From contig NZ_CP016177.1 in assembly GCF_001677275.1 (NCBI RefSeq), forward strand, positions 1,550,001-1,614,000: a DNA stretch of 64,000 nt, written 5' to 3'. The DNA is from Vibrio breoganii (GTDB taxonomy: Bacteria; Pseudomonadota; Gammaproteobacteria; Enterobacterales; Vibrionaceae). Position 1 is the stretch's first letter, and each line of letters starts with the position of its first letter. Positions 1 through 64,000 of the stretch are shown here, in pieces. Position numbers and translations under genes: made by a program. A model generated the notes under the pieces. The model was not told where the DNA came from. It did no database searches and saw nothing but the letters and a program-made list of their open reading frames with translations.

Positions 1-1
1 T

Positions 2-253
2 CTGTTCATTGCCAATTACTACAAAGCGGATGCCATTTGCCTAGGGGTTCCCTCCCCTAAACCAAGGTCTTGGTTCAATGTCAGGGTTCGGGAAGTCTTT
101 GCCCGCATTAAAGCCATGCTCGATGTCTACATCATGAACACCCAACCCAAGTTCTTAGGCCCGCAAGAGCCGATATTGGATATGCTACCGAAATACGAAT
201 ACGGGCCAATCATGCCTCGATTCGTTCCCAAGCCGGTAGCTGAAAGCGAATAG
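2..253 (+). CDS. C-terminal fragment of an unidentified protein (5' end outside window)
   Basis: An open frame enters from the left edge and runs 83 residues to TAG at 251-253. The visible part starts LFIANYYKADAICLGVPS and ends MPRFVPKPVAESE. It contains a basic stretch (RSWFNVRVREVFARIKAML) and a proline-rich tail. I do not recognise the family, and the N-terminal domain that would identify it lies outside the window. Composition and the clean stop suggest a real gene. It is followed by about 150 bases of non-coding DNA before trxB and is probably a separate transcription unit. Confidence 0.6.
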   Translation: MFIANYYKADAICLGVPSPKPRSWFNVRVREVFARIKAMLDVYIMNTQPKFLGPQEPILDMLPKYEYGPIMPRFVPKPVAESE

Positions 254-359
254 CAATCAGCTATCTGCTGTTGTTAGGTCCTCATTTCGTGCCCTATCCT
301 TGATTTCTCCGCTTTCACACCAATATACCTTTAATCATCATCTTCAATTCGTGGCCTGA

Positions 360-1358
<999 letters not shown>

Positions 1359-1393
1359 ACAAAATTAATTACCTCTCATATTGAAATCTTAGC

Positions 1394-1422
1394 GTCCACA
1401 GAGTACATCTGTGGACCTTTTT
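1394..1422 (+). terminator. Intrinsic terminator of trxB
   Basis: An 8-bp perfect stem (GTCCACAG / CTGTGGAC) with a 7-base loop is followed by CTTTTT. It lies 36 bases after the trxB stop. It overlaps the GTG at 1411 that would open the longest cydD reading frame, which argues for the later cydD start at 1468. Confidence 0.9.
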
Positions 1423-1467
1423 CGATATACTCTCCCAAATCAAAATTATTCGCATTTAATCATATTC

Positions 1468-3240
1468 ATGGATAAGAAAACCCAAGGCGAGTTGAGCCGC
1501 TGGCTTAAACAGCAAAGTAAGCTAGCAAAGCGATGGTTGACCCTGACAGTTGTCGCAGGAGTTGCTTCTGCCGTTGTGCTCATCATTCAAGCCTCACTCA
1601 TCGCTCAGATCCTACATAGCCTCATCATTGAACATGCCGACAAGTATGATTTAGTCCCTCACTTCATTGGCCTTGGTGCGACAGTAATACTGCGCAGCGC
1701 CCTCGCTTGGGGCAGAGAGATTGCAGGGTACAGAAGTGGCGAACAGGTTCGCATCTATATCAGAGGCTTGGTGGTCGATAAAATGCGTCGCTTGGGGCCT
1801 GGCCATATTAAAGGTAAAACCGCCGGCGCATGGGGCACCATGCTGATCGAGCAGGTAGAAGAGATGCAAGATTTCTTCGCAAAATACCTACCGCAAATGG
1901 CACTCTCAGCGCTAATTCCTTTTATGATCTTGGTGGTGGTATTCCCACTCAACTGGGTCAGCGGACTGATATTTTTGATCACCGCACCGCTCATTCCGTT
2001 TTTCATGGCACTGGTTGGCAAAAAAGCTGCCGATGCAAACCGTAAAAACTTCAAAGCACTGCAACGCTTGTCAGGGCATTTTTATGACCGCTTGCAAGCG
2101 ATGACAACCATTCGTTTATTCGACCGTGCAAGAGATGAAAAAGAACAGTTACATGCTGCGTCAGAGGTGTTTCGCGAGCGCACGATGAGCGTATTGAAGA
2201 TCGCATTTTTGTCTTCTGCGGTATTAGAATTCTTCACTTCAATCTCCATTGCCCTCACCGCGGTTTATTTTGGTTTCACCTTTATCGGTGAGCTTAACTT
2301 TGGCCACTATGGCACCAGCGTTACCCTATTTACAGGCTTGTTCATCTTGATACTCGCACCCGAGTTCTACCAACCTCTTCGCGACCTTGGTACCTTTTAT
2401 CACGCCAAGCAGCAAGCCATTGGTGCGGCAGAAAGCATTGTTGATTTCTTGAATATTGAAGAGCCTAAACAAGAGAGCAACAAGCAGGTTATCACTAGTG
2501 AAGAAAACTGCGTGATAACAGCCTCTGATTTAATCGTTACCAGCACAGAAGGCAAGGTATTGGTTGGCCCTGTCAGCTTCACTCTAGAAACGGGCAAGAA
2601 AACAGCTTTGGTAGGCCCAAGCGGCGCAGGTAAAACCTCAATAATGAACGCCCTTCTTGGATTTCTTCCTTACCAAGGCAGTCTAACCATTAATGGCACA
2701 GAGTTATCTGAGGTTGATCTAAACAGCTACCGTTCAATGGTGAGCTGGGTAGGTCAAAACCCATTACTGGTTCATGGCACCATTGCCGAGAACCTTAACC
2801 TTGCTGAGAAAACCTTTAGCTCGCAAGAGTTACAAGACAAAATCAAACAGGCTCACGCCGATGAATTTATCGATAAACTGGGTCTAGATCATGCCATTTC
2901 GGATCGCTCTGGAGGCCTGTCTGTAGGCCAAGCTCAGCGTATTGCGCTAGCCCGAGCCTTGTTGCAAGATGGCCAATTTTGGCTGCTTGATGAGCCTACC
3001 GCTAGCTTGGATGCCCGCAGTGAATCGTTAATCAATGAGAGCCTGCAATCGGCTCTAGTGAATAAAACCGCGCTTATGGTCACTCACCAATTAAGTAACC
3101 TGCAGCAAATGGATCAAATATTAGTGTTGGAAAATGGCGCTCTTACTCAGCAAGGTAGCTACAGCGAACTAGAACATCAAGGCACCTTCAAAGCGATGCT
3201 GAATCAGCAGCAAACACTAGGAGGCGATATCGATGCGTGA
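1468..3240 (+). CDS. cydD: Heterodimeric ABC exporter CydDC, subunit CydD
   Basis: CydD and CydC form an inner-membrane ABC exporter needed for cytochrome bd assembly and periplasmic redox balance; cysteine, glutathione and heme-related roles have been proposed for the family. The protein has an N-terminal six-helix exporter domain (about residues 20-310) and a C-terminal ATPase with Walker A GPSGAGKTS, signature LSVGQAQRIALARAL and Walker B FWLLDEPTASLD. The frame is open back to a GTG at 1411, but that codon lies inside the trxB terminator hairpin. ATG 1468 (MDKKTQGELSRW) gives 590 residues, close to the family norm. The 3' end overlaps cydC by 8 bases, so translation is probably coupled. 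Confidence 0.95.
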   Translation: MDKKTQGELSRWLKQQSKLAKRWLTLTVVAGVASAVVLIIQASLIAQILHSLIIEHADKYDLVPHFIGLGATVILRSALAWGREIAGYRSGEQVRIYIRGLVVDKMRRLGPGHIKGKTAGAWGTMLIEQVEEMQDFFAKYLPQMALSALIPFMILVVVFPLNWVSGLIFLITAPLIPFFMALVGKKAADANRKNFKALQRLSGHFYDRLQAMTTIRLFDRARDEKEQLHAASEVFRERTMSVLKIAFLSSAVLEFFTSISIALTAVYFGFTFIGELNFGHYGTSVTLFTGLFILILAPEFYQPLRDLGTFYHAKQQAIGAAESIVDFLNIEEPKQESNKQVITSEENCVITASDLIVTSTEGKVLVGPVSFTLETGKKTALVGPSGAGKTSIMNALLGFLPYQGSLTINGTELSEVDLNSYRSMVSWVGQNPLLVHGTIAENLNLAEKTFSSQELQDKIKQAHADEFIDKLGLDHAISDRSGGLSVGQAQRIALARALLQDGQFWLLDEPTASLDARSESLINESLQSALVNKTALMVTHQLSNLQQMDQILVLENGALTQQGSYSELEHQGTFKAMLNQQQTLGGDIDA

Positions 3241-4966
3241 GTTACTTCCTTACCTCAAACTGTATAAAAAGCATTGGTTTGGTCTATCCCTAGGCATGAT
3301 TTTGGGCTTTCTTACCCTATTTGCTTCTATCGGTCTACTGACTTTATCTGGCTGGTTTTTGTCCGCTGCTGCTGTGGCAGGACTCACTATAGCCCGAGAA
3401 ACCTTCAACTACATGCTTCCTGGTGGCGGCGTTCGTGGCCTTGCTATGGGTCGTACTGCTGGTCGTTGGGGCGAGCGCGTCGTGTCACACAACGCAACCT
3501 TTAAGCTGCTTACGGATTTGCGTGTTTACTTCTATGAGAAACTCACCCCGCTGATCCCTGGTCGTGTGGGTGGATTGCGTGATGCCGACCTGCTCAACCG
3601 CTTAGTCGCGGATGTATCAGCCATGGACCACGTCTACCTGCGTCTTGTAAGCCCAGTAATACTCAGCATTCTAGGTATCACCTGCCTAACGGGTTTCTTG
3701 GTGTGGTTTGATAGTGATATCGGTCTAACACTTGGCGCTATCTTGATGGCTCTTGTTTTGATCTGGCCTGTACTCTTTTATAAATTGGGTAAGGGTAATG
3801 GGCATAGACTGACGCAAAACCGCGCAGACCTTCGTATCCGCGCTCTAGATTGGGTTGAAGGCCACAGCGAGCTTTTATTATTTGGCGCGGAAAAACGCTA
3901 CAGAGAAAAGATCGACCAAGCGCAAATGGCACTGATGAGCAATCAGGCAGTCAACGCTCATATTACCGGTCTTGCCAACGCTTTACTGTTATTGGCCAAT
4001 GGCATGACGCTACTGCTGATCTTATGGATGTCAGCAGACGGAATTGGCGGATCTGTACCTAGCCCACTTATCGCTCTGGTGGTATTTGCAACCCTAGCCA
4101 GTGTAGAGTTATTAATGCCGATTGCTGGGGCGTTCCAATACCTAGGGCAAACGCTGGCATCTGCACGACGTCTCAATGAGATCATCGGCGCTGAGCCTGA
4201 TGTACAATTCCCTACCTATACCAACAACAAAGTCATCGGTACTAATAATAAAGTTGCCGTCGAGTTTAGCGATATTTCATTTGCCTACGAAAGCAATGCA
4301 CCCCTTGCTGTAGACAATCTATCACTGAGCGTGCCAGCAGGCAGTAAGCTTGCCATTCTCGGTAAAACCGGCAGTGGTAAATCAACGCTGCTTCAATTGC
4401 TGACCCGCTACTGGGATGTTCAGCAAGGTGATATCAAGATTGGCGGACAGGCACTGACCGAGCTCTCTGAATCAGAGCTTCGCAGACTTATCTCGGTAGT
4501 GAGCCAGCGTGTTGATGTGTTAAATGGCACCTTGCGCGACAACCTATTAATTGCAAAATCTGATGCCGACGACAGTGAATTAGCCGGAACGCTATCAAAA
4601 GTTGGCCTTGAGTACTTGATGGATGCACCTGGGCTTGATCAATGGCTAGGCGATGGCGGAAGACAACTCTCTGGCGGCGAGAAACGCCGTATCGGTATCG
4701 CTCGCGCCGTATTGCACAACGCCCCTATCCTTCTACTCGACGAACCTACAGAAGGCCTAGATCGCTCTACTGAGTCACAAATCATGTCGCTACTCGAGCA
4801 GCACTATCAAGACAAAACCGTGGTCTTTGTAACCCACCGTCTGGTAGGCCTAAGTAAGATGGATAATGTTGTGGTACTTGAGCAAGGCAAGCTAGTAGAA
4901 CAAGGCGAGCACAGCGAGCTTTTAAAACAAAAAGGGCGCTATTTCCAATTGCATCAAGCGATCTAG
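3233..4966 (+). CDS. cydC: Heterodimeric ABC exporter CydDC, subunit CydC
   Basis: This 577-residue partner of CydD has an N-terminal transmembrane exporter domain and a C-terminal ATPase. Walker A is LGKTGSGKSTLL, the signature is LSGGEKRRIGIARAVL, and Walker B is ILLLDEPTEGLD, followed by the H-loop THRL. Its ATG lies inside the last codons of cydD (GATGCGTGA), a coupled overlap. The operon ends at a GC-rich intrinsic terminator 31 bases downstream. Length and motifs are complete. Confidence 0.96.
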   Translation: MRELLPYLKLYKKHWFGLSLGMILGFLTLFASIGLLTLSGWFLSAAAVAGLTIARETFNYMLPGGGVRGLAMGRTAGRWGERVVSHNATFKLLTDLRVYFYEKLTPLIPGRVGGLRDADLLNRLVADVSAMDHVYLRLVSPVILSILGITCLTGFLVWFDSDIGLTLGAILMALVLIWPVLFYKLGKGNGHRLTQNRADLRIRALDWVEGHSELLLFGAEKRYREKIDQAQMALMSNQAVNAHITGLANALLLLANGMTLLLILWMSADGIGGSVPSPLIALVVFATLASVELLMPIAGAFQYLGQTLASARRLNEIIGAEPDVQFPTYTNNKVIGTNNKVAVEFSDISFAYESNAPLAVDNLSLSVPAGSKLAILGKTGSGKSTLLQLLTRYWDVQQGDIKIGGQALTELSESELRRLISVVSQRVDVLNGTLRDNLLIAKSDADDSELAGTLSKVGLEYLMDAPGLDQWLGDGGRQLSGGEKRRIGIARAVLHNAPILLLDEPTEGLDRSTESQIMSLLEQHYQDKTVVFVTHRLVGLSKMDNVVVLEQGKLVEQGEHSELLKQKGRYFQLHQAI

Positions 4967-4997
4967 TGGATTAGTCGCAGACTTTGGACTAACCAAC

Positions 4998-5033
4998 AAA
5001 AAGCCCCGCAACGTAAACGCTGCGGGGCTTTTT
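4998..5033. terminator. Bidirectional terminator between cydC and the MDR reductase
   Basis: AAAAAGCCCCGCA and TGCGGGGCTTTTT form a long GC-rich stem with an A-run on one side and a T-run on the other. It serves cydC on the plus strand and the convergent gene ending at 5046 on the minus strand. Confidence 0.95.
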
Positions 5034-5045
5034 ACTTACCACTAT

Positions 5046-6047
5046 TTAGTCGTTAAAGCCTTCCAGCACTATCTTTCCGCGTGCTTTTTGAGACTCTAAA
5101 AGCGCATGTGCTCGCTTCAGATTTGTCGCGTTGATCGCGCCAAAGTGCTCTCCTAGAGTGGTTTTCACCTCTCCAGAGTCGATCATTGTTGCCACCTTTG
5201 CTAAGATCTCATGCTGCTTTTGCATGTCGTCGGTTTCAAACATCGAGCGGGTATACATAAACTCCCAGTGCAAGGACACACTCTTTGGTTTAAGCGCTCG
5301 AATATCAAAAGACGAAGGGTCATCAATCAAGCCAAATTGACCTTGTGGCTTTATGACCTTCATAACTTCAGGCATGTGCTGTTCGGTATTGTTGAGACTC
5401 ACCACATAATCGACACAATCATTCATCCCAAGTTGCTCACTCATGGATTGGTTGTGATCAATCACCTGATCTGCGCCAAGCTGTTTTAGCCACTCCACAG
5501 AGGCAGGACGCGAAGCGGTCGCTATCACCTTCAAGTTAGTGAGCTTTTTCACTAGCTGGACCATAATTGAACCTACCCCGCCCGCAGCGCCGATGATAAG
5601 AATGCTTTGATTTGCTTCTGTATTAACTTTTAGGCGGTCAAACAACATCTCCCAAGCGGTTAACGTAGTCAAAGGCAAGGCTGCAGCCTGAGACACGCTC
5701 ACGGAAGTTGGAGCTAGACTGGCAATGCGCTCATCCACTAATTGAAATTCAGCATTGGTACCAGAGCGCGTAAGATCCCCCGCATACCAAACAAGGTCGC
5801 CAACGTTAAACAAAGACACTTGATCGCCTACCTCTTCGACAATACCCACCGCATCCCAACCGATCACTTTATAGCCGGACTCTGGAGCCACATTGGCACG
5901 TATTTTGGTGTCTACCGGGTTGACGGAAATAGCTTGCACCTTAACAAGTAGATCCCTGCCTGCTGCATTGGGTTTATCGAGCGTGATGTCCTGTAGTGAC
6001 GCTTCATTGTCGATAGGTAGGTTTACTTGATATCCAACTGCCTTCAT
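5046..6047 (-). CDS. Zinc-type alcohol dehydrogenase-like NADPH:quinone reductase (MDR family)
   Basis: This 333-residue cytosolic oxidoreductase belongs to the medium-chain dehydrogenase/reductase superfamily. The GroES-like domain (about 1-130) contains AISVNPVDTKIR, typical of the quinone-oxidoreductase branch. The Rossmann domain carries IIGAAGGVGSIMVQL (about 150-165) for NAD(P)H. No structural or catalytic zinc cysteines are visible, so it is likely a zinc-free reductase. It is divergent from a LysR regulator with a short shared promoter, which suggests local control. The substrate is unknown; reduction of quinones or reactive enones is the usual family inference. Confidence 0.85.
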   Translation of the reverse strand: MKAVGYQVNLPIDNEASLQDITLDKPNAAGRDLLVKVQAISVNPVDTKIRANVAPESGYKVIGWDAVGIVEEVGDQVSLFNVGDLVWYAGDLTRSGTNAEFQLVDERIASLAPTSVSVSQAAALPLTTLTAWEMLFDRLKVNTEANQSILIIGAAGGVGSIMVQLVKKLTNLKVIATASRPASVEWLKQLGADQVIDHNQSMSEQLGMNDCVDYVVSLNNTEQHMPEVMKVIKPQGQFGLIDDPSSFDIRALKPKSVSLHWEFMYTRSMFETDDMQKQHEILAKVATMIDSGEVKTTLGEHFGAINATNLKRAHALLESQKARGKIVLEGFND

Positions 6048-6100
6048 TGTTTGCTCTCCAGATTGATTCCGTTATATACAACCAGTTTAATTGACACGTT

Positions 6101-6115
6101 TAGTTTGAAAAACTA
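6101..6115. promoter_or_regulatory. LysR-type operator candidate (T-N11-A palindrome)
   Basis: TAGTTTGAAAAACTA is a perfect 6-bp inverted repeat around GAA and matches the T-N11-A form of LysR-family sites. It lies in the 104-bp region between the divergent oxidoreductase and lysR genes, 36 bases before the regulator start. This position suits autoregulation and control of the neighbour. Confidence 0.55.
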
Positions 6116-6151
6116 AGCTTCGCTCAAAACACTTTTTACAAAAAGTTAAAA

Positions 6152-7054
6152 ATGAAATCACTGCATGATATTAAAGTCTTCCTTGAAACCGCAAAGCTCG
6201 GCAGCCTTTCCGCTGCTGCTCGTAGTTTAGACCAAACTCCAGCTGCCATTAGTCGGACGATTCAAAGATTAGAAACAGAGCTCGAGGTCCCGCTGTTTAT
6301 TCGCTCCACTAGAAAGCTAAGACTCTCTCCTCAAGGAGAGTTATTTCTGCCTCGCTGTCAGCAAGCCATGCTTATCTTTGAGCAAGGTATCGATGAACTA
6401 ACAGAAAAAGATCAAGAGTTAGCCGGCAATATCAATCTCTCTATGCCCTCAGATACAGGGCGAGGTGTCATTATGCCGCTCATCGATGAGTTTTTGGCTC
6501 TGCACCCTAAGGTATCGGTGCACGTGCATCTTTCCGACAGCTACGCCGACCTCTACGAGCAAAATGTCGATGTGGCTCTGCGCATTGGAGAACCTGAAGA
6601 CTCCAACATGATTGCCATCCCCCTGTATAAAGAAAACTATCGAATTTTGTGCGCCTCTCCTGAATACATAGAGTCACATCCTAAAATCACCCAACCAGAG
6701 GATCTCACGGAGCACAACTGCCTATGCTTCGCCCTGAATCAAAAGCTGCACAATCGTTGGCACTTTATTCAGCATGAATCTCAGCAACAATTGGTGGTTA
6801 AGGTAAACGGAAATCGCAAAACCAGCGATGGGCAGATGGTGCGTCAATGGGCACTCAACGGGCATGGTGTCGCGTATAAATCACGACTGGATGTACTGCA
6901 AGATATTAGAGAAGGTCGCTTAATGACTCTAGCGCAACAGTGGCGCGGCGAGCACGCCCCATTGTATATGATATTTACCGACCGAAGTCAGTTCAGTGGA
7001 TTGGTGAAAGCCCTGAAAGAGTTTCTGCAAACGAGGCTGAAAGCTCTCAGCTGA
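6152..7054 (+). CDS. LysR-family transcriptional regulator
   Basis: The 300-residue protein has an N-terminal winged helix-turn-helix (about residues 3-60, LGSLSAAARSLDQTPAAISRTIQRLE) and a periplasmic-binding-protein-like effector domain. The region SMPSDTGRGVIMPLIDEFLALHP matches the CrgA/PA2758-like subgroup. It is divergent from the MDR oxidoreductase and probably controls it through the palindrome at 6101. The effector cannot be read from sequence. A long repeat array starts 14 bases after its stop. Confidence 0.88.
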   Translation: MKSLHDIKVFLETAKLGSLSAAARSLDQTPAAISRTIQRLETELEVPLFIRSTRKLRLSPQGELFLPRCQQAMLIFEQGIDELTEKDQELAGNINLSMPSDTGRGVIMPLIDEFLALHPKVSVHVHLSDSYADLYEQNVDVALRIGEPEDSNMIAIPLYKENYRILCASPEYIESHPKITQPEDLTEHNCLCFALNQKLHNRWHFIQHESQQQLVVKVNGNRKTSDGQMVRQWALNGHGVAYKSRLDVLQDIREGRLMTLAQQWRGEHAPLYMIFTDRSQFSGLVKALKEFLQTRLKALS

Positions 7055-7067
7055 TAGATACGAAAGA

Positions 7068-8104
7068 CCGTCATCCTGAACTTGATTCAGGATCTTAGTG
7101 AGCACATAGTTAAGTTATCCACTCCCCAAGATACTGGATAAATACTTCGTATTTTCCAGTATGACGTGGATTCAGGGTGAGTTATTTAGAAGAGAACCGT
7201 TGTCACTACGAAAGCCGAAATAACCGTCATCCTGAACTTGATTCAGGATCTTAGTGAGCACATAGTTGAGCTATGCACTCTCCAAGATACTGGATAAATA
7301 CTTCGTATTTCCCAGTATGACGTGGATTTAGGGTGAGTTGTTCAGAAGAATGTAGTTGTCACTACGAAAGCTTAAATAGCCGTCATCCTGAACTTGATTC
7401 AAGAACTTAGTGAGCACATAGTTAAGTTATCCAATCCCCAAGATACTGGATAAATACTTCGTATTTTCCAGTATGACGTGGATTTAGGGTGAGTTGTTTA
7501 GAAGAGATCCGTTGTCACTACGAAAGCCGAAATAACCGTCATCCTGAACTTGATTCAGGATCTTAGTGAGCACATAGTTGAGTAATGCACTCCCCAAGAT
7601 ACTAGATAAATACTTCGTATTTTCCAGTATGACGTGGATTTTAGGGTGAGTTATTCAGAAGAATATAGTTGTCATTACCAAAGCCGAAATAGCCGTCATC
7701 CTGAACTTGATTCAGGATCTTAGTGAGCACATAGTTGAGTAATGCACTCCCCAAGATACTGGACAAATACTTCGTCTTTTCCAGTAAGACGTGAATTTTA
7801 GGGTGAGTTGTTCAGAAGAATATAGTTGTCATTACCAAAGCTAAAATAGCCGTCATCCTGAACTTGATTCAGGATCATAGTGAGCACATAGTTGAGTTAT
7901 GCACTCCCCAAGATACTGGATAAATACTTCGTATCTTCCAGTATGACGTGGATTTAGGGGGAGTTGTTCAGAAGAATGTAGTTGTCACTACGAAAGCTTA
8001 AATAACCGTCATCCTGAACTTGATTCAGGATATTAGTGAGCACATTGTTGAGTTATGCACTTCCCAAGATACTGGATAAATACTTCGTATCTTCCAGTAT
8101 GACG
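7068..8104. repeat. Tandem array of about 6.6 copies of a 156-bp intergenic repeat
   Basis: Units begin at 7068, 7224, 7380, 7536, 7693, 7850 and 8006, giving spacings of 156-157 bases. Each unit holds two hairpins in opposite orientation. The first is CGTCAT, a CCTGA/TCAGG stem, then ATCTTAGTGAGCACA. The second is CCCAAGAT, an ATACTGG/CCAGTAT stem closed by an ACTTCGT loop, then GACG. A linker with GTTGTCACTACGAAAGC joins units. Copies differ by scattered substitutions. The array fills the whole interval between lysR and serC, and the last copy is truncated after its second hairpin. No open frame in it looks like a gene. Confidence 0.97.
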
Positions 8105-8157
8105 GCTAACGGAAAGCCCGGTTAATACCAAGCGACTTTCCTTCAAACTTTCAGCTA

Positions 8158-9240
8158 TTAATTATTCGCTTTCTCAAACTCACTCATAAACGCAACCAGC
8201 GCATTTACGCCTTCTTCTGTCATTGCATTATAGATAGAAGCGCGCATGCCGCCCACGGCTCTGTGGCCTTTTAACGCCACTAGGCCTTTCGCTTCCGCTT
8301 GCTCTAGGAACAAAGCATCAAGCTCTGGTTTTGCCAATTGGAAAGGTACATTCATCAATGAACGGTTATCTGGATGAACATCATTCTTGTAGAAAGCAGA
8401 GTCATCTATTGCCTTGTACAGGGCTGCCGCCTTGTTGCGGTTACGTTTTTCCATCTCAGCGATACCGCCGATGGATTTTAGCCACTTGAACACCAATCCA
8501 GACAAATACCAAGCGTACGTTGGTGGCGTGTTGTACATAGACTCTTTCTCATCGAGCAGTTTGTAGCTTAGCGTGCTCGGCAAGATGTCACTGGCCAGAT
8601 CCAGTAAATCATCACGAACAATCACCAGTGTAATGCCCGCAGGACCGATGTTCTTCTGTGCTCCGGCATAGATAACGCCAAACTTACTCACATCGATCTG
8701 GCGAGACAAAATCGTCGATGACATATCCGCAACGATAGGTTTATCAGTCACCGGAAGGTCATTGATCTCGATGCCATCAATGGTTTCATTTGGGCAGTAG
8801 TGCACGTATGCGGCGTCATCATCGATAGGCCAAGATGCCGCAGGCGCAATCGCGGCCTTACCATCACGTTCAGTTTTAGCGTCAACAATCTGAACCTCAC
8901 AATACTTATTCGCTTCTGCAATAGCACTGTTTGCCCAGTAACCACCGTCAACGTAACACGCCTTAGTAGCTTGACCGAGAAGGTTCATTGGCACTGCAGA
9001 GAACTGAGCGCGAGCCCCGCCCTGACAGAATAGGATTTTGTAGTTGCTAGGCACTTGAAGTAATTCGCGCAGGTCGCGCTCGGCAGCTTCCGCTACTGCA
9101 ATAAACTCTTTACTGCGATGGCTAATTTCCATCACTGAGCGGCCCATACCGTTCCAGTTTACAAACTCTTTCTGAGCTAATTCCATCACGGCTTTTGGTA
9201 GGCCAGCAGGTCCGGCACTAAAGTTATAAATGGCGTCCAT
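8158..9240 (-). CDS. serC: Phosphoserine aminotransferase
   Basis: SerC converts 3-phosphohydroxypyruvate and glutamate to phosphoserine, and also acts in pyridoxal phosphate synthesis. The 360-residue class V aminotransferase starts with the diagnostic [11 protein letters not shown]. The PLP lysine is Lys196 in [12 protein letters not shown], and HRSKEF and [10 protein letters not shown] are also conserved. Length matches the family. It stands alone here, without the gyrA or aroA neighbours seen in some gammaproteobacteria. Its 3' end faces the 156-bp repeat array. Confidence 0.97.
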
Positions 9241-9326
9241 TTCGTTTACTTACTCCAAGTGATTCAATCAATGTTTTCAATGACTATACCCCAGCTTAAA
9301 ACAAGATTTAAGTCTCATTTTGATAT

Positions 9327-9373
9327 AAAAAAGCCATAGTTGGTATAAAGGACCAAACTATGGCTTTTTTTTC
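9327..9373 (-). terminator. Intrinsic terminator of the DUF945 gene
   Basis: AAAAAGCCATAGTTGGT pairs with ACCAAACTATGGCTTTTTTTT, with one bulged base. Read on the minus strand it ends in a T-run just after the gene ending at 9389. It also lies upstream of serC and separates the two transcripts. Confidence 0.88.
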
Positions 9374-9388
9374 TGTAGGTAATTGGTT

Positions 9389-10657
9389 TTACTGTGCTTG
9401 TTGTGGCAATAGCATTGGCAGCAATAACGACATTACCGGTACTTCTTTGCCATTAGAGAACAGTATATTTCCATCTTTCAACTGCAAAGACATTTTGTAA
9501 CCATCATCAGTCTGCGATGCAACTTCCATGATCAACAATTCATCTAGGTTTTCTTGAATGAAAGGGTAAGCCATCACCAAGTCACTAGAAACAAAGGCAT
9601 TCATATCCCCTTGCAACAGTTCGATAAGCTGTAAGAAATCTTTCGATGTGTTCGCCTCACCCGAAGGCAGGTTCATATTCCAGTTTGACTCAAAATGACC
9701 TTCGTCCACATCAACGCTGAATTTATTCAAAGACATGAAGAAACCCTTAGCCAGAAACTCATCGACTTTAGGTAATGCTTTAGCGGTGTCTTGCTCTGTC
9801 CATACAGGGCTATTCTGATACATCTCAGACAAATCCAAGAATGCAGATTTATCAAAACCACCAGCGGTAAAGCTTAGGCTTAGGTTTTTAGCCTCACCAT
9901 CATGGTTTTTAAACTCCTGCAGAGTCAGTTGATAATCCCCTTGCAGAGTGTGTGCCGTTTCGTCTTGGCTGGTTTGGAATTGATAGCTCAAGCCCCCCAT
10001 TTCCACTAAGTTGACACCCTCATAGTCGTTAACCACAAAGCTATCTAGAGAAAGGGTTTGCTCACCCATCCAAAGCCCTTGCTCTACTTTACCTTCACCA
10101 CTGCTTGCTAGGCCATCAAATCGAATCATAGCGCCATTTTGATAGTCAAACTCAAGAGAAGGCATAGTTAATTGATATTCAAGCTCACCTAATACTGTCA
10201 CAGAGCCTTCGATATCTAGTGCGCCCAACAGTGCTGTCATTGGCTCGCTACCGGCGATATCAAATTGCTGCGCTTTTACGTTGGTAGAAAACTCAGTATT
10301 ACCATTAAGTTGAGTCGTTGTGAGAAGCTTAAGCTCAGGCACTTGAGAATAGAAAGTCTCGCCACTTAGGCTCAACATCCCATGATTAATATTGTGTACC
10401 AGCTCATACTGTGTCGGCCAGCCGTAAGCATTCAGCTGAGCCACAGCTTGCGGATCTATTACGGTGACTAGCGTCTTAGCCACAGAGCTTAGATAGCCTC
10501 TATCGTATTCTTCTAGTTCTACCTTGATGTCTTGATTGTCAAAGTTTTGAATACCGTCAGTCACTATGGTTTGTCCAATGTGACCTACGGCCAAAGGCCA
10601 GATACCGATAAGGGCTACTGCACCGCCTACTGCGGCTATTGATTTTAATTGTCGCAT
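9389..10657 (-). CDS. YdgA-family (DUF945) envelope protein
   Basis: The 422-residue protein starts with a hydrophobic segment (AAVGGAVALIGIWPLAVGHIG, about residues 8-28) that could be a signal anchor or uncleaved signal. The rest looks periplasmic. ELEEYDRGYLSSVAKTLVTV is the hallmark region of the DUF945/YdgA family, and the remainder is beta-rich as in that family. The function is not established. It is a single gene with its own terminator. The start at 10657 is followed directly by a basic MRQLK leader, which fits a membrane-inserted N-terminus. Confidence 0.85.
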   Translation of the reverse strand: MRQLKSIAAVGGAVALIGIWPLAVGHIGQTIVTDGIQNFDNQDIKVELEEYDRGYLSSVAKTLVTVIDPQAVAQLNAYGWPTQYELVHNINHGMLSLSGETFYSQVPELKLLTTTQLNGNTEFSTNVKAQQFDIAGSEPMTALLGALDIEGSVTVLGELEYQLTMPSLEFDYQNGAMIRFDGLASSGEGKVEQGLWMGEQTLSLDSFVVNDYEGVNLVEMGGLSYQFQTSQDETAHTLQGDYQLTLQEFKNHDGEAKNLSLSFTAGGFDKSAFLDLSEMYQNSPVWTEQDTAKALPKVDEFLAKGFFMSLNKFSVDVDEGHFESNWNMNLPSGEANTSKDFLQLIELLQGDMNAFVSSDLVMAYPFIQENLDELLIMEVASQTDDGYKMSLQLKDGNILFSNGKEVPVMSLLLPMLLPQQAQ

Positions 10658-10821
10658 ATTCTTATAATTTCTGTGTTTGCACGTCTACTCTCTTTTATAC
10701 AGATAAAATTGAGATAAATCAGTATTTTCTAGGATATTTTCGCTTTACTGGCATAACTTTAACTGGCTCTCATTTGAGTTAGATTAAAATTGTTACAGTG
10801 CAATAAAAAGATGGGTTGATT

Positions 10822-12729
10822 ATGACTCAATATTGCGTTCTTTGTATCGAAGACGATCCAAACTCTCTATCAATATTGGAGCTTGCTCTCAAACCCTATG
10901 AGCGCAAGTTTAGACCTCTGTTCGCGAAAAACGTTCGTGATGCTTATGCATGCCTCGAGGAAATTCGTGTCGAGCGCCAAGAGCTGGCCATGGTTATCGC
11001 CACAGAATCACTCAATACTAGCGCGTCACAACTGCTGGTTGATCTAGAACCTCACTACCCACACTGCCGCAAGATACTGACTTGTGATGCCAACCAATTA
11101 GAAAGTGTGATTACAGCAGTAAATGAAGGGCGATTAGACCACTGTTTTACTCACCCACTGCAACTTGAAAATACCACTCAGATAATTAAAAAAGAGCTCA
11201 CTGAATTTATCATTAATCAGCCTAAAATAGACTGGTTACCTTATGGCTCCGTCTTAGATAGCCAAAAAATCATCAGAGTTCATATAGATAAGCGCATTCA
11301 CGCCTACCGCAGTGATTTTATCCGTGATTATCATTCCATTAGTGATGACGAGTTATCGGAAAAGGTATGCAACGCACTAGAAGCCTTCTTTGCAAAAAGC
11401 GATGAATCACGGGCTATTCGTCGATACTCTCCTTCTCACCTCTTGACCAAAGAGGGAGAACCAAACCAATTTCTATGGTTTATCACCAAGGGGGAGGTTG
11501 CCTTATACAAACGAGATGAACATGGCAAGCGACGCGAGGTGGTTCGTCACGGCAAAGGCGGCATTATCGGCGGTATGTCATTTGTGACCGGAGAAAAGTC
11601 CTTTTCAACCGCACTGACCTTAAGCCAAACCCAAGTTATCAAGCTCAGCAAAACCACCTTTACTGAAGTCATGCATTCAAACAGTGCCCTGCTTCCCTTA
11701 TTCACCAACTTACTCTTGCGTCACTTCAACCGTCGATTGCAGCGTAGCATTCACACTAAACTGCAGTTACAACATACCTTCGAGTCCCTTGAAGCTGCGC
11801 AAACTCAGTTGGTTGAAAATGAAAAGATGGTTGTACTAGGGCAATTGGTTGCCGGCGTTGCCCACGAGCTCAACAACCCTATTGCGGCTATTTTGCGAAG
11901 CTCCGATACTCTAATTCACGAAATTAGCCAGGACACCGAAGAGTTTGAAGCGACCAGCAAAGTCCTCGGCAAGCAAGTGCTCGAGCGAGCATTGCGCTCT
12001 AACCCCATCTCAACCGTGCAGCTTAGACAAAAATCCAAAGCTATCGCCAGTAAGATGCAGACCAAACAGCAAGCTAAGATGGTGGTCAACATGGGCCTTG
12101 AAGAGCAAATCGATAGCATCTTGGCCCATCAAGACATTGATAAAATCTTGGCGCAACTCGAGCACTATTACACTGCTGGCACCACTTTGCGGTCGATAAA
12201 TGTGTGCTCACAACGCATTGCCGACATGGTGAAAAGCCTAAAAAGCTATGCGCGCTCAGATGAAGAATCAACACAGAAAGTCGATATACACGAAGGTATT
12301 GAGGATACCTTGGTCATCTTTGAGAACCGATTGAAAAACATCACCGTGGAGCGAGATTACCACTCAATCGCCCCAACATTTTGCCGCCCCATTGCGCTGC
12401 AGCAGGTATGGACCAACCTAGTTTCCAACGCCCTAGATGCAATGGATAACAATGGGAAACTCAGTATTCACAGCGCATTAGATGCAGATAAACAGCAAAT
12501 AGAGATCGTATTTCAAGACAACGGGTCTGGCATTGAACCAGAACAGCTCGAGAGTATTTTTGAACTTAACTTTACCACCAAGAAACAAGGTGACTTTGGC
12601 TTAGGCATAGGGTTGTCCGTGTGCCAGCAAATAGTCCACCAGCACCAAGGCAGCATCTCCGTAGCATCAACCATCGGGGAAGGAACGCAGATGATTGTTC
12701 GTCTGCCGTTTATACCGCAATCAACGTGA
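10822..12729 (+). CDS. Hybrid sensor: degenerate receiver, cNMP-binding domain, histidine kinase
   Basis: This 635-residue soluble protein has an N-terminal receiver-like domain (about 1-120), a cyclic-nucleotide-binding fold (about 185-300, with GEVALYKRD and GGIIGGMSFVTGEKSFST), a coiled linker, and a histidine kinase core. The phospho-acceptor is His348 in AHELNNP; N-box NLVSNALDAM and G-box GLGIGLSV follow. The receiver keeps the EDD acidic pair, but the acceptor-Asp region reads VIATESLN and the switch lysine is replaced (THPL), so it probably cannot be phosphorylated. I chose ATG 10822 over the TTG two codons upstream. A receiver gene follows after 14 bases and is the likely phosphotransfer partner. 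Confidence 0.9.
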   Translation: MTQYCVLCIEDDPNSLSILELALKPYERKFRPLFAKNVRDAYACLEEIRVERQELAMVIATESLNTSASQLLVDLEPHYPHCRKILTCDANQLESVITAVNEGRLDHCFTHPLQLENTTQIIKKELTEFIINQPKIDWLPYGSVLDSQKIIRVHIDKRIHAYRSDFIRDYHSISDDELSEKVCNALEAFFAKSDESRAIRRYSPSHLLTKEGEPNQFLWFITKGEVALYKRDEHGKRREVVRHGKGGIIGGMSFVTGEKSFSTALTLSQTQVIKLSKTTFTEVMHSNSALLPLFTNLLLRHFNRRLQRSIHTKLQLQHTFESLEAAQTQLVENEKMVVLGQLVAGVAHELNNPIAAILRSSDTLIHEISQDTEEFEATSKVLGKQVLERALRSNPISTVQLRQKSKAIASKMQTKQQAKMVVNMGLEEQIDSILAHQDIDKILAQLEHYYTAGTTLRSINVCSQRIADMVKSLKSYARSDEESTQKVDIHEGIEDTLVIFENRLKNITVERDYHSIAPTFCRPIALQQVWTNLVSNALDAMDNNGKLSIHSALDADKQQIEIVFQDNGSGIEPEQLESIFELNFTTKKQGDFGLGIGLSVCQQIVHQHQGSISVASTIGEGTQMIVRLPFIPQST

Positions 12730-12743
12730 AAATGAGGGAATGA

Positions 12744-13241
12744 ATGAACAAGCTATTAATTTTGTGTGTCGATGATGAGAGAGACGTCTTAGAAAGTGTG
12801 GTTCGTGACCTTAAATCGTTTGCAGAATTCTGCGAAATTGAAGCGGCCGAATCAGTCTCGGAGGCGCGTGAAGTCATTGCTGAATATCAAGCAGAAGACA
12901 CCCCTTTAGCGATGATCTTGTGCGACCACATCATGCCAGAAGAAACCGGTGTCGATTTTCTTATCGAATTGCATCAAAACGCAGCCACAAAAGCCTGTAA
13001 AAAATTACTTCTCACCGGGCAAGCCGATCTCAACGACACCGTCAATGCCGTCAATCACCACTGTTTAGATTTCTATATTGCTAAGCCATGGAAGAAAGCG
13101 GAGCTTGTCGACATCGTTACTGAGCACCTAACGCGCTACGTAATAGAGACTGCGGAAGAACCAATGCAATGGGCTCGTTTCTTAGATACCGCCAAAATAT
13201 TGCAGGCCGTTTCGGAAAAACGCACTCAATTCGGTGAATAA
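12744..13241 (+). CDS. Response regulator, receiver domain with short C-terminal extension
   Basis: The 165-residue protein has a canonical receiver: acidic pair VDDERD near the N-terminus, phospho-acceptor Asp61 in ILCDHIMPEETG, LLTGQADL, and Lys114 in IAKPW. The last 40 residues (TEHLTRYVIETAEEPMQW onward) show no known output domain. It therefore acts by protein contact or as a phosphate relay. It is paired with the kinase ending at 12729. The partner kinase has a defective receiver, so this protein may supply the working one. Confidence 0.92.
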   Translation: MNKLLILCVDDERDVLESVVRDLKSFAEFCEIEAAESVSEAREVIAEYQAEDTPLAMILCDHIMPEETGVDFLIELHQNAATKACKKLLLTGQADLNDTVNAVNHHCLDFYIAKPWKKAELVDIVTEHLTRYVIETAEEPMQWARFLDTAKILQAVSEKRTQFGE

Positions 13242-13444
13242 ACGTGCGAAAACACTAGCTTTGTGAAAATTGACAGAAATTTAGCGTATATAACCCTCTG
13301 TTTTAGTGGAGGTAATAGTCTGGTTACATTAATATGGTCAGCATTATAAAAGGCAAATCATTCACATAGTGCATGATGACTACGAGAGTTTACTCTCTTA
13401 GAGCCAAGGACTAACAATTTCCACTAAGTAGGTTATCAATCATT

Positions 13445-13984
13445 ATGCGTAAATTAGCCTGTGCTGCACTTGCTGTAGCAGCGACTTTTTCTGGCGCCAC
13501 CTTTGCAAACAGCCCTGCTGTTATGAGCAACTTTAATTACGACTACTTTGAAGCGCGCATTGGTATGGCTCCGCTGACTTTCGGTGCTGGCTTTAGTAAA
13601 GCGATTCACCCGAACGCGCACTTTGTAGCAACCATCGACTCTGAGTTTGAAAGTGATTACAACCTTCGTACCGGTCTTGGATTCCATGCTCCAGTAACAA
13701 ACTGGGCTGACATCACAGGTCAAATGTTACTTCGCGTTGTAGACAACAATAAGTTTGACAACGACCTAGGTATGGAAGTGAACCTTGGCTGGCGTCAATG
13801 GTTAGGTCCACAATTTGAGCTAGGTGGTAACGTAGGTTACGTGACTATCGACAGCAATGACGACTGGATTGGTAGCGTTTATGGTCGATTCCACGCCACA
13901 GAGCTTTTCTCTCTAGGCTTAGAAGGCAAAATTAATGACTTCTACGGTGATCAGTTCATGCTGACCACTCGCTTTGTATTCTAG
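13445..13984 (+). CDS. Small outer-membrane beta-barrel protein
   Basis: The 179-residue protein has a clear Sec signal (MRKLACAALAVAATFSGATFA, cleaved before NS). The rest alternates polar and hydrophobic residues in amphipathic strands and ends in LTTRFVF, a C-terminal aromatic typical of barrels folded by the BAM complex. Its size suggests about eight strands. I cannot assign a specific family. About 200 bases of leader DNA precede it, containing a TTGACA at about 13269 without a well-spaced -10. It ends at an intrinsic terminator. Confidence 0.75.
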   Translation: MRKLACAALAVAATFSGATFANSPAVMSNFNYDYFEARIGMAPLTFGAGFSKAIHPNAHFVATIDSEFESDYNLRTGLGFHAPVTNWADITGQMLLRVVDNNKFDNDLGMEVNLGWRQWLGPQFELGGNVGYVTIDSNDDWIGSVYGRFHATELFSLGLEGKINDFYGDQFMLTTRFVF

Positions 13985-13997
13985 AGCGTCCTAATAC

Positions 13998-14030
13998 AAA
14001 AAATGGCTACCCTAGGGTAGCCATTTTTAT
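13998..14030. terminator. Bidirectional terminator after the barrel protein
   Basis: AAAAATGGCTACCC and GGGTAGCCATTTTT form a strong stem with a minimal loop. It has A- and T-runs on both sides and lies between the converging genes ending at 13984 and 14048. Confidence 0.92.
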
Positions 14031-14047
14031 AGGTAATGTTTTAGTTT

Positions 14048-14248
14048 CTAGAACTCGTGAGATTTAAACTGATTAGTCAGTGGGTCATATTGATAGCCCA
14101 CACCGCTTAGCTTGTCTGCCAAGCTGTTTGCGTCAATTTCGTACATACTCGCTAACTCTTCAATGCTGTCGCACTCTAAGCGCAGCTTCTCGTTAACGAT
14201 ACTCAGCAGGATATTACTGTCCCAGCGTTTGATGTTACTTAGATCCAT
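14048..14248 (-). CDS. DUF4250 domain small protein
   Basis: The 66-residue protein matches the DUF4250 pattern: MDLSNIKRWDSNILLSIVNEKL at the N-terminus, an acidic middle helix, then VGYQYDPLTNQFK. The function of the family is unknown. The start is supported by GAGAGGTG upstream on the minus strand. It forms its own short unit sharing the terminator at 13998. Confidence 0.85.
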   Translation of the reverse strand: MDLSNIKRWDSNILLSIVNEKLRLECDSIEELASMYEIDANSLADKLSGVGYQYDPLTNQFKSHEF

Positions 14249-14340
14249 GTGTCACCTCTCAGACGAACTGCTCCCAAAAACCTCTCTTACAAGATTAGTT
14301 GCAAACCAGTCGTTTGACAGTGATCAATGGCAAAATTTTG

Positions 14341-15033
14341 TCAAAACAAAGGAAGTAGAAGATAGCTGCCGCTAATTCCTAATGCACTCGCCACCAAGAC
14401 TTGATACTGATTCACGGTCGATGAGCGAAACAGATGCCAACTCCACACAAGGATAGCGGTGAGTAATAGCGGGAAGGAAAAGCTAATCACCGATATAACA
14501 ACCTCGCTTTGTTCACTCCAAGCCCAATGAGCCTGAACCAATACCGAGAGCACAAGCAGCATGGCCGAAGCAATACCAGCAACAGGCAGCAGTGTATGGA
14601 AAGCTTGAAGGCGGGTCTTCGCTCTGATCATAAGAAGATGACCTAAAGCCGCGCCTAAGAAGATCACCTCACCCATTGCAATACTTAATGAACCAAGGAC
14701 AAATCTAGGCTCACTATTCACTATGGATAATATCCAGAATAGGCATGCGGATACGCCTGCCAACATTAATAAAAACAGCGAGCCACTGTCGCGCGTTTTG
14801 CCCGTTTTGGTTTGAACTGAGAAGTACATAAGAAGCGCAGCTGGGACAATAAACGCTGGCATAGCGCCGCCACCAACAAAGAATAAGCAGGCAATAATAG
14901 GCAGTTGCTTGTGCAGGCGACCTCTTTGTCCAGGGCAAATCTCACCCTTGGTTAAGGCCAGAATCAAAATCGCTAAGGCGCCAATGGCCATAGGCAAGAA
15001 GATATGTATCGATAGCTGAGCGTAGGTGTCCAT
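14341..15033 (-). CDS. Integral membrane protein, seven predicted helices
   Basis: The 230-residue protein consists almost entirely of hydrophobic segments, about seven, with short loops (for example LPMAIGALAILILALT, IIACLFFVGGGAMPAFIVPAALLMYF, LFLLMLAGVSACLFWIL). The helix pattern does not match a family I can name. The frame is open to a TTG at 15054, but ATG 15033 (MDTYAQLSIH) places the first helix at the N-terminus and is preferred. It lies 34 bases after the barrel gene beginning at 16278 on the same strand, so the two may be co-transcribed. Confidence 0.7.
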   Translation of the reverse strand: MDTYAQLSIHIFLPMAIGALAILILALTKGEICPGQRGRLHKQLPIIACLFFVGGGAMPAFIVPAALLMYFSVQTKTGKTRDSGSLFLLMLAGVSACLFWILSIVNSEPRFVLGSLSIAMGEVIFLGAALGHLLMIRAKTRLQAFHTLLPVAGIASAMLLVLSVLVQAHWAWSEQSEVVISVISFSFPLLLTAILVWSWHLFRSSTVNQYQVLVASALGISGSYLLLPLF

Positions 15034-15087
15034 AGTGTCATCAATCAAAAACAATGAGGAGAAGTAGTGTAACCTCCCCTAGCGTGA

Positions 15088-16278
15088 TTACAATCCCGTG
15101 CCAACATTAAAATAGAACGCACTGTCTTCTTCACTAAAGCCAAAATCCATTCCCATATGAACGCCATAGCGTCTAGCTATGAGATAACGAAAGCCCGTAC
15201 CATACGCCCACTTCATGTCGTCAAACATGGCCGATGCCCCTTCATTAGATCGGCCAACGCCACTGTTGCCTCCAACGCCGCCAAACACAGACACACTCCA
15301 GCGTGGAGTAAACTGCCACATGACCTGCGTTTGATAAGAGCTAGTGTAGTTACCTTGATAGCGGTTCACCGGGATACCTCTAAGGGAAATATCGGGATAA
15401 GCGAGTGGTGGTAAGGTGGTCTCATCCGTTGTCAGTGAGTTGTATTCAACGGCAAAAGCCAGAGTCCAATTGTTCGCTATGGGTACATACGCGGTACTTG
15501 AGGCCAAAAAGGTCTCGTAATCGTTATCACTGCCGATGCCTTCTCTATACCAGAGGTATTCAGCAATAAAGTCCCAGCCCTCGGTTGGATAAAAAAAGCT
15601 ATTTTTTGCGTCATATTCAAGGTTAAACCCCAAACCTGAAGAGCGTGTCTCGGCAAGGGTATAACTGTCCGAACCAATCCCAGAATTATTCTTGAGCCTT
15701 ACCTCACTATCCGCGTAGAACTGCTGTATACCCAAAAACAATTTAGTGTCTGCCACCCTAAACTGAAGTTTTTGCATGCCGCCATAACCTTCCGTTTCAA
15801 GCTCAACACCTACATCTTGCAGAGGACCACCACTATTGGAAAAAGGATAGAACTCCATAATTGCCGTACCAAAGCCGACTCCGCCCATATAACGAATAGA
15901 GTCTTGTTTCCACACTCGTCTATGTCCTAACAGAGCAAACCAAGTCCCGTTTTCAGTCGCCGCTCCACCCGCTACAGTGACTGCCGGAGGAATAAGCTGC
16001 GCGCCCCCATCGATAGATTCCATTGCGAGTTTACGACGTTTCTCTTTTTGCTCTTCTGTTTCGTGCAAAAACATCCCTATCACGCCGAAGCCATAGCCCA
16101 CCGCAGGTTCGGTTATAATTACTGGGATAGGCAGAAATCCGTAGGCGTTTTCAGCTAGATATTCGCCCATATCAAACATACCATCGACGGGGTCAGTGAA
16201 ACTGACTGCATGAGCAGTATTGAAAACAGAGCCACTGAGCGCCAATAGATAGGAGAGTTGACGAATAGGCTTACACAT
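15088..16278 (-). CDS. BamA/TamA-like surface-antigen outer-membrane barrel protein
   Basis: The 396-residue protein has a signal peptide (LSYLLALSGSVFNTAHA, cut before VSF). EPAVGYGFGVIGMFLHE begins a strand-rich barrel of the bacterial surface antigen type. FNLEYDAKNSFFYPTEGWDFIAEY matches the repeated D-N-x-x-x-P-x-x-G strand motif of BamA/TamA barrels. No POTRA domains are present, so it is a barrel-only member rather than an assembly factor. The substrate and role are unknown. Confidence 0.78.
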   Translation of the reverse strand: MCKPIRQLSYLLALSGSVFNTAHAVSFTDPVDGMFDMGEYLAENAYGFLPIPVIITEPAVGYGFGVIGMFLHETEEQKEKRRKLAMESIDGGAQLIPPAVTVAGGAATENGTWFALLGHRRVWKQDSIRYMGGVGFGTAIMEFYPFSNSGGPLQDVGVELETEGYGGMQKLQFRVADTKLFLGIQQFYADSEVRLKNNSGIGSDSYTLAETRSSGLGFNLEYDAKNSFFYPTEGWDFIAEYLWYREGIGSDNDYETFLASSTAYVPIANNWTLAFAVEYNSLTTDETTLPPLAYPDISLRGIPVNRYQGNYTSSYQTQVMWQFTPRWSVSVFGGVGGNSGVGRSNEGASAMFDDMKWAYGTGFRYLIARRYGVHMGMDFGFSEEDSAFYFNVGTGL

Positions 16279-16370
16279 AAAAGGGACTCTTATATATCTG
16301 AAATTTAAAGACTATTTACTGAGTATATATAAAATTCTGGCTTCTGCTAGCTAACCTTAAAACTAATCGC

Positions 16371-16376
16371 TATAAT
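16371..16376 (+). promoter_or_regulatory. Candidate -10 box of ygiQ
   Basis: A perfect TATAAT overlaps the first in-frame ATG at 16375. Transcription from it would begin near 16383, inside the longest reading frame, and supports translation from ATG 16405. No good -35 hexamer is visible. Confidence 0.5.
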
Positions 16377-16404
16377 GCACCGCTTGCTCAAAAGAGGTCA
16401 AAAA

Positions 16405-18735
16405 ATGCACAACACTATTACTCCAATCCACCAATACAAAAAATATTGGGCAGAGTGTTTCGGAACCGCACCATTCTTGCCAACCAGTCGCAAAGAAATG
16501 GACGCTCTAGGATGGGACAGTTGTGACATTATTATCGTCACTGGCGATGCCTATGTGGACCATCCAAGCTTTGGTATGGCTATCATTGGGCGACTTCTAG
16601 AAGCTCAAGGCTTTCGTGTTGGTATCATTGCTCAACCGCGATGGAACAACAAAGACGACTTCATGACGCTCGGTAAACCAAACCTATTCTTTGGTATTAC
16701 CGCTGGCAACATGGATTCAATGATCAACCGCTACACTGCGGATAGAAAATTGCGTCACGATGATGCCTACACCCCGAATAATGAGGGGGGAAAACGCCCT
16801 GATCGTGCGACCTTAGTGTATTCTCAGCGCTGCCGTGAAGCCTTCAAAGGCACACCGATTGTGCTTGGTGGTATCGAGGCAAGTCTTCGCCGTATCGCGC
16901 ACTATGACTACTGGTCAGATAAAGTGCGTCGCTCAGTCATCTTCGATGCCAAGGCAGACCTTCTTCTGTTTGGTAACGCTGAACGTGCCCTTATCGAGGT
17001 AGCACATCGTCTTGCTGACGGTGAAGATATTGCACAAATGACCAACATTCGTGGCACAGCGGTAAACCTAGCGCAAGCGCCACAGCAATTTAAGATCATC
17101 GATTCGTCACGCATAGAAAAACCAGGCAAAGCCTTCGTACCGACTAACCCTTACGAAGTCGAAACCAACTGCAGTGATAAAACCTCAGAGCAAACCGAAG
17201 TTAAGGCTGAACCTGTAGTAGTGCGCCCTAGCCGCCATGACTCGGAAACCACAGCCATTCGCATACCTGCGTATGAAAAGCTGCATAACGACAGAATCTT
17301 ATATGCCCACGCAAGTCGCGTGATGCATCTAGAAACCAATCCTCACTCAGGCCGAGCGCTAATACAGCGTCATGGCGATCGTGAGCTATGGGTAAACCAA
17401 CCGCCTATTCCTCTGACAACAGAAGAGATGGACTATGTGTTCGGTCTACCGTTTGCGCGTGTACCCCACCCTATGTACGGCAAGGCAAAGATCCCTGCTT
17501 ACGACATGATTAAAACCTCGGTTAACATCATGCGTGGATGTTTTGGTGGGTGCTCGTTCTGTTCTATTACAGAGCATGAAGGGCGCATTATTCAAAACCG
17601 CTCTCAAGAGTCGATCCTTAACGAACTCGAAGAAATCAGAGACAAGGTTCCAGGATTTACTGGCACGATTTCTGATCTTGGCGGCCCAACGGCGAACATG
17701 TACCGCCTTGGCTGTAGCATTCCAAAAGCTGAAGCAACCTGTCGTCGCCCATCTTGTGTATTCCCAGGCATTTGTAGCAAGCTCAACACAGACCATAAGC
17801 ACACCATTGATCTCTACCGCGCTGCCCGTAAGGTGCCAGGCGTTAAAAAGGTGATGATTGCTTCTGGCGTGCGTTACGACTTGGCAATTGAATCTCCAGA
17901 GTACGTCAAAGAGTTGGTGACTCACCACGTTGGCGGATACCTGAAGATTGCTCCTGAGCACACAGAGAAAGGTCCTCTAGACAAAATGATGAAGCCGGGC
18001 ATGGGCACCTATGACCGCTTCAAAGAAATGTTCGAGAAGTACAGCCAACAAGCAGGCAAAAAACAGTATCTGATCCCTTACTTCATCTCTGCCCACCCAG
18101 GTACAGAAGATGAGGATATGGTGAACCTTGCGCAATGGCTAAAATCAAACAGCTACGAGTGCGATCAGGTTCAGAACTTTTACCCTTCACCTATGTGTAA
18201 CGCCACAGCGATGTACTACTCAGAGACCAACCCTCTGAAACGCGTTAAATATAAACAGCGTGAAGATGTGCCTGTAGCTAAGGGTGAGCGTCAGCGCCGC
18301 CTGCACAAGGCATTGCTTCGTTATCACGATCCTGCCAACTGGCCGATGATCCGCGAAGCGCTGATCAGCATGGGTAAAAAACACCTTATTGGTGACAAGC
18401 CAAACTGTCTTGTGCCAGAAGAAGATCTCGATAAACAAACGCCAGCACAACGTCGCAAGTCGGGACGCCACGGCGCACACCGCTTTGCAACCAAGCACAC
18501 CGACAGCCAGCCAGACATTCGCAAGCCAAACCAAAGAGGCAAAGCGAAGCCAGGACAAGGCCGTAACGGCAATAGCACCCAAGGTAATGCAGGCCAAGGC
18601 CGCAATAGCCAAGGTAGCACTGCTAACGGAAGTAATGCCCAAGGCAAGGCTGGTGCGAACAATAAAGGCGGTCAGCAAAACCGACCACATGCAGGTAAGC
18701 CGAAGGCAGGTAAGAAACCTAGTCGTCAAAGATAG
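16405..18735 (+). CDS. ygiQ: YgiQ family radical SAM protein
   Basis: This radical SAM enzyme has an N-terminal YgiQ domain ([20 protein letters not shown]) and the 4Fe-4S cluster motif CFGGCSFC (CxxxCxxC) near residue 380. [12 protein letters not shown] and [18 protein letters not shown] follow. The biochemical role is not established. ATG 16405 is preceded by AGAGGT with good spacing, giving 776 residues; the earlier ATG 16375 overlaps a TATAAT box. The last 80 residues form a low-complexity tail rich in Gly, Gln, Asn, Lys and Arg, which may be disordered and bind RNA. Confidence 0.93.
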
Positions 18736-18740
18736 ATCTC

Positions 18741-18771
18741 TACAGCTGTCAGCTTCAAGCTGACAGCTGTA
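18741..18771. repeat. Perfect 15-bp inverted repeat between ygiQ and the MMPL exporter
   Basis: TACAGCTGTCAGCTT and AAGCTGACAGCTGTA flank a single C. It could form a long hairpin between two convergent genes. It lacks a T-run, so it is either a Rho-type or structural end signal or a mobile palindromic repeat. Confidence 0.85.
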
Positions 18772-18774
18772 AGC

Positions 18775-18803
18775 CTAGGTTCTAGGTTCTAGGTTCTAGG
18801 TTC
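18775..18803. repeat. Heptamer minisatellite, CTAGGTT x 4
   Basis: Four exact copies of CTAGGTT plus one base. The array runs into the 3' end of the minus-strand exporter gene: its last codons (Glu-Pro-Arg-Thr) and its TAG stop are read from the repeat. Confidence 0.95.
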
Positions 18804-21296
18804 AAACCTATGCAAGAACGCAGGCAGAATCAGTAAGCTAAAGCAGAGTATTGCACTTAGCGCTATGGTCAGCAAAAACCCTATCGAATACATTCCCTGA
18901 TGGTCAGCTAAGGTCAATGCGCCAAAGGTAGCGATGGTGGTCAAGCAGCTGATCAAGGTTGCTTTCGGCGTTGATGATGAGAAGAAACGTGTAATCGTCT
19001 GCTCGTGTCTAAACCGCTTCACAATATGAATACCGTTATCCACACCAAGGCCAAAAATCAGCGGTATAACAATGATGTTAGCCATATTCAGAGACTGACC
19101 AAACCAATGGGCTATCGCAAGTGTTGTTGTTGTGGTTAGCAGTAACGGAATAAAGATAAACAAGATATCCAGCTTATACCGTACGCTGAATATCAGGATA
19201 AGCGTTATGGCGACTATCGATATCGCGATTGCAGTATAAAATGCCTTCACAATAATCTGCCCCACTTGTTGCTCAGCCACTGCACGGCCAGTTGCTAGCG
19301 GTGCCACTCCTTGCACGGTTTCAATAAACGCATTCACCTGCGCCACATCTCGCATATCACCCGACGGAGTCACTGACACCAGCCATTGCCCATCATCGGC
19401 AATATACTTATGGGCAATTTCAGCGGGCAACATATCTACATTAGGATCGACAATCGCTGAGTTTTGAGACGCTAACGCCTGCATTAAAGGCTGAATCTCG
19501 GCCGTTAGATGCTGCTGCAGAGTTTTCTCATCGATACTGGTTTCTGAGGCATCGTTCAAGCCAAGTAGTTGCTGATACTTCTTCGAAAACTCTGACCAGG
19601 TCATCATCGCTGGGCGTTTTGCTTCAGGAGTCGCCGACTCTTTGAGTTCTTTCACTCGCTGCGAAAAATCCTGAGGCAAAAATGAGTTAGCACTGATGGT
19701 AGCCGCAACATCTGGGCTATCTTGCAGCTGACTCTCCCAGTCCATTGCTTGCTGGCGATCTTTTGCCACAGCGAATAGCTGATAACTAGAGCCAAGCTTA
19801 TTGTCTTGCAGCCATTGCAAAGCCTCTACTGACTCAGAGTTTTTGTTCTTTAACACCAAGGTCGAGAAATCAAACTGAAACTGCATTGCGCCGTATCCCG
19901 TCGCAACCGCGCCAACTAAGGTCATTAAAATGATCTTTCTATGTTGAGCCACAATAAACTCGCTGAGTTTCAACGCCACTTTTGAGCGTTTGGCATTGCT
20001 TCTCTTTACCTTTGGATAGCCAAAGAACTGGAAGAAAAGTGGGATCACCAAGAAGGTGGCAACAAGCGCTAGTATCATGCCTGCCGCTGAAATAACCCCA
20101 AGCTCACCGAGTCCGTTATAAGCCGTCGGATAGAAGCTCAAAAAGCCGATGGCGGATGATAAGGCACACAGACCTAGTGGTGAGATACAGTGCTGAACAG
20201 AGAGCGCCAAACTTTCACGGTTATCATGCCCCTTTAATCTTTGTTCATACACATGCAAGCTAAGGTGAACGGCAAAATCCACGCCCAAGCCAATGAAAAT
20301 AACCATGAACACGATGGAGATGGTATTAAACGAGCCCACCAGAAATAGGCCTGCTGCAAAGGTCCAAACCAAGCCAACGATTACCGCAAGGTAGCTAGCA
20401 ACGATAATCCTTAAAGAGCGAATACCCACCGCAAGAATCAGTATCAAACTGATGAGTGATACCGTCCCCGCAAGCGCTACGCTATCGTTCGCATCTTGAA
20501 TTTCATCATAATCTAACGCCGTTTGTCCGGTCACTCGCACCATCACATCCGCAGGCATCCCTACACTGGCAATCACCTCACGAACCGTATTCATGATGAG
20601 TTTATTGGGTTCAGTTTCAGAATAATCCGGAACGGCAGTTAAGCTGATCACATAACCATTGGGTACAGAGACATCTGAAAACAATAGGCCTTGCCAATCA
20701 ACGTCTTTATCTTGCATCGCTTCGAGCAGTGGCTGAATCAATGTGTTGATTTCTTCGGGAGAGCGTTCGCTAGCAGAAAGCTTTTCGTCCAGCGCACCAA
20801 GATAAGGCTGTAAGCTGTTCATCTGAGTGGAGACCATGACCTCAGGCAATAGCAATGCTACTTTGTCCCTAAGGGATTGGTATTCTTTATCACTCAGAAA
20901 GCCGGTGGCGTATTGTTCAAACCATTGCAAGGTAGACGGGGCGAACACATCAGCAAACAGCTGACGCGTTTTGAATGCCTTTGCCAATTTCTCGGTCGCT
21001 ATCTTGGCTTGTTCACCATCTTTTGATGAGACAGCAATGATGATGTTTCCAGAGTCAGGGAATACCGCCTCTACCGCATCAAGATTGTCACGCCACTCCC
21101 CTTTTTGTTCCACAAGCTCACTGAGATCCGCATTCATAGAAAAATGAGTCGACCCATAATAGCCAGCAGCCATAGTAACCATGACAAGAAGTAGCAAAAG
21201 GGTCTTTGGGAAACGAATAATAGTGTCAGTGAAACGTTGCACAGTAGGTGCCTCAACAAAGCGACGGTCGAAAAAAGTAGGCAAATTATTGAACAA
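18789..21296 (-). CDS. MMPL/RND-superfamily exporter
   Basis: The 835-residue inner-membrane protein has two homologous halves. Each half has one N-terminal helix, a large periplasmic loop and a bundle of about five helices with the MMPL signature (IVFMVIFIGLGVDFAVHLSLHVYE and IIVIPLIFGLGVDNGIHIVKRF). These proteins usually move lipids or hydrophobic compounds using the proton gradient. No adaptor gene is adjacent. The start is uncertain: TTG 21296 is the longest option and no ATG occurs before the first helix. The C-terminus is encoded by a heptamer repeat. It is divergent from a lipase gene. Confidence 0.88.
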   Translation of the reverse strand: MFNNLPTFFDRRFVEAPTVQRFTDTIIRFPKTLLLLLVMVTMAAGYYGSTHFSMNADLSELVEQKGEWRDNLDAVEAVFPDSGNIIIAVSSKDGEQAKIATEKLAKAFKTRQLFADVFAPSTLQWFEQYATGFLSDKEYQSLRDKVALLLPEVMVSTQMNSLQPYLGALDEKLSASERSPEEINTLIQPLLEAMQDKDVDWQGLLFSDVSVPNGYVISLTAVPDYSETEPNKLIMNTVREVIASVGMPADVMVRVTGQTALDYDEIQDANDSVALAGTVSLISLILILAVGIRSLRIIVASYLAVIVGLVWTFAAGLFLVGSFNTISIVFMVIFIGLGVDFAVHLSLHVYEQRLKGHDNRESLALSVQHCISPLGLCALSSAIGFLSFYPTAYNGLGELGVISAAGMILALVATFLVIPLFFQFFGYPKVKRSNAKRSKVALKLSEFIVAQHRKIILMTLVGAVATGYGAMQFQFDFSTLVLKNKNSESVEALQWLQDNKLGSSYQLFAVAKDRQQAMDWESQLQDSPDVAATISANSFLPQDFSQRVKELKESATPEAKRPAMMTWSEFSKKYQQLLGLNDASETSIDEKTLQQHLTAEIQPLMQALASQNSAIVDPNVDMLPAEIAHKYIADDGQWLVSVTPSGDMRDVAQVNAFIETVQGVAPLATGRAVAEQQVGQIIVKAFYTAIAISIVAITLILIFSVRYKLDILFIFIPLLLTTTTTLAIAHWFGQSLNMANIIVIPLIFGLGVDNGIHIVKRFRHEQTITRFFSSSTPKATLISCLTTIATFGALTLADHQGMYSIGFLLTIALSAILCFSLLILPAFLHRFEPRT

Positions 21297-21417
21297 GAGC
21301 CTGTTTTAAGCAATCTATACAGCGAGTTATCGGCAATTCATCGCTCAGACGGTCACATAATCGTCATTTTCTCGCGACACAATAGACTTTTGAACCAAAG
21401 ATTGTTCGGTTTCATCA

Positions 21418-22206
21418 TTGAAAAGCCTCAAACGATATCAATACGAACGCTACGCTGTGCTCTGCCGGTTAGCCTATCCTCGCGTATTCAAACAAACCGC
21501 CTTTGGTTTCGACCCCAACGGTCAGCGCATTATTCGCAATGCCCAAGGCAATATCATGATGCGGGTGCTTTGGAACAAGCAACGTGAAGAAGTGGTGCTG
21601 GTGATTAAGGGCTCCCACAGTGTCAAAGACTGGTTGCTAAACCTTGGATTCTGGCACAAGAGCTGCAAAAATTTCGGCCTCGACTACTCCATCCACGCCG
21701 GCTTCCACTATCTCCTGTCTCAAGAAAGCCCTCCTTCTCACAGAGATGACAAGCTTGGGTTGTCGGTATTTGAGCGTGTTTTGGCCATCATTGAGCCACG
21801 TCTTGAAAGTGGATACCGCCTTGTTATCACAGGTCATTCATCGGGAGGTGCCATCGGCAGTGTCATTGGGGATTATGTTGAGCATCATTACCCCAAAGCC
21901 ATCAAGCGCATCGTTACCTTTGGCCAGCCTGCGGTGGGTTGCTGGCGCTTTAAAAAGCATTATCGACTGTCACATAAAACCTATCGCGTCTGCTGCGACC
22001 TAGACATAGTGACCTTTATGCCCTTAATTCCCCTCGCTTATTGGCATGTTGGAAAGTTGCTTTGGCTGTACAACGGGCGCATCTATGAAAATACGCCTAC
22101 CTTCATTCGCTTAGGGCGCTCTCTAATCAGTTGGCTCATTCGCCCTTTCTCTTATCATTTAATGAGCAAGTACATCCGTAACAAGGATTTCTTTGACGAG
22201 CATTAG
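21418..22206 (+). CDS. Class 3 lipase family alpha/beta hydrolase
   Basis: The 262-residue protein carries the nucleophile elbow GHSSGGA, with GQPAVG shortly after, typical of Lipase_3. The likely triad is Ser in GHSSG, Asp in CDLDIVTF and His in YWHVGK. No signal peptide is visible, so it may be cytoplasmic or membrane-associated. The start is uncertain: TTG 21418 gives the full N-terminus, and the next Met is far inside. It is divergent from the MMPL exporter and lies 60 bases before the cryptochrome gene. Confidence 0.8.
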   Translation: MKSLKRYQYERYAVLCRLAYPRVFKQTAFGFDPNGQRIIRNAQGNIMMRVLWNKQREEVVLVIKGSHSVKDWLLNLGFWHKSCKNFGLDYSIHAGFHYLLSQESPPSHRDDKLGLSVFERVLAIIEPRLESGYRLVITGHSSGGAIGSVIGDYVEHHYPKAIKRIVTFGQPAVGCWRFKKHYRLSHKTYRVCCDLDIVTFMPLIPLAYWHVGKLLWLYNGRIYENTPTFIRLGRSLISWLIRPFSYHLMSKYIRNKDFFDEH

Positions 22207-22266
22207 ATCGCTCTCATCCACATCTACGTAATAACATTCACTAGCAAATCAGTGGGTGCGATCAGG

Positions 22267-23547
22267 ATGAATGATAAAAAACGGGGGTTAATATGGTTTG
22301 GCAACGATTGCCGAATCAGCGACAACAATCTACTCTTTAGAGCCAATCATGAGGTAGATGAGTTGATTTGCGTTTATCTGCCCTACTCTAAAATTACCAA
22401 TTCAGAAGATGAGCACCTTCCCGTTGCTAGGTCAGAGCACCTTGAACGTTTTGAACACGAATCCGTAAGCAACTTGGCGGAATCTCTCAGCCGGTACGGT
22501 CACAGACTATATACACCACACGATTTTCCCCAACTTTGCCAGATCATAGATACGCTGCAGATCAACACTCTATATCGAGCGTTTCACCCTGGTATGTATG
22601 AGCAAGAAGCGGAGAAAGCCATTGCTCAGACATTTCCACAGCTGACTGTGTGCAATGCCTATACAGGATCTTTGTTCCACCAAAGCCAACTTCCTTTTAC
22701 GCCTGAGACGTTACCTGCAACCTTCACCCAATTTAGAAAGCGCGTAGAACATCTCACTATCGTCGAACCCCTGGAGCAACCTGTAACCTTACCCGCCCCC
22801 ATTGGTATTGATTGCATGTCCGCCGAGCCTATCTTCATGACAGAGGCAACCTTTGGCAACTTTGTTGGCGGTGAGGATGCAGGACAGAATCACCTGTCTC
22901 ACTACTTTTCGTCGCAGCTCCCGCACAGTTATAAGCTGGTCAGAAACCGACTAGATGGTTGGGATAACTCGACCAAATTTTCCCCATGGCTAGCTTCTGG
23001 CAACCTTTCAGCAAGACAAATCTGGCACAGCGTTATTCAATTTGAGCGCGACCACGGCGCGAATGATTCAAGTTACTGGATCAAATTTGAATTGCTTTGG
23101 AGAGAGTTTTTCCATTGGTACAGTGCATGGCATCAAGAAAAGTTGTTCCACTCTGGAGGCATAAGCAAAGAGCCACAGCTATGGGATGACGACGCAGCGA
23201 CACTGGAGGCGTGGATCAACGGCGAGACGGGTTTTGATATCGTTGACGCCTGCATGAGACAGCTGAAAAACACGGGATTTATGTCAAACAGAGGCAGACA
23301 GTTGGTCGCCAGTTGTTTGATACACGAGCTTGGTTTGGATTGGCGCCTCGGTGCGTTGTATTTCGAACACAACTTAATTGACTATGACGTCGGCTCAAAC
23401 TGGGGAAATTGGCAATACATTGCTGGTGTTGGCGCAGACGCCAAACCTGTCAGACGCTTCGACCTTGATAAGCAAACGCAGATGTATGATCCTTCGAGAG
23501 CCTTCATCAATCGTTGGCTAGATAAAGAGTGGCAAAAATGCGGATAA
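22267..23547 (+). CDS. Cryptochrome/photolyase, DASH type
   Basis: The 426-residue flavoprotein has an N-terminal photolyase alpha/beta domain (GLIWFGNDCRISDNNLLFRA) and a C-terminal FAD-binding helical domain (FELLWREFFHWYS, FDIVDACMRQLKNTGFMSNRGRQL, GSNWGNWQYIAGVGAD). These regions fit the cryptochrome-DASH subfamily, which repairs pyrimidine dimers mainly in single-stranded DNA and may sense light. ATG 22267 is chosen; GTG 22252 would add five residues. It overlaps the SDR gene by 10 bases, indicating one operon. A DUF2256 gene, an inferred functional partner, lies nearby at 25326. Confidence 0.9.
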   Translation: MNDKKRGLIWFGNDCRISDNNLLFRANHEVDELICVYLPYSKITNSEDEHLPVARSEHLERFEHESVSNLAESLSRYGHRLYTPHDFPQLCQIIDTLQINTLYRAFHPGMYEQEAEKAIAQTFPQLTVCNAYTGSLFHQSQLPFTPETLPATFTQFRKRVEHLTIVEPLEQPVTLPAPIGIDCMSAEPIFMTEATFGNFVGGEDAGQNHLSHYFSSQLPHSYKLVRNRLDGWDNSTKFSPWLASGNLSARQIWHSVIQFERDHGANDSSYWIKFELLWREFFHWYSAWHQEKLFHSGGISKEPQLWDDDAATLEAWINGETGFDIVDACMRQLKNTGFMSNRGRQLVASCLIHELGLDWRLGALYFEHNLIDYDVGSNWGNWQYIAGVGADAKPVRRFDLDKQTQMYDPSRAFINRWLDKEWQKCG

Positions 23548-24254
23548 TGATTGTAGGTGCAGGCGGTGGTATCGGTTCAGCCCTCCTTGAAAAATGCATG
23601 GAGGCCTTCCCTTTTGCTACCTTTGAGGCGACGTATCTGAGTAATAAGCCAGAGTTTGAAGCCGAACGGGTCTCATGGCATCGCCTTGACGTTACTGACG
23701 AAAGGCAGGTTGAAGAGCTGAGCCATCAGTTTTCCCAGATAGACTGGATCATCAACTGCGTTGGCCTTCTTCATTGCCAGCACCACGGCCCAGAAAAAAG
23801 CATCAAACAGCTCGATGCTGACTTCTTTATTGAAAACTTTCGCCGCAACACCTTGCCGACGTTACTTCTTGCTAAATACTTTCAAGACAAGCTTATGTCC
23901 AGCAACCAAACCGATGTCGCCAAGTTTGTCACTTTGTCCGCCCGTGTAGGGAGTATCGAAGACAACCGATTAGGCGGATGGTACAGCTACCGAGCTTCAA
24001 AGAGCGCCCTTAATATGGCCCTTAAGAACCTGCGCAACGAATGGCAGCGTAGTCACAAACCTATTGCAGTATTGGCCCTGCACCCTGGCACCACAGATAC
24101 ACAGTTATCAGAACCTTTCCAAAGAAACCTACCCGAGGGTCAGTTAATGACACCAATGCAAACCGCACATTTGCTGCTCGAACAGATAGATGCGTTGGAT
24201 GCGGATTCTTCAGGGACGTTTAAGGATTATGCGGGAGAGACAATTCCGTGGTAA
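23538..24254 (+). CDS. SDR-family NAD(P)-dependent oxidoreductase (C-factor-like)
   Basis: This 238-residue short-chain dehydrogenase has the cofactor motif GAGGGIGSALL at the N-terminus, NCVGLLH after the fourth strand, and the Ser-Tyr-Lys set in VTLSARVGS and YSYRASKSALNM. It resembles the CsgA/C-factor-like branch. The substrate is unknown. The ATG at 23538 lies inside the cryptochrome gene (10-base overlap), so translation is probably coupled and the two proteins may work in one process. Confidence 0.87.
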   Translation: MRIMIVGAGGGIGSALLEKCMEAFPFATFEATYLSNKPEFEAERVSWHRLDVTDERQVEELSHQFSQIDWIINCVGLLHCQHHGPEKSIKQLDADFFIENFRRNTLPTLLLAKYFQDKLMSSNQTDVAKFVTLSARVGSIEDNRLGGWYSYRASKSALNMALKNLRNEWQRSHKPIAVLALHPGTTDTQLSEPFQRNLPEGQLMTPMQTAHLLLEQIDALDADSSGTFKDYAGETIPW

Positions 24255-24263
24255 ACGTTGGCA

Positions 24264-24320
24264 CTGGGTTCTGGGTTCTGGGTTCTGGGTTCTGGGTTCT
24301 GGGTTCTGGGTTCTGGGTTC
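24264..24320. repeat. Heptamer minisatellite, CTGGGTT x 8
   Basis: Eight exact copies of CTGGGTT plus one base start 10 bases after the SDR stop. It differs by one base from the CTAGGTT array at 18775. Perfect copies suggest recent expansion or active slippage. Confidence 0.97.
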
Positions 24321-24362
24321 TTTAGTACTTTTGTACTTCAAAAGCATCACCCACCAACAAAA

Positions 24363-24414
24363 CGTCATCCTCGAGTGCTTCTCTGGGCCGGCGCACTGGT
24401 CGGGATTCCCTTAG
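24363..24414. repeat. CGTCAT-type stem-loop repeat, long-stem variant
   Basis: CGTCATCCTCGAGTGC, a central CTGGGCCGGC, and GCACTGGTCGGGATTCCCTTAG form an imperfect hairpin. It is the diverged relative of the elements at 46968, 47308 and 47602, which have GCTCGAGTG paired with CACTGGTCGAGC. Confidence 0.75.
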
Positions 24415-24546
24415 AGCTCAATAAACTCAAATATAACAAAAGCTTGCCAACAACTTATCAGTACGTCATTCTATATTCATAGTTGAAAATAGATTCATAA
24501 ACGCCCCTTAAAGCGCATTTAAAGGAGCGGACATAAGGATATGTTA

Positions 24547-25122
24547 ATGAAACACAAGATGAGACAAGGCTTTACCCTCATCGAACTGATTGTCGTAATT
24601 GTAATTCTAGGCGTACTGGCGGTAGTCGCAGCGCCACGATTTATTAATCTGCAATCAGACGCACGTATAGCGACGTTGGATGGTATCGATAGTGCATTGG
24701 ATTCTGCGATAACTCAGGTCCAATCAAAGGCCTATATCGAAGGACTGACAGCAGAGCCCACAATACCTGATGATCAGAATGACTATATTATCGATTTTGG
24801 TTTTGGGTCAGTAGAAATTGATTGGGGAACACTCTGTCCTGAAAGTCGTGGTGAATCAGGTGATGCCCTTACCGTTATCGACTTTTTGACCTTAGATACG
24901 AGTATCGACGTTACCTATGATATTGGAAATAGACACACAGTGATTGGTTTTGATTATCCATTTCAGGAAAGTGATTTAAACAGTAGGAACTACACCGACT
25001 CTGATCTCCCTGATGGCTGCTACGTCATCTATGATTCATTCGGTGGTCGCACTGGGAATAATCGAACCTGCCCTGAAGGTGGCTGTATCTGTACAGTGAG
25101 AGTAGTCGATACTGAGTGCTAA
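24547..25122 (+). CDS. Type IV pilin-like protein, MSHA pilin type
   Basis: The 191-residue prepilin has the short leader MKHKMRQG followed by [24 protein letters not shown], the class III cleavage site and hydrophobic helix, with Glu5 of the mature form present. [20 protein letters not shown] resembles the MshA pilin. The C-terminal region has five cysteines, including [10 protein letters not shown] and [11 protein letters not shown], which may form a disulphide loop. ATG 24547 is preceded by AAGGA at seven bases and is preferred over ATG 24541. No pilus assembly genes are adjacent, so it must use a system encoded elsewhere. Confidence 0.88.
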
Positions 25123-25173
25123 ACCATCTAAACGACAGTGCCTCTTATCGCACAAACCAAAGCCTTGCACCAT

Positions 25174-25203
25174 CTAAGATTCCGGCTCAAGGCCGGAATG
25201 ACG
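25174..25203. repeat. CGTCAT-type stem-loop repeat (TCCGGC stem)
   Basis: On the minus strand it reads CGTCAT, then a TCCGGC..GCCGGA stem, then ATCTTAG. It lies in the 200-base gap after the pilin gene. Confidence 0.85.
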
Positions 25204-25266
25204 TTTAGAGCAGGATAGATATAAGAGATTGAGATATTGAGGCAAAGGTTGAAATACTCTCAACCC

Positions 25267-25299
25267 CGTCATTCCCGAAGTCTTTTATCGGGAATCTAA
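25267..25299. repeat. CGTCAT-type stem-loop repeat (TCCCGA stem)
   Basis: On the plus strand it reads CGTCAT, then a TCCCGA..TCGGGA stem, then ATCTAAAG. It faces the element at 25174, making an outward-ended head-to-head pair. Confidence 0.85.
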
Positions 25300-25325
25300 A
25301 GTCGCACTAGCCCAACCAATTACTC

Positions 25326-25484
25326 TTATGATCCTTCCTTCTTCACTTTCTTCCTACGACACCGCTCCGAGCAATAAAGCACTTCATCCCAACATCGCTC
25401 CCACTTCTTGCGCCAGACAAAAGGTAGGCCGCAGGAGCGGCATACCTTAGAGGGAAGGTCCTTTTTCGCTATCCGCTTACTCAC
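25326..25484 (-). CDS. DUF2256 family zinc-ribbon-like small protein
   Basis: This short gene encodes 52 residues, beginning at GTG ([15 protein letters not shown]). It shows the DUF2256 pattern: CRSC (Cys15/Cys18), [20 protein letters not shown], and CSERC (Cys38/Cys42), followed by a basic tail. The four cysteines probably bind zinc. The GTG overlaps the TGA stop of the upstream peptide-binding-protein gene as GTGA, so it is translationally coupled to that gene. DUF2256 genes are often found near cryptochrome/photolyase genes, and one lies 2 kb away; a link to light or DNA repair is an inference. Function unknown. Confidence 0.88.
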
Positions 25485-27106
25485 AGCTTCTTAATGTAAA
25501 GGTCTTTAGAGTAAATACGCCCTTCAGCATTGTGCTTGGGAACGCCGCCGACATTCGGTCGTACTAAGCGCGCTTGCATAAAGTAATAGATCGGAGCGAT
25601 AGGCATATCTGTGGCTAGGATAGATTCAGCTTGGTCATACAACGCACTTCGCTTTGTCTCGTCTGTTTCGGTTTGCGCTTTATCCTGCACCGCGTCGTAT
25701 TCAGGGTTTGCATAGAAGGCAAAGTTTCTGTCGTTGTCTGAGGTAAACAAGCTTAAGAAGGTTGAGGCCTCGTTATAATCCCCGCACCAAGAGGCGCGCA
25801 GTACATCAAACTCCCCGGCCTTGCGCGCGTCCAGATAAGATTTCCACTCTTGGTTCTCTAAGGTGACATTCACTCCTAGCGTCTTATGCCACATAGAGGC
25901 AATACCCACCGCAATACTTTTGTGACTCTCTGAGGTGTTGTATAAAAGGTTAAGTGTGAGAGGGTTTGATTCGTCATAGCCCGCCTCCTTCATCAGCGCT
26001 GCCGCTTTTTCGTCACGCTCTTTTTGAGTTAAGTTCGCATAATCTGGTTTTGTCGCATTAAAGCCTGCAACGTCTTTGTGAGCAAAGGTATAGGCTGGAA
26101 GGTGACCGCTATTGGTGATGCCTGTAGTCACCACATCGCGCATGATGCTGTAAGACAAGGCTTGCCTGACCTTAGGGTCTTTAAGGGCTTCGCGCTGTGT
26201 ATTAAACGCGTAGTAGTAAGTGCACAACAAAGGCGCTACTTGATACGCATCTGGAAGGTCTTTAGCCAGCTTGGTGGCCATTTGCGCCGGCACATCGGAG
26301 GTAATATCCACCTCTCCGCTACGATAACGATTATAAGCCGCCATTTGGCTTTCAAACGGGATATAGGTGACTTTATCTAATCGTGTATCCTTGCTATCCC
26401 AGTAATTTGGATTGCGCTTAAGCGTGATTTTTTCATTCACCACCCACTCGTCTAAGACAAATGCCCCATTGGATACCAAGTTTCCTGGCCTTGCCCATGA
26501 ATCAGGATTGGCCTCCACACTCGCTTTATGAATCGGCATCATAACGGTATGACCGGTCATCGCTAAAAAGTATGGCACTGGCTTAGATAAGGTGATCTTA
26601 AGAGTGTGGTCATCCAACGCTTCCACGCCGAGACTATCAGGAGACTTCTTCCCCTCAATAATATCTTCAGCATTGAGCATTTCGGTCAGCTTCAGATACC
26701 AAGCATTCGGTGATGCAGTGTTAGGGTCAACCGCTTTACGAAGGCTATAGACGAAATCGTCAGCCGTGACAGGGTCACCATTAGACCACTTGGCGTTCTT
26801 CCGAAGATAGAAGGTAAACTCTTGATTGTTTTCATTGTCCCAGCGCTCAGCGGCACCTGGAATGACGTTGCCATCGGCATCTTGAATAACCAAGCCCTCA
26901 AAAAGATCGCGAACCACGTGCATCTCTGGTAGCCCTTCCGCTTTAATTGGGTTTAGGGTGGCTACTTCGGCATCATTGGCGCGCACTAGCTCTTGGCTAG
27001 ACGCAAGCGTTACATTTTGAGGCAATGGATTTGCCAACACTTGAGATGAAAATTGGCTAGCGATGAGTACTGAGGTCGCGAGTACGCTAAGTGAAGGCAG
27101 GGTCAT
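25481..27106 (-). CDS. Oligopeptide ABC transporter substrate-binding protein (OppA/MppA type)
   Basis: The 541-residue periplasmic protein belongs to the SBP_bac_5 family. The signal peptide is [20 protein letters not shown], cut before [33 protein letters not shown] and [30 protein letters not shown] are classic OppA-like motifs. No permease or ATPase genes are adjacent, so it is an orphan binding protein that would use a transporter encoded elsewhere, or it acts in peptide recycling like MppA. Its stop codon overlaps the DUF2256 start. Confidence 0.92.
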
Positions 27107-27202
27107 GAAATATCCTTATCTGCGAAATAATCTACCGTGACTTCAATTGTTACATAACTCTTTGAAATTACGATACGAATAATTCTTTTGATATCACACT
27201 AT

Positions 27203-27808
27203 TTACACCCGGTGCCCATTTCCCTTTAAAAACAGATCCACACAACTTTCAATGTAGGCTGCACGCTGTTCGGGGGTTTCACCACTATCCTCCCCCAAAT
27301 TTGCCCAATACACAGCTCTACCATGAAACAGTAACAGCAATTGCATAGCGCCGTCCTCTGCTGATCCTTGAAGAGACAACTCACCTGCATCTACTTTTTT
27401 AGAGAGATAATTGCTCAACACGCGATTGGTCATTTTGGGGCCGGATTCAAGATAAAGCGCCGCTAGATCTGGATGCAATTCCAGTTGGCTAATGGCATTG
27501 CGAAAGGTTTGCTGCACCCCTTTATCCAGCAACATATTTTGAAAGCGAACACCAAACTCAAGTAGCACATCCCTAACCGGAGCGTCGGTATTAAACGCGT
27601 TTTCATCAATACGGTTACTCACACACTTAGACTGTATGCAGGTTTCAAACAACACATCTTTGGTTTTGAAATGGGCATACACCGTTTGTTTTGAGACGTT
27701 AGCGGCCTTAGATATGGCATCCATACTCACCCCATAACCGTGCTCCGCAAACAACTTTCCTGCCGCTTGAAGAATTTGATCTCTTTTACGCTCACTTCTG
27801 CTAACCAT
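27203..27808 (-). CDS. TetR/AcrR-family transcriptional repressor
   Basis: The 201-residue protein has an N-terminal helix-turn-helix (RDQILQAAGKLFAEHGYGVSMDAISKAANVSKQTVYAHFKTKDVLFE) and a ligand-binding C-terminal domain of the AcrR C-terminal type (about residues 80-200). ATG 27808 is preceded by GAGAAG. The gene is divergent from an RND efflux adaptor and pump, the usual arrangement for a local repressor. The 37-bp palindrome at 27845 is the likely operator. The ligand is unknown. Confidence 0.9.
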   Translation of the reverse strand: MVSRSERKRDQILQAAGKLFAEHGYGVSMDAISKAANVSKQTVYAHFKTKDVLFETCIQSKCVSNRIDENAFNTDAPVRDVLLEFGVRFQNMLLDKGVQQTFRNAISQLELHPDLAALYLESGPKMTNRVLSNYLSKKVDAGELSLQGSAEDGAMQLLLLFHGRAVYWANLGEDSGETPEQRAAYIESCVDLFLKGNGHRV

Positions 27809-27844
27809 GTCTTCTCTCAAATACTCAACATTTTTTACAAATAT

Positions 27845-27881
27845 AACCCAATCAAACTGGACAGTCTAGTTTGATTGGGTT
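27845..27881. promoter_or_regulatory. TetR operator candidate, 37-bp palindrome
   Basis: AACCCAATCAAACT and AGTTTGATTGGGTT are perfectly complementary 14-base arms around G-GAC-A-GTC-T, which is itself nearly symmetric. The site lies between the tetR start at 27808 and the adaptor gene start at about 27920, and would block both promoters. Confidence 0.85.
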
Positions 27882-27919
27882 TTAATAGACTCATAAACGT
27901 TGCATCAAGGATGTCTGTC

Positions 27920-28999
27920 ATGTTGTACACATCAAAATTCAAAGTCGTTTCACTATTGTCATTGTCAGTAGCGATCAGTGGCTGTTTTGATTCAAAGGCC
28001 CAACAAGAAGAGTACGTACAAACCGTCTCTGTTCAAACCTATACCCTTCAGCAAAGCGAGCAATATCAAGTAGAGCGCGAGTATGTAGGTACCGTTCAGG
28101 CAGGACAAAAAGCACGTCTTGGATTTGAGTTTGCAGGAAAAGTGTCCAGCATATTGGTCGATGTAGGGGATAAGGTCGACAGAGGTACTCCTCTAATCAC
28201 CCTTGATACTCAGTTACTAGAGACCGAGGCTAGGCAGTTAAGAGCACAGCGAAATGAAATACGCGCCCAGTTAAACTTGGTGGATGCTAACCTCAAAAGG
28301 CAGCAGTCGCTCAAATCAAAAGGGTTTAGTGCTGAAGCGGAAATTGATGCGCTCAACAGCCAAAAAGGCGTGCTGCAAGCGAATACCGTCAGGCTCAACG
28401 CTGTCATTCAGGCAAACAGTCTTAAACAAACCAAGTCGACAATTAAGGCGCCCTACTCCGGTACGGTCAGCAGACGCCACGTTTCTCTCGGTGATGTGGT
28501 CAATGCCGGCTCCCCCACACTGACTCTACTATCAGAAAATGACAAAGAAGCCTTCATCGGCATCCCAACCATACAATTGCGTAAAGTCAGCCAGATATCC
28601 GACCCGAAGATTCGTATTGGTAGGAATCAATATGACGCCAAGTTGATCAACCCTGGTGGAACTGTCGATCTTAACTCTCGCAGTATTGGTCTGCGCTACC
28701 TTCTGCCCGACACCGCGCGAGTGCTGGATGGGCAACTGGCTTATCTGACCTACACCGAGAACATCCCTGAAGCTGGCTTCTGGATTCCGAATACAGCATT
28801 AACTGATGGGATTCGCGGCGTATGGAACGTGTTTGTCCTAACCCAAGACAACGTTATTGAGAGACGCAGTATTCAGGTGCTATTTGCCGACAATGAGCAA
28901 GCGTATGTAGCGGGTGCTATCTCTGAGGGTGAGCGCATTGTTGAAAACGGACTTCACCGCGTCGTACCGGGTCAAGTCGTCTCACCTAAGCAGGGCTAA
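27920..28999 (+). CDS. RND efflux periplasmic adaptor lipoprotein (MFP/HlyD family)
   Basis: The 359-residue adaptor links an inner-membrane RND pump to an outer-membrane channel. The signal peptide ends in the lipobox AISGC, so it is a lipoprotein. VGTVQAGQKARLGFEFAGKVSSILVDVGDKVDRGTPL is the lipoyl-like domain, followed by a coiled-coil hairpin (about residues 85-140) and TIKAPYSGTVSRRHVSLGDVV. ATG 27920 gives a 22-residue lipoprotein signal; ATG 27911 and TTG 27875 are also in frame. The pump gene follows after 9 bases. Control is probably by the divergent TetR. Confidence 0.93.
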   Translation: MLYTSKFKVVSLLSLSVAISGCFDSKAQQEEYVQTVSVQTYTLQQSEQYQVEREYVGTVQAGQKARLGFEFAGKVSSILVDVGDKVDRGTPLITLDTQLLETEARQLRAQRNEIRAQLNLVDANLKRQQSLKSKGFSAEAEIDALNSQKGVLQANTVRLNAVIQANSLKQTKSTIKAPYSGTVSRRHVSLGDVVNAGSPTLTLLSENDKEAFIGIPTIQLRKVSQISDPKIRIGRNQYDAKLINPGGTVDLNSRSIGLRYLLPDTARVLDGQLAYLTYTENIPEAGFWIPNTALTDGIRGVWNVFVLTQDNVIERRSIQVLFADNEQAYVAGAISEGERIVENGLHRVVPGQVVSPKQG

Positions 29000-29008
29000 G
29001 GATAGAAT

Positions 29009-32000
29009 ATGAAACTTATCAATATCATATCCAACACCCGGTTACTTGTGCTGATGACCGCATTTTTGTTGGTCAGTGGCTTCTCTGCGCTGAATACCTT
29101 GCCAAGAGCGGAAGACCCAATCATCAGCAATCGCTTTGCCAACGTCACCACCACCTTCCCTGGTGCCAGTGCTGAGCGTGTTGAGGCGCTAGTAACCGAA
29201 GTGGTTGAGAACAAACTGCGTGAACTCAGTGAGGTAAAGCTGCTTTCGTCGACCTCTCGCCCCGGCGTTTCTATCATTACCATTGAACTTAACGATGACA
29301 TTACCCAGCCGGACGCTATATGGTCCAAGGCCCGCGACAAACTCTCTGACGTCACCCCTTTTCTTCCAGACGGCACTTTAGCGCCAGAGCTTGATAGCGA
29401 CCACACCTACGCCTTTACTCTTATCGCTTCACTCATTTGGCAAGGTGAAGGGGAAAGTGACCTACTGACTTTAGGTCGATATTCAAAAGAGCTAGCCTCA
29501 CGTTTGCGCTCAGTCTCCGGTACAGAGTTTGTTGACGAATATGGCATGCCACAAGAGGAGGTACTAGTCAGCCTTGATACCAACAGCGTGGTCGCCATGG
29601 GCGGCTCTAGTGCCAGCATCGCCGATAGCCTTGATGGGGCAGACGCAAAGAACTCAGCCGGTGAACTGGTCAACGGTAACTCACGCTTTGGTCTAGAAAT
29701 CGCCTCTGATCTCGACTCCCTTGAACGCATCCGCCAAGTGCCTATCTCTATTGACGAACAAGGGCACATGGTGCGCCTTGGTGATATCGCTACGGTCGAG
29801 CGAACCCAAAAGACCCCTGCTGATGAAATCGCCGTGATAGGTGGAGCGCCTGGCGTTATAGTCGCCGCACGCATGCAATCACATCTTCGCGTGGACAAGT
29901 GGACGCCTCGCGCAGAGGCCCTCATTGAGCAGTATCAAACAGAGCTACCGAGCAACATTAAGGTCAATATCCTCTTTAATCAGCAAGGGTATACCGAATC
30001 GCGACTATCGGAATTAAGCGGTAGCTTGCTGCTCGGTTTTAGCATTATCTTGGTGGTGCTGCTGCTCACACTCGGCTTTAGAGCTGCAATTATGGTGGCA
30101 ATCGCTCTTCCTTTAACTTCTATGCTCACCTTGGTATTGATGAAGTTTACAGGAATCCCTATCAATCAGATGTCCGTCACAGGCCTGATTGTGGCATTGG
30201 GCATAATGGTCGATAACGCCGTAGTGATGGTGGATACTATTCAGACCTACCGACTGCAAGGTAAGGCGAAACTCGAATCAGCACTTAAGGCGATTGAACA
30301 CCTTTGGGTGCCGTTATTAGGCTCCACTCTAACTACAGTTTTGGCCTTTGCACCTATCTTCTTAATGCCTGGCGCGAGTGGCGAATTCGTTGGTGCTATC
30401 GCCATTACGGTATCCTTCTCTCTAGTGGGTTCATACCTTATTTCTCACACTATCATTGCCGGGTTCGCCGCGCAGATATTACCGAGTCATACATCGTCGA
30501 ATCGCTGGTATCAAACTGGGGTACATTTTCCTGCGCTCACTCTAGCTTTTTCTAAAACTGTGGCGTTTGCCATTCGCCGTCCGCTCATCGCCATTGCCTT
30601 GGTAATTACTGTTCCCATTGGCGGATACCTGAGTATGTCGCAATTGACAGAGCAGTTCTTCCCGCCATCAGACAGAGATATGTTTGAGGTGCAAGTGTAC
30701 CTATCGCCTCAAGCGAGCATCTACGCCACCGAACAAGCCACAAAGAAAGTGGACGCCATCATTCGAGAATATGAGGGAGTCGAGCAAGTCAATTGGCTAC
30801 TCGGGGCTAACTTCCCTTCTTTCTATTACAACCTGCAAGCCTCGCAAAGCAAAGCCCCCTACTTTGGGCAAGCGATGGTGAAGATGGATACCTTCCAGTC
30901 GGCGAACGATGCAATTCCAAAGCTGCAACGTCAGCTCAGCCAAAGCATACCCAACGCACAGATTTTAGTGCGCAAGTTAGAGCAAGGCCCTCCGTTCAAA
31001 GCGCCCATTGAACTGCGTATTTACGGAGAAAACCTAGATAGACTAAAAATGATTGGCGAAGATATCAGGCTGATATTGGCCAATACCAATCACGTCACCC
31101 ACACCAGAGAAACATTACAACCGGGCACGCCAAAGGTTTGGCTTGATGTTGATGAAGACACCGCAAAGCTAAATAACCTTGCGTTAAGTGACTTTGCCGA
31201 CCTTCTACAAGCGACCTTAGTGGGCAGAGAAAGTGGCAGCATCATAGAAGCGAGTGAATCTATTCCAGTGCGCGTGCGCGTGGGTGATTCGGATAGAGAA
31301 AATATTACTCACTTGAGTAATTTACGACTGCCTGTTGTTTCAGAGATGTACACCACAGGCATCAGTATCTCGACAATTGCCGAGCTTAAGCTCACGCCAA
31401 GCCGTGGCGCAATCCCAAGGCGTGATGGACAGCGCGTGAATACCATTGAAGGCTATCTCGAATCTGGCGTTTTGCCACAAACCGTGCTCAATGACTTTCA
31501 AAAAGCGCTAGAGAGTTATTCTTTACCGACAGGCTATCGTATGGAGTTTGGCGGCGAATCAGCGGAGCGCGATGAGTCCGTTAACAGCTTGATTGCCAAC
31601 CTGTCGATGGTGATCACCTTAATGATCTTGGTGGTCGTCATTTCCTTTAATTCATTTAGGTTAAGCGGAATCATCTTTGCCGTTGCCGGCCTTGCAGCAG
31701 GCCTTGGGATACTGTCGGTATTCCTCTTCGACTACCCGTTTGGCTTTACCGTTATTATCGCCATGCTCGGCATTGTCGGTTTAGCTATTAACGCCGCCAT
31801 CGTCATACTAGCGGAGCTAAAAGCAAGCCCAGAAGCGTGCGCAGGCGACAAAGAGGCAATACTAACGGCTGTAATGAGTTGTACTAGGCACATAACCTCA
31901 ACCACCATCACTACCGTGGGAGGCTTTACCCCTCTCATTATTGGTGGCGGAGGCTTCTGGCCCCCATTTGCGGTCGCCATCGCCGGAGGCACAACACTGA

Positions 32001-32086
32001 CAACGCTTATTTCCTTCTACTTCGTGCCAGCAATGTTTAAGTTGATGGCGAAAAAACCGAAAGCCGAGCCAGTGATGTCATCCTGA
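29009..32086 (+). CDS. RND efflux pump, AcrB/HAE1-like inner-membrane permease
   Basis: The 1025-residue trimeric proton-driven pump has 12 predicted helices and two large periplasmic loops. Marker regions include FPGASAERVEALVTEVVENKLREL, LGIMVDNAVVMVDTIQTYRLQGK with the helix-4 Asp residues, and AFAPIFLMPGASGEF. SD AAGGA overlaps the stop region of the adaptor gene, so the two are coupled. No outer-membrane channel gene is present, so TolC is presumably shared. The last two Ser codons and the TGA stop lie in the first arm of an intergenic repeat that begins at 32077. Substrates unknown. Confidence 0.95.
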   Translation: MKLINIISNTRLLVLMTAFLLVSGFSALNTLPRAEDPIISNRFANVTTTFPGASAERVEALVTEVVENKLRELSEVKLLSSTSRPGVSIITIELNDDITQPDAIWSKARDKLSDVTPFLPDGTLAPELDSDHTYAFTLIASLIWQGEGESDLLTLGRYSKELASRLRSVSGTEFVDEYGMPQEEVLVSLDTNSVVAMGGSSASIADSLDGADAKNSAGELVNGNSRFGLEIASDLDSLERIRQVPISIDEQGHMVRLGDIATVERTQKTPADEIAVIGGAPGVIVAARMQSHLRVDKWTPRAEALIEQYQTELPSNIKVNILFNQQGYTESRLSELSGSLLLGFSIILVVLLLTLGFRAAIMVAIALPLTSMLTLVLMKFTGIPINQMSVTGLIVALGIMVDNAVVMVDTIQTYRLQGKAKLESALKAIEHLWVPLLGSTLTTVLAFAPIFLMPGASGEFVGAIAITVSFSLVGSYLISHTIIAGFAAQILPSHTSSNRWYQTGVHFPALTLAFSKTVAFAIRRPLIAIALVITVPIGGYLSMSQLTEQFFPPSDRDMFEVQVYLSPQASIYATEQATKKVDAIIREYEGVEQVNWLLGANFPSFYYNLQASQSKAPYFGQAMVKMDTFQSANDAIPKLQRQLSQSIPNAQILVRKLEQGPPFKAPIELRIYGENLDRLKMIGEDIRLILANTNHVTHTRETLQPGTPKVWLDVDEDTAKLNNLALSDFADLLQATLVGRESGSIIEASESIPVRVRVGDSDRENITHLSNLRLPVVSEMYTTGISISTIAELKLTPSRGAIPRRDGQRVNTIEGYLESGVLPQTVLNDFQKALESYSLPTGYRMEFGGESAERDESVNSLIANLSMVITLMILVVVISFNSFRLSGIIFAVAGLAAGLGILSVFLFDYPFGFTVIIAMLGIVGLAINAAIVILAELKASPEACAGDKEAILTAVMSCTRHITSTTITTVGGFTPLIIGGGGFWPPFAVAIAGGTTLTTLISFYFVPAMFKLMAKKPKAEPVMSS

Positions 32087-32432
32087 TGAAAATCAGGATC
32101 TTAGTGAGTGCCAAAGGCCAGCTTTAGCAACCCCTAAGATACTGGATAAACACTGCGTGTTTTCCAGTATGACGATGTGCGCCACAAATATGACGAGTCC
32201 AGAACGTCATCCTGATGAAAATCAGGATCTTAGAGAGTGCCAAAGGTCAGCTCTAGCAACTCCCAAGATACTGGATAAACACTGCGTGTTTTCCAGTATG
32301 ACGATGTGCGCCACAAATATGACGAGTCCAGAACGTCATCCTGATGAAAATCAGGATCTTAGAAAATGCCAAAAGTCAGCTTTAGCACCCCCCAAGATAC
32401 TGGATAAACACTGCGTGTTTTCCAGTTTGACG
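32077..32432. repeat. Tandem array of about 2.8 copies of a 129-bp repeat
   Basis: Units begin at 32077, 32206 and 32335. Each has GTCAT with a CCTGAT..ATCAGG stem and ATCTTAG, a linker, then CAAGAT, an ACTGG..CCAGT stem with a CACTGCGTG loop, and GACG. The layout equals the 156-bp array at 7068, but stem and linker sequences differ. The first arm overlaps the end of the RND pump gene. A 106-codon open frame in it is repeat-encoded and not a gene. Confidence 0.96.
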
Positions 32433-32662
32433 TCATTACTCCTTTATCCCGCTCCACCACCCAAATGTTACAAATAAATCTAAATTGTTAACGAAGATCA
32501 CTACAGAAAGCTAAAAAAGCACCAATGCAAACGATTATCCACTAGACATTGAGATTTATCCTTTTATGCTATGTGCTGCTTACCTTTAATTACAATTACT
32601 CACAAGAGGTCAGCAAACCCAAGAAAAGCGTTTAAGCCAGCGTCTTATAACTTATAAAAACC

Positions 32663-32686
32663 CTGGGAGCGGCTTTCTCATCCCAG
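32663..32686 (+). promoter_or_regulatory. Leader hairpin before sstT
   Basis: CTGGGA and TCCCAG pair around a 12-base loop, 15 bases before the sstT ATG. No T-run follows. The preceding 230 bases (32433-32662) are non-coding and AT-rich, with no other motif I recognise. The hairpin may affect ribosome access; it could also be chance. Confidence 0.4.
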
Positions 32687-32701
32687 TTATATGGATATAT
32701 T

Positions 32702-33919
32702 ATGCAAAACACATTCATCGCCCGTATGGCCAAGGGTAACCTTGTCCTGCAAATCTTAGTCGGTATCGTTGCCGGCGCCCTTTTAGCCGTTGCTTCTCCT
32801 TCTGCCGCCACCAGCGCAGGACTACTAGGTAGTCTGTTTGTTGGTGCTCTAAAGGCCGTTGCTCCTATTTTGGTATTTATCTTGGTGGCTGCCTCTATTG
32901 CCAACCAGAAGAAAAACCAACATACCTACATGCGTCCGATCGTCATCCTGTATTTAATTGGTACCTTTTTAGCTGCGATCACCGCCGTTCTACTTAGCTT
33001 TGCATTCCCAACGACGCTAACCCTAGTTGACAGTGCAACAGGTGCGACACCTCCTCAAGGGATTGCAGAAGTTCTACACACGCTTCTATTTAAGATCGTC
33101 GACAACCCAGTACACGCTCTGATGGATGCTAACTACATTGGTATTCTTGCTTGGGGTATCGGTCTAGGTCTTGCGCTTCACCACGCTTCTGACACAACGA
33201 AAGCGGTTTTTGAAGACCTTAGCCACGGCGTATCGCAAATTGTTCGCTTTATTATCCGCCTAGCCCCATTTGGTATCTTCGGTTTGGTTGCTGCAACATT
33301 TGCAACAACAGGCTTTAGTGCACTTCTTGGCTATGCAAACCTACTGTTTGTTCTACTAAGTGCAATGGCGATCATCGCGCTAGTGGTTAACCCAATCATT
33401 GTTTGGGTTAAAACTAAGCAAAACCCATACCCGCTAGTACTTCAGTGTCTACGTGAAAGTGGTGTGACTGCGTTCTTCACCCGTTCAAGTGCAGCGAATA
33501 TTCCAGTCAACATGGCACTGTGTGAGAAACTAAAACTAGACGAAGATACTTACTCTGTATCTATCCCACTAGGCGCAACCATCAACATGGGTGGCGCAGC
33601 AATCACAATCACAGTACTAACGCTTGCAGCAGTGCATACGCTAGGCATTGAAGTAGATATCCTATCGGCTATCCTACTTAGCCTTATCGCTGCAGTTTCT
33701 GCATGTGGTGCATCAGGTGTTGCGGGCGGTTCACTACTGCTTATTCCTCTAGCATGTAGCCTATTTGGTATTCCAAACGAAGTGGCAATGCAGGTTGTTG
33801 CGGTGGGCTTCATCATCGGCGTAATTCAAGATTCTGCTGAAACAGCCCTAAACAGCTCAACAGACGTAGTATTCACTGCTGCAGTTTGTCGCGCTGAACA
33901 CGCTAAAGAACAAGTTTAA
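32702..33919 (+). CDS. sstT: Serine/threonine:sodium symporter
   Basis: SstT imports serine and threonine with sodium across the inner membrane. The 405-residue protein is a dicarboxylate/amino acid:cation symporter (DAACS) family member. [21 protein letters not shown], the serine-rich [20 protein letters not shown] and the NMGGAAITI re-entrant region are diagnostic. Length is typical. It is a single gene with its own terminator at 33972. It lies about 4 kb from lysO, another amino-acid transporter gene. Confidence 0.96.
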
Positions 33920-33971
33920 CCAATCACAGCGCTAATGCTGAGTTAGCACGCTTTATTGGATTAAGTGATTG

Positions 33972-34017
33972 AAAGTCTGATTTTGATACTCTATCAAAGT
34001 CAGGCTTTTTATTTTTA
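33972..34017 (+). terminator. Intrinsic terminator of sstT
   Basis: AAAGTCTGATTTTGATA and TATCAAAGTCAGGCTTT pair over 17 bases, with two G-U pairs, around a 3-base loop and are followed by a T-rich tract. Confidence 0.85.
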
Positions 34018-34021
34018 TAGT

Positions 34022-34288
34022 TAGGGTCTGTTGACCTTTTGCGATTAAATTTTGCTCGACCAGAAGTCATTTAATCAAGGCGAGGGACTTGCCGCCTAGT
34101 CATCTAAGCAAAAGTCGCTCAACGATGAGTAAATGAGTTCTGGACGAGCCCTTCGGGTAGCGCTTTGTTGGGCATTTCTACCGCGTTAGTCACTTTTCAT
34201 GTGGAACCACCACACCTAAAAGCGACTGCCTTGTATTAATACCCAACAAATCGCTACAAAAATAACCTCAAAAGGTCAACAGACCCTA
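34022..34288. mobile_element. MITE-like non-autonomous element with 20-bp terminal inverted repeats
   Basis: TAGGGTCTGTTGACCTTTTG at the left end is exactly complementary to the right end at 34269-34288. The outer TA on each side suggests a TA target duplication, as made by IS630/Tc1-type transposases. The 267-bp element has no open frame for a transposase. It holds nested inner inverted repeats: GATTAAAT/ATTTAATC, GCTCGACCAGAA/TTCTGGACGAGC (one mismatch), GCGCTTTGTTGGG/CCCAACAAATCGC, and AGTCACTTTT/AAAAGCGACT. It sits between the sstT terminator and the tfoX 3' end. Confidence 0.85.
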
Positions 34289-34326
34289 GTACGTCAATCA
34301 TAAAAGTAAAATGCCTAAAGTGAGTA

Positions 34327-34956
34327 TTAGGAGCGAGGGTGCCCTCTCGACACTACCTTAGAAAGAAGGCTATTTTTGATTTTGTGCTCTAGCAAAGAAA
34401 AGTGAATCCCTCTAATCGCTCCTTCCAATTTCCAAAGCAAATTAATGCTCAGATCTAAGCCGTAGATTTGTTGTAGCCTTTTAAAAGACTCACTTGATCC
34501 TGCTTGCTTTAACTCTGCAATATCAATAATGCCTACTCTCGCCAGCATTCTCTCAATACTGAGCTGTAGGTTAGGTAAGTCTCGAATTCGATCATGACAA
34601 TTGCATTTGATCTTATCTTGCTTCGCAATCTCAATAGATCGAAAAAACAGCAATTGAACTCGAGCTCTCTCTTGTGCATGCATGTCAGTAATGTCGTAGT
34701 ACTGGACCTTGGCACAGCCTATTCGTTTTTGATATTGATACTGTTCGCATCCCCAATCAATGAGCTCTTCTGTGAGCGTTTGACCTCCTCTTAAGAACGC
34801 CTTGTTATCATCGACCAGTAAAAACATGGCATCGTTAACAAAATAGCCCGTCCCCCCAAACATAGGACGTGTACAAAGTCCTTCAAAGCGTTCAATATCA
34901 TCAATTACAGCCTTAATTCCATCTATAGCCACAACACAATTCTCCATAAGTTCCAT
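34327..34956 (-). CDS. tfoX: TfoX/Sxy family competence regulator
   Basis: The 209-residue protein has the TfoX N-terminal domain (RPMFGGTGYFVNDAMFLLV) and C-terminal domain (LPNLQLSIERMLARVGI, INLLWKLEGAIRGIHFSLL). In vibrios such proteins activate natural competence genes or, for the TfoY paralogue, motility and type VI secretion. The order tfoX, lysO, decarboxylase, hexR, iron-ADH, grxA resembles what I recall around V. cholerae tfoX. No c-di-GMP riboswitch, as found before tfoY, is visible upstream. The family is certain; the tfoX rather than tfoY identity is inferred. Confidence 0.78.
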   Translation of the reverse strand: MELMENCVVAIDGIKAVIDDIERFEGLCTRPMFGGTGYFVNDAMFLLVDDNKAFLRGGQTLTEELIDWGCEQYQYQKRIGCAKVQYYDITDMHAQERARVQLLFFRSIEIAKQDKIKCNCHDRIRDLPNLQLSIERMLARVGIIDIAELKQAGSSESFKRLQQIYGLDLSINLLWKLEGAIRGIHFSLLEHKIKNSLLSKVVSRGHPRS

Positions 34957-35264
34957 CTCACTACCGTACGTAAATACACAAAGAATGCTTATGCAAACGG
35001 TACCTTATAATTTTTGCGGGCAGGCATACGGTTGTCGAGTAAACGCTAGTATTATTGCAATGATGAAAAGTACTACTTGCTGCGAGCTAGATCGCACCCA
35101 ACATTCACACAAGAAATTGTATTATTTGAAAAAAATCATGGTTAAAGAGAACAATAGTTATTCGTCTCTTGAATAAGCTTGGTGTAAGCTAGTCCATCTT
35201 CGAAAGGATTCATGCAAGGCCAGATGATTCTCTTGCATATAGACATTAAGAGCCCCAGTAACAT
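34957..35264. other. Divergent intergenic region between tfoX and lysO
   Basis: These 308 bases must carry promoters for both genes. They are AT-rich, and a 63-codon open frame in them has no family resemblance. I looked for a GEMM c-di-GMP riboswitch on the tfoX side and a lysine riboswitch on the lysO side and saw neither. Confidence 0.5.
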
Positions 35265-36170
35265 ATGTTTTCAGGATTATTATTCATTTTCATACCCCTT
35301 ATTGTTGGGTATCTGATTTCAGTCAAAAACTCCCGTATTCTCGATAAGATCAATCAGTTCTGCTCGCATACTGTGTTATTCATCCTATTCCTTATGGGTC
35401 TGAGTATTGCGGGGATGGATAACCTTGGCGGCAACATCAAGCAGATTCTGACTGTCACCGCATGCTTTTTTGTCAGCATGAGTGTATTCAACTTAATCGC
35501 CCTACCCTTTATCGATGCAAAATTGCCACTGGCAGTTGATGGAAAGCAGAATAAATTACCATTGCTGCAAATGGCATCAGAGTCACTAAAGTTGGTCGTA
35601 GTGGTCGCTCTTGGGGTCATTATCGGTCTGGTTTTTCCAGGCTATTGGTCGTGGGTGCATGCGGCGAGTGAGTGGACCTTGTTTGTACTGCTGTTCTTAA
35701 TTGGTATCCAGCTTAGAAACAGTGGCCTGACGCTTCGTGAAATTATCATCAACAAACACGGACTGATCATCGCAGGCGTTATTGTCATTACATCATGGCT
35801 AGGCGGTATTGTTTCGGCTCTGTTATTGGACTTACCCCTTAGTCAGGGACTGGCTATGGCGTCTGGCTTTGGCTGGTACTCATTAACTGGCATCCTGATC
35901 ACCGATAATTATGGGCCTTTGTATGGCAGTGCCTCTCTAATCGTCGAGTTATTAAGAGAGTTAGTAGCGCTTATTTTCATTCCCATGCTAATAAAAACTC
36001 GCCCTTGCACTGCCATTGGTTACGCAGGTGCGACTGCTATGGATTTTACCTTGCCAGTAATACAACAAACCGGCGGAATTCGCTGTGTACCTGTTGCTAT
36101 CGTGAGCGGTTTTATCCTTAGTCTGCTTGTTCCTATCTTGATCCTGACCTTTTCGGGATTGGGAATGTAA
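35265..36170 (+). CDS. lysO: Lysine exporter LysO (YbjE family)
   Basis: LysO exports L-lysine across the inner membrane. The 301-residue protein has about eight hydrophobic helices. FIFIPLIVGYLISVKN, the central LKLVVVVALGVIIGL, and the conserved MASGFGWYSLTGILITDNYGPLYGS are the family signature. No strong ribosome-binding site precedes the ATG. No lysine riboswitch is seen, unlike the importer-type gene at 61346, so export and import are probably controlled in different ways. Confidence 0.93.
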   Translation: MFSGLLFIFIPLIVGYLISVKNSRILDKINQFCSHTVLFILFLMGLSIAGMDNLGGNIKQILTVTACFFVSMSVFNLIALPFIDAKLPLAVDGKQNKLPLLQMASESLKLVVVVALGVIIGLVFPGYWSWVHAASEWTLFVLLFLIGIQLRNSGLTLREIIINKHGLIIAGVIVITSWLGGIVSALLLDLPLSQGLAMASGFGWYSLTGILITDNYGPLYGSASLIVELLRELVALIFIPMLIKTRPCTAIGYAGATAMDFTLPVIQQTGGIRCVPVAIVSGFILSLLVPILILTFSGLGM

Positions 36171-36283
36171 AGATAAGGCGCGATCGCTCACATTCAATCA
36201 TTGAACGCTTTGGTAATTGATATGAGATTTGCTAGATTAGCCACACTACACTCGTAGGGTCTATCAACCTAGGGAATAATAAG

Positions 36284-36796
36284 ATGAACAAAACGCTGGT
36301 TTTACTGTTGTCAGCCTTGCCAACTTTTGCATTTGCAGCAAACACGGAATGTCAGATCGAAAAATACGACACCTACATCGATGCCTCAATCAACTGGTAT
36401 CAAGATCTTGCCACTATGACGAGTCAAGATTCACCAGAGCTTAAAGAAGTGAGTGAGTGGTTTCTTGAGGGCCGTAAAAAGCACTTTGAATTAAATCGTG
36501 CTGCTGTACATACCTTTCTAGAGTCGCAACCCAACAAAGTCTCTACTGAATTAGACGTTGAGTCCTGGTTACAGCTCTCCCAAAGCGATATTAAAGAACT
36601 AGCCACTCGTGATGATGAATTAGGCAACATCGCTAAACAAAGCTTCGAATATCGTCAAGCGAAGTCACACCCACAGAACTATGAATTCCGCTCTGCTCTT
36701 GCTGATCTACTCAGTCATCCAAACAAGATCCAAGGCGCTCTCGATTCATATAACCAGTCAATTCAAGACGTTGTCGCTATGGACTGTAAATCTTAG
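36284..36796 (+). CDS. Secreted protein of unknown function
   Basis: The 170-residue protein starts with a clear Sec signal (MNKTLVLLLSALPTFAFA, cut before ANTE). The mature part is mostly helical and charged, with two cysteines (CQIEKYDTY near the start and DCKS at the end) that may form a disulphide bond. I recognise no family. It has its own AT-rich upstream region and lies 109 bases before panP. Confidence 0.7.
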   Translation: MNKTLVLLLSALPTFAFAANTECQIEKYDTYIDASINWYQDLATMTSQDSPELKEVSEWFLEGRKKHFELNRAAVHTFLESQPNKVSTELDVESWLQLSQSDIKELATRDDELGNIAKQSFEYRQAKSHPQNYEFRSALADLLSHPNKIQGALDSYNQSIQDVVAMDCKS

Positions 36797-36905
36797 TCAC
36801 TCATTGACGCTGTTTATAAAAGCAACACATAAAAAATAATGCGAGACTTTGCTTCATTTATTTATTACATTGTCTCGCAATTTCAGCAACACAAACGCAT
36901 TCAAT

Positions 36906-38555
36906 ATGGTTTCACAGGACAAAACAGCGAAAGTTGATTTCGAAAGCTTACTCAGAATATTTACTGTTCCGGAAGGGCCAGAATCTACACTGACTCAAAT
37001 CGAAGACAGGCTTTCACTAAACCTGAATGAATTCCTAAAAGAGCATATCGTTGCTGAGGAAAAGCCTCTTCGAGAAATCGAGAAAGACTTCAATGATTCC
37101 CTGTTGCCTGAGTCACCAACTTTCGTCTCAGAGCACACTCAGCACTTGCTAGACACTCTAGTGTCTCACTCTGTACACACCTCATCGCCAAGCTTTATTG
37201 GCCATATGACGTCAGCACTGCCTTATTTCTTGATGCCACTATCAAAGATCATGATTGCGCTGAATCAAAACCTGGTGAAAATCGAAACCTCCAAAGCCTT
37301 CACGCCATTAGAGCGTCAAGTCTTGGGTATGTTGCATAGTCTCATTTATGCACAAACCGATGACTTCTACTCACAATGGATGCATAGCGCGCAACACTCC
37401 CTTGGGGCATTTTGCTCTGGTGGCACTATCGCGAACATCACCGCTTTATGGGTGGCAAGAAACAATGCGTTCCCTGCTGACGGCGAATTCAAAGGTATTG
37501 AGCAGCAAGGCATTTTCAAGGCGCTTAAGCACTATGGGTATGAAGGCATTGCGATACTTGTATCAGAGCGTGGCCACTATTCACTGAAGAAAGCCGCCGA
37601 CGTTTTGGGTATTGGCAGAGAAAGCCTGATTGCCGTCAAGACTAATGAGAACAACAAGATCTGTCTCGATGATTTAGAGGCGAAACTGGTTGAGCTTGAA
37701 GAAAGCCGCATTAAAACCATCGCAGTCGTCGGGATAGCCGGTACCACAGAAACCGGTAACATTGATCCGTTAGAAGATATCGCCAAGCAATGCCAAAAGC
37801 ACCAATGTCACTTCCATGTTGATGCTGCATGGGGCGGCGCGACTCTGATGTCCAATAAACACCGTCACATGCTTGCGGGCATTGAACTTGCCGATTCTGT
37901 CACCATTGATGCGCACAAACAGTTGTACATCCCAATGGGCGCTGGCATGGTTCTGTTTAAAGACCCTCACGCCATGGCAAGTGTTGAGCATCACGCGGCC
38001 TATATTCTGCGAAAAGGCTCGAAAGACCTTGGTAGTCATTCCCTTGAAGGCTCTCGCTCGGGTATGGCCATGCTGGTGTACTCAAGCATGCACATTATCA
38101 GCCGACCAGGGTATGAGTTGTTAATCAATGAAGGTCTAGACAAGGCGCAATACTTTGCAGATTTAGTCAGTCAGCAGGACGATTTTGAGTTAATCACCGA
38201 CCCTGAGTTATGTTTGCTCACGTATCGATATATCCCAGCGCGTGTTCGTTTGGCACTAGAAAAGGCCAGCGGCAAGAGTAAGCACAAGCTAAACGAATTA
38301 CTGAATGGTTTGACACAATTTATCCAGAAGCGTCAACGTGAAAATGGTTTGTCATTTGTATCGCGTACTACACTCACGCCAAAGCAATGGGATAGCATGA
38401 CCACTATCGTCTTTAGAGTGGTATTAGCAAACCCATTGACCACCCACGATATACTCAACAGTGTTCTCAATGAACAGCGTGAGATCGCTAAGATGGCGCC
38501 ATCGCTAAACAAACAGATAGATGCCCTCGTCAGCACTATCGAATCTGAGTTGTAA
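36906..38555 (+). CDS. panP: Pyridoxal-dependent aspartate 1-decarboxylase PanP
   Basis: PanP makes beta-alanine from aspartate for pantothenate and coenzyme A synthesis, replacing the pyruvoyl enzyme PanD; it was described in Vibrio fischeri and was earlier annotated as a glutamate decarboxylase. The 549-residue group II decarboxylase has the PLP Lys338 in TIDAHKQLYIPMGAG and the HVDAAWGG motif. ATG 36906 is preferred over an upstream TTG at 36849. It is a single gene. The PanP name rests on length and overall resemblance; a glutamate decarboxylase cannot be fully excluded. Confidence 0.85.
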   Translation: MVSQDKTAKVDFESLLRIFTVPEGPESTLTQIEDRLSLNLNEFLKEHIVAEEKPLREIEKDFNDSLLPESPTFVSEHTQHLLDTLVSHSVHTSSPSFIGHMTSALPYFLMPLSKIMIALNQNLVKIETSKAFTPLERQVLGMLHSLIYAQTDDFYSQWMHSAQHSLGAFCSGGTIANITALWVARNNAFPADGEFKGIEQQGIFKALKHYGYEGIAILVSERGHYSLKKAADVLGIGRESLIAVKTNENNKICLDDLEAKLVELEESRIKTIAVVGIAGTTETGNIDPLEDIAKQCQKHQCHFHVDAAWGGATLMSNKHRHMLAGIELADSVTIDAHKQLYIPMGAGMVLFKDPHAMASVEHHAAYILRKGSKDLGSHSLEGSRSGMAMLVYSSMHIISRPGYELLINEGLDKAQYFADLVSQQDDFELITDPELCLLTYRYIPARVRLALEKASGKSKHKLNELLNGLTQFIQKRQRENGLSFVSRTTLTPKQWDSMTTIVFRVVLANPLTTHDILNSVLNEQREIAKMAPSLNKQIDALVSTIESEL

Positions 38556-38664
38556 TTTTTTTACTCACAAATTAAATAGCCGCTAAATATTGCACAATTT
38601 AGTGGCTAAATACGGGTAATTTACGGCTTCAAGTTTGAAGTTTGTCATATTCTAACGCATTACT

Positions 38665-38679
38665 TGTCATTAAATTTCG
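38665..38679. promoter_or_regulatory. HexR-box candidate before hexR
   Basis: TGTCATTAAATTTCG matches the HexR consensus TGTAATNAAATTACA known from Shewanella and related bacteria, apart from three positions. It lies 113 bases before the hexR start and may mediate autoregulation. Confidence 0.45.
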
Positions 38680-38791
38680 GTTTTGTTACACCGCTAGAAC
38701 ATAACGGTATATACTGATTTCATTCGTTTTTTCGCGCCCGTCGGTCTCATTATTGAGTTCACGCATTCAAATTATTCAATAAGCCAACTTC

Positions 38792-39646
38792 ATGAATACT
38801 TTAGAAAAAGTACAAAAAAATTTAGAGAACTTCAGTAAGTCCGAAAGAAAGGTTGCTGAAGTAATAATGGCTAACCCCCAAACGGCAATTCACTCCAGTA
38901 TCGCAACTTTAGCCAAGCTGGCTGATGTCAGCGAGCCAACAGTGAACCGTTTTTGCCGTCGTTTAGACACTAAGGGATTTCCAGATTTTAAATTGCACTT
39001 GGCGCAAAGCCTAGCGAATGGCACTCCCTACGTTAGCCGAAACGTTGAAGAAAACGATGGCCCTGATGCCTACACTCATAAGATTTTTGAGTCGACCATG
39101 GCCTGCCTTGATGTGGCAAAAAACAGTTTAGATGCGCAACAAGTCAACCGAGCTGTCGACTTACTCACTCAAGCAAAACGCATCTCATTTTACGGACAAG
39201 GCGCCTCTTCTGCCGTTGCAAAAGATGCTCAAAACAAATTTATTCGCTTCAATATCCCAATCACCTGCTTTGACGATCCTGTTATGCAGCGCATGAGCTG
39301 TATCAATAGTACTGACAATGACGTGGTAGTTTTAATTTCTCACACAGGCAGAACCAAAAGCCTGATCGAAATTGCGCACCTAGCCCGAGACAATGGCGCA
39401 ACGGTTATTGCCATAACATCAAAGAACTCTCCACTGGATAAAGCAGCATCACTGACTATCACCCTAGATATATCAGAAGATACCGATGTGTACATGCCAA
39501 TGGCGAGCCGTGTCGTTCAAATGACGATCATCGATGTGTTGGCTACCGGCTTTACATTGCGACGTGGTAGTAGCTTCAGAGACAACCTAAAACGTGTAAA
39601 AGAAGCACTGCGTGAGTCGCGCTTCGGTAAAGACGAACAGTTTTAA
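38792..39646 (+). CDS. hexR: Central carbon metabolism regulator HexR (RpiR family)
   Basis: HexR is a DNA-binding regulator that senses the Entner-Doudoroff intermediate KDPG through a SIS domain. The 284-residue protein has an N-terminal HTH_6 domain (LSKSERKVAEV-like start and ADVSEPTVNRFCRRLDTKGFPDFKLHLAQSLANGTPYV) and a SIS domain with ISFYGQGASSAVAKDA and VVLISHTGRTKSLIE. The C-terminal RDNLKRVKEALRESRF is typical of HexR. It usually sits beside zwf, which is absent here. It is a single gene, closed by a strong terminator. Confidence 0.95.
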   Translation: MNTLEKVQKNLENFSKSERKVAEVIMANPQTAIHSSIATLAKLADVSEPTVNRFCRRLDTKGFPDFKLHLAQSLANGTPYVSRNVEENDGPDAYTHKIFESTMACLDVAKNSLDAQQVNRAVDLLTQAKRISFYGQGASSAVAKDAQNKFIRFNIPITCFDDPVMQRMSCINSTDNDVVVLISHTGRTKSLIEIAHLARDNGATVIAITSKNSPLDKAASLTITLDISEDTDVYMPMASRVVQMTIIDVLATGFTLRRGSSFRDNLKRVKEALRESRFGKDEQF

Positions 39647-39661
39647 TTCCAAGACAATCAT

Positions 39662-39691
39662 AAAAAATGCGCGATTTATCGCGCATTTTTT
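39662..39691. terminator. Bidirectional terminator between hexR and the alcohol dehydrogenase
   Basis: AAAAAATGCGCGA and TCGCGCATTTTTT form a perfect stem with a 4-base loop and A/T runs on both sides. Confidence 0.93.
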
Positions 39692-39704
39692 ATCTCAGCA
39701 AGAC

Positions 39705-40919
39705 TCAAACCATTTCCGGTAAATCGTCACCCTGCTCTCTTCTGTCCTGCCTATTATCTTGTCTATGGTCACAGGCACACACTTGATTTAACACCTCAAC
39801 CAATCGGTCCTGAGTTAGCGGCAATGGATTTCCCTTAATTGCCACAGATTTCAAGGCATCCTCTGCAATTGAATCGAACGACACGTCGCATATTCCATAG
39901 TGAGACAAGGTCGGCAACTCGAGCTTATCCAACATGCTATTGACCCAATGTATGCCATCATCCATATGCGCGTCATCATTCTCCGTAACAAACTGAGCGA
40001 TCTTACGGTAACGCGTCAGAAGATCGTTGCGCCCACTTTGTTTAGCCGCTCGCATATTCTCGTTCATCACGAATGGGGCCAGTCTTGCGGTGATTACACT
40101 GTGGGGTGCTCTTATCTTGCCTCCCAAAGCAGAAGCTAAGCCATGAGCCGCACCTAGTTTTGCATTGGTAATTGCCATTCCACCCAACATGGCGGCAAAT
40201 GAGAGATCCGAACGTGCTCTTGGGTTGTCTTGACGACATCCAGCAATAATAGAGCGGGCTAAGCGCCTAAGGCCTTCTTCACAAATCATATCGGTCAACG
40301 GATTAGGCTCCCCGCAAACATACGCTTCCATCAGATGAGTAAACGCATCCATAGCGCCTCGCCCTGAAGTTTGTGCATCAGTGCCATAGGTTAATGTTGG
40401 GTCAACAATGGCAACGTTAGGCAGCATCTCCGGACTGCGAAGGCTTACTTTTACCTTGTCCTGGCCTGACTTTAGTACGGCATTTTTAGTGACTTCCGCC
40501 CCTGTACTGGCTGTCGTTGGAATGGCAATCATAGGAAGAGGGGCCGCTTTAATTGGCACATTTCGCCCCACGACCTCCACATAGTCGTACAGATCCCCAT
40601 TATTAGTCACCATTGCTGCTAGCGCTTTCCCCATATCAATCACGCTGCCCCCGCCAATAGCCACCACCATATCTGGCTTGAAGCGGCGCGCAACAACAGC
40701 GGACTCCTCGACCATAGTAATATTGGGTTCGTTGCTCACGGAAATATGTTGATAGCGCATTGACTGGCTTTTTAGATAACGGGTAATCATTTGCGAGCGA
40801 GAGAGATCCTTCCCTGTCACTAGCAAAACGCTATAACCAAATTGATTAAGGATTGAGAGCGATGATTGAAGAGCCCCCTCGCCGAATACGATCCTTGATG
40901 TAGTCATAAACTGAAACAT
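39705..40919 (-). CDS. Iron-containing alcohol dehydrogenase
   Basis: The 404-residue group III alcohol dehydrogenase has the NAD-binding region VAIGGGSVIDMGKALAAM, the IPTTASTGAEVTKNAVL motif, and metal ligands in GRGAMDAFTHLMEAYV and GMAITNAKLGAAHGLASALG with conserved histidines. The cofactor metal is usually ferrous iron or zinc. The substrate alcohol is unknown. The last 20 residues are unusually polar (RQDNRQDRREQGDD), which is not typical and may be a strain-specific tail. The gene order with hexR and grxA appears conserved in vibrios. Confidence 0.9.
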   Translation of the reverse strand: MFQFMTTSRIVFGEGALQSSLSILNQFGYSVLLVTGKDLSRSQMITRYLKSQSMRYQHISVSNEPNITMVEESAVVARRFKPDMVVAIGGGSVIDMGKALAAMVTNNGDLYDYVEVVGRNVPIKAAPLPMIAIPTTASTGAEVTKNAVLKSGQDKVKVSLRSPEMLPNVAIVDPTLTYGTDAQTSGRGAMDAFTHLMEAYVCGEPNPLTDMICEEGLRRLARSIIAGCRQDNPRARSDLSFAAMLGGMAITNAKLGAAHGLASALGGKIRAPHSVITARLAPFVMNENMRAAKQSGRNDLLTRYRKIAQFVTENDDAHMDDGIHWVNSMLDKLELPTLSHYGICDVSFDSIAEDALKSVAIKGNPLPLTQDRLVEVLNQVCACDHRQDNRQDRREQGDDLPEMV

Positions 40920-41095
40920 AGAAACATCCTCTGTTAGTCTCTAGGGTAAGCATTAGCATGCACCCTAATGGGTACTAATTTATTGATTTACTTCAATCAA
41001 ATTTTTCATAAAGACCTACAAACAGTTTACATTACATATCAGATCACACTTCGTTCGATATCTAGTTTTGATTAAACCGTCACCGCTTAGTTTTG

Positions 41096-41132
41096 ATAGG
41101 TGCTTCCTATCACAGTAACAGGTAATTTATTC
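41096..41132 (+). promoter_or_regulatory. OxyR site before grxA
   Basis: ATAG-N7-CTAT-N7-ACAG-N7-ATTC matches the four-part OxyR pattern with exact 7-base spacing; the first two elements are perfect and the last two are weaker. It lies 55 bases before grxA, a known OxyR target in enterobacteria. Confidence 0.75.
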
Positions 41133-41186
41133 TTTATTTCAGCGAAGGGTTGAGGCATAGTTTCTGCAACGGAAAAGGAGAATTTT

Positions 41187-41450
41187 ATGTTTGTAGTTAT
41201 TTTTGGTCGTCCAGGCTGCCCATTCTGCGTTCGCGCAAAAGACATTGCTGAAGAGCTTAAAGAGAAGCGTGAAGATTTTAACTATCGTTACGTTGATATC
41301 CATGCAGAAGGCATTTCGAAAGCAGACCTAGAGAAGACTGTTGGTAAACCTGTAGAAACAGTACCTCAGATCTTTATCGACCAAGACCACGTTGGTGGTT
41401 GCACAGAATTTGAAGCTTACGCGAAAGAGAACCTAGAGCTTTACGCTTAA
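41187..41450 (+). CDS. grxA: Glutaredoxin 1
   Basis: GrxA uses glutathione to reduce disulphides, notably in ribonucleotide reductase and OxyR. The 87-residue protein has the redox pair CPFC (Cys11/Cys14) in FGRPGCPFCVRAKD, the TVP motif in VETVPQIF, and GGCTEF in the glutathione-binding turn. AAAAGGAG lies well placed before ATG 41187. An OxyR site upstream indicates induction by peroxide. It ends at a strong terminator. Confidence 0.97.
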   Translation: MFVVIFGRPGCPFCVRAKDIAEELKEKREDFNYRYVDIHAEGISKADLEKTVGKPVETVPQIFIDQDHVGGCTEFEAYAKENLELYA

Positions 41451-41486
41451 GTAAATTGGCTTAATTAACAAGCTAAAGTACACATT

Positions 41487-41526
41487 AATCCCCAATAACT
41501 GTTATTCAGATATTGGGGATTTTTTT
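41487..41526 (+). terminator. Intrinsic terminator of grxA
   Basis: AATCCCCAATA and TATTGGGGATT form an 11-bp stem with a 13-base loop, followed by a T-run. Confidence 0.93.
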
Positions 41527-41787
41527 GTGTGCAAAAAACAACCTTACCGCTTGCATTGCAAACAATTTCAGTGCGATTTTTTCTCTGGATAATTTTTGAT
41601 AGGCAAAAATGGAAAGTTACTTTCCAGCACATGATCCACGTGCTATTTATTCCAATTAACCTCTACAAAACAACAACTTAATCACTAAATGTGCATATTT
41701 AATGCAATTTACGGTCATTGATGTGATGCCTTCATCCCTGTATACCTAACTGCGTTCATACTAAAAATACTATATACAGACACAACT

Positions 41788-43179
41788 ATGACTACTCAAA
41801 AAAACATCTTAGGCCATCCGCGCGGCCTATTTCTCCTATTTAGCACCGAGCTATGGGAACGATTCTCTTATTACGCAATGCGTGCCATCCTTGTTCTTTA
41901 TCTTACAGACACCACGCTTAACGGCGGTCTTGGTTGGAGCACTAAGGAAGCACTTGATCTTTACGGTATCTATACTGGCCTAGTTTATATTACTCCTCTT
42001 ATTGGTGGCTGGATTGCAGATAACTTCTTAGGACAACGCAAGTCCGTTCTTATTGGTGGTGTGTTAATGGCCCTCGGCCAATTTTCATTAGCGCTCCCTA
42101 ACCATGCGTTTGGACTTAATATTCATACCACGTTCTATTTTGGTCTAACGCTACTTATCTTGGGTAACGGTCTATTTAAGCCAAACATCTCGACTATGGT
42201 TGGCGACCTTTATGAAGAAGGTGATAACCGTCGTGATGGTGCATTTACCATCTTCTACATGGGCATCAACCTTGGCGCGCTTATCGCCGGTGTTGTTGCA
42301 GGTAGTGTGGCTAACTCTTACGGTTGGAACGCAGGCTTTCTTGTGGCGGGCATCGGTATGGTGCTGAGTGTGGTACTTCAGGTAAGCCTTAGCAATTCTT
42401 GGCTAGGCAAAATCGGCACTGTTCCTGCAGCTAAACTGGCTCAGCAAAAAAACAGCAACAAGCAGAAAGCACCATTGACCAAACAAGAAACTGATCGCCT
42501 AAAAGTGATCATGGTACTGGGTCTATTCGTTATCGTGTTCTGGGCAGGTTTTGAGCAAGCTGGCGGCTTGATGAACATCTACACCCAGCAATACACTGAC
42601 CGTATGTTAGGTAGCTTTGAAGTTCCTGCAGCTTGGTTCCAATCTTTAAACCCGTTCTTCATCATGCTACTCGCACCACTATTGGCTGCGGTATGGGTGA
42701 AACTGGGTAAACGTGAGCCTAGCTCGCCAGTGAAATTTGCTCTAGCGCTGTTCTTCCTAGCGGTTGGCTTCTTGTTCATGGTAGGCGCAGTACTTCAACA
42801 AGGTGGCGATGAGACAGTAAAAACCTCAATGTTTTGGTTGGTCGGCGCGTTCTTCTTCCATACCTTAGGTGAGCTGTGTATCTCTCCAATTGGTCTTTCT
42901 ATGGTGACCAAACTGGCTCCGCTTCGCCTAGCATCATTGCTAATGGGTGCGTGGTTTGGTTTCAACGCCATTGCGAACTACGTAGCGGGCTTCATTGGCT
43001 CTCACGTAGGCGACTACGGCGCTATGTCTATCTTTGGTGGCATTGCAGTAGCGGCAACCGTCTCTGGCATTATTCTACTGTTCATGTCGAACACGCTAGT
43101 TAAATGGATGCACGGTGCGGAAAGCAAGCCGGACACTACAGAAGATAAAGTGCACGACGCACAAACTCTTCATGCATAA
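41788..43179 (+). CDS. POT-family proton-dependent di/tripeptide transporter
   Basis: The 463-residue inner-membrane transporter imports di- and tripeptides with protons. It has the ExxER motif in ELWERFSYYAMRAILVLYLTD (helix 1), the PTR2 signature DGAFTIFYMGINLGALIAGVVAG, and GELCISPIGLSMVTKLAP near the C-terminus. Family members include DtpA/YdgR; the exact orthologue cannot be fixed by eye. About 260 bases of non-coding DNA precede it, with no operator I recognise. It is a single gene with a shared terminator. Confidence 0.92.
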   Translation: MTTQKNILGHPRGLFLLFSTELWERFSYYAMRAILVLYLTDTTLNGGLGWSTKEALDLYGIYTGLVYITPLIGGWIADNFLGQRKSVLIGGVLMALGQFSLALPNHAFGLNIHTTFYFGLTLLILGNGLFKPNISTMVGDLYEEGDNRRDGAFTIFYMGINLGALIAGVVAGSVANSYGWNAGFLVAGIGMVLSVVLQVSLSNSWLGKIGTVPAAKLAQQKNSNKQKAPLTKQETDRLKVIMVLGLFVIVFWAGFEQAGGLMNIYTQQYTDRMLGSFEVPAAWFQSLNPFFIMLLAPLLAAVWVKLGKREPSSPVKFALALFFLAVGFLFMVGAVLQQGGDETVKTSMFWLVGAFFFHTLGELCISPIGLSMVTKLAPLRLASLLMGAWFGFNAIANYVAGFIGSHVGDYGAMSIFGGIAVAATVSGIILLFMSNTLVKWMHGAESKPDTTEDKVHDAQTLHA

Positions 43180-43190
43180 TCGATAACGTC

Positions 43191-43219
43191 TAAGGGTCGC
43201 ATTTAGCGACCCTTTTTTA
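43191..43219. terminator. Terminator after the peptide transporter
   Basis: GGGTCGC and GCGACCC pair around ATTTA and are followed by TTTTTT. The T-run reaches the end of the convergent gtrA-like gene at 43217. Confidence 0.9.
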
Positions 43220-43597
43220 TCGAAAGACCCAACGGGCGCTAAGTAGATAATTGCTCACTAGGCCCGCCGCAACACCGCACACGAACGCAATAACATGGGT
43301 AATGGGGTTTTCCCCAAGGAAAAGCAGTAAGCCTTTAAACACCATCAGGTTTGGCAGCATTGAGATACAAGCCGAGAGAAAGAAACGCTTCCATTGACCA
43401 AAACGATCTGAGGTACTCTTGAATGTATACAAGCGATTGCCGAGCCAAGTCGTGGTGGCAGCGACAATGAATGAAAGTACTCTCGATAACATGGTGGGTA
43501 AGCCAAACCCGTAAACCAATATCGAAAATACTAAAATATCCACCACAAAACCTACGGCGCCGACTTTAGCAAAACGCAAAAAGCGTCCGTTTTTCAT
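43217..43597 (-). CDS. GtrA-family small membrane protein
   Basis: The 126-residue protein has four hydrophobic helices in the GtrA pattern: FAKVGAVGFVVDILVFSILV, FIVAATTTWLGNRLYTFKS, and a final VSNYLLSARWVFR. GtrA proteins are thought to flip lipid-linked sugars or help surface polysaccharide modification. No GtrB glycosyltransferase is adjacent, so it is an orphan. It is convergent with the peptide transporter. Confidence 0.88.
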   Translation of the reverse strand: MKNGRFLRFAKVGAVGFVVDILVFSILVYGFGLPTMLSRVLSFIVAATTTWLGNRLYTFKSTSDRFGQWKRFFLSACISMLPNLMVFKGLLLFLGENPITHVIAFVCGVAAGLVSNYLLSARWVFR

Positions 43598-43720
43598 TCC
43601 ATACCTTTATATAAATTCGTATTAATGTGAACAAATCATCTTGGTTTAAGCGTCAAATAACACTAAGATGACCGACTTTTGCTGATTCGACTTGCCCTAT
43701 AATGATCGCTAAGCACACCT

Positions 43721-44632
43721 ATGAAACTTGATACTAGTCCAGTTACACAACATATCTTTCGCGACCACTGTTTTTATTTAAAACGCGATGACCAACTACA
43801 TCAACATTTTTCTGGCAATAAAGCTAGAAAATTCATGCGGTTGTTACAAGATGACTATGCTGGCATTGATACCCTTATCGGTTACGGTTCCATACAAGCC
43901 AACTCTCTCTACTCTTTGGCTGCGCTGTGTAAAATCAAAAAATGGAAGCTGGAGTTCTACGTTCAGCGCATTCCGCAGTGGCTTAAAGACAACCCTCGAG
44001 GCAACTACCGAGGCGCTCTCGAACTTGGCGCTAATATCATAGAATGTGACAGCGCCTTCTCAGAAGGTATTCATCCTGCTGATTACATTCGAGACGTCAG
44101 ACAACCAGAGGTAAATTGTCTGGTGATCCCCGAAGGCGGGCGCTCTTACCTGTCAGAAGAAGGCATTAAAGGGCTAGCGAGCGAATTACTCACTTGGACT
44201 CGCTATCGCCCCAATCAAAAATTTGCTATCGCCCTTCCCTCTGGCACTGGCACGACCGCGTTCTATCTACACAAACACCTCAAGCGACATGAAATCCCAG
44301 TGCTGACCTGCGCCTGCGTGGGGGGTAACGAGTATCTTCACTCTCAATGGCAAGAACTCGGTGGCAAGGACTTTCCTACCGTATTGTCTGCTAATTACAA
44401 GCATCACTTTGGCAAGTTGTATGAAAGTGAATTCCGCATTTGGCAGAAACTAGAGAAAATCACCAACGTCGAGTTTGACCTTTTGTATGACCCTTACATG
44501 TGGAATTGCCTACTGCCATGGATGGACGAGAATCCAGACATCAAGGTACTGTATGTTCACCAAGGTGGCATTTTGGGCAATGAAACCATGCTACCCAGAT
44601 ACTTACGTAAGTTCGACGTTCAACCCGCTTAA
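43721..44632 (+). CDS. PLP-dependent D-cysteine desulfhydrase / ACC deaminase-like enzyme
   Basis: The 303-residue fold-type II PLP enzyme has the cofactor lysine in HFSGNKARKFMRLL, the GYGSIQANSLYSLAALCK segment for substrate and Asn contacts, and the phosphate loop LPSGTGTTAFYL. It resembles the DcyD/ACC-deaminase group. It lacks a clear sign of the true ACC deaminase, so a D-amino-acid lyase role is more likely; the substrate is unproven. It is a single gene followed by a hairpin at 44644. Confidence 0.82.
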   Translation: MKLDTSPVTQHIFRDHCFYLKRDDQLHQHFSGNKARKFMRLLQDDYAGIDTLIGYGSIQANSLYSLAALCKIKKWKLEFYVQRIPQWLKDNPRGNYRGALELGANIIECDSAFSEGIHPADYIRDVRQPEVNCLVIPEGGRSYLSEEGIKGLASELLTWTRYRPNQKFAIALPSGTGTTAFYLHKHLKRHEIPVLTCACVGGNEYLHSQWQELGGKDFPTVLSANYKHHFGKLYESEFRIWQKLEKITNVEFDLLYDPYMWNCLLPWMDENPDIKVLYVHQGGILGNETMLPRYLRKFDVQPA

Positions 44633-44643
44633 AGAGTCGTGAG

Positions 44644-44678
44644 ATAGGTCGCAGAATCGCAATAAGATAGCGACCTAT
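44644..44678 (+). terminator. Hairpin after the PLP enzyme gene
   Basis: ATAGGTCGC and GCGACCTAT form a perfect 9-bp stem with a 17-base loop, 11 bases after the stop. It lacks a T-run, so termination here would be weak or Rho-dependent. Confidence 0.55.
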
Positions 44679-44755
44679 TGACACTAAATCACCGTCCTTT
44701 CCTCTCAATTTGTTACATTTAGCGCGTTTATCACTCTTTTGGCGTGGAGCGCACA

Positions 44756-46717
44756 ATGAGAACATCAATCAAACCAATTTCACTGGCCGTTTTAGGTGGC
44801 ATGCTAGCAATGGCTGGCCCTGCTATGGCAGACACAATCAAGCTTCGTATTATCGAAACGACCGACATTCATACCAACGTAATGGACTATGACTACTACA
44901 AAGATTCTCCATCACAGAAAATCGGTCTGACACGTGCAGCGACTCTAGTAAAAGAAGCGCGCGCCGAAGTAAATAACAGTGTATTGGTTGACAATGGTGA
45001 CCTGATCCAAGGCAGTCCAATGGGCGACTACATGGCTTCTAAAGGCATCAAAATGGGTGAAGTACACCCTGTCTACAAGGCTATGAACCAGCTTGATTAC
45101 GATGTGGGTAACATCGGCAACCACGAATTCAACTACGGCCTTGAGTTTCTATTTGAAACCATCAACGATGCCAAATTCCCTTATATCAGTGCCAACGTGT
45201 TTGACAAAAAAACCGGCGAGCACCTGTTTAAGCCCTACATCATCAAGGAGCATACCTTTACTGACGTAGACGGCGAGTCTCATAAAGTAAAAGTGGGCTA
45301 CATCGGCTTCGTACCACCGCAAATCATGGTATGGGACAAGAAGAACCTAGAAGGCCGTGTTTACGCGGAAGACATCAAAGAAACCGCTGAAAAGATGGTC
45401 CCTCAGATGAAGAAAGAAGGCGCTGATATCATTGTCGCGATCCCTCACTCTGGCGTATCTCAAGACCCGTACAAACAAGGCGCAGAAAACTCCACATACT
45501 ACCTATCAGAAGTTGAAGGTATTGATGCTATCGCCTTTGGCCACTCTCACGCAGTATTCCCAGGCAAAGGCTTTGATAACATCCAAGGCATCGATAACGA
45601 GAAAGGTACAATCAACGGTGTAACCGCTGTTATGCCAGGTCGCTGGGGCAGCCACGTGGGTGTTATGGACTTAACTCTGGCACAAAAAGACGGCAAATGG
45701 GTAGTGACTGACGGTCAGTCTGAGGCTCGTCCTATCTTTGATACGGCGAACAACAAGTCACTGGCAGAGCCTGATGCTGGTATTGTTAAAGCACTAGAAG
45801 AAGATCATAAAGGCACGCGTGAGTTTGTTAACCAACCGATTGGTAAAGCAAACGACGTGATGTACAGCTTCCTTGCTCTTGTACAAGACGATCCAACCAT
45901 TCAGATTGTTAATCTTGCACAAAAAGATTACGTTGAGCGCTTTATTCAAGGTGACCCTGATCTAGACGGCACACCTGTACTTTCCGCCGCTGCACCATTT
46001 AAAGTAGGTGGCCGTAAGAACGATCCTGCTAACTTCACCGAAGTAGAATCAGGCCAGCTAACCTTCCGTAACGCAGCTGACTTGTACCTATACCCGAACA
46101 CGCTCGTAGCGCTTAAGGTAACAGGCAATGAAGTAAAAGAGTGGCTTGAGTGTAGCGCCGGTCAATTCAACCAAATCGATGTGAACAGCACTGAGCCGCA
46201 AGGACTTATCGACTGGGATAACTTCAGAACGTACAATTTTGACGTGATTGATGGCGTTGAATACCAAATCGATGTGACCCAGCCTGCTAAGTACGATGCA
46301 AGCTGTAAGGTGATCAACCCAGAGTCTGAGCGTATTGTTGGCCTAACCTATCAAGGTAAAGCAATCGATATGAAGCAAGACTTCATCATCGCCACCAACA
46401 ACTACCGTGCCTACAGCAACAGCTTCCCAGGTACAGGTCCTGACTTTATCGCGTTCGATTCACCAGATGAAAACCGCACTATCGTTGCTAACTACATCTC
46501 ACAAGTAAGTGCAGACAAAGGTGAAGTAACCCCAAGCGCAGACAACAACTGGCGCTTCGCTCCTGTTAAAACCGCCACCAAACTTGATGTCCGCTTTGAA
46601 ACCTCACCAAGTGAAAAAGCAGCGCAGTTCATCAAGGACAAGGGTCAATACCCTATGAAACAAGTTGCGACTGATGAAAGTGGGTTTGCTTTGTATCAGA
46701 TTGATCTTACTAAGTAG
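44756..46717 (+). CDS. cpdB: Periplasmic 2',3'-cyclic nucleotide phosphodiesterase / 3'-nucleotidase
   Basis: CpdB hydrolyses 2',3'-cyclic nucleotides and 3'-nucleotides in the periplasm, letting cells use external nucleotides. The 653-residue protein has a signal peptide ([16 protein letters not shown], cut before DTIK), a metallophosphatase domain with [28 protein letters not shown] and [11 protein letters not shown], and a C-terminal 5'-nucleotidase domain. ATG 44756 follows GGAG; an in-frame GTG at 44744 lies in that SD region. The last codons (LYQIDLTK-stop) are copied twice in the repeats downstream. Confidence 0.93.
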
Positions 46718-47655
46718 GGTTAGTTTAAAGGGAAAGTAGTCGAACAAACGTCATTCTGGAAAACTCGAAGAGTTTATCCAGAATCTTGGTGAGTGCATGG
46801 CTAAGGTTTGTGTGGTCTAAGGTTCAGCTGAGACGGCGGGATATTGGAGCGCACAATACGTAGTTTTGCATGACCTAAGATTCCGGCTAAGAGCCCGCCG
46901 GAATGACGGTAATTTGGGGCCATGTTTAATTATTATCGGCATCCCAGAAATACATAAGAAATCACGTCATGCTCGAGTGCTTTTCTGGGCCAGCACACTG
47001 GTCGAGCATCTGATTTGTATCAGGTTGATCTTACTAAGTAGCGTTAATTTAAAATGCAAGTAGTCAAAAAAACGTCATTCTGGAAAACTCGGAGAGTTTA
47101 TCCAGAATCTTGGGGAGTGCATGGCTAAGGTTTGTGTGGTCTAAGGTTCAGCTGAGACAGCGGGATATTGGAGCGCACAATACGTAGTTTTGCATGACCT
47201 AAGATTCCGCTGTACCGGCAACCCGGCTAAAAGCCCGCCGGAATGACGATAATTTGGGGCCATGTTTAATTATTATCGGCATCCCAGAAATACATAAGAA
47301 ATCACGTCATGCTCGAGTGCTTTTCTGGGCCAGCACACTGGTCGAGCATCTGATTTGTATCAAATTGATCTTACTAAGTAGGGTTAGTTTAAGCGCAAGT
47401 AGTCAAAAAAAACGTCATTCTGGAAGCGACCTAGTCGCTATCCAGAAACTTGGGATGCACTATGGGTAGTTGGGTGCGATCTAAGATTCCAGCTAAAACA
47501 CTGCCGGAATGACGGTATTTTTCAGCATTGTTTGTTCTAATTGCCATCCAAGAAAGTACAGAGAACCTTAAAACACTGCCTGAATGACTTAGGAAGTCAC
47601 GTCATGCTCGAGTGCTCTTCTGGGCCAGCACACTGGTCGAGCATCTGATTTATAC
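46690..47655. repeat. Three direct repeats of about 324-340 bp carrying the cpdB 3' end
   Basis: Copies begin at 46690, 47014 and 47354 with TTTGTATCA, TTGATCTTACTAAGTAG and TTTA, the last codons and stop of cpdB. Each copy then has a CGTCATTCTGGA stem-loop, a TCCGG-type stem-loop on the other strand (TCCAG/CCGGA in the third copy), and a CGTCATGCTCGAGTG hairpin. The second copy has an extra 14-16 bases near 47210 (CTGTACCGGCAACC). The third is diverged and has a different first stem. Open frames in these copies are repeat-encoded and not genes. The remaining bases to 47760 show nothing notable. Confidence 0.95.
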
Positions 47656-47760
47656 ACCTACACAACAAAAAACGAACATCTCCGATATAAACCCTCGAAG
47701 AAATCCGTTTCATTGAACATAGCAAATACGCTACCCCCAGTAACCTAGCACCCGGTCACC

Positions 47761-49638
47761 CTACCTCTCCAACACCCTTTCAATCTCAGTCAAACTACTA
47801 GGATCATCAATCGTAGAGGGCACAACATACTGCTCACCATCGGCAATTTGACGAATCACGCGACGCAGGATTTTACCCGAACGAGTTTTAGGCAACCTAT
47901 CCACCACCAGCGCTTGATCAAAACACGCTACCGCGCCAATCTCCGCTCTAACCTTGCCAACTAACTCAGAAGCAAGAGCGGCATCTTCCACTGACACACC
48001 GTCTTTGAGCACCACCAGCCCAAGGGGTTTTTGCCCCTTAAGGTCGTCATGGATTCCCACAACCGCACATTCCGCTATAGCTGGATGTCCGCCGACCACT
48101 TCTTCCATTTCACCAGTAGATAGCCTATGCCCAGCTACATTAATCACATCATCAATACGACCCATGATAAACAGGTAGCCGTCTTCGTCCATGTAGCCAC
48201 CATCACCTGATAGGTAATACCCATCAAAATGACTCAAATACCCAGATTGGAACCTATCGTGATTGCGCCATACCGTTGGCAAGCAGCCCGGTGGTAATGG
48301 GCGTTTCAAGGTCACATAACCTTGCTGGTTAGCACTTGCTTGATCTCCCGATTCATCCAGTATTTCCACTTGATAACCCGGTACAGGAACGGTTGCCGAG
48401 CCCGGTTTCACTGGCATCATCTCAATACCCGTTAAATTCGCGGCGATCGCCCAGCCGGTTTCTGTTTGCCACCAGTGATCGATAACTGGCTTATGAGTCA
48501 TTTCAGTAACCCACTCCAGCGTAGGTGGATCTAGCCTTTCTCCTGCCATGAAGATGGTATCAAGCTTGCTAAGGTCATATTTTGCCAGCTCAACCCCTTG
48601 CGGATCTTCTTTCTTGATGGCTCTAAACGCCGTTGGCGCAGAGAATATCGCCTGAACCTGATACTCCTCGCACACTCGCCAAAATGCGCCCGGATCTGGG
48701 GTTCTTACTGGCTTGCCCTCAAATAGCAAAGTAGTACAGCCATGAATCAGCGGCGCATACACAATGTAGGAGTGTCCCACCACCCAGCCCACATCCGATG
48801 CGGCCCAAAATACTCTATCTTGGTCAATATTGTAGATACTGCTCATCGAGTACTTCATCGCGACCGCATGTCCGCCATTATCGCGAACCACGCCCTTAGG
48901 CTTACCTGTGGTGCCTGAGGTATACAAAATGTATAACGGGTCGGTGGCTTTAACGGGAACACAGTCATGAGGCTTGGCAGCACTTACCGCTGTTTGCCAA
49001 TCAAGATCTCTTTCATGCCCAAGCTCTGCCAAGGCTTGAGGACGTTGGAATACCACTACATTTGAAGGCTTCCAGCGACTGTCCATGATCGCCTTATCGA
49101 CCAAGGGCTTATACTCCAGCACCTTGTTCACTTCGATGCCACAGGAAGCGGTCAAAACCACCTTTGGTTCAGCATCCTCAATACGCACGGCTAACTCATT
49201 AGGCGCAAAACCGCCGAACACCACAGAATGAATAGCGCCGAGTCTGGCACAAGCAAGCATCGCCATTGCGGCCTCAGGGATCATTGGCATGTAAAGAACG
49301 ACTCTGTCACCCTTCTCTACCCCAAGATTGCTGAGCATGCCTGCCACTTTTGCCACCTCATCGCGAAGCTCAACATAGGAGTAGCGTTTTTTGGTGCCCG
49401 TGACTGGCGAGTCATAAATCAGCGCCGTGTTGTTGGCTCGGCCATTGGCAACGTGGTAATCCAGAGCAAGCCAACAGGTATTCAGCTCGCCGTCAGCAAA
49501 CCAGCGCTCAATGCCATTTTCATCATCAGATAAAATCTGAGTAGGAAACGTAAACCAATCTATCTGCTGAGCCTGTTCTTTCCAAAACTGCTGAGGGTTA
49601 GTCGCAGCATTGTTATATTCATCCTGATAGTTCGACAT
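47761..49638 (-). CDS. prpE: Propionyl-CoA synthetase
   Basis: PrpE activates propionate with ATP and coenzyme A, feeding the methylcitrate cycle. The 625-residue AMP-forming synthetase has the P-loop-like YTSGTTGKPKGVV, the HWWQTETGW region, and the C-terminal catalytic Lys589 in KTRSGKILRR, a known acetylation site in the family. It is the last gene of the operon prpB-C-D-E on the minus strand, 13 bases after prpD. Downstream lies the amplified repeat region. Confidence 0.95.
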   Translation of the reverse strand: MSNYQDEYNNAATNPQQFWKEQAQQIDWFTFPTQILSDDENGIERWFADGELNTCWLALDYHVANGRANNTALIYDSPVTGTKKRYSYVELRDEVAKVAGMLSNLGVEKGDRVVLYMPMIPEAAMAMLACARLGAIHSVVFGGFAPNELAVRIEDAEPKVVLTASCGIEVNKVLEYKPLVDKAIMDSRWKPSNVVVFQRPQALAELGHERDLDWQTAVSAAKPHDCVPVKATDPLYILYTSGTTGKPKGVVRDNGGHAVAMKYSMSSIYNIDQDRVFWAASDVGWVVGHSYIVYAPLIHGCTTLLFEGKPVRTPDPGAFWRVCEEYQVQAIFSAPTAFRAIKKEDPQGVELAKYDLSKLDTIFMAGERLDPPTLEWVTEMTHKPVIDHWWQTETGWAIAANLTGIEMMPVKPGSATVPVPGYQVEILDESGDQASANQQGYVTLKRPLPPGCLPTVWRNHDRFQSGYLSHFDGYYLSGDGGYMDEDGYLFIMGRIDDVINVAGHRLSTGEMEEVVGGHPAIAECAVVGIHDDLKGQKPLGLVVLKDGVSVEDAALASELVGKVRAEIGAVACFDQALVVDRLPKTRSGKILRRVIRQIADGEQYVVPSTIDDPSSLTEIERVLER

Positions 49639-49651
49639 AGCCTGTCTCCAA

Positions 49652-51103
49652 TTAGTTGATGACCAACAGATTCATGAACTCTTGAACTGGGGTTTGCTCT
49701 AAACGGTCAGCATCCTTACATAGCGCAAAGACTTTCTGACAGCTAGCTTCTGGGTAACGGGTACGCAGACTGCTCAAGAACTTCTGCTCAAGAACAGGGA
49801 TGCCTTCTTCTCTGCGGCGACGGTGACCAATTGGGTATTCAACCTCAACTTTTTGCGTTGAGCTTCCATCTTTAAAAAACACCTGAATGGCGTTGGCAAT
49901 AGATCGCTTCTCAGGGTCAAGATACTCTTGGGTATAACGAGAATCTTCTACAATACTCATCTTCGAGCGAAGCTCATCAATACGTGGATCGCCCTTATGG
50001 AAGCTATCCTCATAATGCTCTGCAATTAAGTCACCATGAATCATTGGCACAGCAATCATGTATTGCAGGCAGTGGTCTCTATCTGCAGGGTTTGCCAGCT
50101 CGCCTACCTTAGAAATAATGCGAATGGCCGACTCATGTGTGGTCACTTCAATACGCTCTATTTCATCCAAGCGATCTTTTACCTCACTGTGCAAGGTCAC
50201 CGCGGCCTCTACCGCCGTTTGAGAGTGGAACTCAGCAGGGAAAGAGATCTTGAACAGAACATTTTCCATCACGTAGCTGTTAAACGGTTGATTCACCTTA
50301 AACTGCTCACCCTTAAACAGAACATCAAAGTAACCCCAGCCTGGAGCTGACAACACGGTGGGAATACCCATCTCACCCTTCATGGTGATCATCGCAAGGC
50401 GCACTGCACGCGAGGTGGCATCACCTGCAGCCCAAGATTTACGCGAGCCTGCATTAGGCGCATGACGATAGGTACGCAGTGCTCCGCCATCCGCCCACGC
50501 ATGGGACAGCGCATCAATGACTTGGTCACGGTTACCGCCCAGCATTTTGGTCACCACAGCCGTTGATGCAACGCGCACCAAGAGTACGTGATCAAGACCA
50601 ACACGGTTAAAGCTGTTCTCTAACGCTAGAACGCCCTGTATCTCGTGCGCTTTGATCATTGCCGTTAGCACATCGCGCATGGTCAAAGGCGCTTTGCCCT
50701 CAGATATTGCTACCTGACTTAAATAATCCGCCACTGCCAAGATTGCGCCAAGGTTATCCGATGGATGCCCCCATTCAGCAGCGAGCCATGTATCGTTAAA
50801 ATCAAGCCAGCGCACAATACAGCCGATATTAAAGGCGGCAGTAATTGGGTCTAGCACATGAGAAGTACCCGGTACGCGCGCACCATTGGCAACCTGCATT
50901 CCCGGCACTACTGCGCCTAGATGCTTGGTACACTCAGGGAAGCGAAGCGCAAGCAAGCCACAGCCAATGGTATCCATTAAGCAGTTTCGCGCGGTATCGT
51001 AGGCTTCACTGGACTCAATTTCGGTGTTCATTACATAGTCGGCAATGGTCACCAACAGTTCATCAGGGGCTTGGCGCTCATTAATATCTACATTGTTACT
51101 CAT
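49652..51103 (-). CDS. prpD: 2-methylcitrate dehydratase
   Basis: PrpD dehydrates 2-methylcitrate to 2-methyl-cis-aconitate. The 483-residue protein is a complete MmgE/PrpD family member: [47 protein letters not shown] and the [14 protein letters not shown] segment. It contains no iron-sulphur cluster. Its presence means this cluster uses PrpD rather than the AcnD/PrpF pair that I recall for V. cholerae. It lies 12 bases after prpC. Confidence 0.95.
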
Positions 51104-51115
51104 AATAAATTCCTT

Positions 51116-52255
51116 TTATTTACGCTTCTCAATAGGTAACCAGTCTTGATGCTCAGGGCCGGTATAATCTGCACTTGGTCTAATGATTCGGTTATTCTCA
51201 CGCTGCTCGTAAACGTGCGCCGCCCAGCCCGTCAATCGGCTTATCACAAAGATTGGCGTGAACAGCTTGGTGGGAATATCCATAAAGTGATAGGCCGAGG
51301 CATGGAAGAAATCCGCATTACAGAACAGGCCTTTCTCTCGCTTCATCACCGATTCAACACGCTCCGACACAGCATAAAGGCTGGTATCACCCACGGATTC
51401 AGACAATACCTTTGACCAATGCTTAATCAGTGCATTTCGAGGGTCTGACTCGCGATAAACCGCATGACCAAAGCCCATGATCTTGTCTTTCGCCTCTAGC
51501 ATTTGCAGGATTTTTTGCTCTGCTTCTTCCGCGCTTTTCCAGTCTTGAATCATCTCCATTGCCGCTTCATTTGCCCCGCCATGCAAAGGCCCACGCAAAG
51601 TACCAATAGCCGCCGTAATACAAGAATGAATATCGGAAAGGGTTGAGGCGCACACGCGAGCGGCAAAGGTTGAGGCATTGAATTCATGCTCTGCATACAA
51701 AATCAGCGAGCAGTGCATCACTTGCTTATGAAGTTCTGAGGGGGATTTATCCGTGAGCAGTTTTAAGAAATAACCACCAATACAAGACTCAGACTGATCT
51801 TCGGTGTCTACTCGCACGCCATCATGGCTAAAGCGATACCAGTAACAAATCATGGCCGGAAACAGCGCTAACATTCGCTCTGTGGCTTGCTGTTGCTGTG
51901 AGAAGTCTTGCTCTTGTTCAAGGTTACCCAATACCGAACAACCGGTTCGCATCACATCCATCGGGTGCGCCGTTGCCGGAATCAGCTCAAGGGCTTTCTT
52001 TAATGCATCCGGCAGACCGCGCTGCGCCACTAAGGCTGTTTTGTACTGATCAAGCTCGGTTTGGTTAGGCAGATGTCCGCGCAATAGTAGATGCGCTACC
52101 TCTTCAAATTCCGCATGCTTGGCTAAATCTGAAATATCGTACCCTCGGTAGGTAAGGCCCGTACCCGATTTACCCACGGTACATAATGACGTAACACCGG
52201 CCGATTGGCCTCGCAGTCCTGCGCCTCCAATTGGCGCGGTAGTTGTTAATGGCAT
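51116..52255 (-). CDS. prpC: 2-methylcitrate synthase
   Basis: PrpC condenses propionyl-CoA with oxaloacetate. The 379-residue citrate-synthase-family protein has GVTSLCTVGKSGTGLTYRGYDI at the start, GPLHGGANEAAMEMI and the active-site region GFGHAVYRESDPR. It is short, as expected for the methylcitrate form. ATG 52255 follows AAGGAG at five bases; an in-frame GTG lies inside that site and is rejected. It is the second gene of the operon. Confidence 0.95.
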   Translation of the reverse strand: MPLTTTAPIGGAGLRGQSAGVTSLCTVGKSGTGLTYRGYDISDLAKHAEFEEVAHLLLRGHLPNQTELDQYKTALVAQRGLPDALKKALELIPATAHPMDVMRTGCSVLGNLEQEQDFSQQQQATERMLALFPAMICYWYRFSHDGVRVDTEDQSESCIGGYFLKLLTDKSPSELHKQVMHCSLILYAEHEFNASTFAARVCASTLSDIHSCITAAIGTLRGPLHGGANEAAMEMIQDWKSAEEAEQKILQMLEAKDKIMGFGHAVYRESDPRNALIKHWSKVLSESVGDTSLYAVSERVESVMKREKGLFCNADFFHASAYHFMDIPTKLFTPIFVISRLTGWAAHVYEQRENNRIIRPSADYTGPEHQDWLPIEKRK

Positions 52256-52332
52256 AATCACTCCTTGTATCCCGTCTGCGCATTTACTGCTGTTCTATCA
52301 CTACGCGCTTCAGGCTTTTCATTAATCCGGTA

Positions 52333-53223
52333 TCACGATTGGCGAAATAGCTTATCCAGCTTGTCTTCAAAGTCGTGATAATTTAGGTAGTCGTACAGCT
52401 CCGCTCGCGTTTGCATATCCCCAAGCAGGGCTTCTTGGTTTCGTTGATCTAACAGGTGCATGTAGGTCATTTCTGCGGCTTTATTCATCGCGCGGAACGC
52501 CGACAATGGATACAGCACCATGTCCACACCCACCTCTGCTAATTCGTCGCAGTTATACAGCGGCGTTTGACCAAACTCAGTAATGTTGGCCAAGATAGGC
52601 ACTGCCCTGCCCGTTGCTGACTGCAGAGCCATAGAGAAGGCTTGATACTGACCCAATTCATTCATGGCCTCAGGGAAGATCATGTCTGCCCCCGCTTCAA
52701 CACAGGCAATGGCACGCTCAATGGCCTTGTCCATGCCCTCTACTGCCAGTGCATCGGTGCGCGCCATAATCACAAAGTCAGGGTCGATGCGCGCATCAAC
52801 GCAGGCTTTAACCCTATCCACCATCTCTTGCTGAGTAACGATTTCCTTGTTTGGACGATGACCGCAGCGCTTTTGCGCCACCTGATCTTCAATGTGCACC
52901 GCCCCTGCTCCGGCTTTTTCTACGGATTTAATGCAACGGGCGATATTGAACGCCCCGCCAAACCCGGTATCTATGTCCACCAGCAAGGGTAAGTCACAGG
53001 CATTGGTCACACGCTCCACATCCACCAGCACATCGTTAAGGTCGGTAATGCCCAAATCTGGCAACCCGTAAGAGGCGTTAGCAATACCGCCACCCGACAG
53101 ATAGATCGCTTGATGCCCTACCTGCTTTGCCATCAACGCACAATACGCATTAATGGTGCCGACGATCTGTAATGGATGGTTGTCCGCCACCGCCTGTCTA
53201 AACTTCTTTCCTTGGCTCATCAT
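52333..53223 (-). CDS. prpB: 2-methylisocitrate lyase
   Basis: PrpB splits 2-methylisocitrate to pyruvate and succinate. The 296-residue protein has the lyase signature [11 protein letters not shown] with catalytic Cys, and the metal-binding [15 protein letters not shown] and VHIEDQ. Length is typical. The first gene of the prp set, it lies 15 bases after the GntR gene, with GAGG before its ATG pair. Confidence 0.96.
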
Positions 53224-53238
53224 TTTGTCCTCAATGGC

Positions 53239-53904
53239 TCAATCAATTTCAGATTCGAGTAAACGACGGCTACCAGAGATATGACGACGCATCAGTATCT
53301 CGGCCAGTTCCTCATCGCGGTTTCGAATCGCTTCTAAGATAAATTGGTGTTCTAGTAGCGCTTTGTGCGGATCGTTATGCCTTCTAGGAGACTGATAACG
53401 ATACATTCGAATTAAGTGATACAGCTCGCCGCACAACAGCTTTATCAAGTGCGAATTACGGCTGGCGTGAATGATCTGATGATGGAAATCGAAATCCCCT
53501 TGTTGCAGGGCATAGGATTCCCCATCTCGATTGGCAAGGTGATCGCCGTGCGCTTCAAGTAGCAGAGTTAATCGCTCTAGTTCTGGCTCGGTAATGTGCT
53601 TGGCGGCCAACCTTGCCGCCATGCCCTCCAACGACTCGCGAACACAATACAGCTCCACCAAGTGCTGCTTAGACACGCTAATAACTCGAGCGCCCACATG
53701 CGGGATGCGCTCAATCAGCCCTACCCCTTCTAAACGCATCAAGGCTTCACGCAATGGACCGCGGCTCACTTCAAAGCGTTTGGCGAGCTCTGGCTCTGAG
53801 ATCTTACTGCCCTCAGCCAAGTCACCACTGACCACAGCTTCAATAAGAAATTCGGTAAGATTCTCTGATTTGGTTGAGTCTTTTACTAATTGGGGAATAT
53901 TCAT
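53239..53904 (-). CDS. GntR-family (FCD domain) regulator of the prp operon
   Basis: The 221-residue protein has an N-terminal winged helix (LAEGSKISEPELAKRFEVSRGPLREALMRLEGVGLIERIPHVGARV) and a C-terminal FCD ligand-binding domain (ELYCVRESLEGMAARLAAKHI, DFDFHHQIIHASRNSHLIKL with metal-binding His). It is the first gene of the operon and replaces the sigma-54 activator PrpR of enterobacteria. Two ATTGTNNACAAT palindromes lie upstream. The ligand is probably a methylcitrate-cycle intermediate (inference). Confidence 0.9.
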   Translation of the reverse strand: MNIPQLVKDSTKSENLTEFLIEAVVSGDLAEGSKISEPELAKRFEVSRGPLREALMRLEGVGLIERIPHVGARVISVSKQHLVELYCVRESLEGMAARLAAKHITEPELERLTLLLEAHGDHLANRDGESYALQQGDFDFHHQIIHASRNSHLIKLLCGELYHLIRMYRYQSPRRHNDPHKALLEHQFILEAIRNRDEELAEILMRRHISGSRRLLESEID

Positions 53905-53915
53905 TTCCACTTCAC

Positions 53916-53927
53916 ATTGTCGACAAT
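53916..53927. promoter_or_regulatory. GntR operator candidate 1
   Basis: ATTGTCGACAAT is a perfect 12-bp palindrome 12 bases before the regulator ATG. It shares the TTGT-N2-ACAA core of many FCD-GntR sites and would block the promoter or early transcript. Confidence 0.75.
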
Positions 53928-53977
53928 CTGTAATTTATGGTTAAAAAATAGGCTCATTAATCACTAATTACAATCAA

Positions 53978-53989
53978 ATTGTTTACAAT
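53978..53989. promoter_or_regulatory. GntR operator candidate 2
   Basis: ATTGTTTACAAT has the same ATTGT/ACAAT arms as the site at 53916, 62 bases away (about six helical turns). Two sites at such spacing suit cooperative binding or looping. Confidence 0.7.
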
Positions 53990-54251
53990 ATAGACTAAAG
54001 GCTAATATGAAACGCCTTGGGCAATGCGCTAGATCACACTACTAGGTCAGGATCGTCTAGGCATTGCATGAGAGGTTTGAAGGGCCGCTTTATTGAGTAG
54101 TGGCTGCTCTGATGGGCAAAGACTGGATTGAATCCATCAACACCTTGCTTGTTAATTTTTCAAAACTTACTGAAAACTGATATATCGCAACTCAATTTGC
54201 CGTCACTAGCCTGATACTGTTGGGCTAAAGAACGAATAAGGTAGTAGAACA
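53990..54251. other. Rest of the intergenic region between the prp regulator and pepT
   Basis: Apart from the two palindromes before it, I see a half-matching CRP-like site near 54030 (TGTGATCTAGCGCATT on the minus strand). There is no gene, and no clear promoter for pepT could be picked. Confidence 0.4.
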
Positions 54252-55481
54252 ATGGACAACTTAGTTGAGCGCTTCTTGCGCTATGTAAGCTTTGATACTC
54301 AATCGAATGGTGCAAACGAGCAGTGCCCAAGCACAGAAGGACAGCGCGTTCTGGCACAGCAGATAGAAAGCGAACTGCGCGAGCTTGGCCTTAGTGATGT
54401 GATTCTCGATGACAATGGCTACATTTCGGCTCGCCTTCCATCTAATGTCGATTTTGATGTCCCAGCCATTGGCTTTGTTGCCCACATGGACACCGCCCCA
54501 GACGCTTCAGGTAAAGATGTAAAACCGCAGATTGTCGACAACTATCAAGGTGGCAAGATTGTATTGGGCGATTCAGGAGAGGTACTCACTCCGTCTCAAT
54601 ATCCTGATCTCGACAAACTGCAGGGTCAAAGCCTGATCACGACTGACGGCACAACCCTGCTAGGGGCAGACAACAAAGCAGGCATAGCCGAAATCATCAC
54701 AGCAGCGGCTTACCTTAAGGCCAACCCACAGATACAACATGGCGACATCTGCATTGGTTTCACTCCAGACGAAGAGATTGGTCGCGGTGCCAACTTATTT
54801 GATGTAGAAAGATTCGGCGCCCAGTGGGCCTACACCATAGACGGCGGCCCTGTTGGTGAACTTGAGTATGAAAACTTCAATGCGGCATCGGCAAAAGTGA
54901 TTTGTCACGGCGTTAACGTCCACCCAGGCACCGCAAAGAATAAAATGGTTAATGCCATCAACATGGCAGCGCAATTTCAATTGCTGATGCCTAGTGAAGA
55001 AACACCAGAATGCACCGAAGGCTATGAAGGCTTCTATCACCTTAATTCAATGACTGGCGCTGTGGCTAAGGCTGAGCTTTCTTACATCATCCGTGACTTT
55101 GACCGTGATGGACTAGAAAGCCGTAAAGCCTTCATGCAAGCACAAGCTGACAAGCTCAATAGCCAACTCACTAACGGACATGTTGAACTCGAGATCAGCG
55201 ATAGCTACTACAACATGCGTGAGATGGTAGAGCCGTACCCGCACATCATCGATATTGCCAAGCAAGCGATGATTGATTGCGATGTCGAGCCAAACATCAA
55301 GCCTATTCGCGGTGGCACTGACGGCGCTCGCTTATCCTTTATGGGCTTGCCGTGTCCAAACATCTTTACCGGCGGCTATAACTTCCATGGCATTCATGAG
55401 TTCGTCAGCATTGATGGCATGAAACAAGCGGTGAAGGTGATTGTTAAGATTGCAGAGAATACGGCTAAACGCCCGCAGTAG
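54252..55481 (+). CDS. pepT: Peptidase T (tripeptide aminopeptidase)
   Basis: PepT removes the N-terminal residue from tripeptides in the cytoplasm. The 409-residue M20-family enzyme has zinc ligands in [11 protein letters not shown] (His78), [13 protein letters not shown] and [11 protein letters not shown] with the catalytic Glu, and the C-terminal [27 protein letters not shown]. Length is standard. It is a single gene with a terminator at 55505. It is not linked to a potABCD operon here. Confidence 0.97.
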
Positions 55482-55504
55482 AGTGCCTATCAGGTCACAG
55501 CACT

Positions 55505-55536
55505 CAAAAGTGCCCAGTTTTTGCTGGGCACTTTTC
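55505..55536 (+). terminator. Intrinsic terminator of pepT
   Basis: CAAAAGTGCCCAG and CTGGGCACTTTTC pair around TTTTTG, followed by a short T-rich stretch. Confidence 0.9.
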
Positions 55537-55615
55537 TATGCACTGTACATAAAAGACACTCTAGGTCGCTTTTAACGCTAATCTATCTGTATTCAATCGA
55601 TAACCGCATCAGTCT

Positions 55616-56158
55616 ATGAACCACCCACTCTTAAATAAGCTCATCCATTGGCATCAGCAGGCTCACCCAGAATATGTCGGTAACAACGCGCCAAACCCCG
55701 ACTCTAAACTAAGCCTAGAGCAACTGGTCTCTCAGATACTCGTTCCCATTGAAGCGCAGCTTGGCGAAGTCACTATTTCGTATGGATTTAACAGCAGTGA
55801 GCTCAACCGTTATATACAGCGGATTAGCCCTCGCGATACTGGCCCGAAAGAAGATCAGCACGCTGCAAGTGAGCTTAACCTAGCAGGCAATAGAATCTGC
55901 ACTCGAGACGGCGCAGCCTGTGATTTGTGGGTAAAGGGCTTTGAAGACAAGATGCATTTGGTCGCGAAATTCATCACAGAGCACCTGCCCTTTGACCGTC
56001 TCTACTATTACGGTTCAGATAGACCAATACACATCAGTTTTGGCCCAGAGCACAGCCGCTACATTCAATACCGCCGTACACGTGAAGACGGTAAACGTGT
56101 ATTAGGTAAAGTGATTAAGTTCACAGAATCTGGCGATTATTTTGCAAGCTTAGATTGA
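55616..56158 (+). CDS. Uncharacterised protein, possibly M15-like hydrolase fold
   Basis: The 180-residue cytosolic protein has no signal peptide. The stretch DQHAASELNLAGN followed by AACDLWV, and later DRPIHISFGPEHSRYIQYRR, faintly recalls the SxHxxGxAxD and HxxH zinc sites of M15 peptidases. The match is incomplete, so I do not assign an enzymatic role. It lies between pepT and another uncharacterised gene, 77 bases before a 51-base leader. The gene is intact and well-coded. Confidence 0.55.
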   Translation: MNHPLLNKLIHWHQQAHPEYVGNNAPNPDSKLSLEQLVSQILVPIEAQLGEVTISYGFNSSELNRYIQRISPRDTGPKEDQHAASELNLAGNRICTRDGAACDLWVKGFEDKMHLVAKFITEHLPFDRLYYYGSDRPIHISFGPEHSRYIQYRRTREDGKRVLGKVIKFTESGDYFASLD

Positions 56159-56285
56159 GCAGTTTTCGTTCCAAAGTGGCGCGTAGTGGTAAGTATAAAA
56201 TGGAACTCTTAGGTATTATATCTATCAAATAAACATGCCTGCGAATCCGCAGTGTCATGCTTTCAGATTGATAGAGAGGTTCATT

Positions 56286-56549
56286 ATGTTTTCAGTAACG
56301 TTACTCCCAAGGGACTACAACTCTCAGCTTTGTTCGGAACTAAAGCGCACGCTATCTCAAAAGCTTCACGACTACTTCGATGCTTCTAGCGTGAAATTTT
56401 GGGAATCAAACGCAGAACAAATTATCTTCATTGAAGATGCAAAAGAAACCCCATGGGGAATTACCATCAACGCCAACAACCGCGTAGTGATTGAAGAGTT
56501 CCTAGACAATATGGACAGCCCGGTTGAGTTTGAAGTGCTAGAGGCGTAA
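56286..56549 (+). CDS. Small uncharacterised protein
   Basis: The 87-residue acidic cytoplasmic protein begins MFSVTLLPRDYNSQ. It is predicted to be mixed alpha/beta with no cysteine cluster and no membrane segment. ATG 56286 is preceded by GAGAGG at good spacing; an upstream in-frame ATG at 56235 has none. It has its own terminator. I recognise no family. Confidence 0.65.
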   Translation: MFSVTLLPRDYNSQLCSELKRTLSQKLHDYFDASSVKFWESNAEQIIFIEDAKETPWGITINANNRVVIEEFLDNMDSPVEFEVLEA

Positions 56550-56568
56550 ACGCTCATCTAGTGTTGAT

Positions 56569-56600
56569 AAAGCCAAGGTTTTAAAATGCCTTGGCTTTTT
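56569..56600 (+). terminator. Intrinsic terminator after the 87-residue protein gene
   Basis: AAAGCCAAGG and CCTTGGCTTT pair around a 10-base AT-rich loop and are followed by TT. It separates the gene from the methyltransferase-helicase operon. Confidence 0.88.
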
Positions 56601-56696
56601 AGTTTCTGGTAAATAATCTTCCAAATAACAGAGAGTTATCTCACCCTTCCCTCTCAGTATTTTGCTACCATTAGAGCACTGACTAAAGGATTGCCA

Positions 56697-57299
56697 ATGA
56701 ACAGCACCACCCGATACTACAACCAAAACGCCAAACAGTTTTTCGACTCGACTATAGATGTTGAAATGCAGTCTCTGTACGAGAAGTTTCTACCACTGAT
56801 TCCAAATGGTGGGAGAATCCTAGATGCAGGATGTGGTTCGGGTCGCGACAGCAAGGCTTTTCTGGACAAGGGTTACCAAGTCGATGCATTCGATGCCAGC
56901 GCCGAACTCACAAAGCTTGCCACAGAACTCACTGGGCTCGAAGTCACGCAAACTACCTTTCTCGAATTTCAATCTGAGCCAGCGACCTATGATGGTATTT
57001 GGGCTTGTGCATCATTGTTGCATGTTCCAATGGATGAACTGGATAACACATTCTCTCATCTAAGCGAGTTTCTAAAACCCCATGGTTACTTCTACTGCTC
57101 TTTTAAACTCGGTAAATCAGAGTTAGATAGAAATGGTCGCTTTTTCAGGGATTTAACCTTGGAACAACTGCAACAGAGCCTCGCTGCAACAGGCAGTTTA
57201 GAAGTAGATACTTGGTGGGAAACCTCGGATCTGAGAGCAGGGCGTGAAAACGAGAAATGGTTGAACGCAATACTAAAAAAGAACAATAAATATGCCTAA
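56697..57299 (+). CDS. Class I SAM-dependent methyltransferase
   Basis: The 200-residue protein has motif I ILDAGCGSGRDSKAFLDKGY, motif II VDAFDASAEL, and the motif around YDGIWACASLLHVP, a Methyltransf_11/25-type fold. There is no DNA-methylase DPPY or PC motif, so a small-molecule, protein or tRNA substrate is as likely as DNA. ATG 56697 is preceded by AAGGA at six bases. Its last 8 bases overlap the start of the helicase gene, so the two are translated together and probably act in one system. Confidence 0.87.
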   Translation: MNSTTRYYNQNAKQFFDSTIDVEMQSLYEKFLPLIPNGGRILDAGCGSGRDSKAFLDKGYQVDAFDASAELTKLATELTGLEVTQTTFLEFQSEPATYDGIWACASLLHVPMDELDNTFSHLSEFLKPHGYFYCSFKLGKSELDRNGRFFRDLTLEQLQQSLAATGSLEVDTWWETSDLRAGRENEKWLNAILKKNNKYA

Positions 57300-59748
57300 T
57301 ACCCAGCTAAATCTTAAAGAGAATATCCTTACTACAGGAGGAGACGATCCTCTTCTTGACCAACTGTTGTATGCCATCAACCATGCAACGGAAATCGATA
57401 TAGCTGTTTCGTTTATCCAAAGCTCAGGGTTACAACTTATCCTCCCTGCCATCCAAGAAGCTATCGAACGATCACACAGTAACGCTTACCCTCTAAAACT
57501 TCGTGTTCTCACTTCAGATTACCTAGGTATTACAGATCCTGTAGCTCTTCGAGCTCTGATGGCTCTCAGTGCACCTAATGTTGAACTTCGAATTTTTGAG
57601 TCCAACAATCACAGCTTTCATATAAAGTCGTATATTTTTGTTCGCTCAGACAAAGAGAACACCTTCTACCACGGCTCTGCATTTGTAGGCTCTAACAATA
57701 TTAGTAGAGCCGCACTCACCAATGCTCATGAATGGTGTATTCGTTTCGACCACAAAGAGCCACAGAGCTCCTTTGAAGCAACACAATTTCAGTTAATTCG
57801 AAAAGAATTCGACAAGATATTCTCTCATCAAAACAGTATTGACTTGAGCGATAGTTGGATCGATAGCTATATCGCGAGAAGACAACTACCAAAAGCAATC
57901 TCCCTGGTCAGCGATGCGGTTAAAGAACCCGAAGAAACCTACACTCCCAACAACGTGCAAATGGAAGCACTCGAAGCACTTCAAGAATCTAGGAGTAACG
58001 GATATACCCGTGGTTTGGTAGTACTAGGGACTGGTATGGGAAAAACTTGGTTATCAGCATTTGACGCCATGCAATTAGATGCTAAAAGAACTCTGTTTGT
58101 CGCTCACAGAGAGGAAATACTTACACAAGCTCTCAATACCTACACCAAGCTTTGGCCACAGAAGTCGGCTGGGTACTTCAATAGTTTCAGCAAAGCAACA
58201 GATAAACAGATGCTATTTGCTTCGGTACAAACGCTTGGAAAAGAACATCACTTAGCAACGTTTGATAAGGACCACTTCGATTACATCGTGATTGACGAGT
58301 TCCATCACGCCCGTGCCCAAAATTATCTAAATATCCTGCAATACTTCGAACCTAAATTCCTGTTGGGCTTAACGGCTACTCCGGAGCGTACTGACCAAGC
58401 AGATATACTCTCGCTCTGTAACAACAACCTAGTATTTGAACGCAATCTAGTTCACGGTATTAATCAGGGCATTTTAGCCCCTTTTCACTACTATGGTATC
58501 TGGGATGACACCCTAGATTATCAAGAGATCCCATGGCGAAATGGTAAATTTGATCCTAACGCTCTAGATGCAGAGTTTGCTACAACTCGTCGTGCCCAAC
58601 ATATTTTCAAGCATTGGGAGATTCACCAACAAAGCAAGACACTGGCTTTTTGCATTTCAGTCAAACACTGTGATTATATGGCAGAGCAGTTCAATAAAGC
58701 CTTCAATGGCAAGGGATATAAAGCCGTTTCGGTACATAGCCAATCAGAAATTAGGCGAAATGAGGCCTTGACGATGTTGGGTAAAGGGGAGATACAGATT
58801 CTCTTCTCAGTCGACCTTTTCAATGAAGGAACCGACCTTCCTTCTATAGATACCATACTCATGATTCGGCCTACTCAGTCCAATATCATTTTCCTACAAC
58901 AACTTGGACGGGGGCTCAGAACATCCCCTAATAAATCGCATGTTGTAGTGTTAGATTTCCTTGGTAACCATAAGTCTTTCTTAAGTCGCAATGACCTTTT
59001 ACAAATCCCTCTAACAGGAACAAACAACAATGCTATTGGTGAAGAAAAAGGGCATTATGGTTCTCTAACCGAGCTAGGCGAAGGTTGCCACATTAATATC
59101 GACCCTGAGGTCATCAACTTTTGGACCGAGTTAAAAAAACGTTTCAAAAATACTGCTCGCGAAGAATTTGAGATGCTCGAAGCTCGATTGGGACACAGAC
59201 CTACAGCAACAGAATTTTTCCATCATGGGTACGACCTGAAAAAGGTAAATAAACAACATGGCAGTTGGCTTGAGTTCGTATCACTCTACTCCGATAGTAA
59301 AGAACTAAAATCATTGGTAAGTAGATGGAAAACCTTTTTCCTTACAGACATACAGGAAACTAGTAGGCAGAAATCATACAAGCCTATACTACTCGAAGCG
59401 TTAATCGAATTAGACGGATTTCGCAATCCTCCAACATTGGACGCACTAGCCGAAAAAAGTTGGCATGTATTAAAGTCATATCCAAGACTTTATGACCTAG
59501 ATCTACCAGAAGAAAAAAAGGAATATTTGCCCAGTGACAAGAAATGGCTTAACTACTGGAAAGGTAATCCTATAAAAGCTTACACAACAAAAAACACCGG
59601 GGTTCCTTTTGCTCCTTTTAAAATTGAAGATAACGTGTTTAAACTAAGCCAAGACTTGGAAGAAAATGACATTTTAAACTTTCAGAAATTAGTCAAAGAA
59701 CTGATCGACTACCGATTAGCTGAATACACGCACAAGAAATTAAATTAG
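57292..59748 (+). CDS. PLD-nuclease / SF2 helicase fusion with DUF3427-type C-terminus
   Basis: The 818-residue protein has three parts. Residues 1-200 form a phospholipase-D-like (HKD) domain with HIK at 110-112 and GSNNIS at 133-138. Residues 215-555 form an SF2 helicase/translocase with Walker A GTGMGKT (246-252), DEFH (335-338), TATPERTD and motif VI QQLGRGLRTS. The C-terminal part (about 560-818, starting near HYGSLTELGEG) resembles DUF3427. Such proteins occur in defence islands and as lone genes; this one is coupled to a methyltransferase gene. A nuclease acting on foreign or damaged DNA is an inference. The 3' part is more AT-rich than its neighbours, which hints at transfer. Confidence 0.85.
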   Translation: MPNTQLNLKENILTTGGDDPLLDQLLYAINHATEIDIAVSFIQSSGLQLILPAIQEAIERSHSNAYPLKLRVLTSDYLGITDPVALRALMALSAPNVELRIFESNNHSFHIKSYIFVRSDKENTFYHGSAFVGSNNISRAALTNAHEWCIRFDHKEPQSSFEATQFQLIRKEFDKIFSHQNSIDLSDSWIDSYIARRQLPKAISLVSDAVKEPEETYTPNNVQMEALEALQESRSNGYTRGLVVLGTGMGKTWLSAFDAMQLDAKRTLFVAHREEILTQALNTYTKLWPQKSAGYFNSFSKATDKQMLFASVQTLGKEHHLATFDKDHFDYIVIDEFHHARAQNYLNILQYFEPKFLLGLTATPERTDQADILSLCNNNLVFERNLVHGINQGILAPFHYYGIWDDTLDYQEIPWRNGKFDPNALDAEFATTRRAQHIFKHWEIHQQSKTLAFCISVKHCDYMAEQFNKAFNGKGYKAVSVHSQSEIRRNEALTMLGKGEIQILFSVDLFNEGTDLPSIDTILMIRPTQSNIIFLQQLGRGLRTSPNKSHVVVLDFLGNHKSFLSRNDLLQIPLTGTNNNAIGEEKGHYGSLTELGEGCHINIDPEVINFWTELKKRFKNTAREEFEMLEARLGHRPTATEFFHHGYDLKKVNKQHGSWLEFVSLYSDSKELKSLVSRWKTFFLTDIQETSRQKSYKPILLEALIELDGFRNPPTLDALAEKSWHVLKSYPRLYDLDLPEEKKEYLPSDKKWLNYWKGNPIKAYTTKNTGVPFAPFKIEDNVFKLSQDLEENDILNFQKLVKELIDYRLAEYTHKKLN

Positions 59749-59759
59749 TTTCAATTATT

Positions 59760-60170
59760 ATGCTAAACATCTCCAACACAGTATCCCTAGCCGATTGGGA
59801 AATCGAAATGACTGCCATTCGCGCTATGGGTGCGGGTGGTCAGAACGTTAATAAGACTTCCTCGGCAATACATCTGCGCTTTGATATCAATCGCTCTACT
59901 CTGCCTGCTGTGTATAAGGAGCGATTGCTTGCCCTTTCAGATAGTCGGATTACTAGTGAGGGTGTGGTGGTGATCAAGGCTCAAGCGTATCGAACCCAAG
60001 AGTTGAACAAACAAGATGCGCTCAATCGTCTTCAAGAATTGATTAAGAGTGTCACTGTGGTGCAGAAAAAACGTCGACCAACTAAGCCAACCAAGGCTTC
60101 TCAAAGACGACGTATCGATTCGAAGAAGAAAAAAGGACAGACCAAGTCTTTGCGTGGTCGCATAGTCTAA
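59760..60170 (+). CDS. arfB: Alternative ribosome-rescue factor ArfB (YaeJ)
   Basis: ArfB enters the A site of ribosomes stalled at mRNA ends and releases the peptide. The 136-residue protein has the catalytic GGQ at Gly26-Gly27-Gln28 (RAMGAGGQNVNKTSSAIHLRFD) and a lysine/arginine-rich C-terminal tail (KKRRPTKPTKASQRRRIDSKKKKGQTK) that occupies the mRNA channel. The ATG is 11 bases after the helicase stop, so it may be read through from that operon. It ends at a shared hairpin terminator. Confidence 0.95.
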   Translation: MLNISNTVSLADWEIEMTAIRAMGAGGQNVNKTSSAIHLRFDINRSTLPAVYKERLLALSDSRITSEGVVVIKAQAYRTQELNKQDALNRLQELIKSVTVVQKKRRPTKPTKASQRRRIDSKKKKGQTKSLRGRIV

Positions 60171-60192
60171 CCACGTTCATGCCGTATATGAA

Positions 60193-60227
60193 AAAAGAGG
60201 TAGATGCATTAGCACCTACCTCTTTCT
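60193..60227. terminator. Bidirectional terminator between arfB and the saccharopine dehydrogenase
   Basis: AAAGAGGTAG and CTACCTCTTT pair around a 12-base loop. A-runs and T-rich flanks on both sides fit the converging genes. Confidence 0.82.
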
Positions 60228-60255
60228 CTATCTTAGTTAAGCTATAGAAACTTAC

Positions 60256-61329
60256 TTACGCTTCAGCCAACACCGACTTCTCAGCGGAGTAGTAAAACTC
60301 TTCCGCTCTAGCCCAGATACCTTCTGGATCTTTACCTTGGGTAAGGTCAATCAAGTGCGGTAGCAACTGGCCTGCAAAGTCTTCACTGCTCTCTTTTGGC
60401 AGGACGGTTGGCAGGTGGTCTACGGCTTGTACGCGAACACCTTCAACTACTGAGTCAATAATTGGCTTGGTGAGCTTAGTGCACTGGTTGTAGATCCTGA
60501 TTGGGTTATCAGGGTTGTTTGGATCGCAGCTTACGTCACTGATCATGCTTAGGCGTGGTGATTCGCCTAAGCTCTCTTTAGTGAGGAATGGAGGCGTACC
60601 TTCTGCAAGGTATGCACAGTTCACTAAGATATCGTAGTCATTGATTGCGGTGAATGGACCACCGGCTTTGGTTTCTTCGATATCCCAGCCTTGTGCTTGA
60701 AGACCAAGGTCTGTGAATAGATCCATTGCGCCTTTACCACAGCGGCCGAACTGACCGATAACCAATACCTTTGGTGCTTGCTCGGCGCTCTTTAACTGCT
60801 CACCTAGTACAGCTAGATACTCAGAGCGGTCGGCATAGCTTTCAACGGCTGGGTAAACATCACTGCTTTGTGTGTGATGAACATAACCTGAAAGACCAAT
60901 TGCCGCGCCCACATAGCCTGCCCAGTAGCCAAATGCACATACACGGCGGCCTTGTTCATCACGCAAGAATTCAAGGTCTAGAACCTGACCACTGCCCTCT
61001 TTAAAACGAGAAAGGATCTGAACGGCTTCGTCTTGCCCTTTAAAAGCGTGAGCAAAGTAGATGTGTTTGTGCTTAAGGGCAAAGCTTTCTTCTGCCAGCT
61101 CTTTTAGACCAAGAATATAAGCGTGCTCTGGAGCATCTACCCAAGAGTGTGTTTCCACCAGCTGACAGCCTACATCGGCGTAAGCTTGGTCTGGAAAGAT
61201 ACGCGTTTCACTGTGTTCAACAGAAATCTCAGCACCCGCATCAATCAATGCTTTTGCGCCAGAGGGAGTCAGTGCAGTGCGACGTTCTCCTGGTTTTACT
61301 TCATCGCGAAGCCAAAATAGTGTTTTCAT
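60256..61329 (-). CDS. Saccharopine dehydrogenase, L-lysine-forming type (Lys1-like)
   Basis: The 357-residue protein matches the fungal LYS1 family, which splits saccharopine to lysine and 2-oxoglutarate with NAD+ (reversible). The N-terminal part resembles alanine dehydrogenase/transhydrogenase (WLRDEVKPGERRTALTPSGAKALIDAG). FAHAFKGQDEAVQ, DLEFLRDEQGRRVCAFGYWAGYVGAAIGL and the NAD-site VLVIGQFGRCGKGAMDL follow. It lies 16 bases after an NhaC-family transporter gene controlled by a lysine riboswitch, so its expression should fall when lysine is abundant. This supports a lysine-forming role. Bacteria usually make lysine by the diaminopimelate route, so the substrate source is open. Confidence 0.88.
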   Translation of the reverse strand: MKTLFWLRDEVKPGERRTALTPSGAKALIDAGAEISVEHSETRIFPDQAYADVGCQLVETHSWVDAPEHAYILGLKELAEESFALKHKHIYFAHAFKGQDEAVQILSRFKEGSGQVLDLEFLRDEQGRRVCAFGYWAGYVGAAIGLSGYVHHTQSSDVYPAVESYADRSEYLAVLGEQLKSAEQAPKVLVIGQFGRCGKGAMDLFTDLGLQAQGWDIEETKAGGPFTAINDYDILVNCAYLAEGTPPFLTKESLGESPRLSMISDVSCDPNNPDNPIRIYNQCTKLTKPIIDSVVEGVRVQAVDHLPTVLPKESSEDFAGQLLPHLIDLTQGKDPEGIWARAEEFYYSAEKSVLAEA

Positions 61330-61345
61330 TTCTTAAAATTCCTTC

Positions 61346-62845
61346 TTATACAGCAGGCACGGCGCGCTGGATCCTACCCTGTCGACGTACCATAAAGGTA
61401 ATGAGTGCAACTTGAAGAATTGCAATAGCTAGGATCGTGTACGGGCTACGAGTTATCTCTGCTAGCATAAAGCCAACTGACGCTGTAACAGCAGTCAAAA
61501 TTGCATACGGGAACTGGGTTCGTACGTGAGAGACGTGATCACAACCTGTCGACATTGAGCTCAGAATTGTCGTATCAGAGATAGGCGACGTATGGTCACC
61601 TAGCATACCACCACTTAGAGCTGCGCCAATACAGATGATTGGGTCAGCGCCTAGTGCGGAAGCCACTGGTACAGCAATTGGGATCAAGATAGCAAATGTG
61701 CCCCACGATGAACCTGTCGCTACCGATATAAAGCTACCGATAATGAAGATGACTGCCGGCAACAAGAATACAGGCAGGCGGTCGTTCATCACTTGGCTGA
61801 TGTAATCACCGGTACCCAATGTTTTACAGATATCGCCGAGTGTCCAAGCCAGTAGCAAGATCATCAAGATCAGCATGATGCGCTGCATGCCCGCTACAAA
61901 GGTATTGAACGCAGTAGAAGCGGTCATTGTCTTGGTGTAGGCGTAGTAGCCAATCGCCGTAATGGACGCAATCAAATAACTCGTACCAAGACTTGCACGA
62001 ATCACTGGACCATTAATGGTGCCATGCAGATGGTAGTTGTAAGTAAATAGCGCAATCAAAGAGCCAAACAGCACCCCTAGCGGAAGAATAATCAACGTCA
62101 TAGATGCTGACTTACCTTCTGTGCTTTTCGGCTGTACTTCTTCGACATCAGCAGACAAACGCGCTTTGGCTTCCGCCTCCGCCATTGGGCCCCAGTCTTT
62201 TTTCAGCATCGCATACACAGGCACACTGAACAGTGTCAGTAAGGCATAAAGCTGGTAGGGAATCACTTGCAAGAAGGTGGTAAAGCCATCTACTTGCTGG
62301 CCCATGTTGCTGTACGCATTCTCAATCAAGCCCTGTGAGTACACGCCCCAGCTAATGATAGGGATTAGCACGCACACGGGTGATGAGGTAGAGTCGATAA
62401 TAAAGGCCAGCTTCTCACGGCTTAGTTTTAGCTTGCTAAAGATTGGCGAGAACATGGGTCCTAAGATAAGCGAGTTACCCGAATCGGTAAAGAACACACC
62501 GATACCCGTTGCCCACGTCGCCACCTGCGCCTTTAAAGGCGATGAAATATAGCGTGTCGCCATAGTGGAGAACGCTGTCATCCCGCCGCTTTGCTCTACA
62601 AGGTAGATAAAGCCAGAGATGATGGTAATAACAATAATGATTTGCGCATTAGTAGTTTGAGCGAGTTGGGCAAACGGACCGTCCGTCAAAAACATCAATG
62701 CGGTGTCTACAGGGTTACCCTGAGTGATGATCAACATACCACTTATCACGGCAACGCCGAGGGCCAAAACAACATGGCGCGTGGTGAACGCCAAAATCAA
62801 TGCCAATATAGCGGGAACGATGGATAGCAATCCATAATCAGCCAT
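61346..62845 (-). CDS. NhaC-family transporter, probable lysine-related (LysW-like)
   Basis: The 499-residue inner-membrane protein has about 11 helices and the NhaC family pattern: FFTDSGNSLILGPMFSPIF, DSTSSPVCVLIPIISWGVYSQ, SVATGSSWGTFAILIPIAVPV and GDHTSPISDTTILSSMSTGCDH. NhaC members are usually sodium/proton antiporters, but those behind lysine riboswitches were proposed to import lysine (called LysW). The riboswitch at 62955-63140 and the saccharopine dehydrogenase gene downstream make a lysine or saccharopine substrate likely. TGGAG lies about 10 bases before the ATG. Confidence 0.88.
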   Translation of the reverse strand: MADYGLLSIVPAILALILAFTTRHVVLALGVAVISGMLIITQGNPVDTALMFLTDGPFAQLAQTTNAQIIIVITIISGFIYLVEQSGGMTAFSTMATRYISSPLKAQVATWATGIGVFFTDSGNSLILGPMFSPIFSKLKLSREKLAFIIDSTSSPVCVLIPIISWGVYSQGLIENAYSNMGQQVDGFTTFLQVIPYQLYALLTLFSVPVYAMLKKDWGPMAEAEAKARLSADVEEVQPKSTEGKSASMTLIILPLGVLFGSLIALFTYNYHLHGTINGPVIRASLGTSYLIASITAIGYYAYTKTMTASTAFNTFVAGMQRIMLILMILLLAWTLGDICKTLGTGDYISQVMNDRLPVFLLPAVIFIIGSFISVATGSSWGTFAILIPIAVPVASALGADPIICIGAALSGGMLGDHTSPISDTTILSSMSTGCDHVSHVRTQFPYAILTAVTASVGFMLAEITRSPYTILAIAILQVALITFMVRRQGRIQRAVPAV

Positions 62846-62954
62846 TCGTAAAATACTCCAAAAATGAAAAAAGAATCGTATTAGAGGAAGGCTGTATTAG
62901 TGAGCACTGATAGACAATAGACTGGCGTTAAAGCAATAGAAAAGATGCAAGCGC

Positions 62955-63140
62955 ATGACTGTTGTAGCTCCCCATCCCGACAGAGTCGAAGATGACAGTG
63001 TTATTCTTATTTAGAACAACCCCAGCAATGCGAGTGACCATCTACACTGCTTCGGCATCGACTCCTTTCGTTAAGCTTCAATGGGGCGTCAACCTCCACT
63101 CAACTACTCTTAGGCGATGCGCCTCTACGTATCATCGAAG
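62955..63140 (-). ncRNA. Lysine riboswitch (L box)
   Basis: On the minus strand the region reads GTAGAGGCGC, AAGAGTA, GAAAGGAGTC, GATGCCGAAGCAGTG, CATTGCTGGGGTTG, CACTGTC and GGGATGGGGAGCTAC in order, the conserved L-box elements of the five-helix junction. P1 closes with GTAG (63125-63128) and CTAC (62964-62967). Several segments match the E. coli lysC leader closely. A TCGAAGAA/TTCTTCGA hairpin lies just upstream. The expression platform, the roughly 110 bases before the transporter ATG, has no clear intrinsic terminator, so control may act on translation. Confidence 0.93.
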
Positions 63141-63328
63141 AACAATATTCTTCGAGACCGCAGAATGAAAACATATTTTATACGGCACGGCAACAAATAT
63201 TTTAAACTAAAAAACGTGCGATGGATCACATAATTATTCCGCGATCGCATATGGATTAAACGATATAAGAAAACGGTTGCTTTAACAGATAAAGATAGGA
63301 AATTTTTAGCAAGGCGAACTACAAATAC
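63141..63328. other. Upstream region of the riboswitch operon
   Basis: AT-rich non-coding DNA that should hold the operon promoter on the minus strand. TATAAAAT is visible near 63175, but I could not pair it with a convincing -35. Nothing else recognised. Confidence 0.4.
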
Positions 63329-63353
63329 AAAAATAGCACCCTAATGAGTGCTA
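63329..63353 (-). terminator. Intrinsic terminator of the VF530-type gene
   Basis: Read on the minus strand, TAGCAC and GTGCTA pair around an 8-base loop and are followed by TTTTTG. A second small hairpin (AGTGCT/AGCACT, 63384-63398) lies between it and the stop. Confidence 0.8.
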
Positions 63354-63405
63354 CTTTGTGGTTACTCTCAGACATCTCTATTGAGTGCTTGTAGCACTAC
63401 ATCGC

Positions 63406-63816
63406 TTATCTGCGAGAGCGATTTCTGCGCTCTTGTGCTTTTTTCTCTTTGAACGCTGATGCCGCTTTAGCTTGTGATGCCAAGATAGAATCGACAGTCA
63501 GTTCCATTGGCTCTCTAGGCTCAATACCGTTTGCGAAGGTACGCATTCTTGGCGGCATTTCTTTCTCTTCTTCCGTTGGACGCGGCATGCGCTTGAAGCG
63601 AGACAGGTAAAACGCCTCTAGCTTCTCTCTTGCCCATTCACTTTTGCGAAGATACTTAACGCTACTGGCGACAGAGGGGTTGGTATGAAAGCAGTTAAAG
63701 CGCATCGCAGTATCAAGAATGTTCCAACCGTAATGGTCAACCAACTCTTGAACCATGTCTTCCAGTTTAAGACCGTGTAGTGGATTGTTTTGTAGTTCTT
63801 CTCTGTTAATGCTCAT
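63406..63816 (-). CDS. VF530-family (DUF2132) DNA-binding-like protein
   Basis: The 136-residue protein has the VF530 domain at residues 7-75: NNPLHGLKLEDMVQELVDHYGWNIL, MRFNCFHTNPSVASSVKYLRKSEWAREKLEAFYL. The domain, solved from Vibrio fischeri, has a fold suggesting DNA binding; its role is not known. The C-terminal part is lysine/arginine-rich and probably disordered (KAASAFKEKKAQERRNRSRR). It is a single gene. Confidence 0.88.
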   Translation of the reverse strand: MSINREELQNNPLHGLKLEDMVQELVDHYGWNILDTAMRFNCFHTNPSVASSVKYLRKSEWAREKLEAFYLSRFKRMPRPTEEEKEMPPRMRTFANGIEPREPMELTVDSILASQAKAASAFKEKKAQERRNRSRR

Positions 63817-63914
63817 GTGCTGCTTACTCTGTTTGGTTTGGCTGGATTATAGCAATGAGTGAGGGTTGTTGTTAGGGAAATATGTGGGGTTGTTCACAGG
63901 AGAATGAGTGCGCT

Positions 63915-63968
63915 CTAAGATCCCACTGGGCTGGCAATCCAGATAAGCTATCGCTTTCTGGGATGACG
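63915..63968. repeat. CGTCAT-type stem-loop repeat, composite variant
   Basis: On the minus strand it reads CGTCAT, CCCAGAAAGCGATAGC, TTATCTGGATTGCCAGC, CCAGTGGG, ATCTTAG. The outer ATCCCA/TGGGAT arms and inner AAGCGATAGCTT-type pairing look like one element nested in another. Confidence 0.75.
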
Positions 63969-64000
63969 AGATTCGGGATTGTGCGTTTAAAACACACACC

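What the first reader, a model, noticed from the sequence alone, without database searches (positions are those of the whole stretch)
60256..63140. Lysine riboswitch controls an NhaC transporter and a fungal-type saccharopine dehydrogenase
The minus-strand leader carries the conserved L-box core in correct order, followed by an NhaC-family transporter and, 16 bases later, a Lys1-like saccharopine dehydrogenase. A lysine riboswitch turns genes off when lysine is plentiful, so both genes should serve lysine supply. NhaC proteins behind L-boxes were proposed as lysine importers (LysW). Adding an enzyme that makes lysine from saccharopine suggests a scavenging route: import of saccharopine or a similar adduct, then release of lysine and 2-oxoglutarate. 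This would be separate from the diaminopimelate pathway. The opposite direction (lysine breakdown) is less consistent with riboswitch logic.
Basis: partly seen in the sequence, partly recalled or inferred. Interest (0 to 1): 0.88.

Follow-up and report, generated by a model that had tools for sequence, protein, structure and literature searches.

The report
Lysine-switched transporter and saccharopine dehydrogenase pair
In some marine bacteria an RNA sensor for lysine sits in front of a two-gene unit, a membrane transporter and a yeast-like enzyme that can probably release lysine from saccharopine, which suggests, but does not prove, a way of salvaging lysine from a breakdown product made by animals and other organisms.

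Summary
A strong lysine riboswitch (RF00168, 106.8 bits, 63135-62957, minus) precedes an NhaC-type transporter and, 16 bases on, a full-length homologue of yeast Lys1 with the key residues kept; a terminator hairpin closes the unit. The trio recurs in 13 species of Vibrio, Photobacterium and Ferrimonas, so it is not chance, but it is rare: 14 of 296 sampled Vibrionaceae carry the full-length enzyme, 10 of those 14 the trio. The transporter label is wrong: this NhaC is not LysW. The genome's other L-box precedes a LysW; the trio's NhaC lies in another clade, whose members found here all sit beside Lys1, with or without an L-box. The genome has lysA but no Lys9 was found. NAD-type cofactor residue, usual riboswitch logic and the missing Lys9 favour saccharopine to lysine (salvage). 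Against certainty: three Photobacterium species keep Lys1 after losing transporter and L-box; masking of the ribosome site was no better than shuffles in 9 of 11 leaders; nothing shows activity or transport. Searches of the held papers showed no report of an L-box on a saccharopine dehydrogenase. New variant of a known kind; salvage about 45% likely.

The parts
62957..63135 (-). Lysine riboswitch (L-box) aptamer
   Evidence: RF00168, 106.8 bits, full model 1-182, E 1.8e-27; falls with LysW-type rather than lysC-type aptamers in a tree of 39 L-boxes, split 100/100
62846..62956 (-). Presumed expression platform: pyrimidine tract CCUUCCUCUA (62891-62882), Shine-Dalgarno GGAG (62859-62856); CAGCC (62894-62890) can pair with GGCUG in codons 1-3 of the transporter
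   Evidence: Read from the sequence and folds; no terminator-like site listed here by a simple scan; masking no better than shuffles for this leader (114 of 200 shuffles as low)
61346..62845 (-). NhaC-family transporter of a Lys1-linked subfamily, 499 aa (not LysW)
   Evidence: PF03553 186 bits; tree and AU test
61330..61345 (-). 16-base gap with likely ribosome-binding site AAGGA (61344-61340)
60256..61329 (-). Lys1-type saccharopine dehydrogenase (predicted NAD+, L-lysine-forming), 357 aa; R17, K76, H94, K97, R129 match yeast R18, K77, H96, K99, R131
   Evidence: phmmer E 4e-75; alignment; model Z 46.8 to 2q99
60188..60226 (-). Terminator-like hairpin after the two genes
   Evidence: -23.1 kcal/mol, z -8.67, 0 of 200 shuffles as stable; not listed by the scan

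Best explanation
A lysine-repressed salvage unit. When lysine is scarce the unoccupied L-box lets the two-gene message be translated; the NhaC-type carrier imports saccharopine (or a close N-epsilon-carboxyalkyl-lysine), driven by Na+ or H+, and the Lys1-type enzyme oxidises it with NAD+ to lysine and 2-oxoglutarate. When lysine is plentiful, lysine binds the aptamer, the ribosome site is masked and the unit is shut off. Shown here: aptamer, gene order, conservation, homology, intact active site, NAD-type residue, no Lys9 found, lysA present. Inferred: direction of the reaction, the carried substrate, the coupling ion, and the off mode of the switch.
For: Trio conserved in 13 species. NhaC and Lys1 go together even without an L-box: the Lys1-linked NhaCs form one clade (99/96) with a second deep branch of pairs (G049, G157, G087, G304), and the 11 best NhaC matches in 296 Vibrionaceae (47% identity or more) all lie beside Lys1. 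Transporter and enzyme therefore probably share a substrate or product. In G079 a different importer, an amino-acid ABC system (binding protein nearest to 4z9n), lies beside Lys1. Yeast K77, H96, K99, E122, R131 are kept in 39 of 40 aligned rows (yeast and window included; the other row was wrongly cut). The window keeps the yeast Asp ('WDI') where, by my reading, the human NADPH-using reductase has Ser/Arg; PMC9490328 says that NADPH use pushes that enzyme towards saccharopine (passages). No Lys9 found: the only PF16653 hit in the genome lies beside a gene that looks like carboxynorspermidine decarboxylase, so no second step for degradation or de novo synthesis is seen. L-saccharopine has been measured in sea cucumber gut (PMC12596727, passages).
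Against: P. frigidiphilum, P. indicum and G360 lost NhaC and L-box but keep an intact Lys1 (dN/dS 0.11-0.27, from few differences, in the 7 of 15 pairs computed), so the enzyme seems useful without this carrier. Vibrio AM-375-E20 and the G049/G304 branch have the pair without an L-box at the locus. No tool tested activity, direction or transport. Masking of the ribosome site was no better than in shuffles in 9 of 11 leaders, the window's included. Lys1 relatives elsewhere sit in what look like natural-product clusters, so the family is not tied to lysine supply. The authors of PMC12596727 link gut saccharopine to lysine breakdown by vibrios, which would fit the reverse reaction.
Confidence: 0.45

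Rival explanations
1. Two separate lysine-supply genes in one operon: the NhaC carrier imports lysine itself (working like LysW), and Lys1 recovers lysine from saccharopine that arrives by another route, such as general amino-acid or peptide importers.
For: L-box NhaCs are usually taken for lysine transporters (PMC5584792 section 12). Lys1 persists without NhaC in three Photobacterium species. The L-box of the trio falls with LysW-type L-boxes.
Against: The genome already has an L-box LysW and the trio's NhaC is of another clade. The NhaC-Lys1 pairing in two deep branches speaks for a shared compound.
Confidence: 0.2
2. The enzyme acts on another N-carboxyalkyl amino acid (an opine-like compound), and lysine is not its natural product; the L-box reports general nitrogen or amino-acid state.
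For: An octopine/nopaline-type dehydrogenase gene ends about 600 bases before Lys1 in G096 (nearest solved relative 1bg6). Relatives in Streptomyces and Paraburkholderia lie beside ATP-grasp genes.
Against: Active-site residues match yeast Lys1, the model superposes on the saccharopine-bound yeast enzyme 3uh1 at Z 44.4, and a lysine sensor is hard to explain without lysine as substrate or product.
Confidence: 0.15
3. Reverse direction: lysine and 2-oxoglutarate are joined to saccharopine, as a store, osmolyte or nitrogen sink, and the L-box is an on-switch here.
For: L-boxes on lysine-breakdown genes are said to act positively in some bacteria (PMC5584792 section 13). Lys1 lies beside a Lys9-like gene in G041, G061 and G134, as in a full saccharopine pathway. 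The platform was not shown to be an off-switch. Saccharopine rose with vibrios in sea cucumber gut (PMC12596727).
Against: No Lys9 found in the window's genome and an NAD-type cofactor residue. Lysine-induced saccharopine breakdown in bacteria is described for LKR/SDH with AASADH (PMC7253579, passages), a different gene set. An on-switch was not specifically modelled.
Confidence: 0.13

Closest known systems
Lysine riboswitch (L-box, RF00168) upstream of lysW (NhaC family), Vibrionaceae and other bacteria
   Same: Same aptamer class, LysW-type aptamer, NhaC-superfamily gene first in the unit
   Different: The transporter belongs to another NhaC clade and is followed by a Lys1 gene; a LysW stands apart in the same genome
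Yeast Lys1, saccharopine dehydrogenase (NAD+, L-lysine-forming, EC 1.5.1.7)
   Same: Full-length homology, 40% identity over the superposition, fold, active-site residues and NAD-type Asp
   Different: No sign of an alpha-aminoadipate pathway here: no Lys9 found, lysA of the diaminopimelate route present; paired with a transporter and an L-box
Lys1-Lys9 gene pairs in the same order (G041, G061, G134)
   Same: Lys1 homologue of 43-47% identity
   Different: Partner is a Sacchrp_dh_C/NADP protein, no NhaC beside it, no L-box at the locus; outside the clade of NhaC-linked Lys1
Lysine catabolic genes kal/kce under L-boxes in Clostridia and Fusobacteria (PMC5584792)
   Same: An L-box on lysine-metabolism enzyme genes
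   Different: Other pathway, other enzymes, said to be positively controlled (section 13 read)

Membership tests
Lysine riboswitch RF00168 | Sequence and structure match above the curated score | tested here: met
   106.8 bits against 30, full length
Lysine riboswitch RF00168 | Lysine-dependent control of the downstream gene (off mode) | tested here: inconclusive
   Ribosome site pairs with an upstream tract in folds, but 9 of 11 leaders no better than shuffles; L041 1/200 and L044 4/200; no terminator listed in the leader by a simple scan
Saccharopine dehydrogenase Lys1 (EC 1.5.1.7) | Full-length homology and fold | tested here: met
   E 4e-75; Z 46.8, rmsd 1.6 over 355 residues
Saccharopine dehydrogenase Lys1 (EC 1.5.1.7) | Acid-base residues K77 and H96 and substrate arginines | tested here: met
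   K76, H94, R17, R129 in the window protein. K77/H96 role seen in a title in the reference list of PMC9490328; roles of the arginines recalled
Saccharopine dehydrogenase Lys1 (EC 1.5.1.7) | Activity on saccharopine with NAD+ | not testable with these tools
   Needs an enzyme assay
LysW (L-box NhaC lysine transporter) | L-box upstream of an NhaC-superfamily gene | tested here: met
LysW (L-box NhaC lysine transporter) | Belongs to the LysW protein clade | tested here: not met
   28.8% identity to the own-genome LysW; one clade of L-box NhaCs rejected, AU p 0.0115
NhaC Na+/H+ antiporter equivalog TIGR00931 | Score over the curated cut-off | tested here: not met
   46.7 bits against 370; the general Pfam family PF03553 is met
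Complete saccharopine pathway (Lys1 plus Lys9) | Lys9-type gene in the genome | tested here: not met
   Single PF16653 hit in G000, adjacent to a weakly LysA-like gene, read as carboxynorspermidine dehydrogenase and decarboxylase (naming inferred)

The most novel reading that the evidence does not exclude
A dedicated bacterial salvage route for saccharopine: a distinct NhaC subfamily is a saccharopine importer and a stand-alone Lys1 frees lysine from it, under direct lysine control by a riboswitch. This would give a substrate for this NhaC subfamily and a role for the yeast-type enzyme outside the alpha-aminoadipate pathway.
Probability: 0.4. Interest if true: 0.75.

Novelty: new variant of a known kind. 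Interest (0 to 1): 0.6.

Why it matters
The function of NhaC proteins behind L-boxes is said to be unknown (PMC11477304, passages). A conserved partner enzyme with a known reaction gives a concrete, testable guess for one subfamily. If true, it adds saccharopine, a lysine breakdown intermediate of animals and plants, to the nutrients that marine bacteria salvage, and shows the yeast-type lysine-forming enzyme used alone in a cell that also has the diaminopimelate route.

Tried and rejected
Considered and rejected: (1) that the NhaC is LysW (tree and AU test). (2) That the enzyme is an alanine dehydrogenase or transhydrogenase, which share its N-terminal Pfam domain: those NCBIfam models score far under cut-off and yeast Lys1 is clearly nearest by sequence and fold. 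(3) That it belongs to an opine-type zincophore cluster: PMC7438024 (passages) treats CntM and yeast saccharopine dehydrogenase as different enzymes; znuCBA-type genes lie near the pair in G049 and G157, but the gap in L168 holds Zur-like palindromes (read by eye), so I did not take them as part of the unit. (4) That the genome carries a Lys9.

Tried without gain: the NhaC model with ten rows had pLDDT 43 and was not searched. Shuffle tests of the platform and of an antisequestor duplex were mostly negative (for the duplex L041 had 6 of 300 shuffles as good, L038 33 of 300, the other nine 83 or more). The terminator scan did not list the hairpin, so its silence about the leader is weak. The first NhaC tree had two wrongly cut rows (L133, L119) and four rows left out; it was rebuilt with rows re-cut by BLAST; the AU test was run after the first tree had been seen, and the L-box LysW rows other than L178 are cut short by the ends of their loci. 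In the Lys1 tree row L182 was wrongly cut and forms a false long branch; L164 is a fragment; both stayed in. The dN/dS script stopped after 7 of 15 pairs on two identical sequences, and two of the seven repeat others because L174 and L175 are the species of L042 and L043. Neighbours of Lys1 in L163, L164 and L165 gave no clear context, and those of the three class-level hits were not studied.

Text searches for the trio gave nothing on it: 1 of 1 listed; 20 of 168 listed; 20 of 31; 5 of 5; 1 of 1; 15 of 82. For saccharopine in marine settings: 12 of 7,863 listed; 20 of 128. The survey PMC5584792 has no 'saccharopine' in its main text, but its supplementary table, which lists operons, could not be opened, so it may list the P. 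profundum locus.
Full report
What is there. On the minus strand the window holds, in order, a lysine riboswitch aptamer (63135-62957; RF00168, 106.8 bits, full model), a 111-base stretch, a 499-aa NhaC-family transporter (62845-61346; PF03553), 16 bases with an AAGGA site, a 357-aa Lys1-type enzyme (61329-60256) and a terminator-like hairpin (60226-60188; z -8.67).

The enzyme. Its best solved relative is yeast saccharopine dehydrogenase Lys1 (E about 4e-75 over residues 6-346). An AlphaFold model (pLDDT 92) matches yeast Lys1 structures at Z 44-47, then the human lysine-ketoglutarate reductase domain at Z 30-33, then amino-acid and alanine dehydrogenases and transhydrogenases at Z 22-28 (Foldseek gives the same first two groups). 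In an alignment of 40 rows (yeast included), yeast K77, H96, K99, E122, R131 and F135 are identical in 39, the exception being a wrongly cut row (L182); R18 is identical in 38 (L164 is a fragment). K77 and H96 are the acid-base residues by the title of a paper in the reference list of PMC9490328; the other roles are recalled. The window keeps the Asp of the 'WDI' motif (D216), which I take for the yeast Asp that PMC9490328 says binds the NADH ribose and that is replaced by Ser/Arg in the NADPH-using human enzyme; that paper says NADPH use drives saccharopine formation (passages). NAD use therefore leans towards lysine formation, by inference.

Conservation. Of 41 loci found in genome contigs, 18 (L033-L050) match 331 or more residues at 40% identity or more. 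Of the 13 of these from Vibrio, Photobacterium and Ferrimonas, 11 have the NhaC gene directly before Lys1 and 10 have the L-box before that. The exceptions are L040 (a Vibrio MAG; pair, but no L-box even at E 1) and L042/L043 (P. frigidiphilum, P. indicum; Lys1 without NhaC or L-box). The other five (L046-L050, other bacteria) have neither NhaC nor L-box at the locus. In 296 Vibrionaceae genomes, 26 match at E 0.001 or better: 14 with a full-length enzyme, one (G458) with a broken remnant, 11 with weak partial hits (best E 8e-9), taken for other dehydrogenases. Of the 14, 10 have the trio (window; G557, G490, G393; G405; G403; G369, G411, G407, G420 by identity of contig length with L035, L036, L038, L037), three (G360, G373, G362) have Lys1 without NhaC or L-box and one (G304) has the pair without an L-box. 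At order level 10 of 295 genomes have an enzyme hit at E 1e-80 or better (47 of 295 at 0.001); at class level 4 of 369 at 1e-30.

The transporter is not LysW. The window's genome has two L-boxes. The other one precedes a 531-aa NhaC, followed by a His leader. Of the 30 L-box loci returned from the best, 27 lie before relatives of that protein (75-83% identity) and three before a second type (50%); the trio's NhaC is 27-33% identical to all 30. It is 40-43% identical to 19 other NhaCs (L112-L130), none of which has an L-box within 1.5 kb (less where a contig ends). In a tree of 39 rows the Lys1-linked NhaCs, with or without an L-box, form one clade (99/96), apart from LysW (100/100), and holding all L-box NhaCs of the tree together is rejected (AU p 0.0115; the tree is not rooted and the test was run after a first tree had been seen). 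Independently of how rows were chosen, the 11 best NhaC matches in 296 Vibrionaceae (47% or more) all lie beside Lys1. The trio's aptamers, on the other hand, fall with LysW aptamers and not with lysC aptamers (100/100), though the 13 are not one clade there (L044 falls with LysW, L041 is unresolved). So an L-box of the transporter type stands before a different NhaC; whether by transfer of the leader or by old shared descent with losses, I cannot tell.

Contexts of relatives. The pair NhaC-Lys1 without an L-box nearby occurs in G049, G157, G087 and G304; in G304 a LysE-type gene follows. Lys1 lies beside a Lys9-like gene in G041, G061 and G134, beside an amino-acid ABC importer in G079, near an octopine-dehydrogenase-like gene in G096, and on plasmids in Streptomyces and Paraburkholderia beside ATP-grasp genes, with a Lys9-like gene in Streptomyces. 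The family is thus used in several ways; a transporter next to Lys1 seems to have arisen at least twice with unrelated transporters.

Metabolic setting. lysA is present over cut-off in 22 of 23 genomes tested (G096 has only a weaker hit). The only PF16653 hit in the window's genome (C1:1249737) lies beside a weakly LysA-like gene at C1:1250625, the pattern expected of carboxynorspermidine dehydrogenase and decarboxylase (naming inferred). The same holds for eight more of the ten trio genomes among the 23; the tenth, G407, has no PF16653 hit. So no Lys9 partner is seen: the enzyme can neither complete de novo synthesis from aminoadipate nor pass saccharopine on by that route. Only lysA of the diaminopimelate route was tested.

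The switch. A simple scan lists no terminator-like site between aptamer and transporter start, but it also missed the hairpin after Lys1. In folds of the stretch after the aptamer the ribosome site is paired with an upstream tract in the 11 leaders examined, as expected for a translational off-switch, and by eye the tract resembles the complement of the aptamer's GUAGAGG. But against shuffles that keep the site, masking was unusual only in L041 (1 of 200) and L044 (4 of 200), and not in the window (114 of 200). The off mode therefore rests on the general rule for L-boxes; a survey states that L-boxes before kal/kce genes act positively (PMC5584792 section 13).

A result against a strict pair. 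In P. frigidiphilum, P. indicum and G360 the stretch before Lys1 still holds short NhaC remnants (82-95% identity to the intact P. profundum gene), yet Lys1 is intact, with dN/dS 0.11-0.27 in the pairs computed, from 8-17 non-synonymous and 12-28 synonymous differences. The enzyme seems to be of use without this carrier and without lysine control.

Most likely function. The simplest reading that joins lysine control, the transporter, an NAD-type lysine-forming enzyme and the absence of Lys9 is salvage: import of saccharopine or a near relative and release of lysine. I put this at about 0.45. L-saccharopine has been measured in the gut of a sea cucumber, where its authors link it to vibrios breaking down lysine (PMC12596727, passages), which could also be read in favour of the reverse reaction. 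Rivals are listed with their tests.

Novelty. Searches of the held papers for L-box or lysine riboswitch together with saccharopine showed no report of this link among the papers listed (also 31, 32, 72; lists partly capped). The main survey notes a second L-box lysW in P. profundum SS9 (passages) but does not mention saccharopine in its main text; its supplementary table was not readable here. The RNA class, the enzyme family and the transporter superfamily are all known; the combination, the separate NhaC subfamily and the likely route are new to me. The first proposal of LysW (Rodionov and others, 2003) is recalled, not read (one search failed).

Noticed in passing
L178:3861-5456 (G000:C1 about 1134860-1136455): The own-genome LysW matches the NCBIfam Tet(35) 'tetracycline efflux' model over 1-368 of 369 positions at 668 bits (cut-off 750), with residues 165-530 only; Tet(35) looks like the C-terminal two thirds of a LysW-type protein.
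   Followed up: no
L224, L225 (lysC of G000 and G557): The lysC gene has no L-box in the window's genome or in G557, although G553, G364, G490, G403, G393 and G360 have one before an aspartokinase-like gene (recognised by eye).
   Followed up: partly
L176 about 5073-5255 (G458:C2:584072-584254): A Vibrio genome carries only a broken Lys1 remnant, with group II intron RNA signals some 0.8 to 3 kb away.
   Followed up: no
L042 4841-5000, L043, L173: NhaC and L-box missing before an intact Lys1, short NhaC remnants left.
   Followed up: yes
L168 6141-9370, L195 1542-4278: Genes for a ZnuCBA-type importer follow the NhaC-Lys1 pair in G049 and G157, with palindromes like a Zur site (by eye) in the gap of L168; G049 also has a second lysA-like gene about 7.5 kb on.
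   Followed up: no
L204:482-1438 (minus): In G134 an L-box precedes a gene that looks like dapA from its sequence (no family search made).
   Followed up: no
L227, L228: Plasmid-borne Lys1 homologues in Streptomyces lavendulae (with Lys9-like, ATP-grasp and MFS genes) and Paraburkholderia sabiae (with ATP-grasp and MFS genes) suggest use in natural-product pathways.
   Followed up: no
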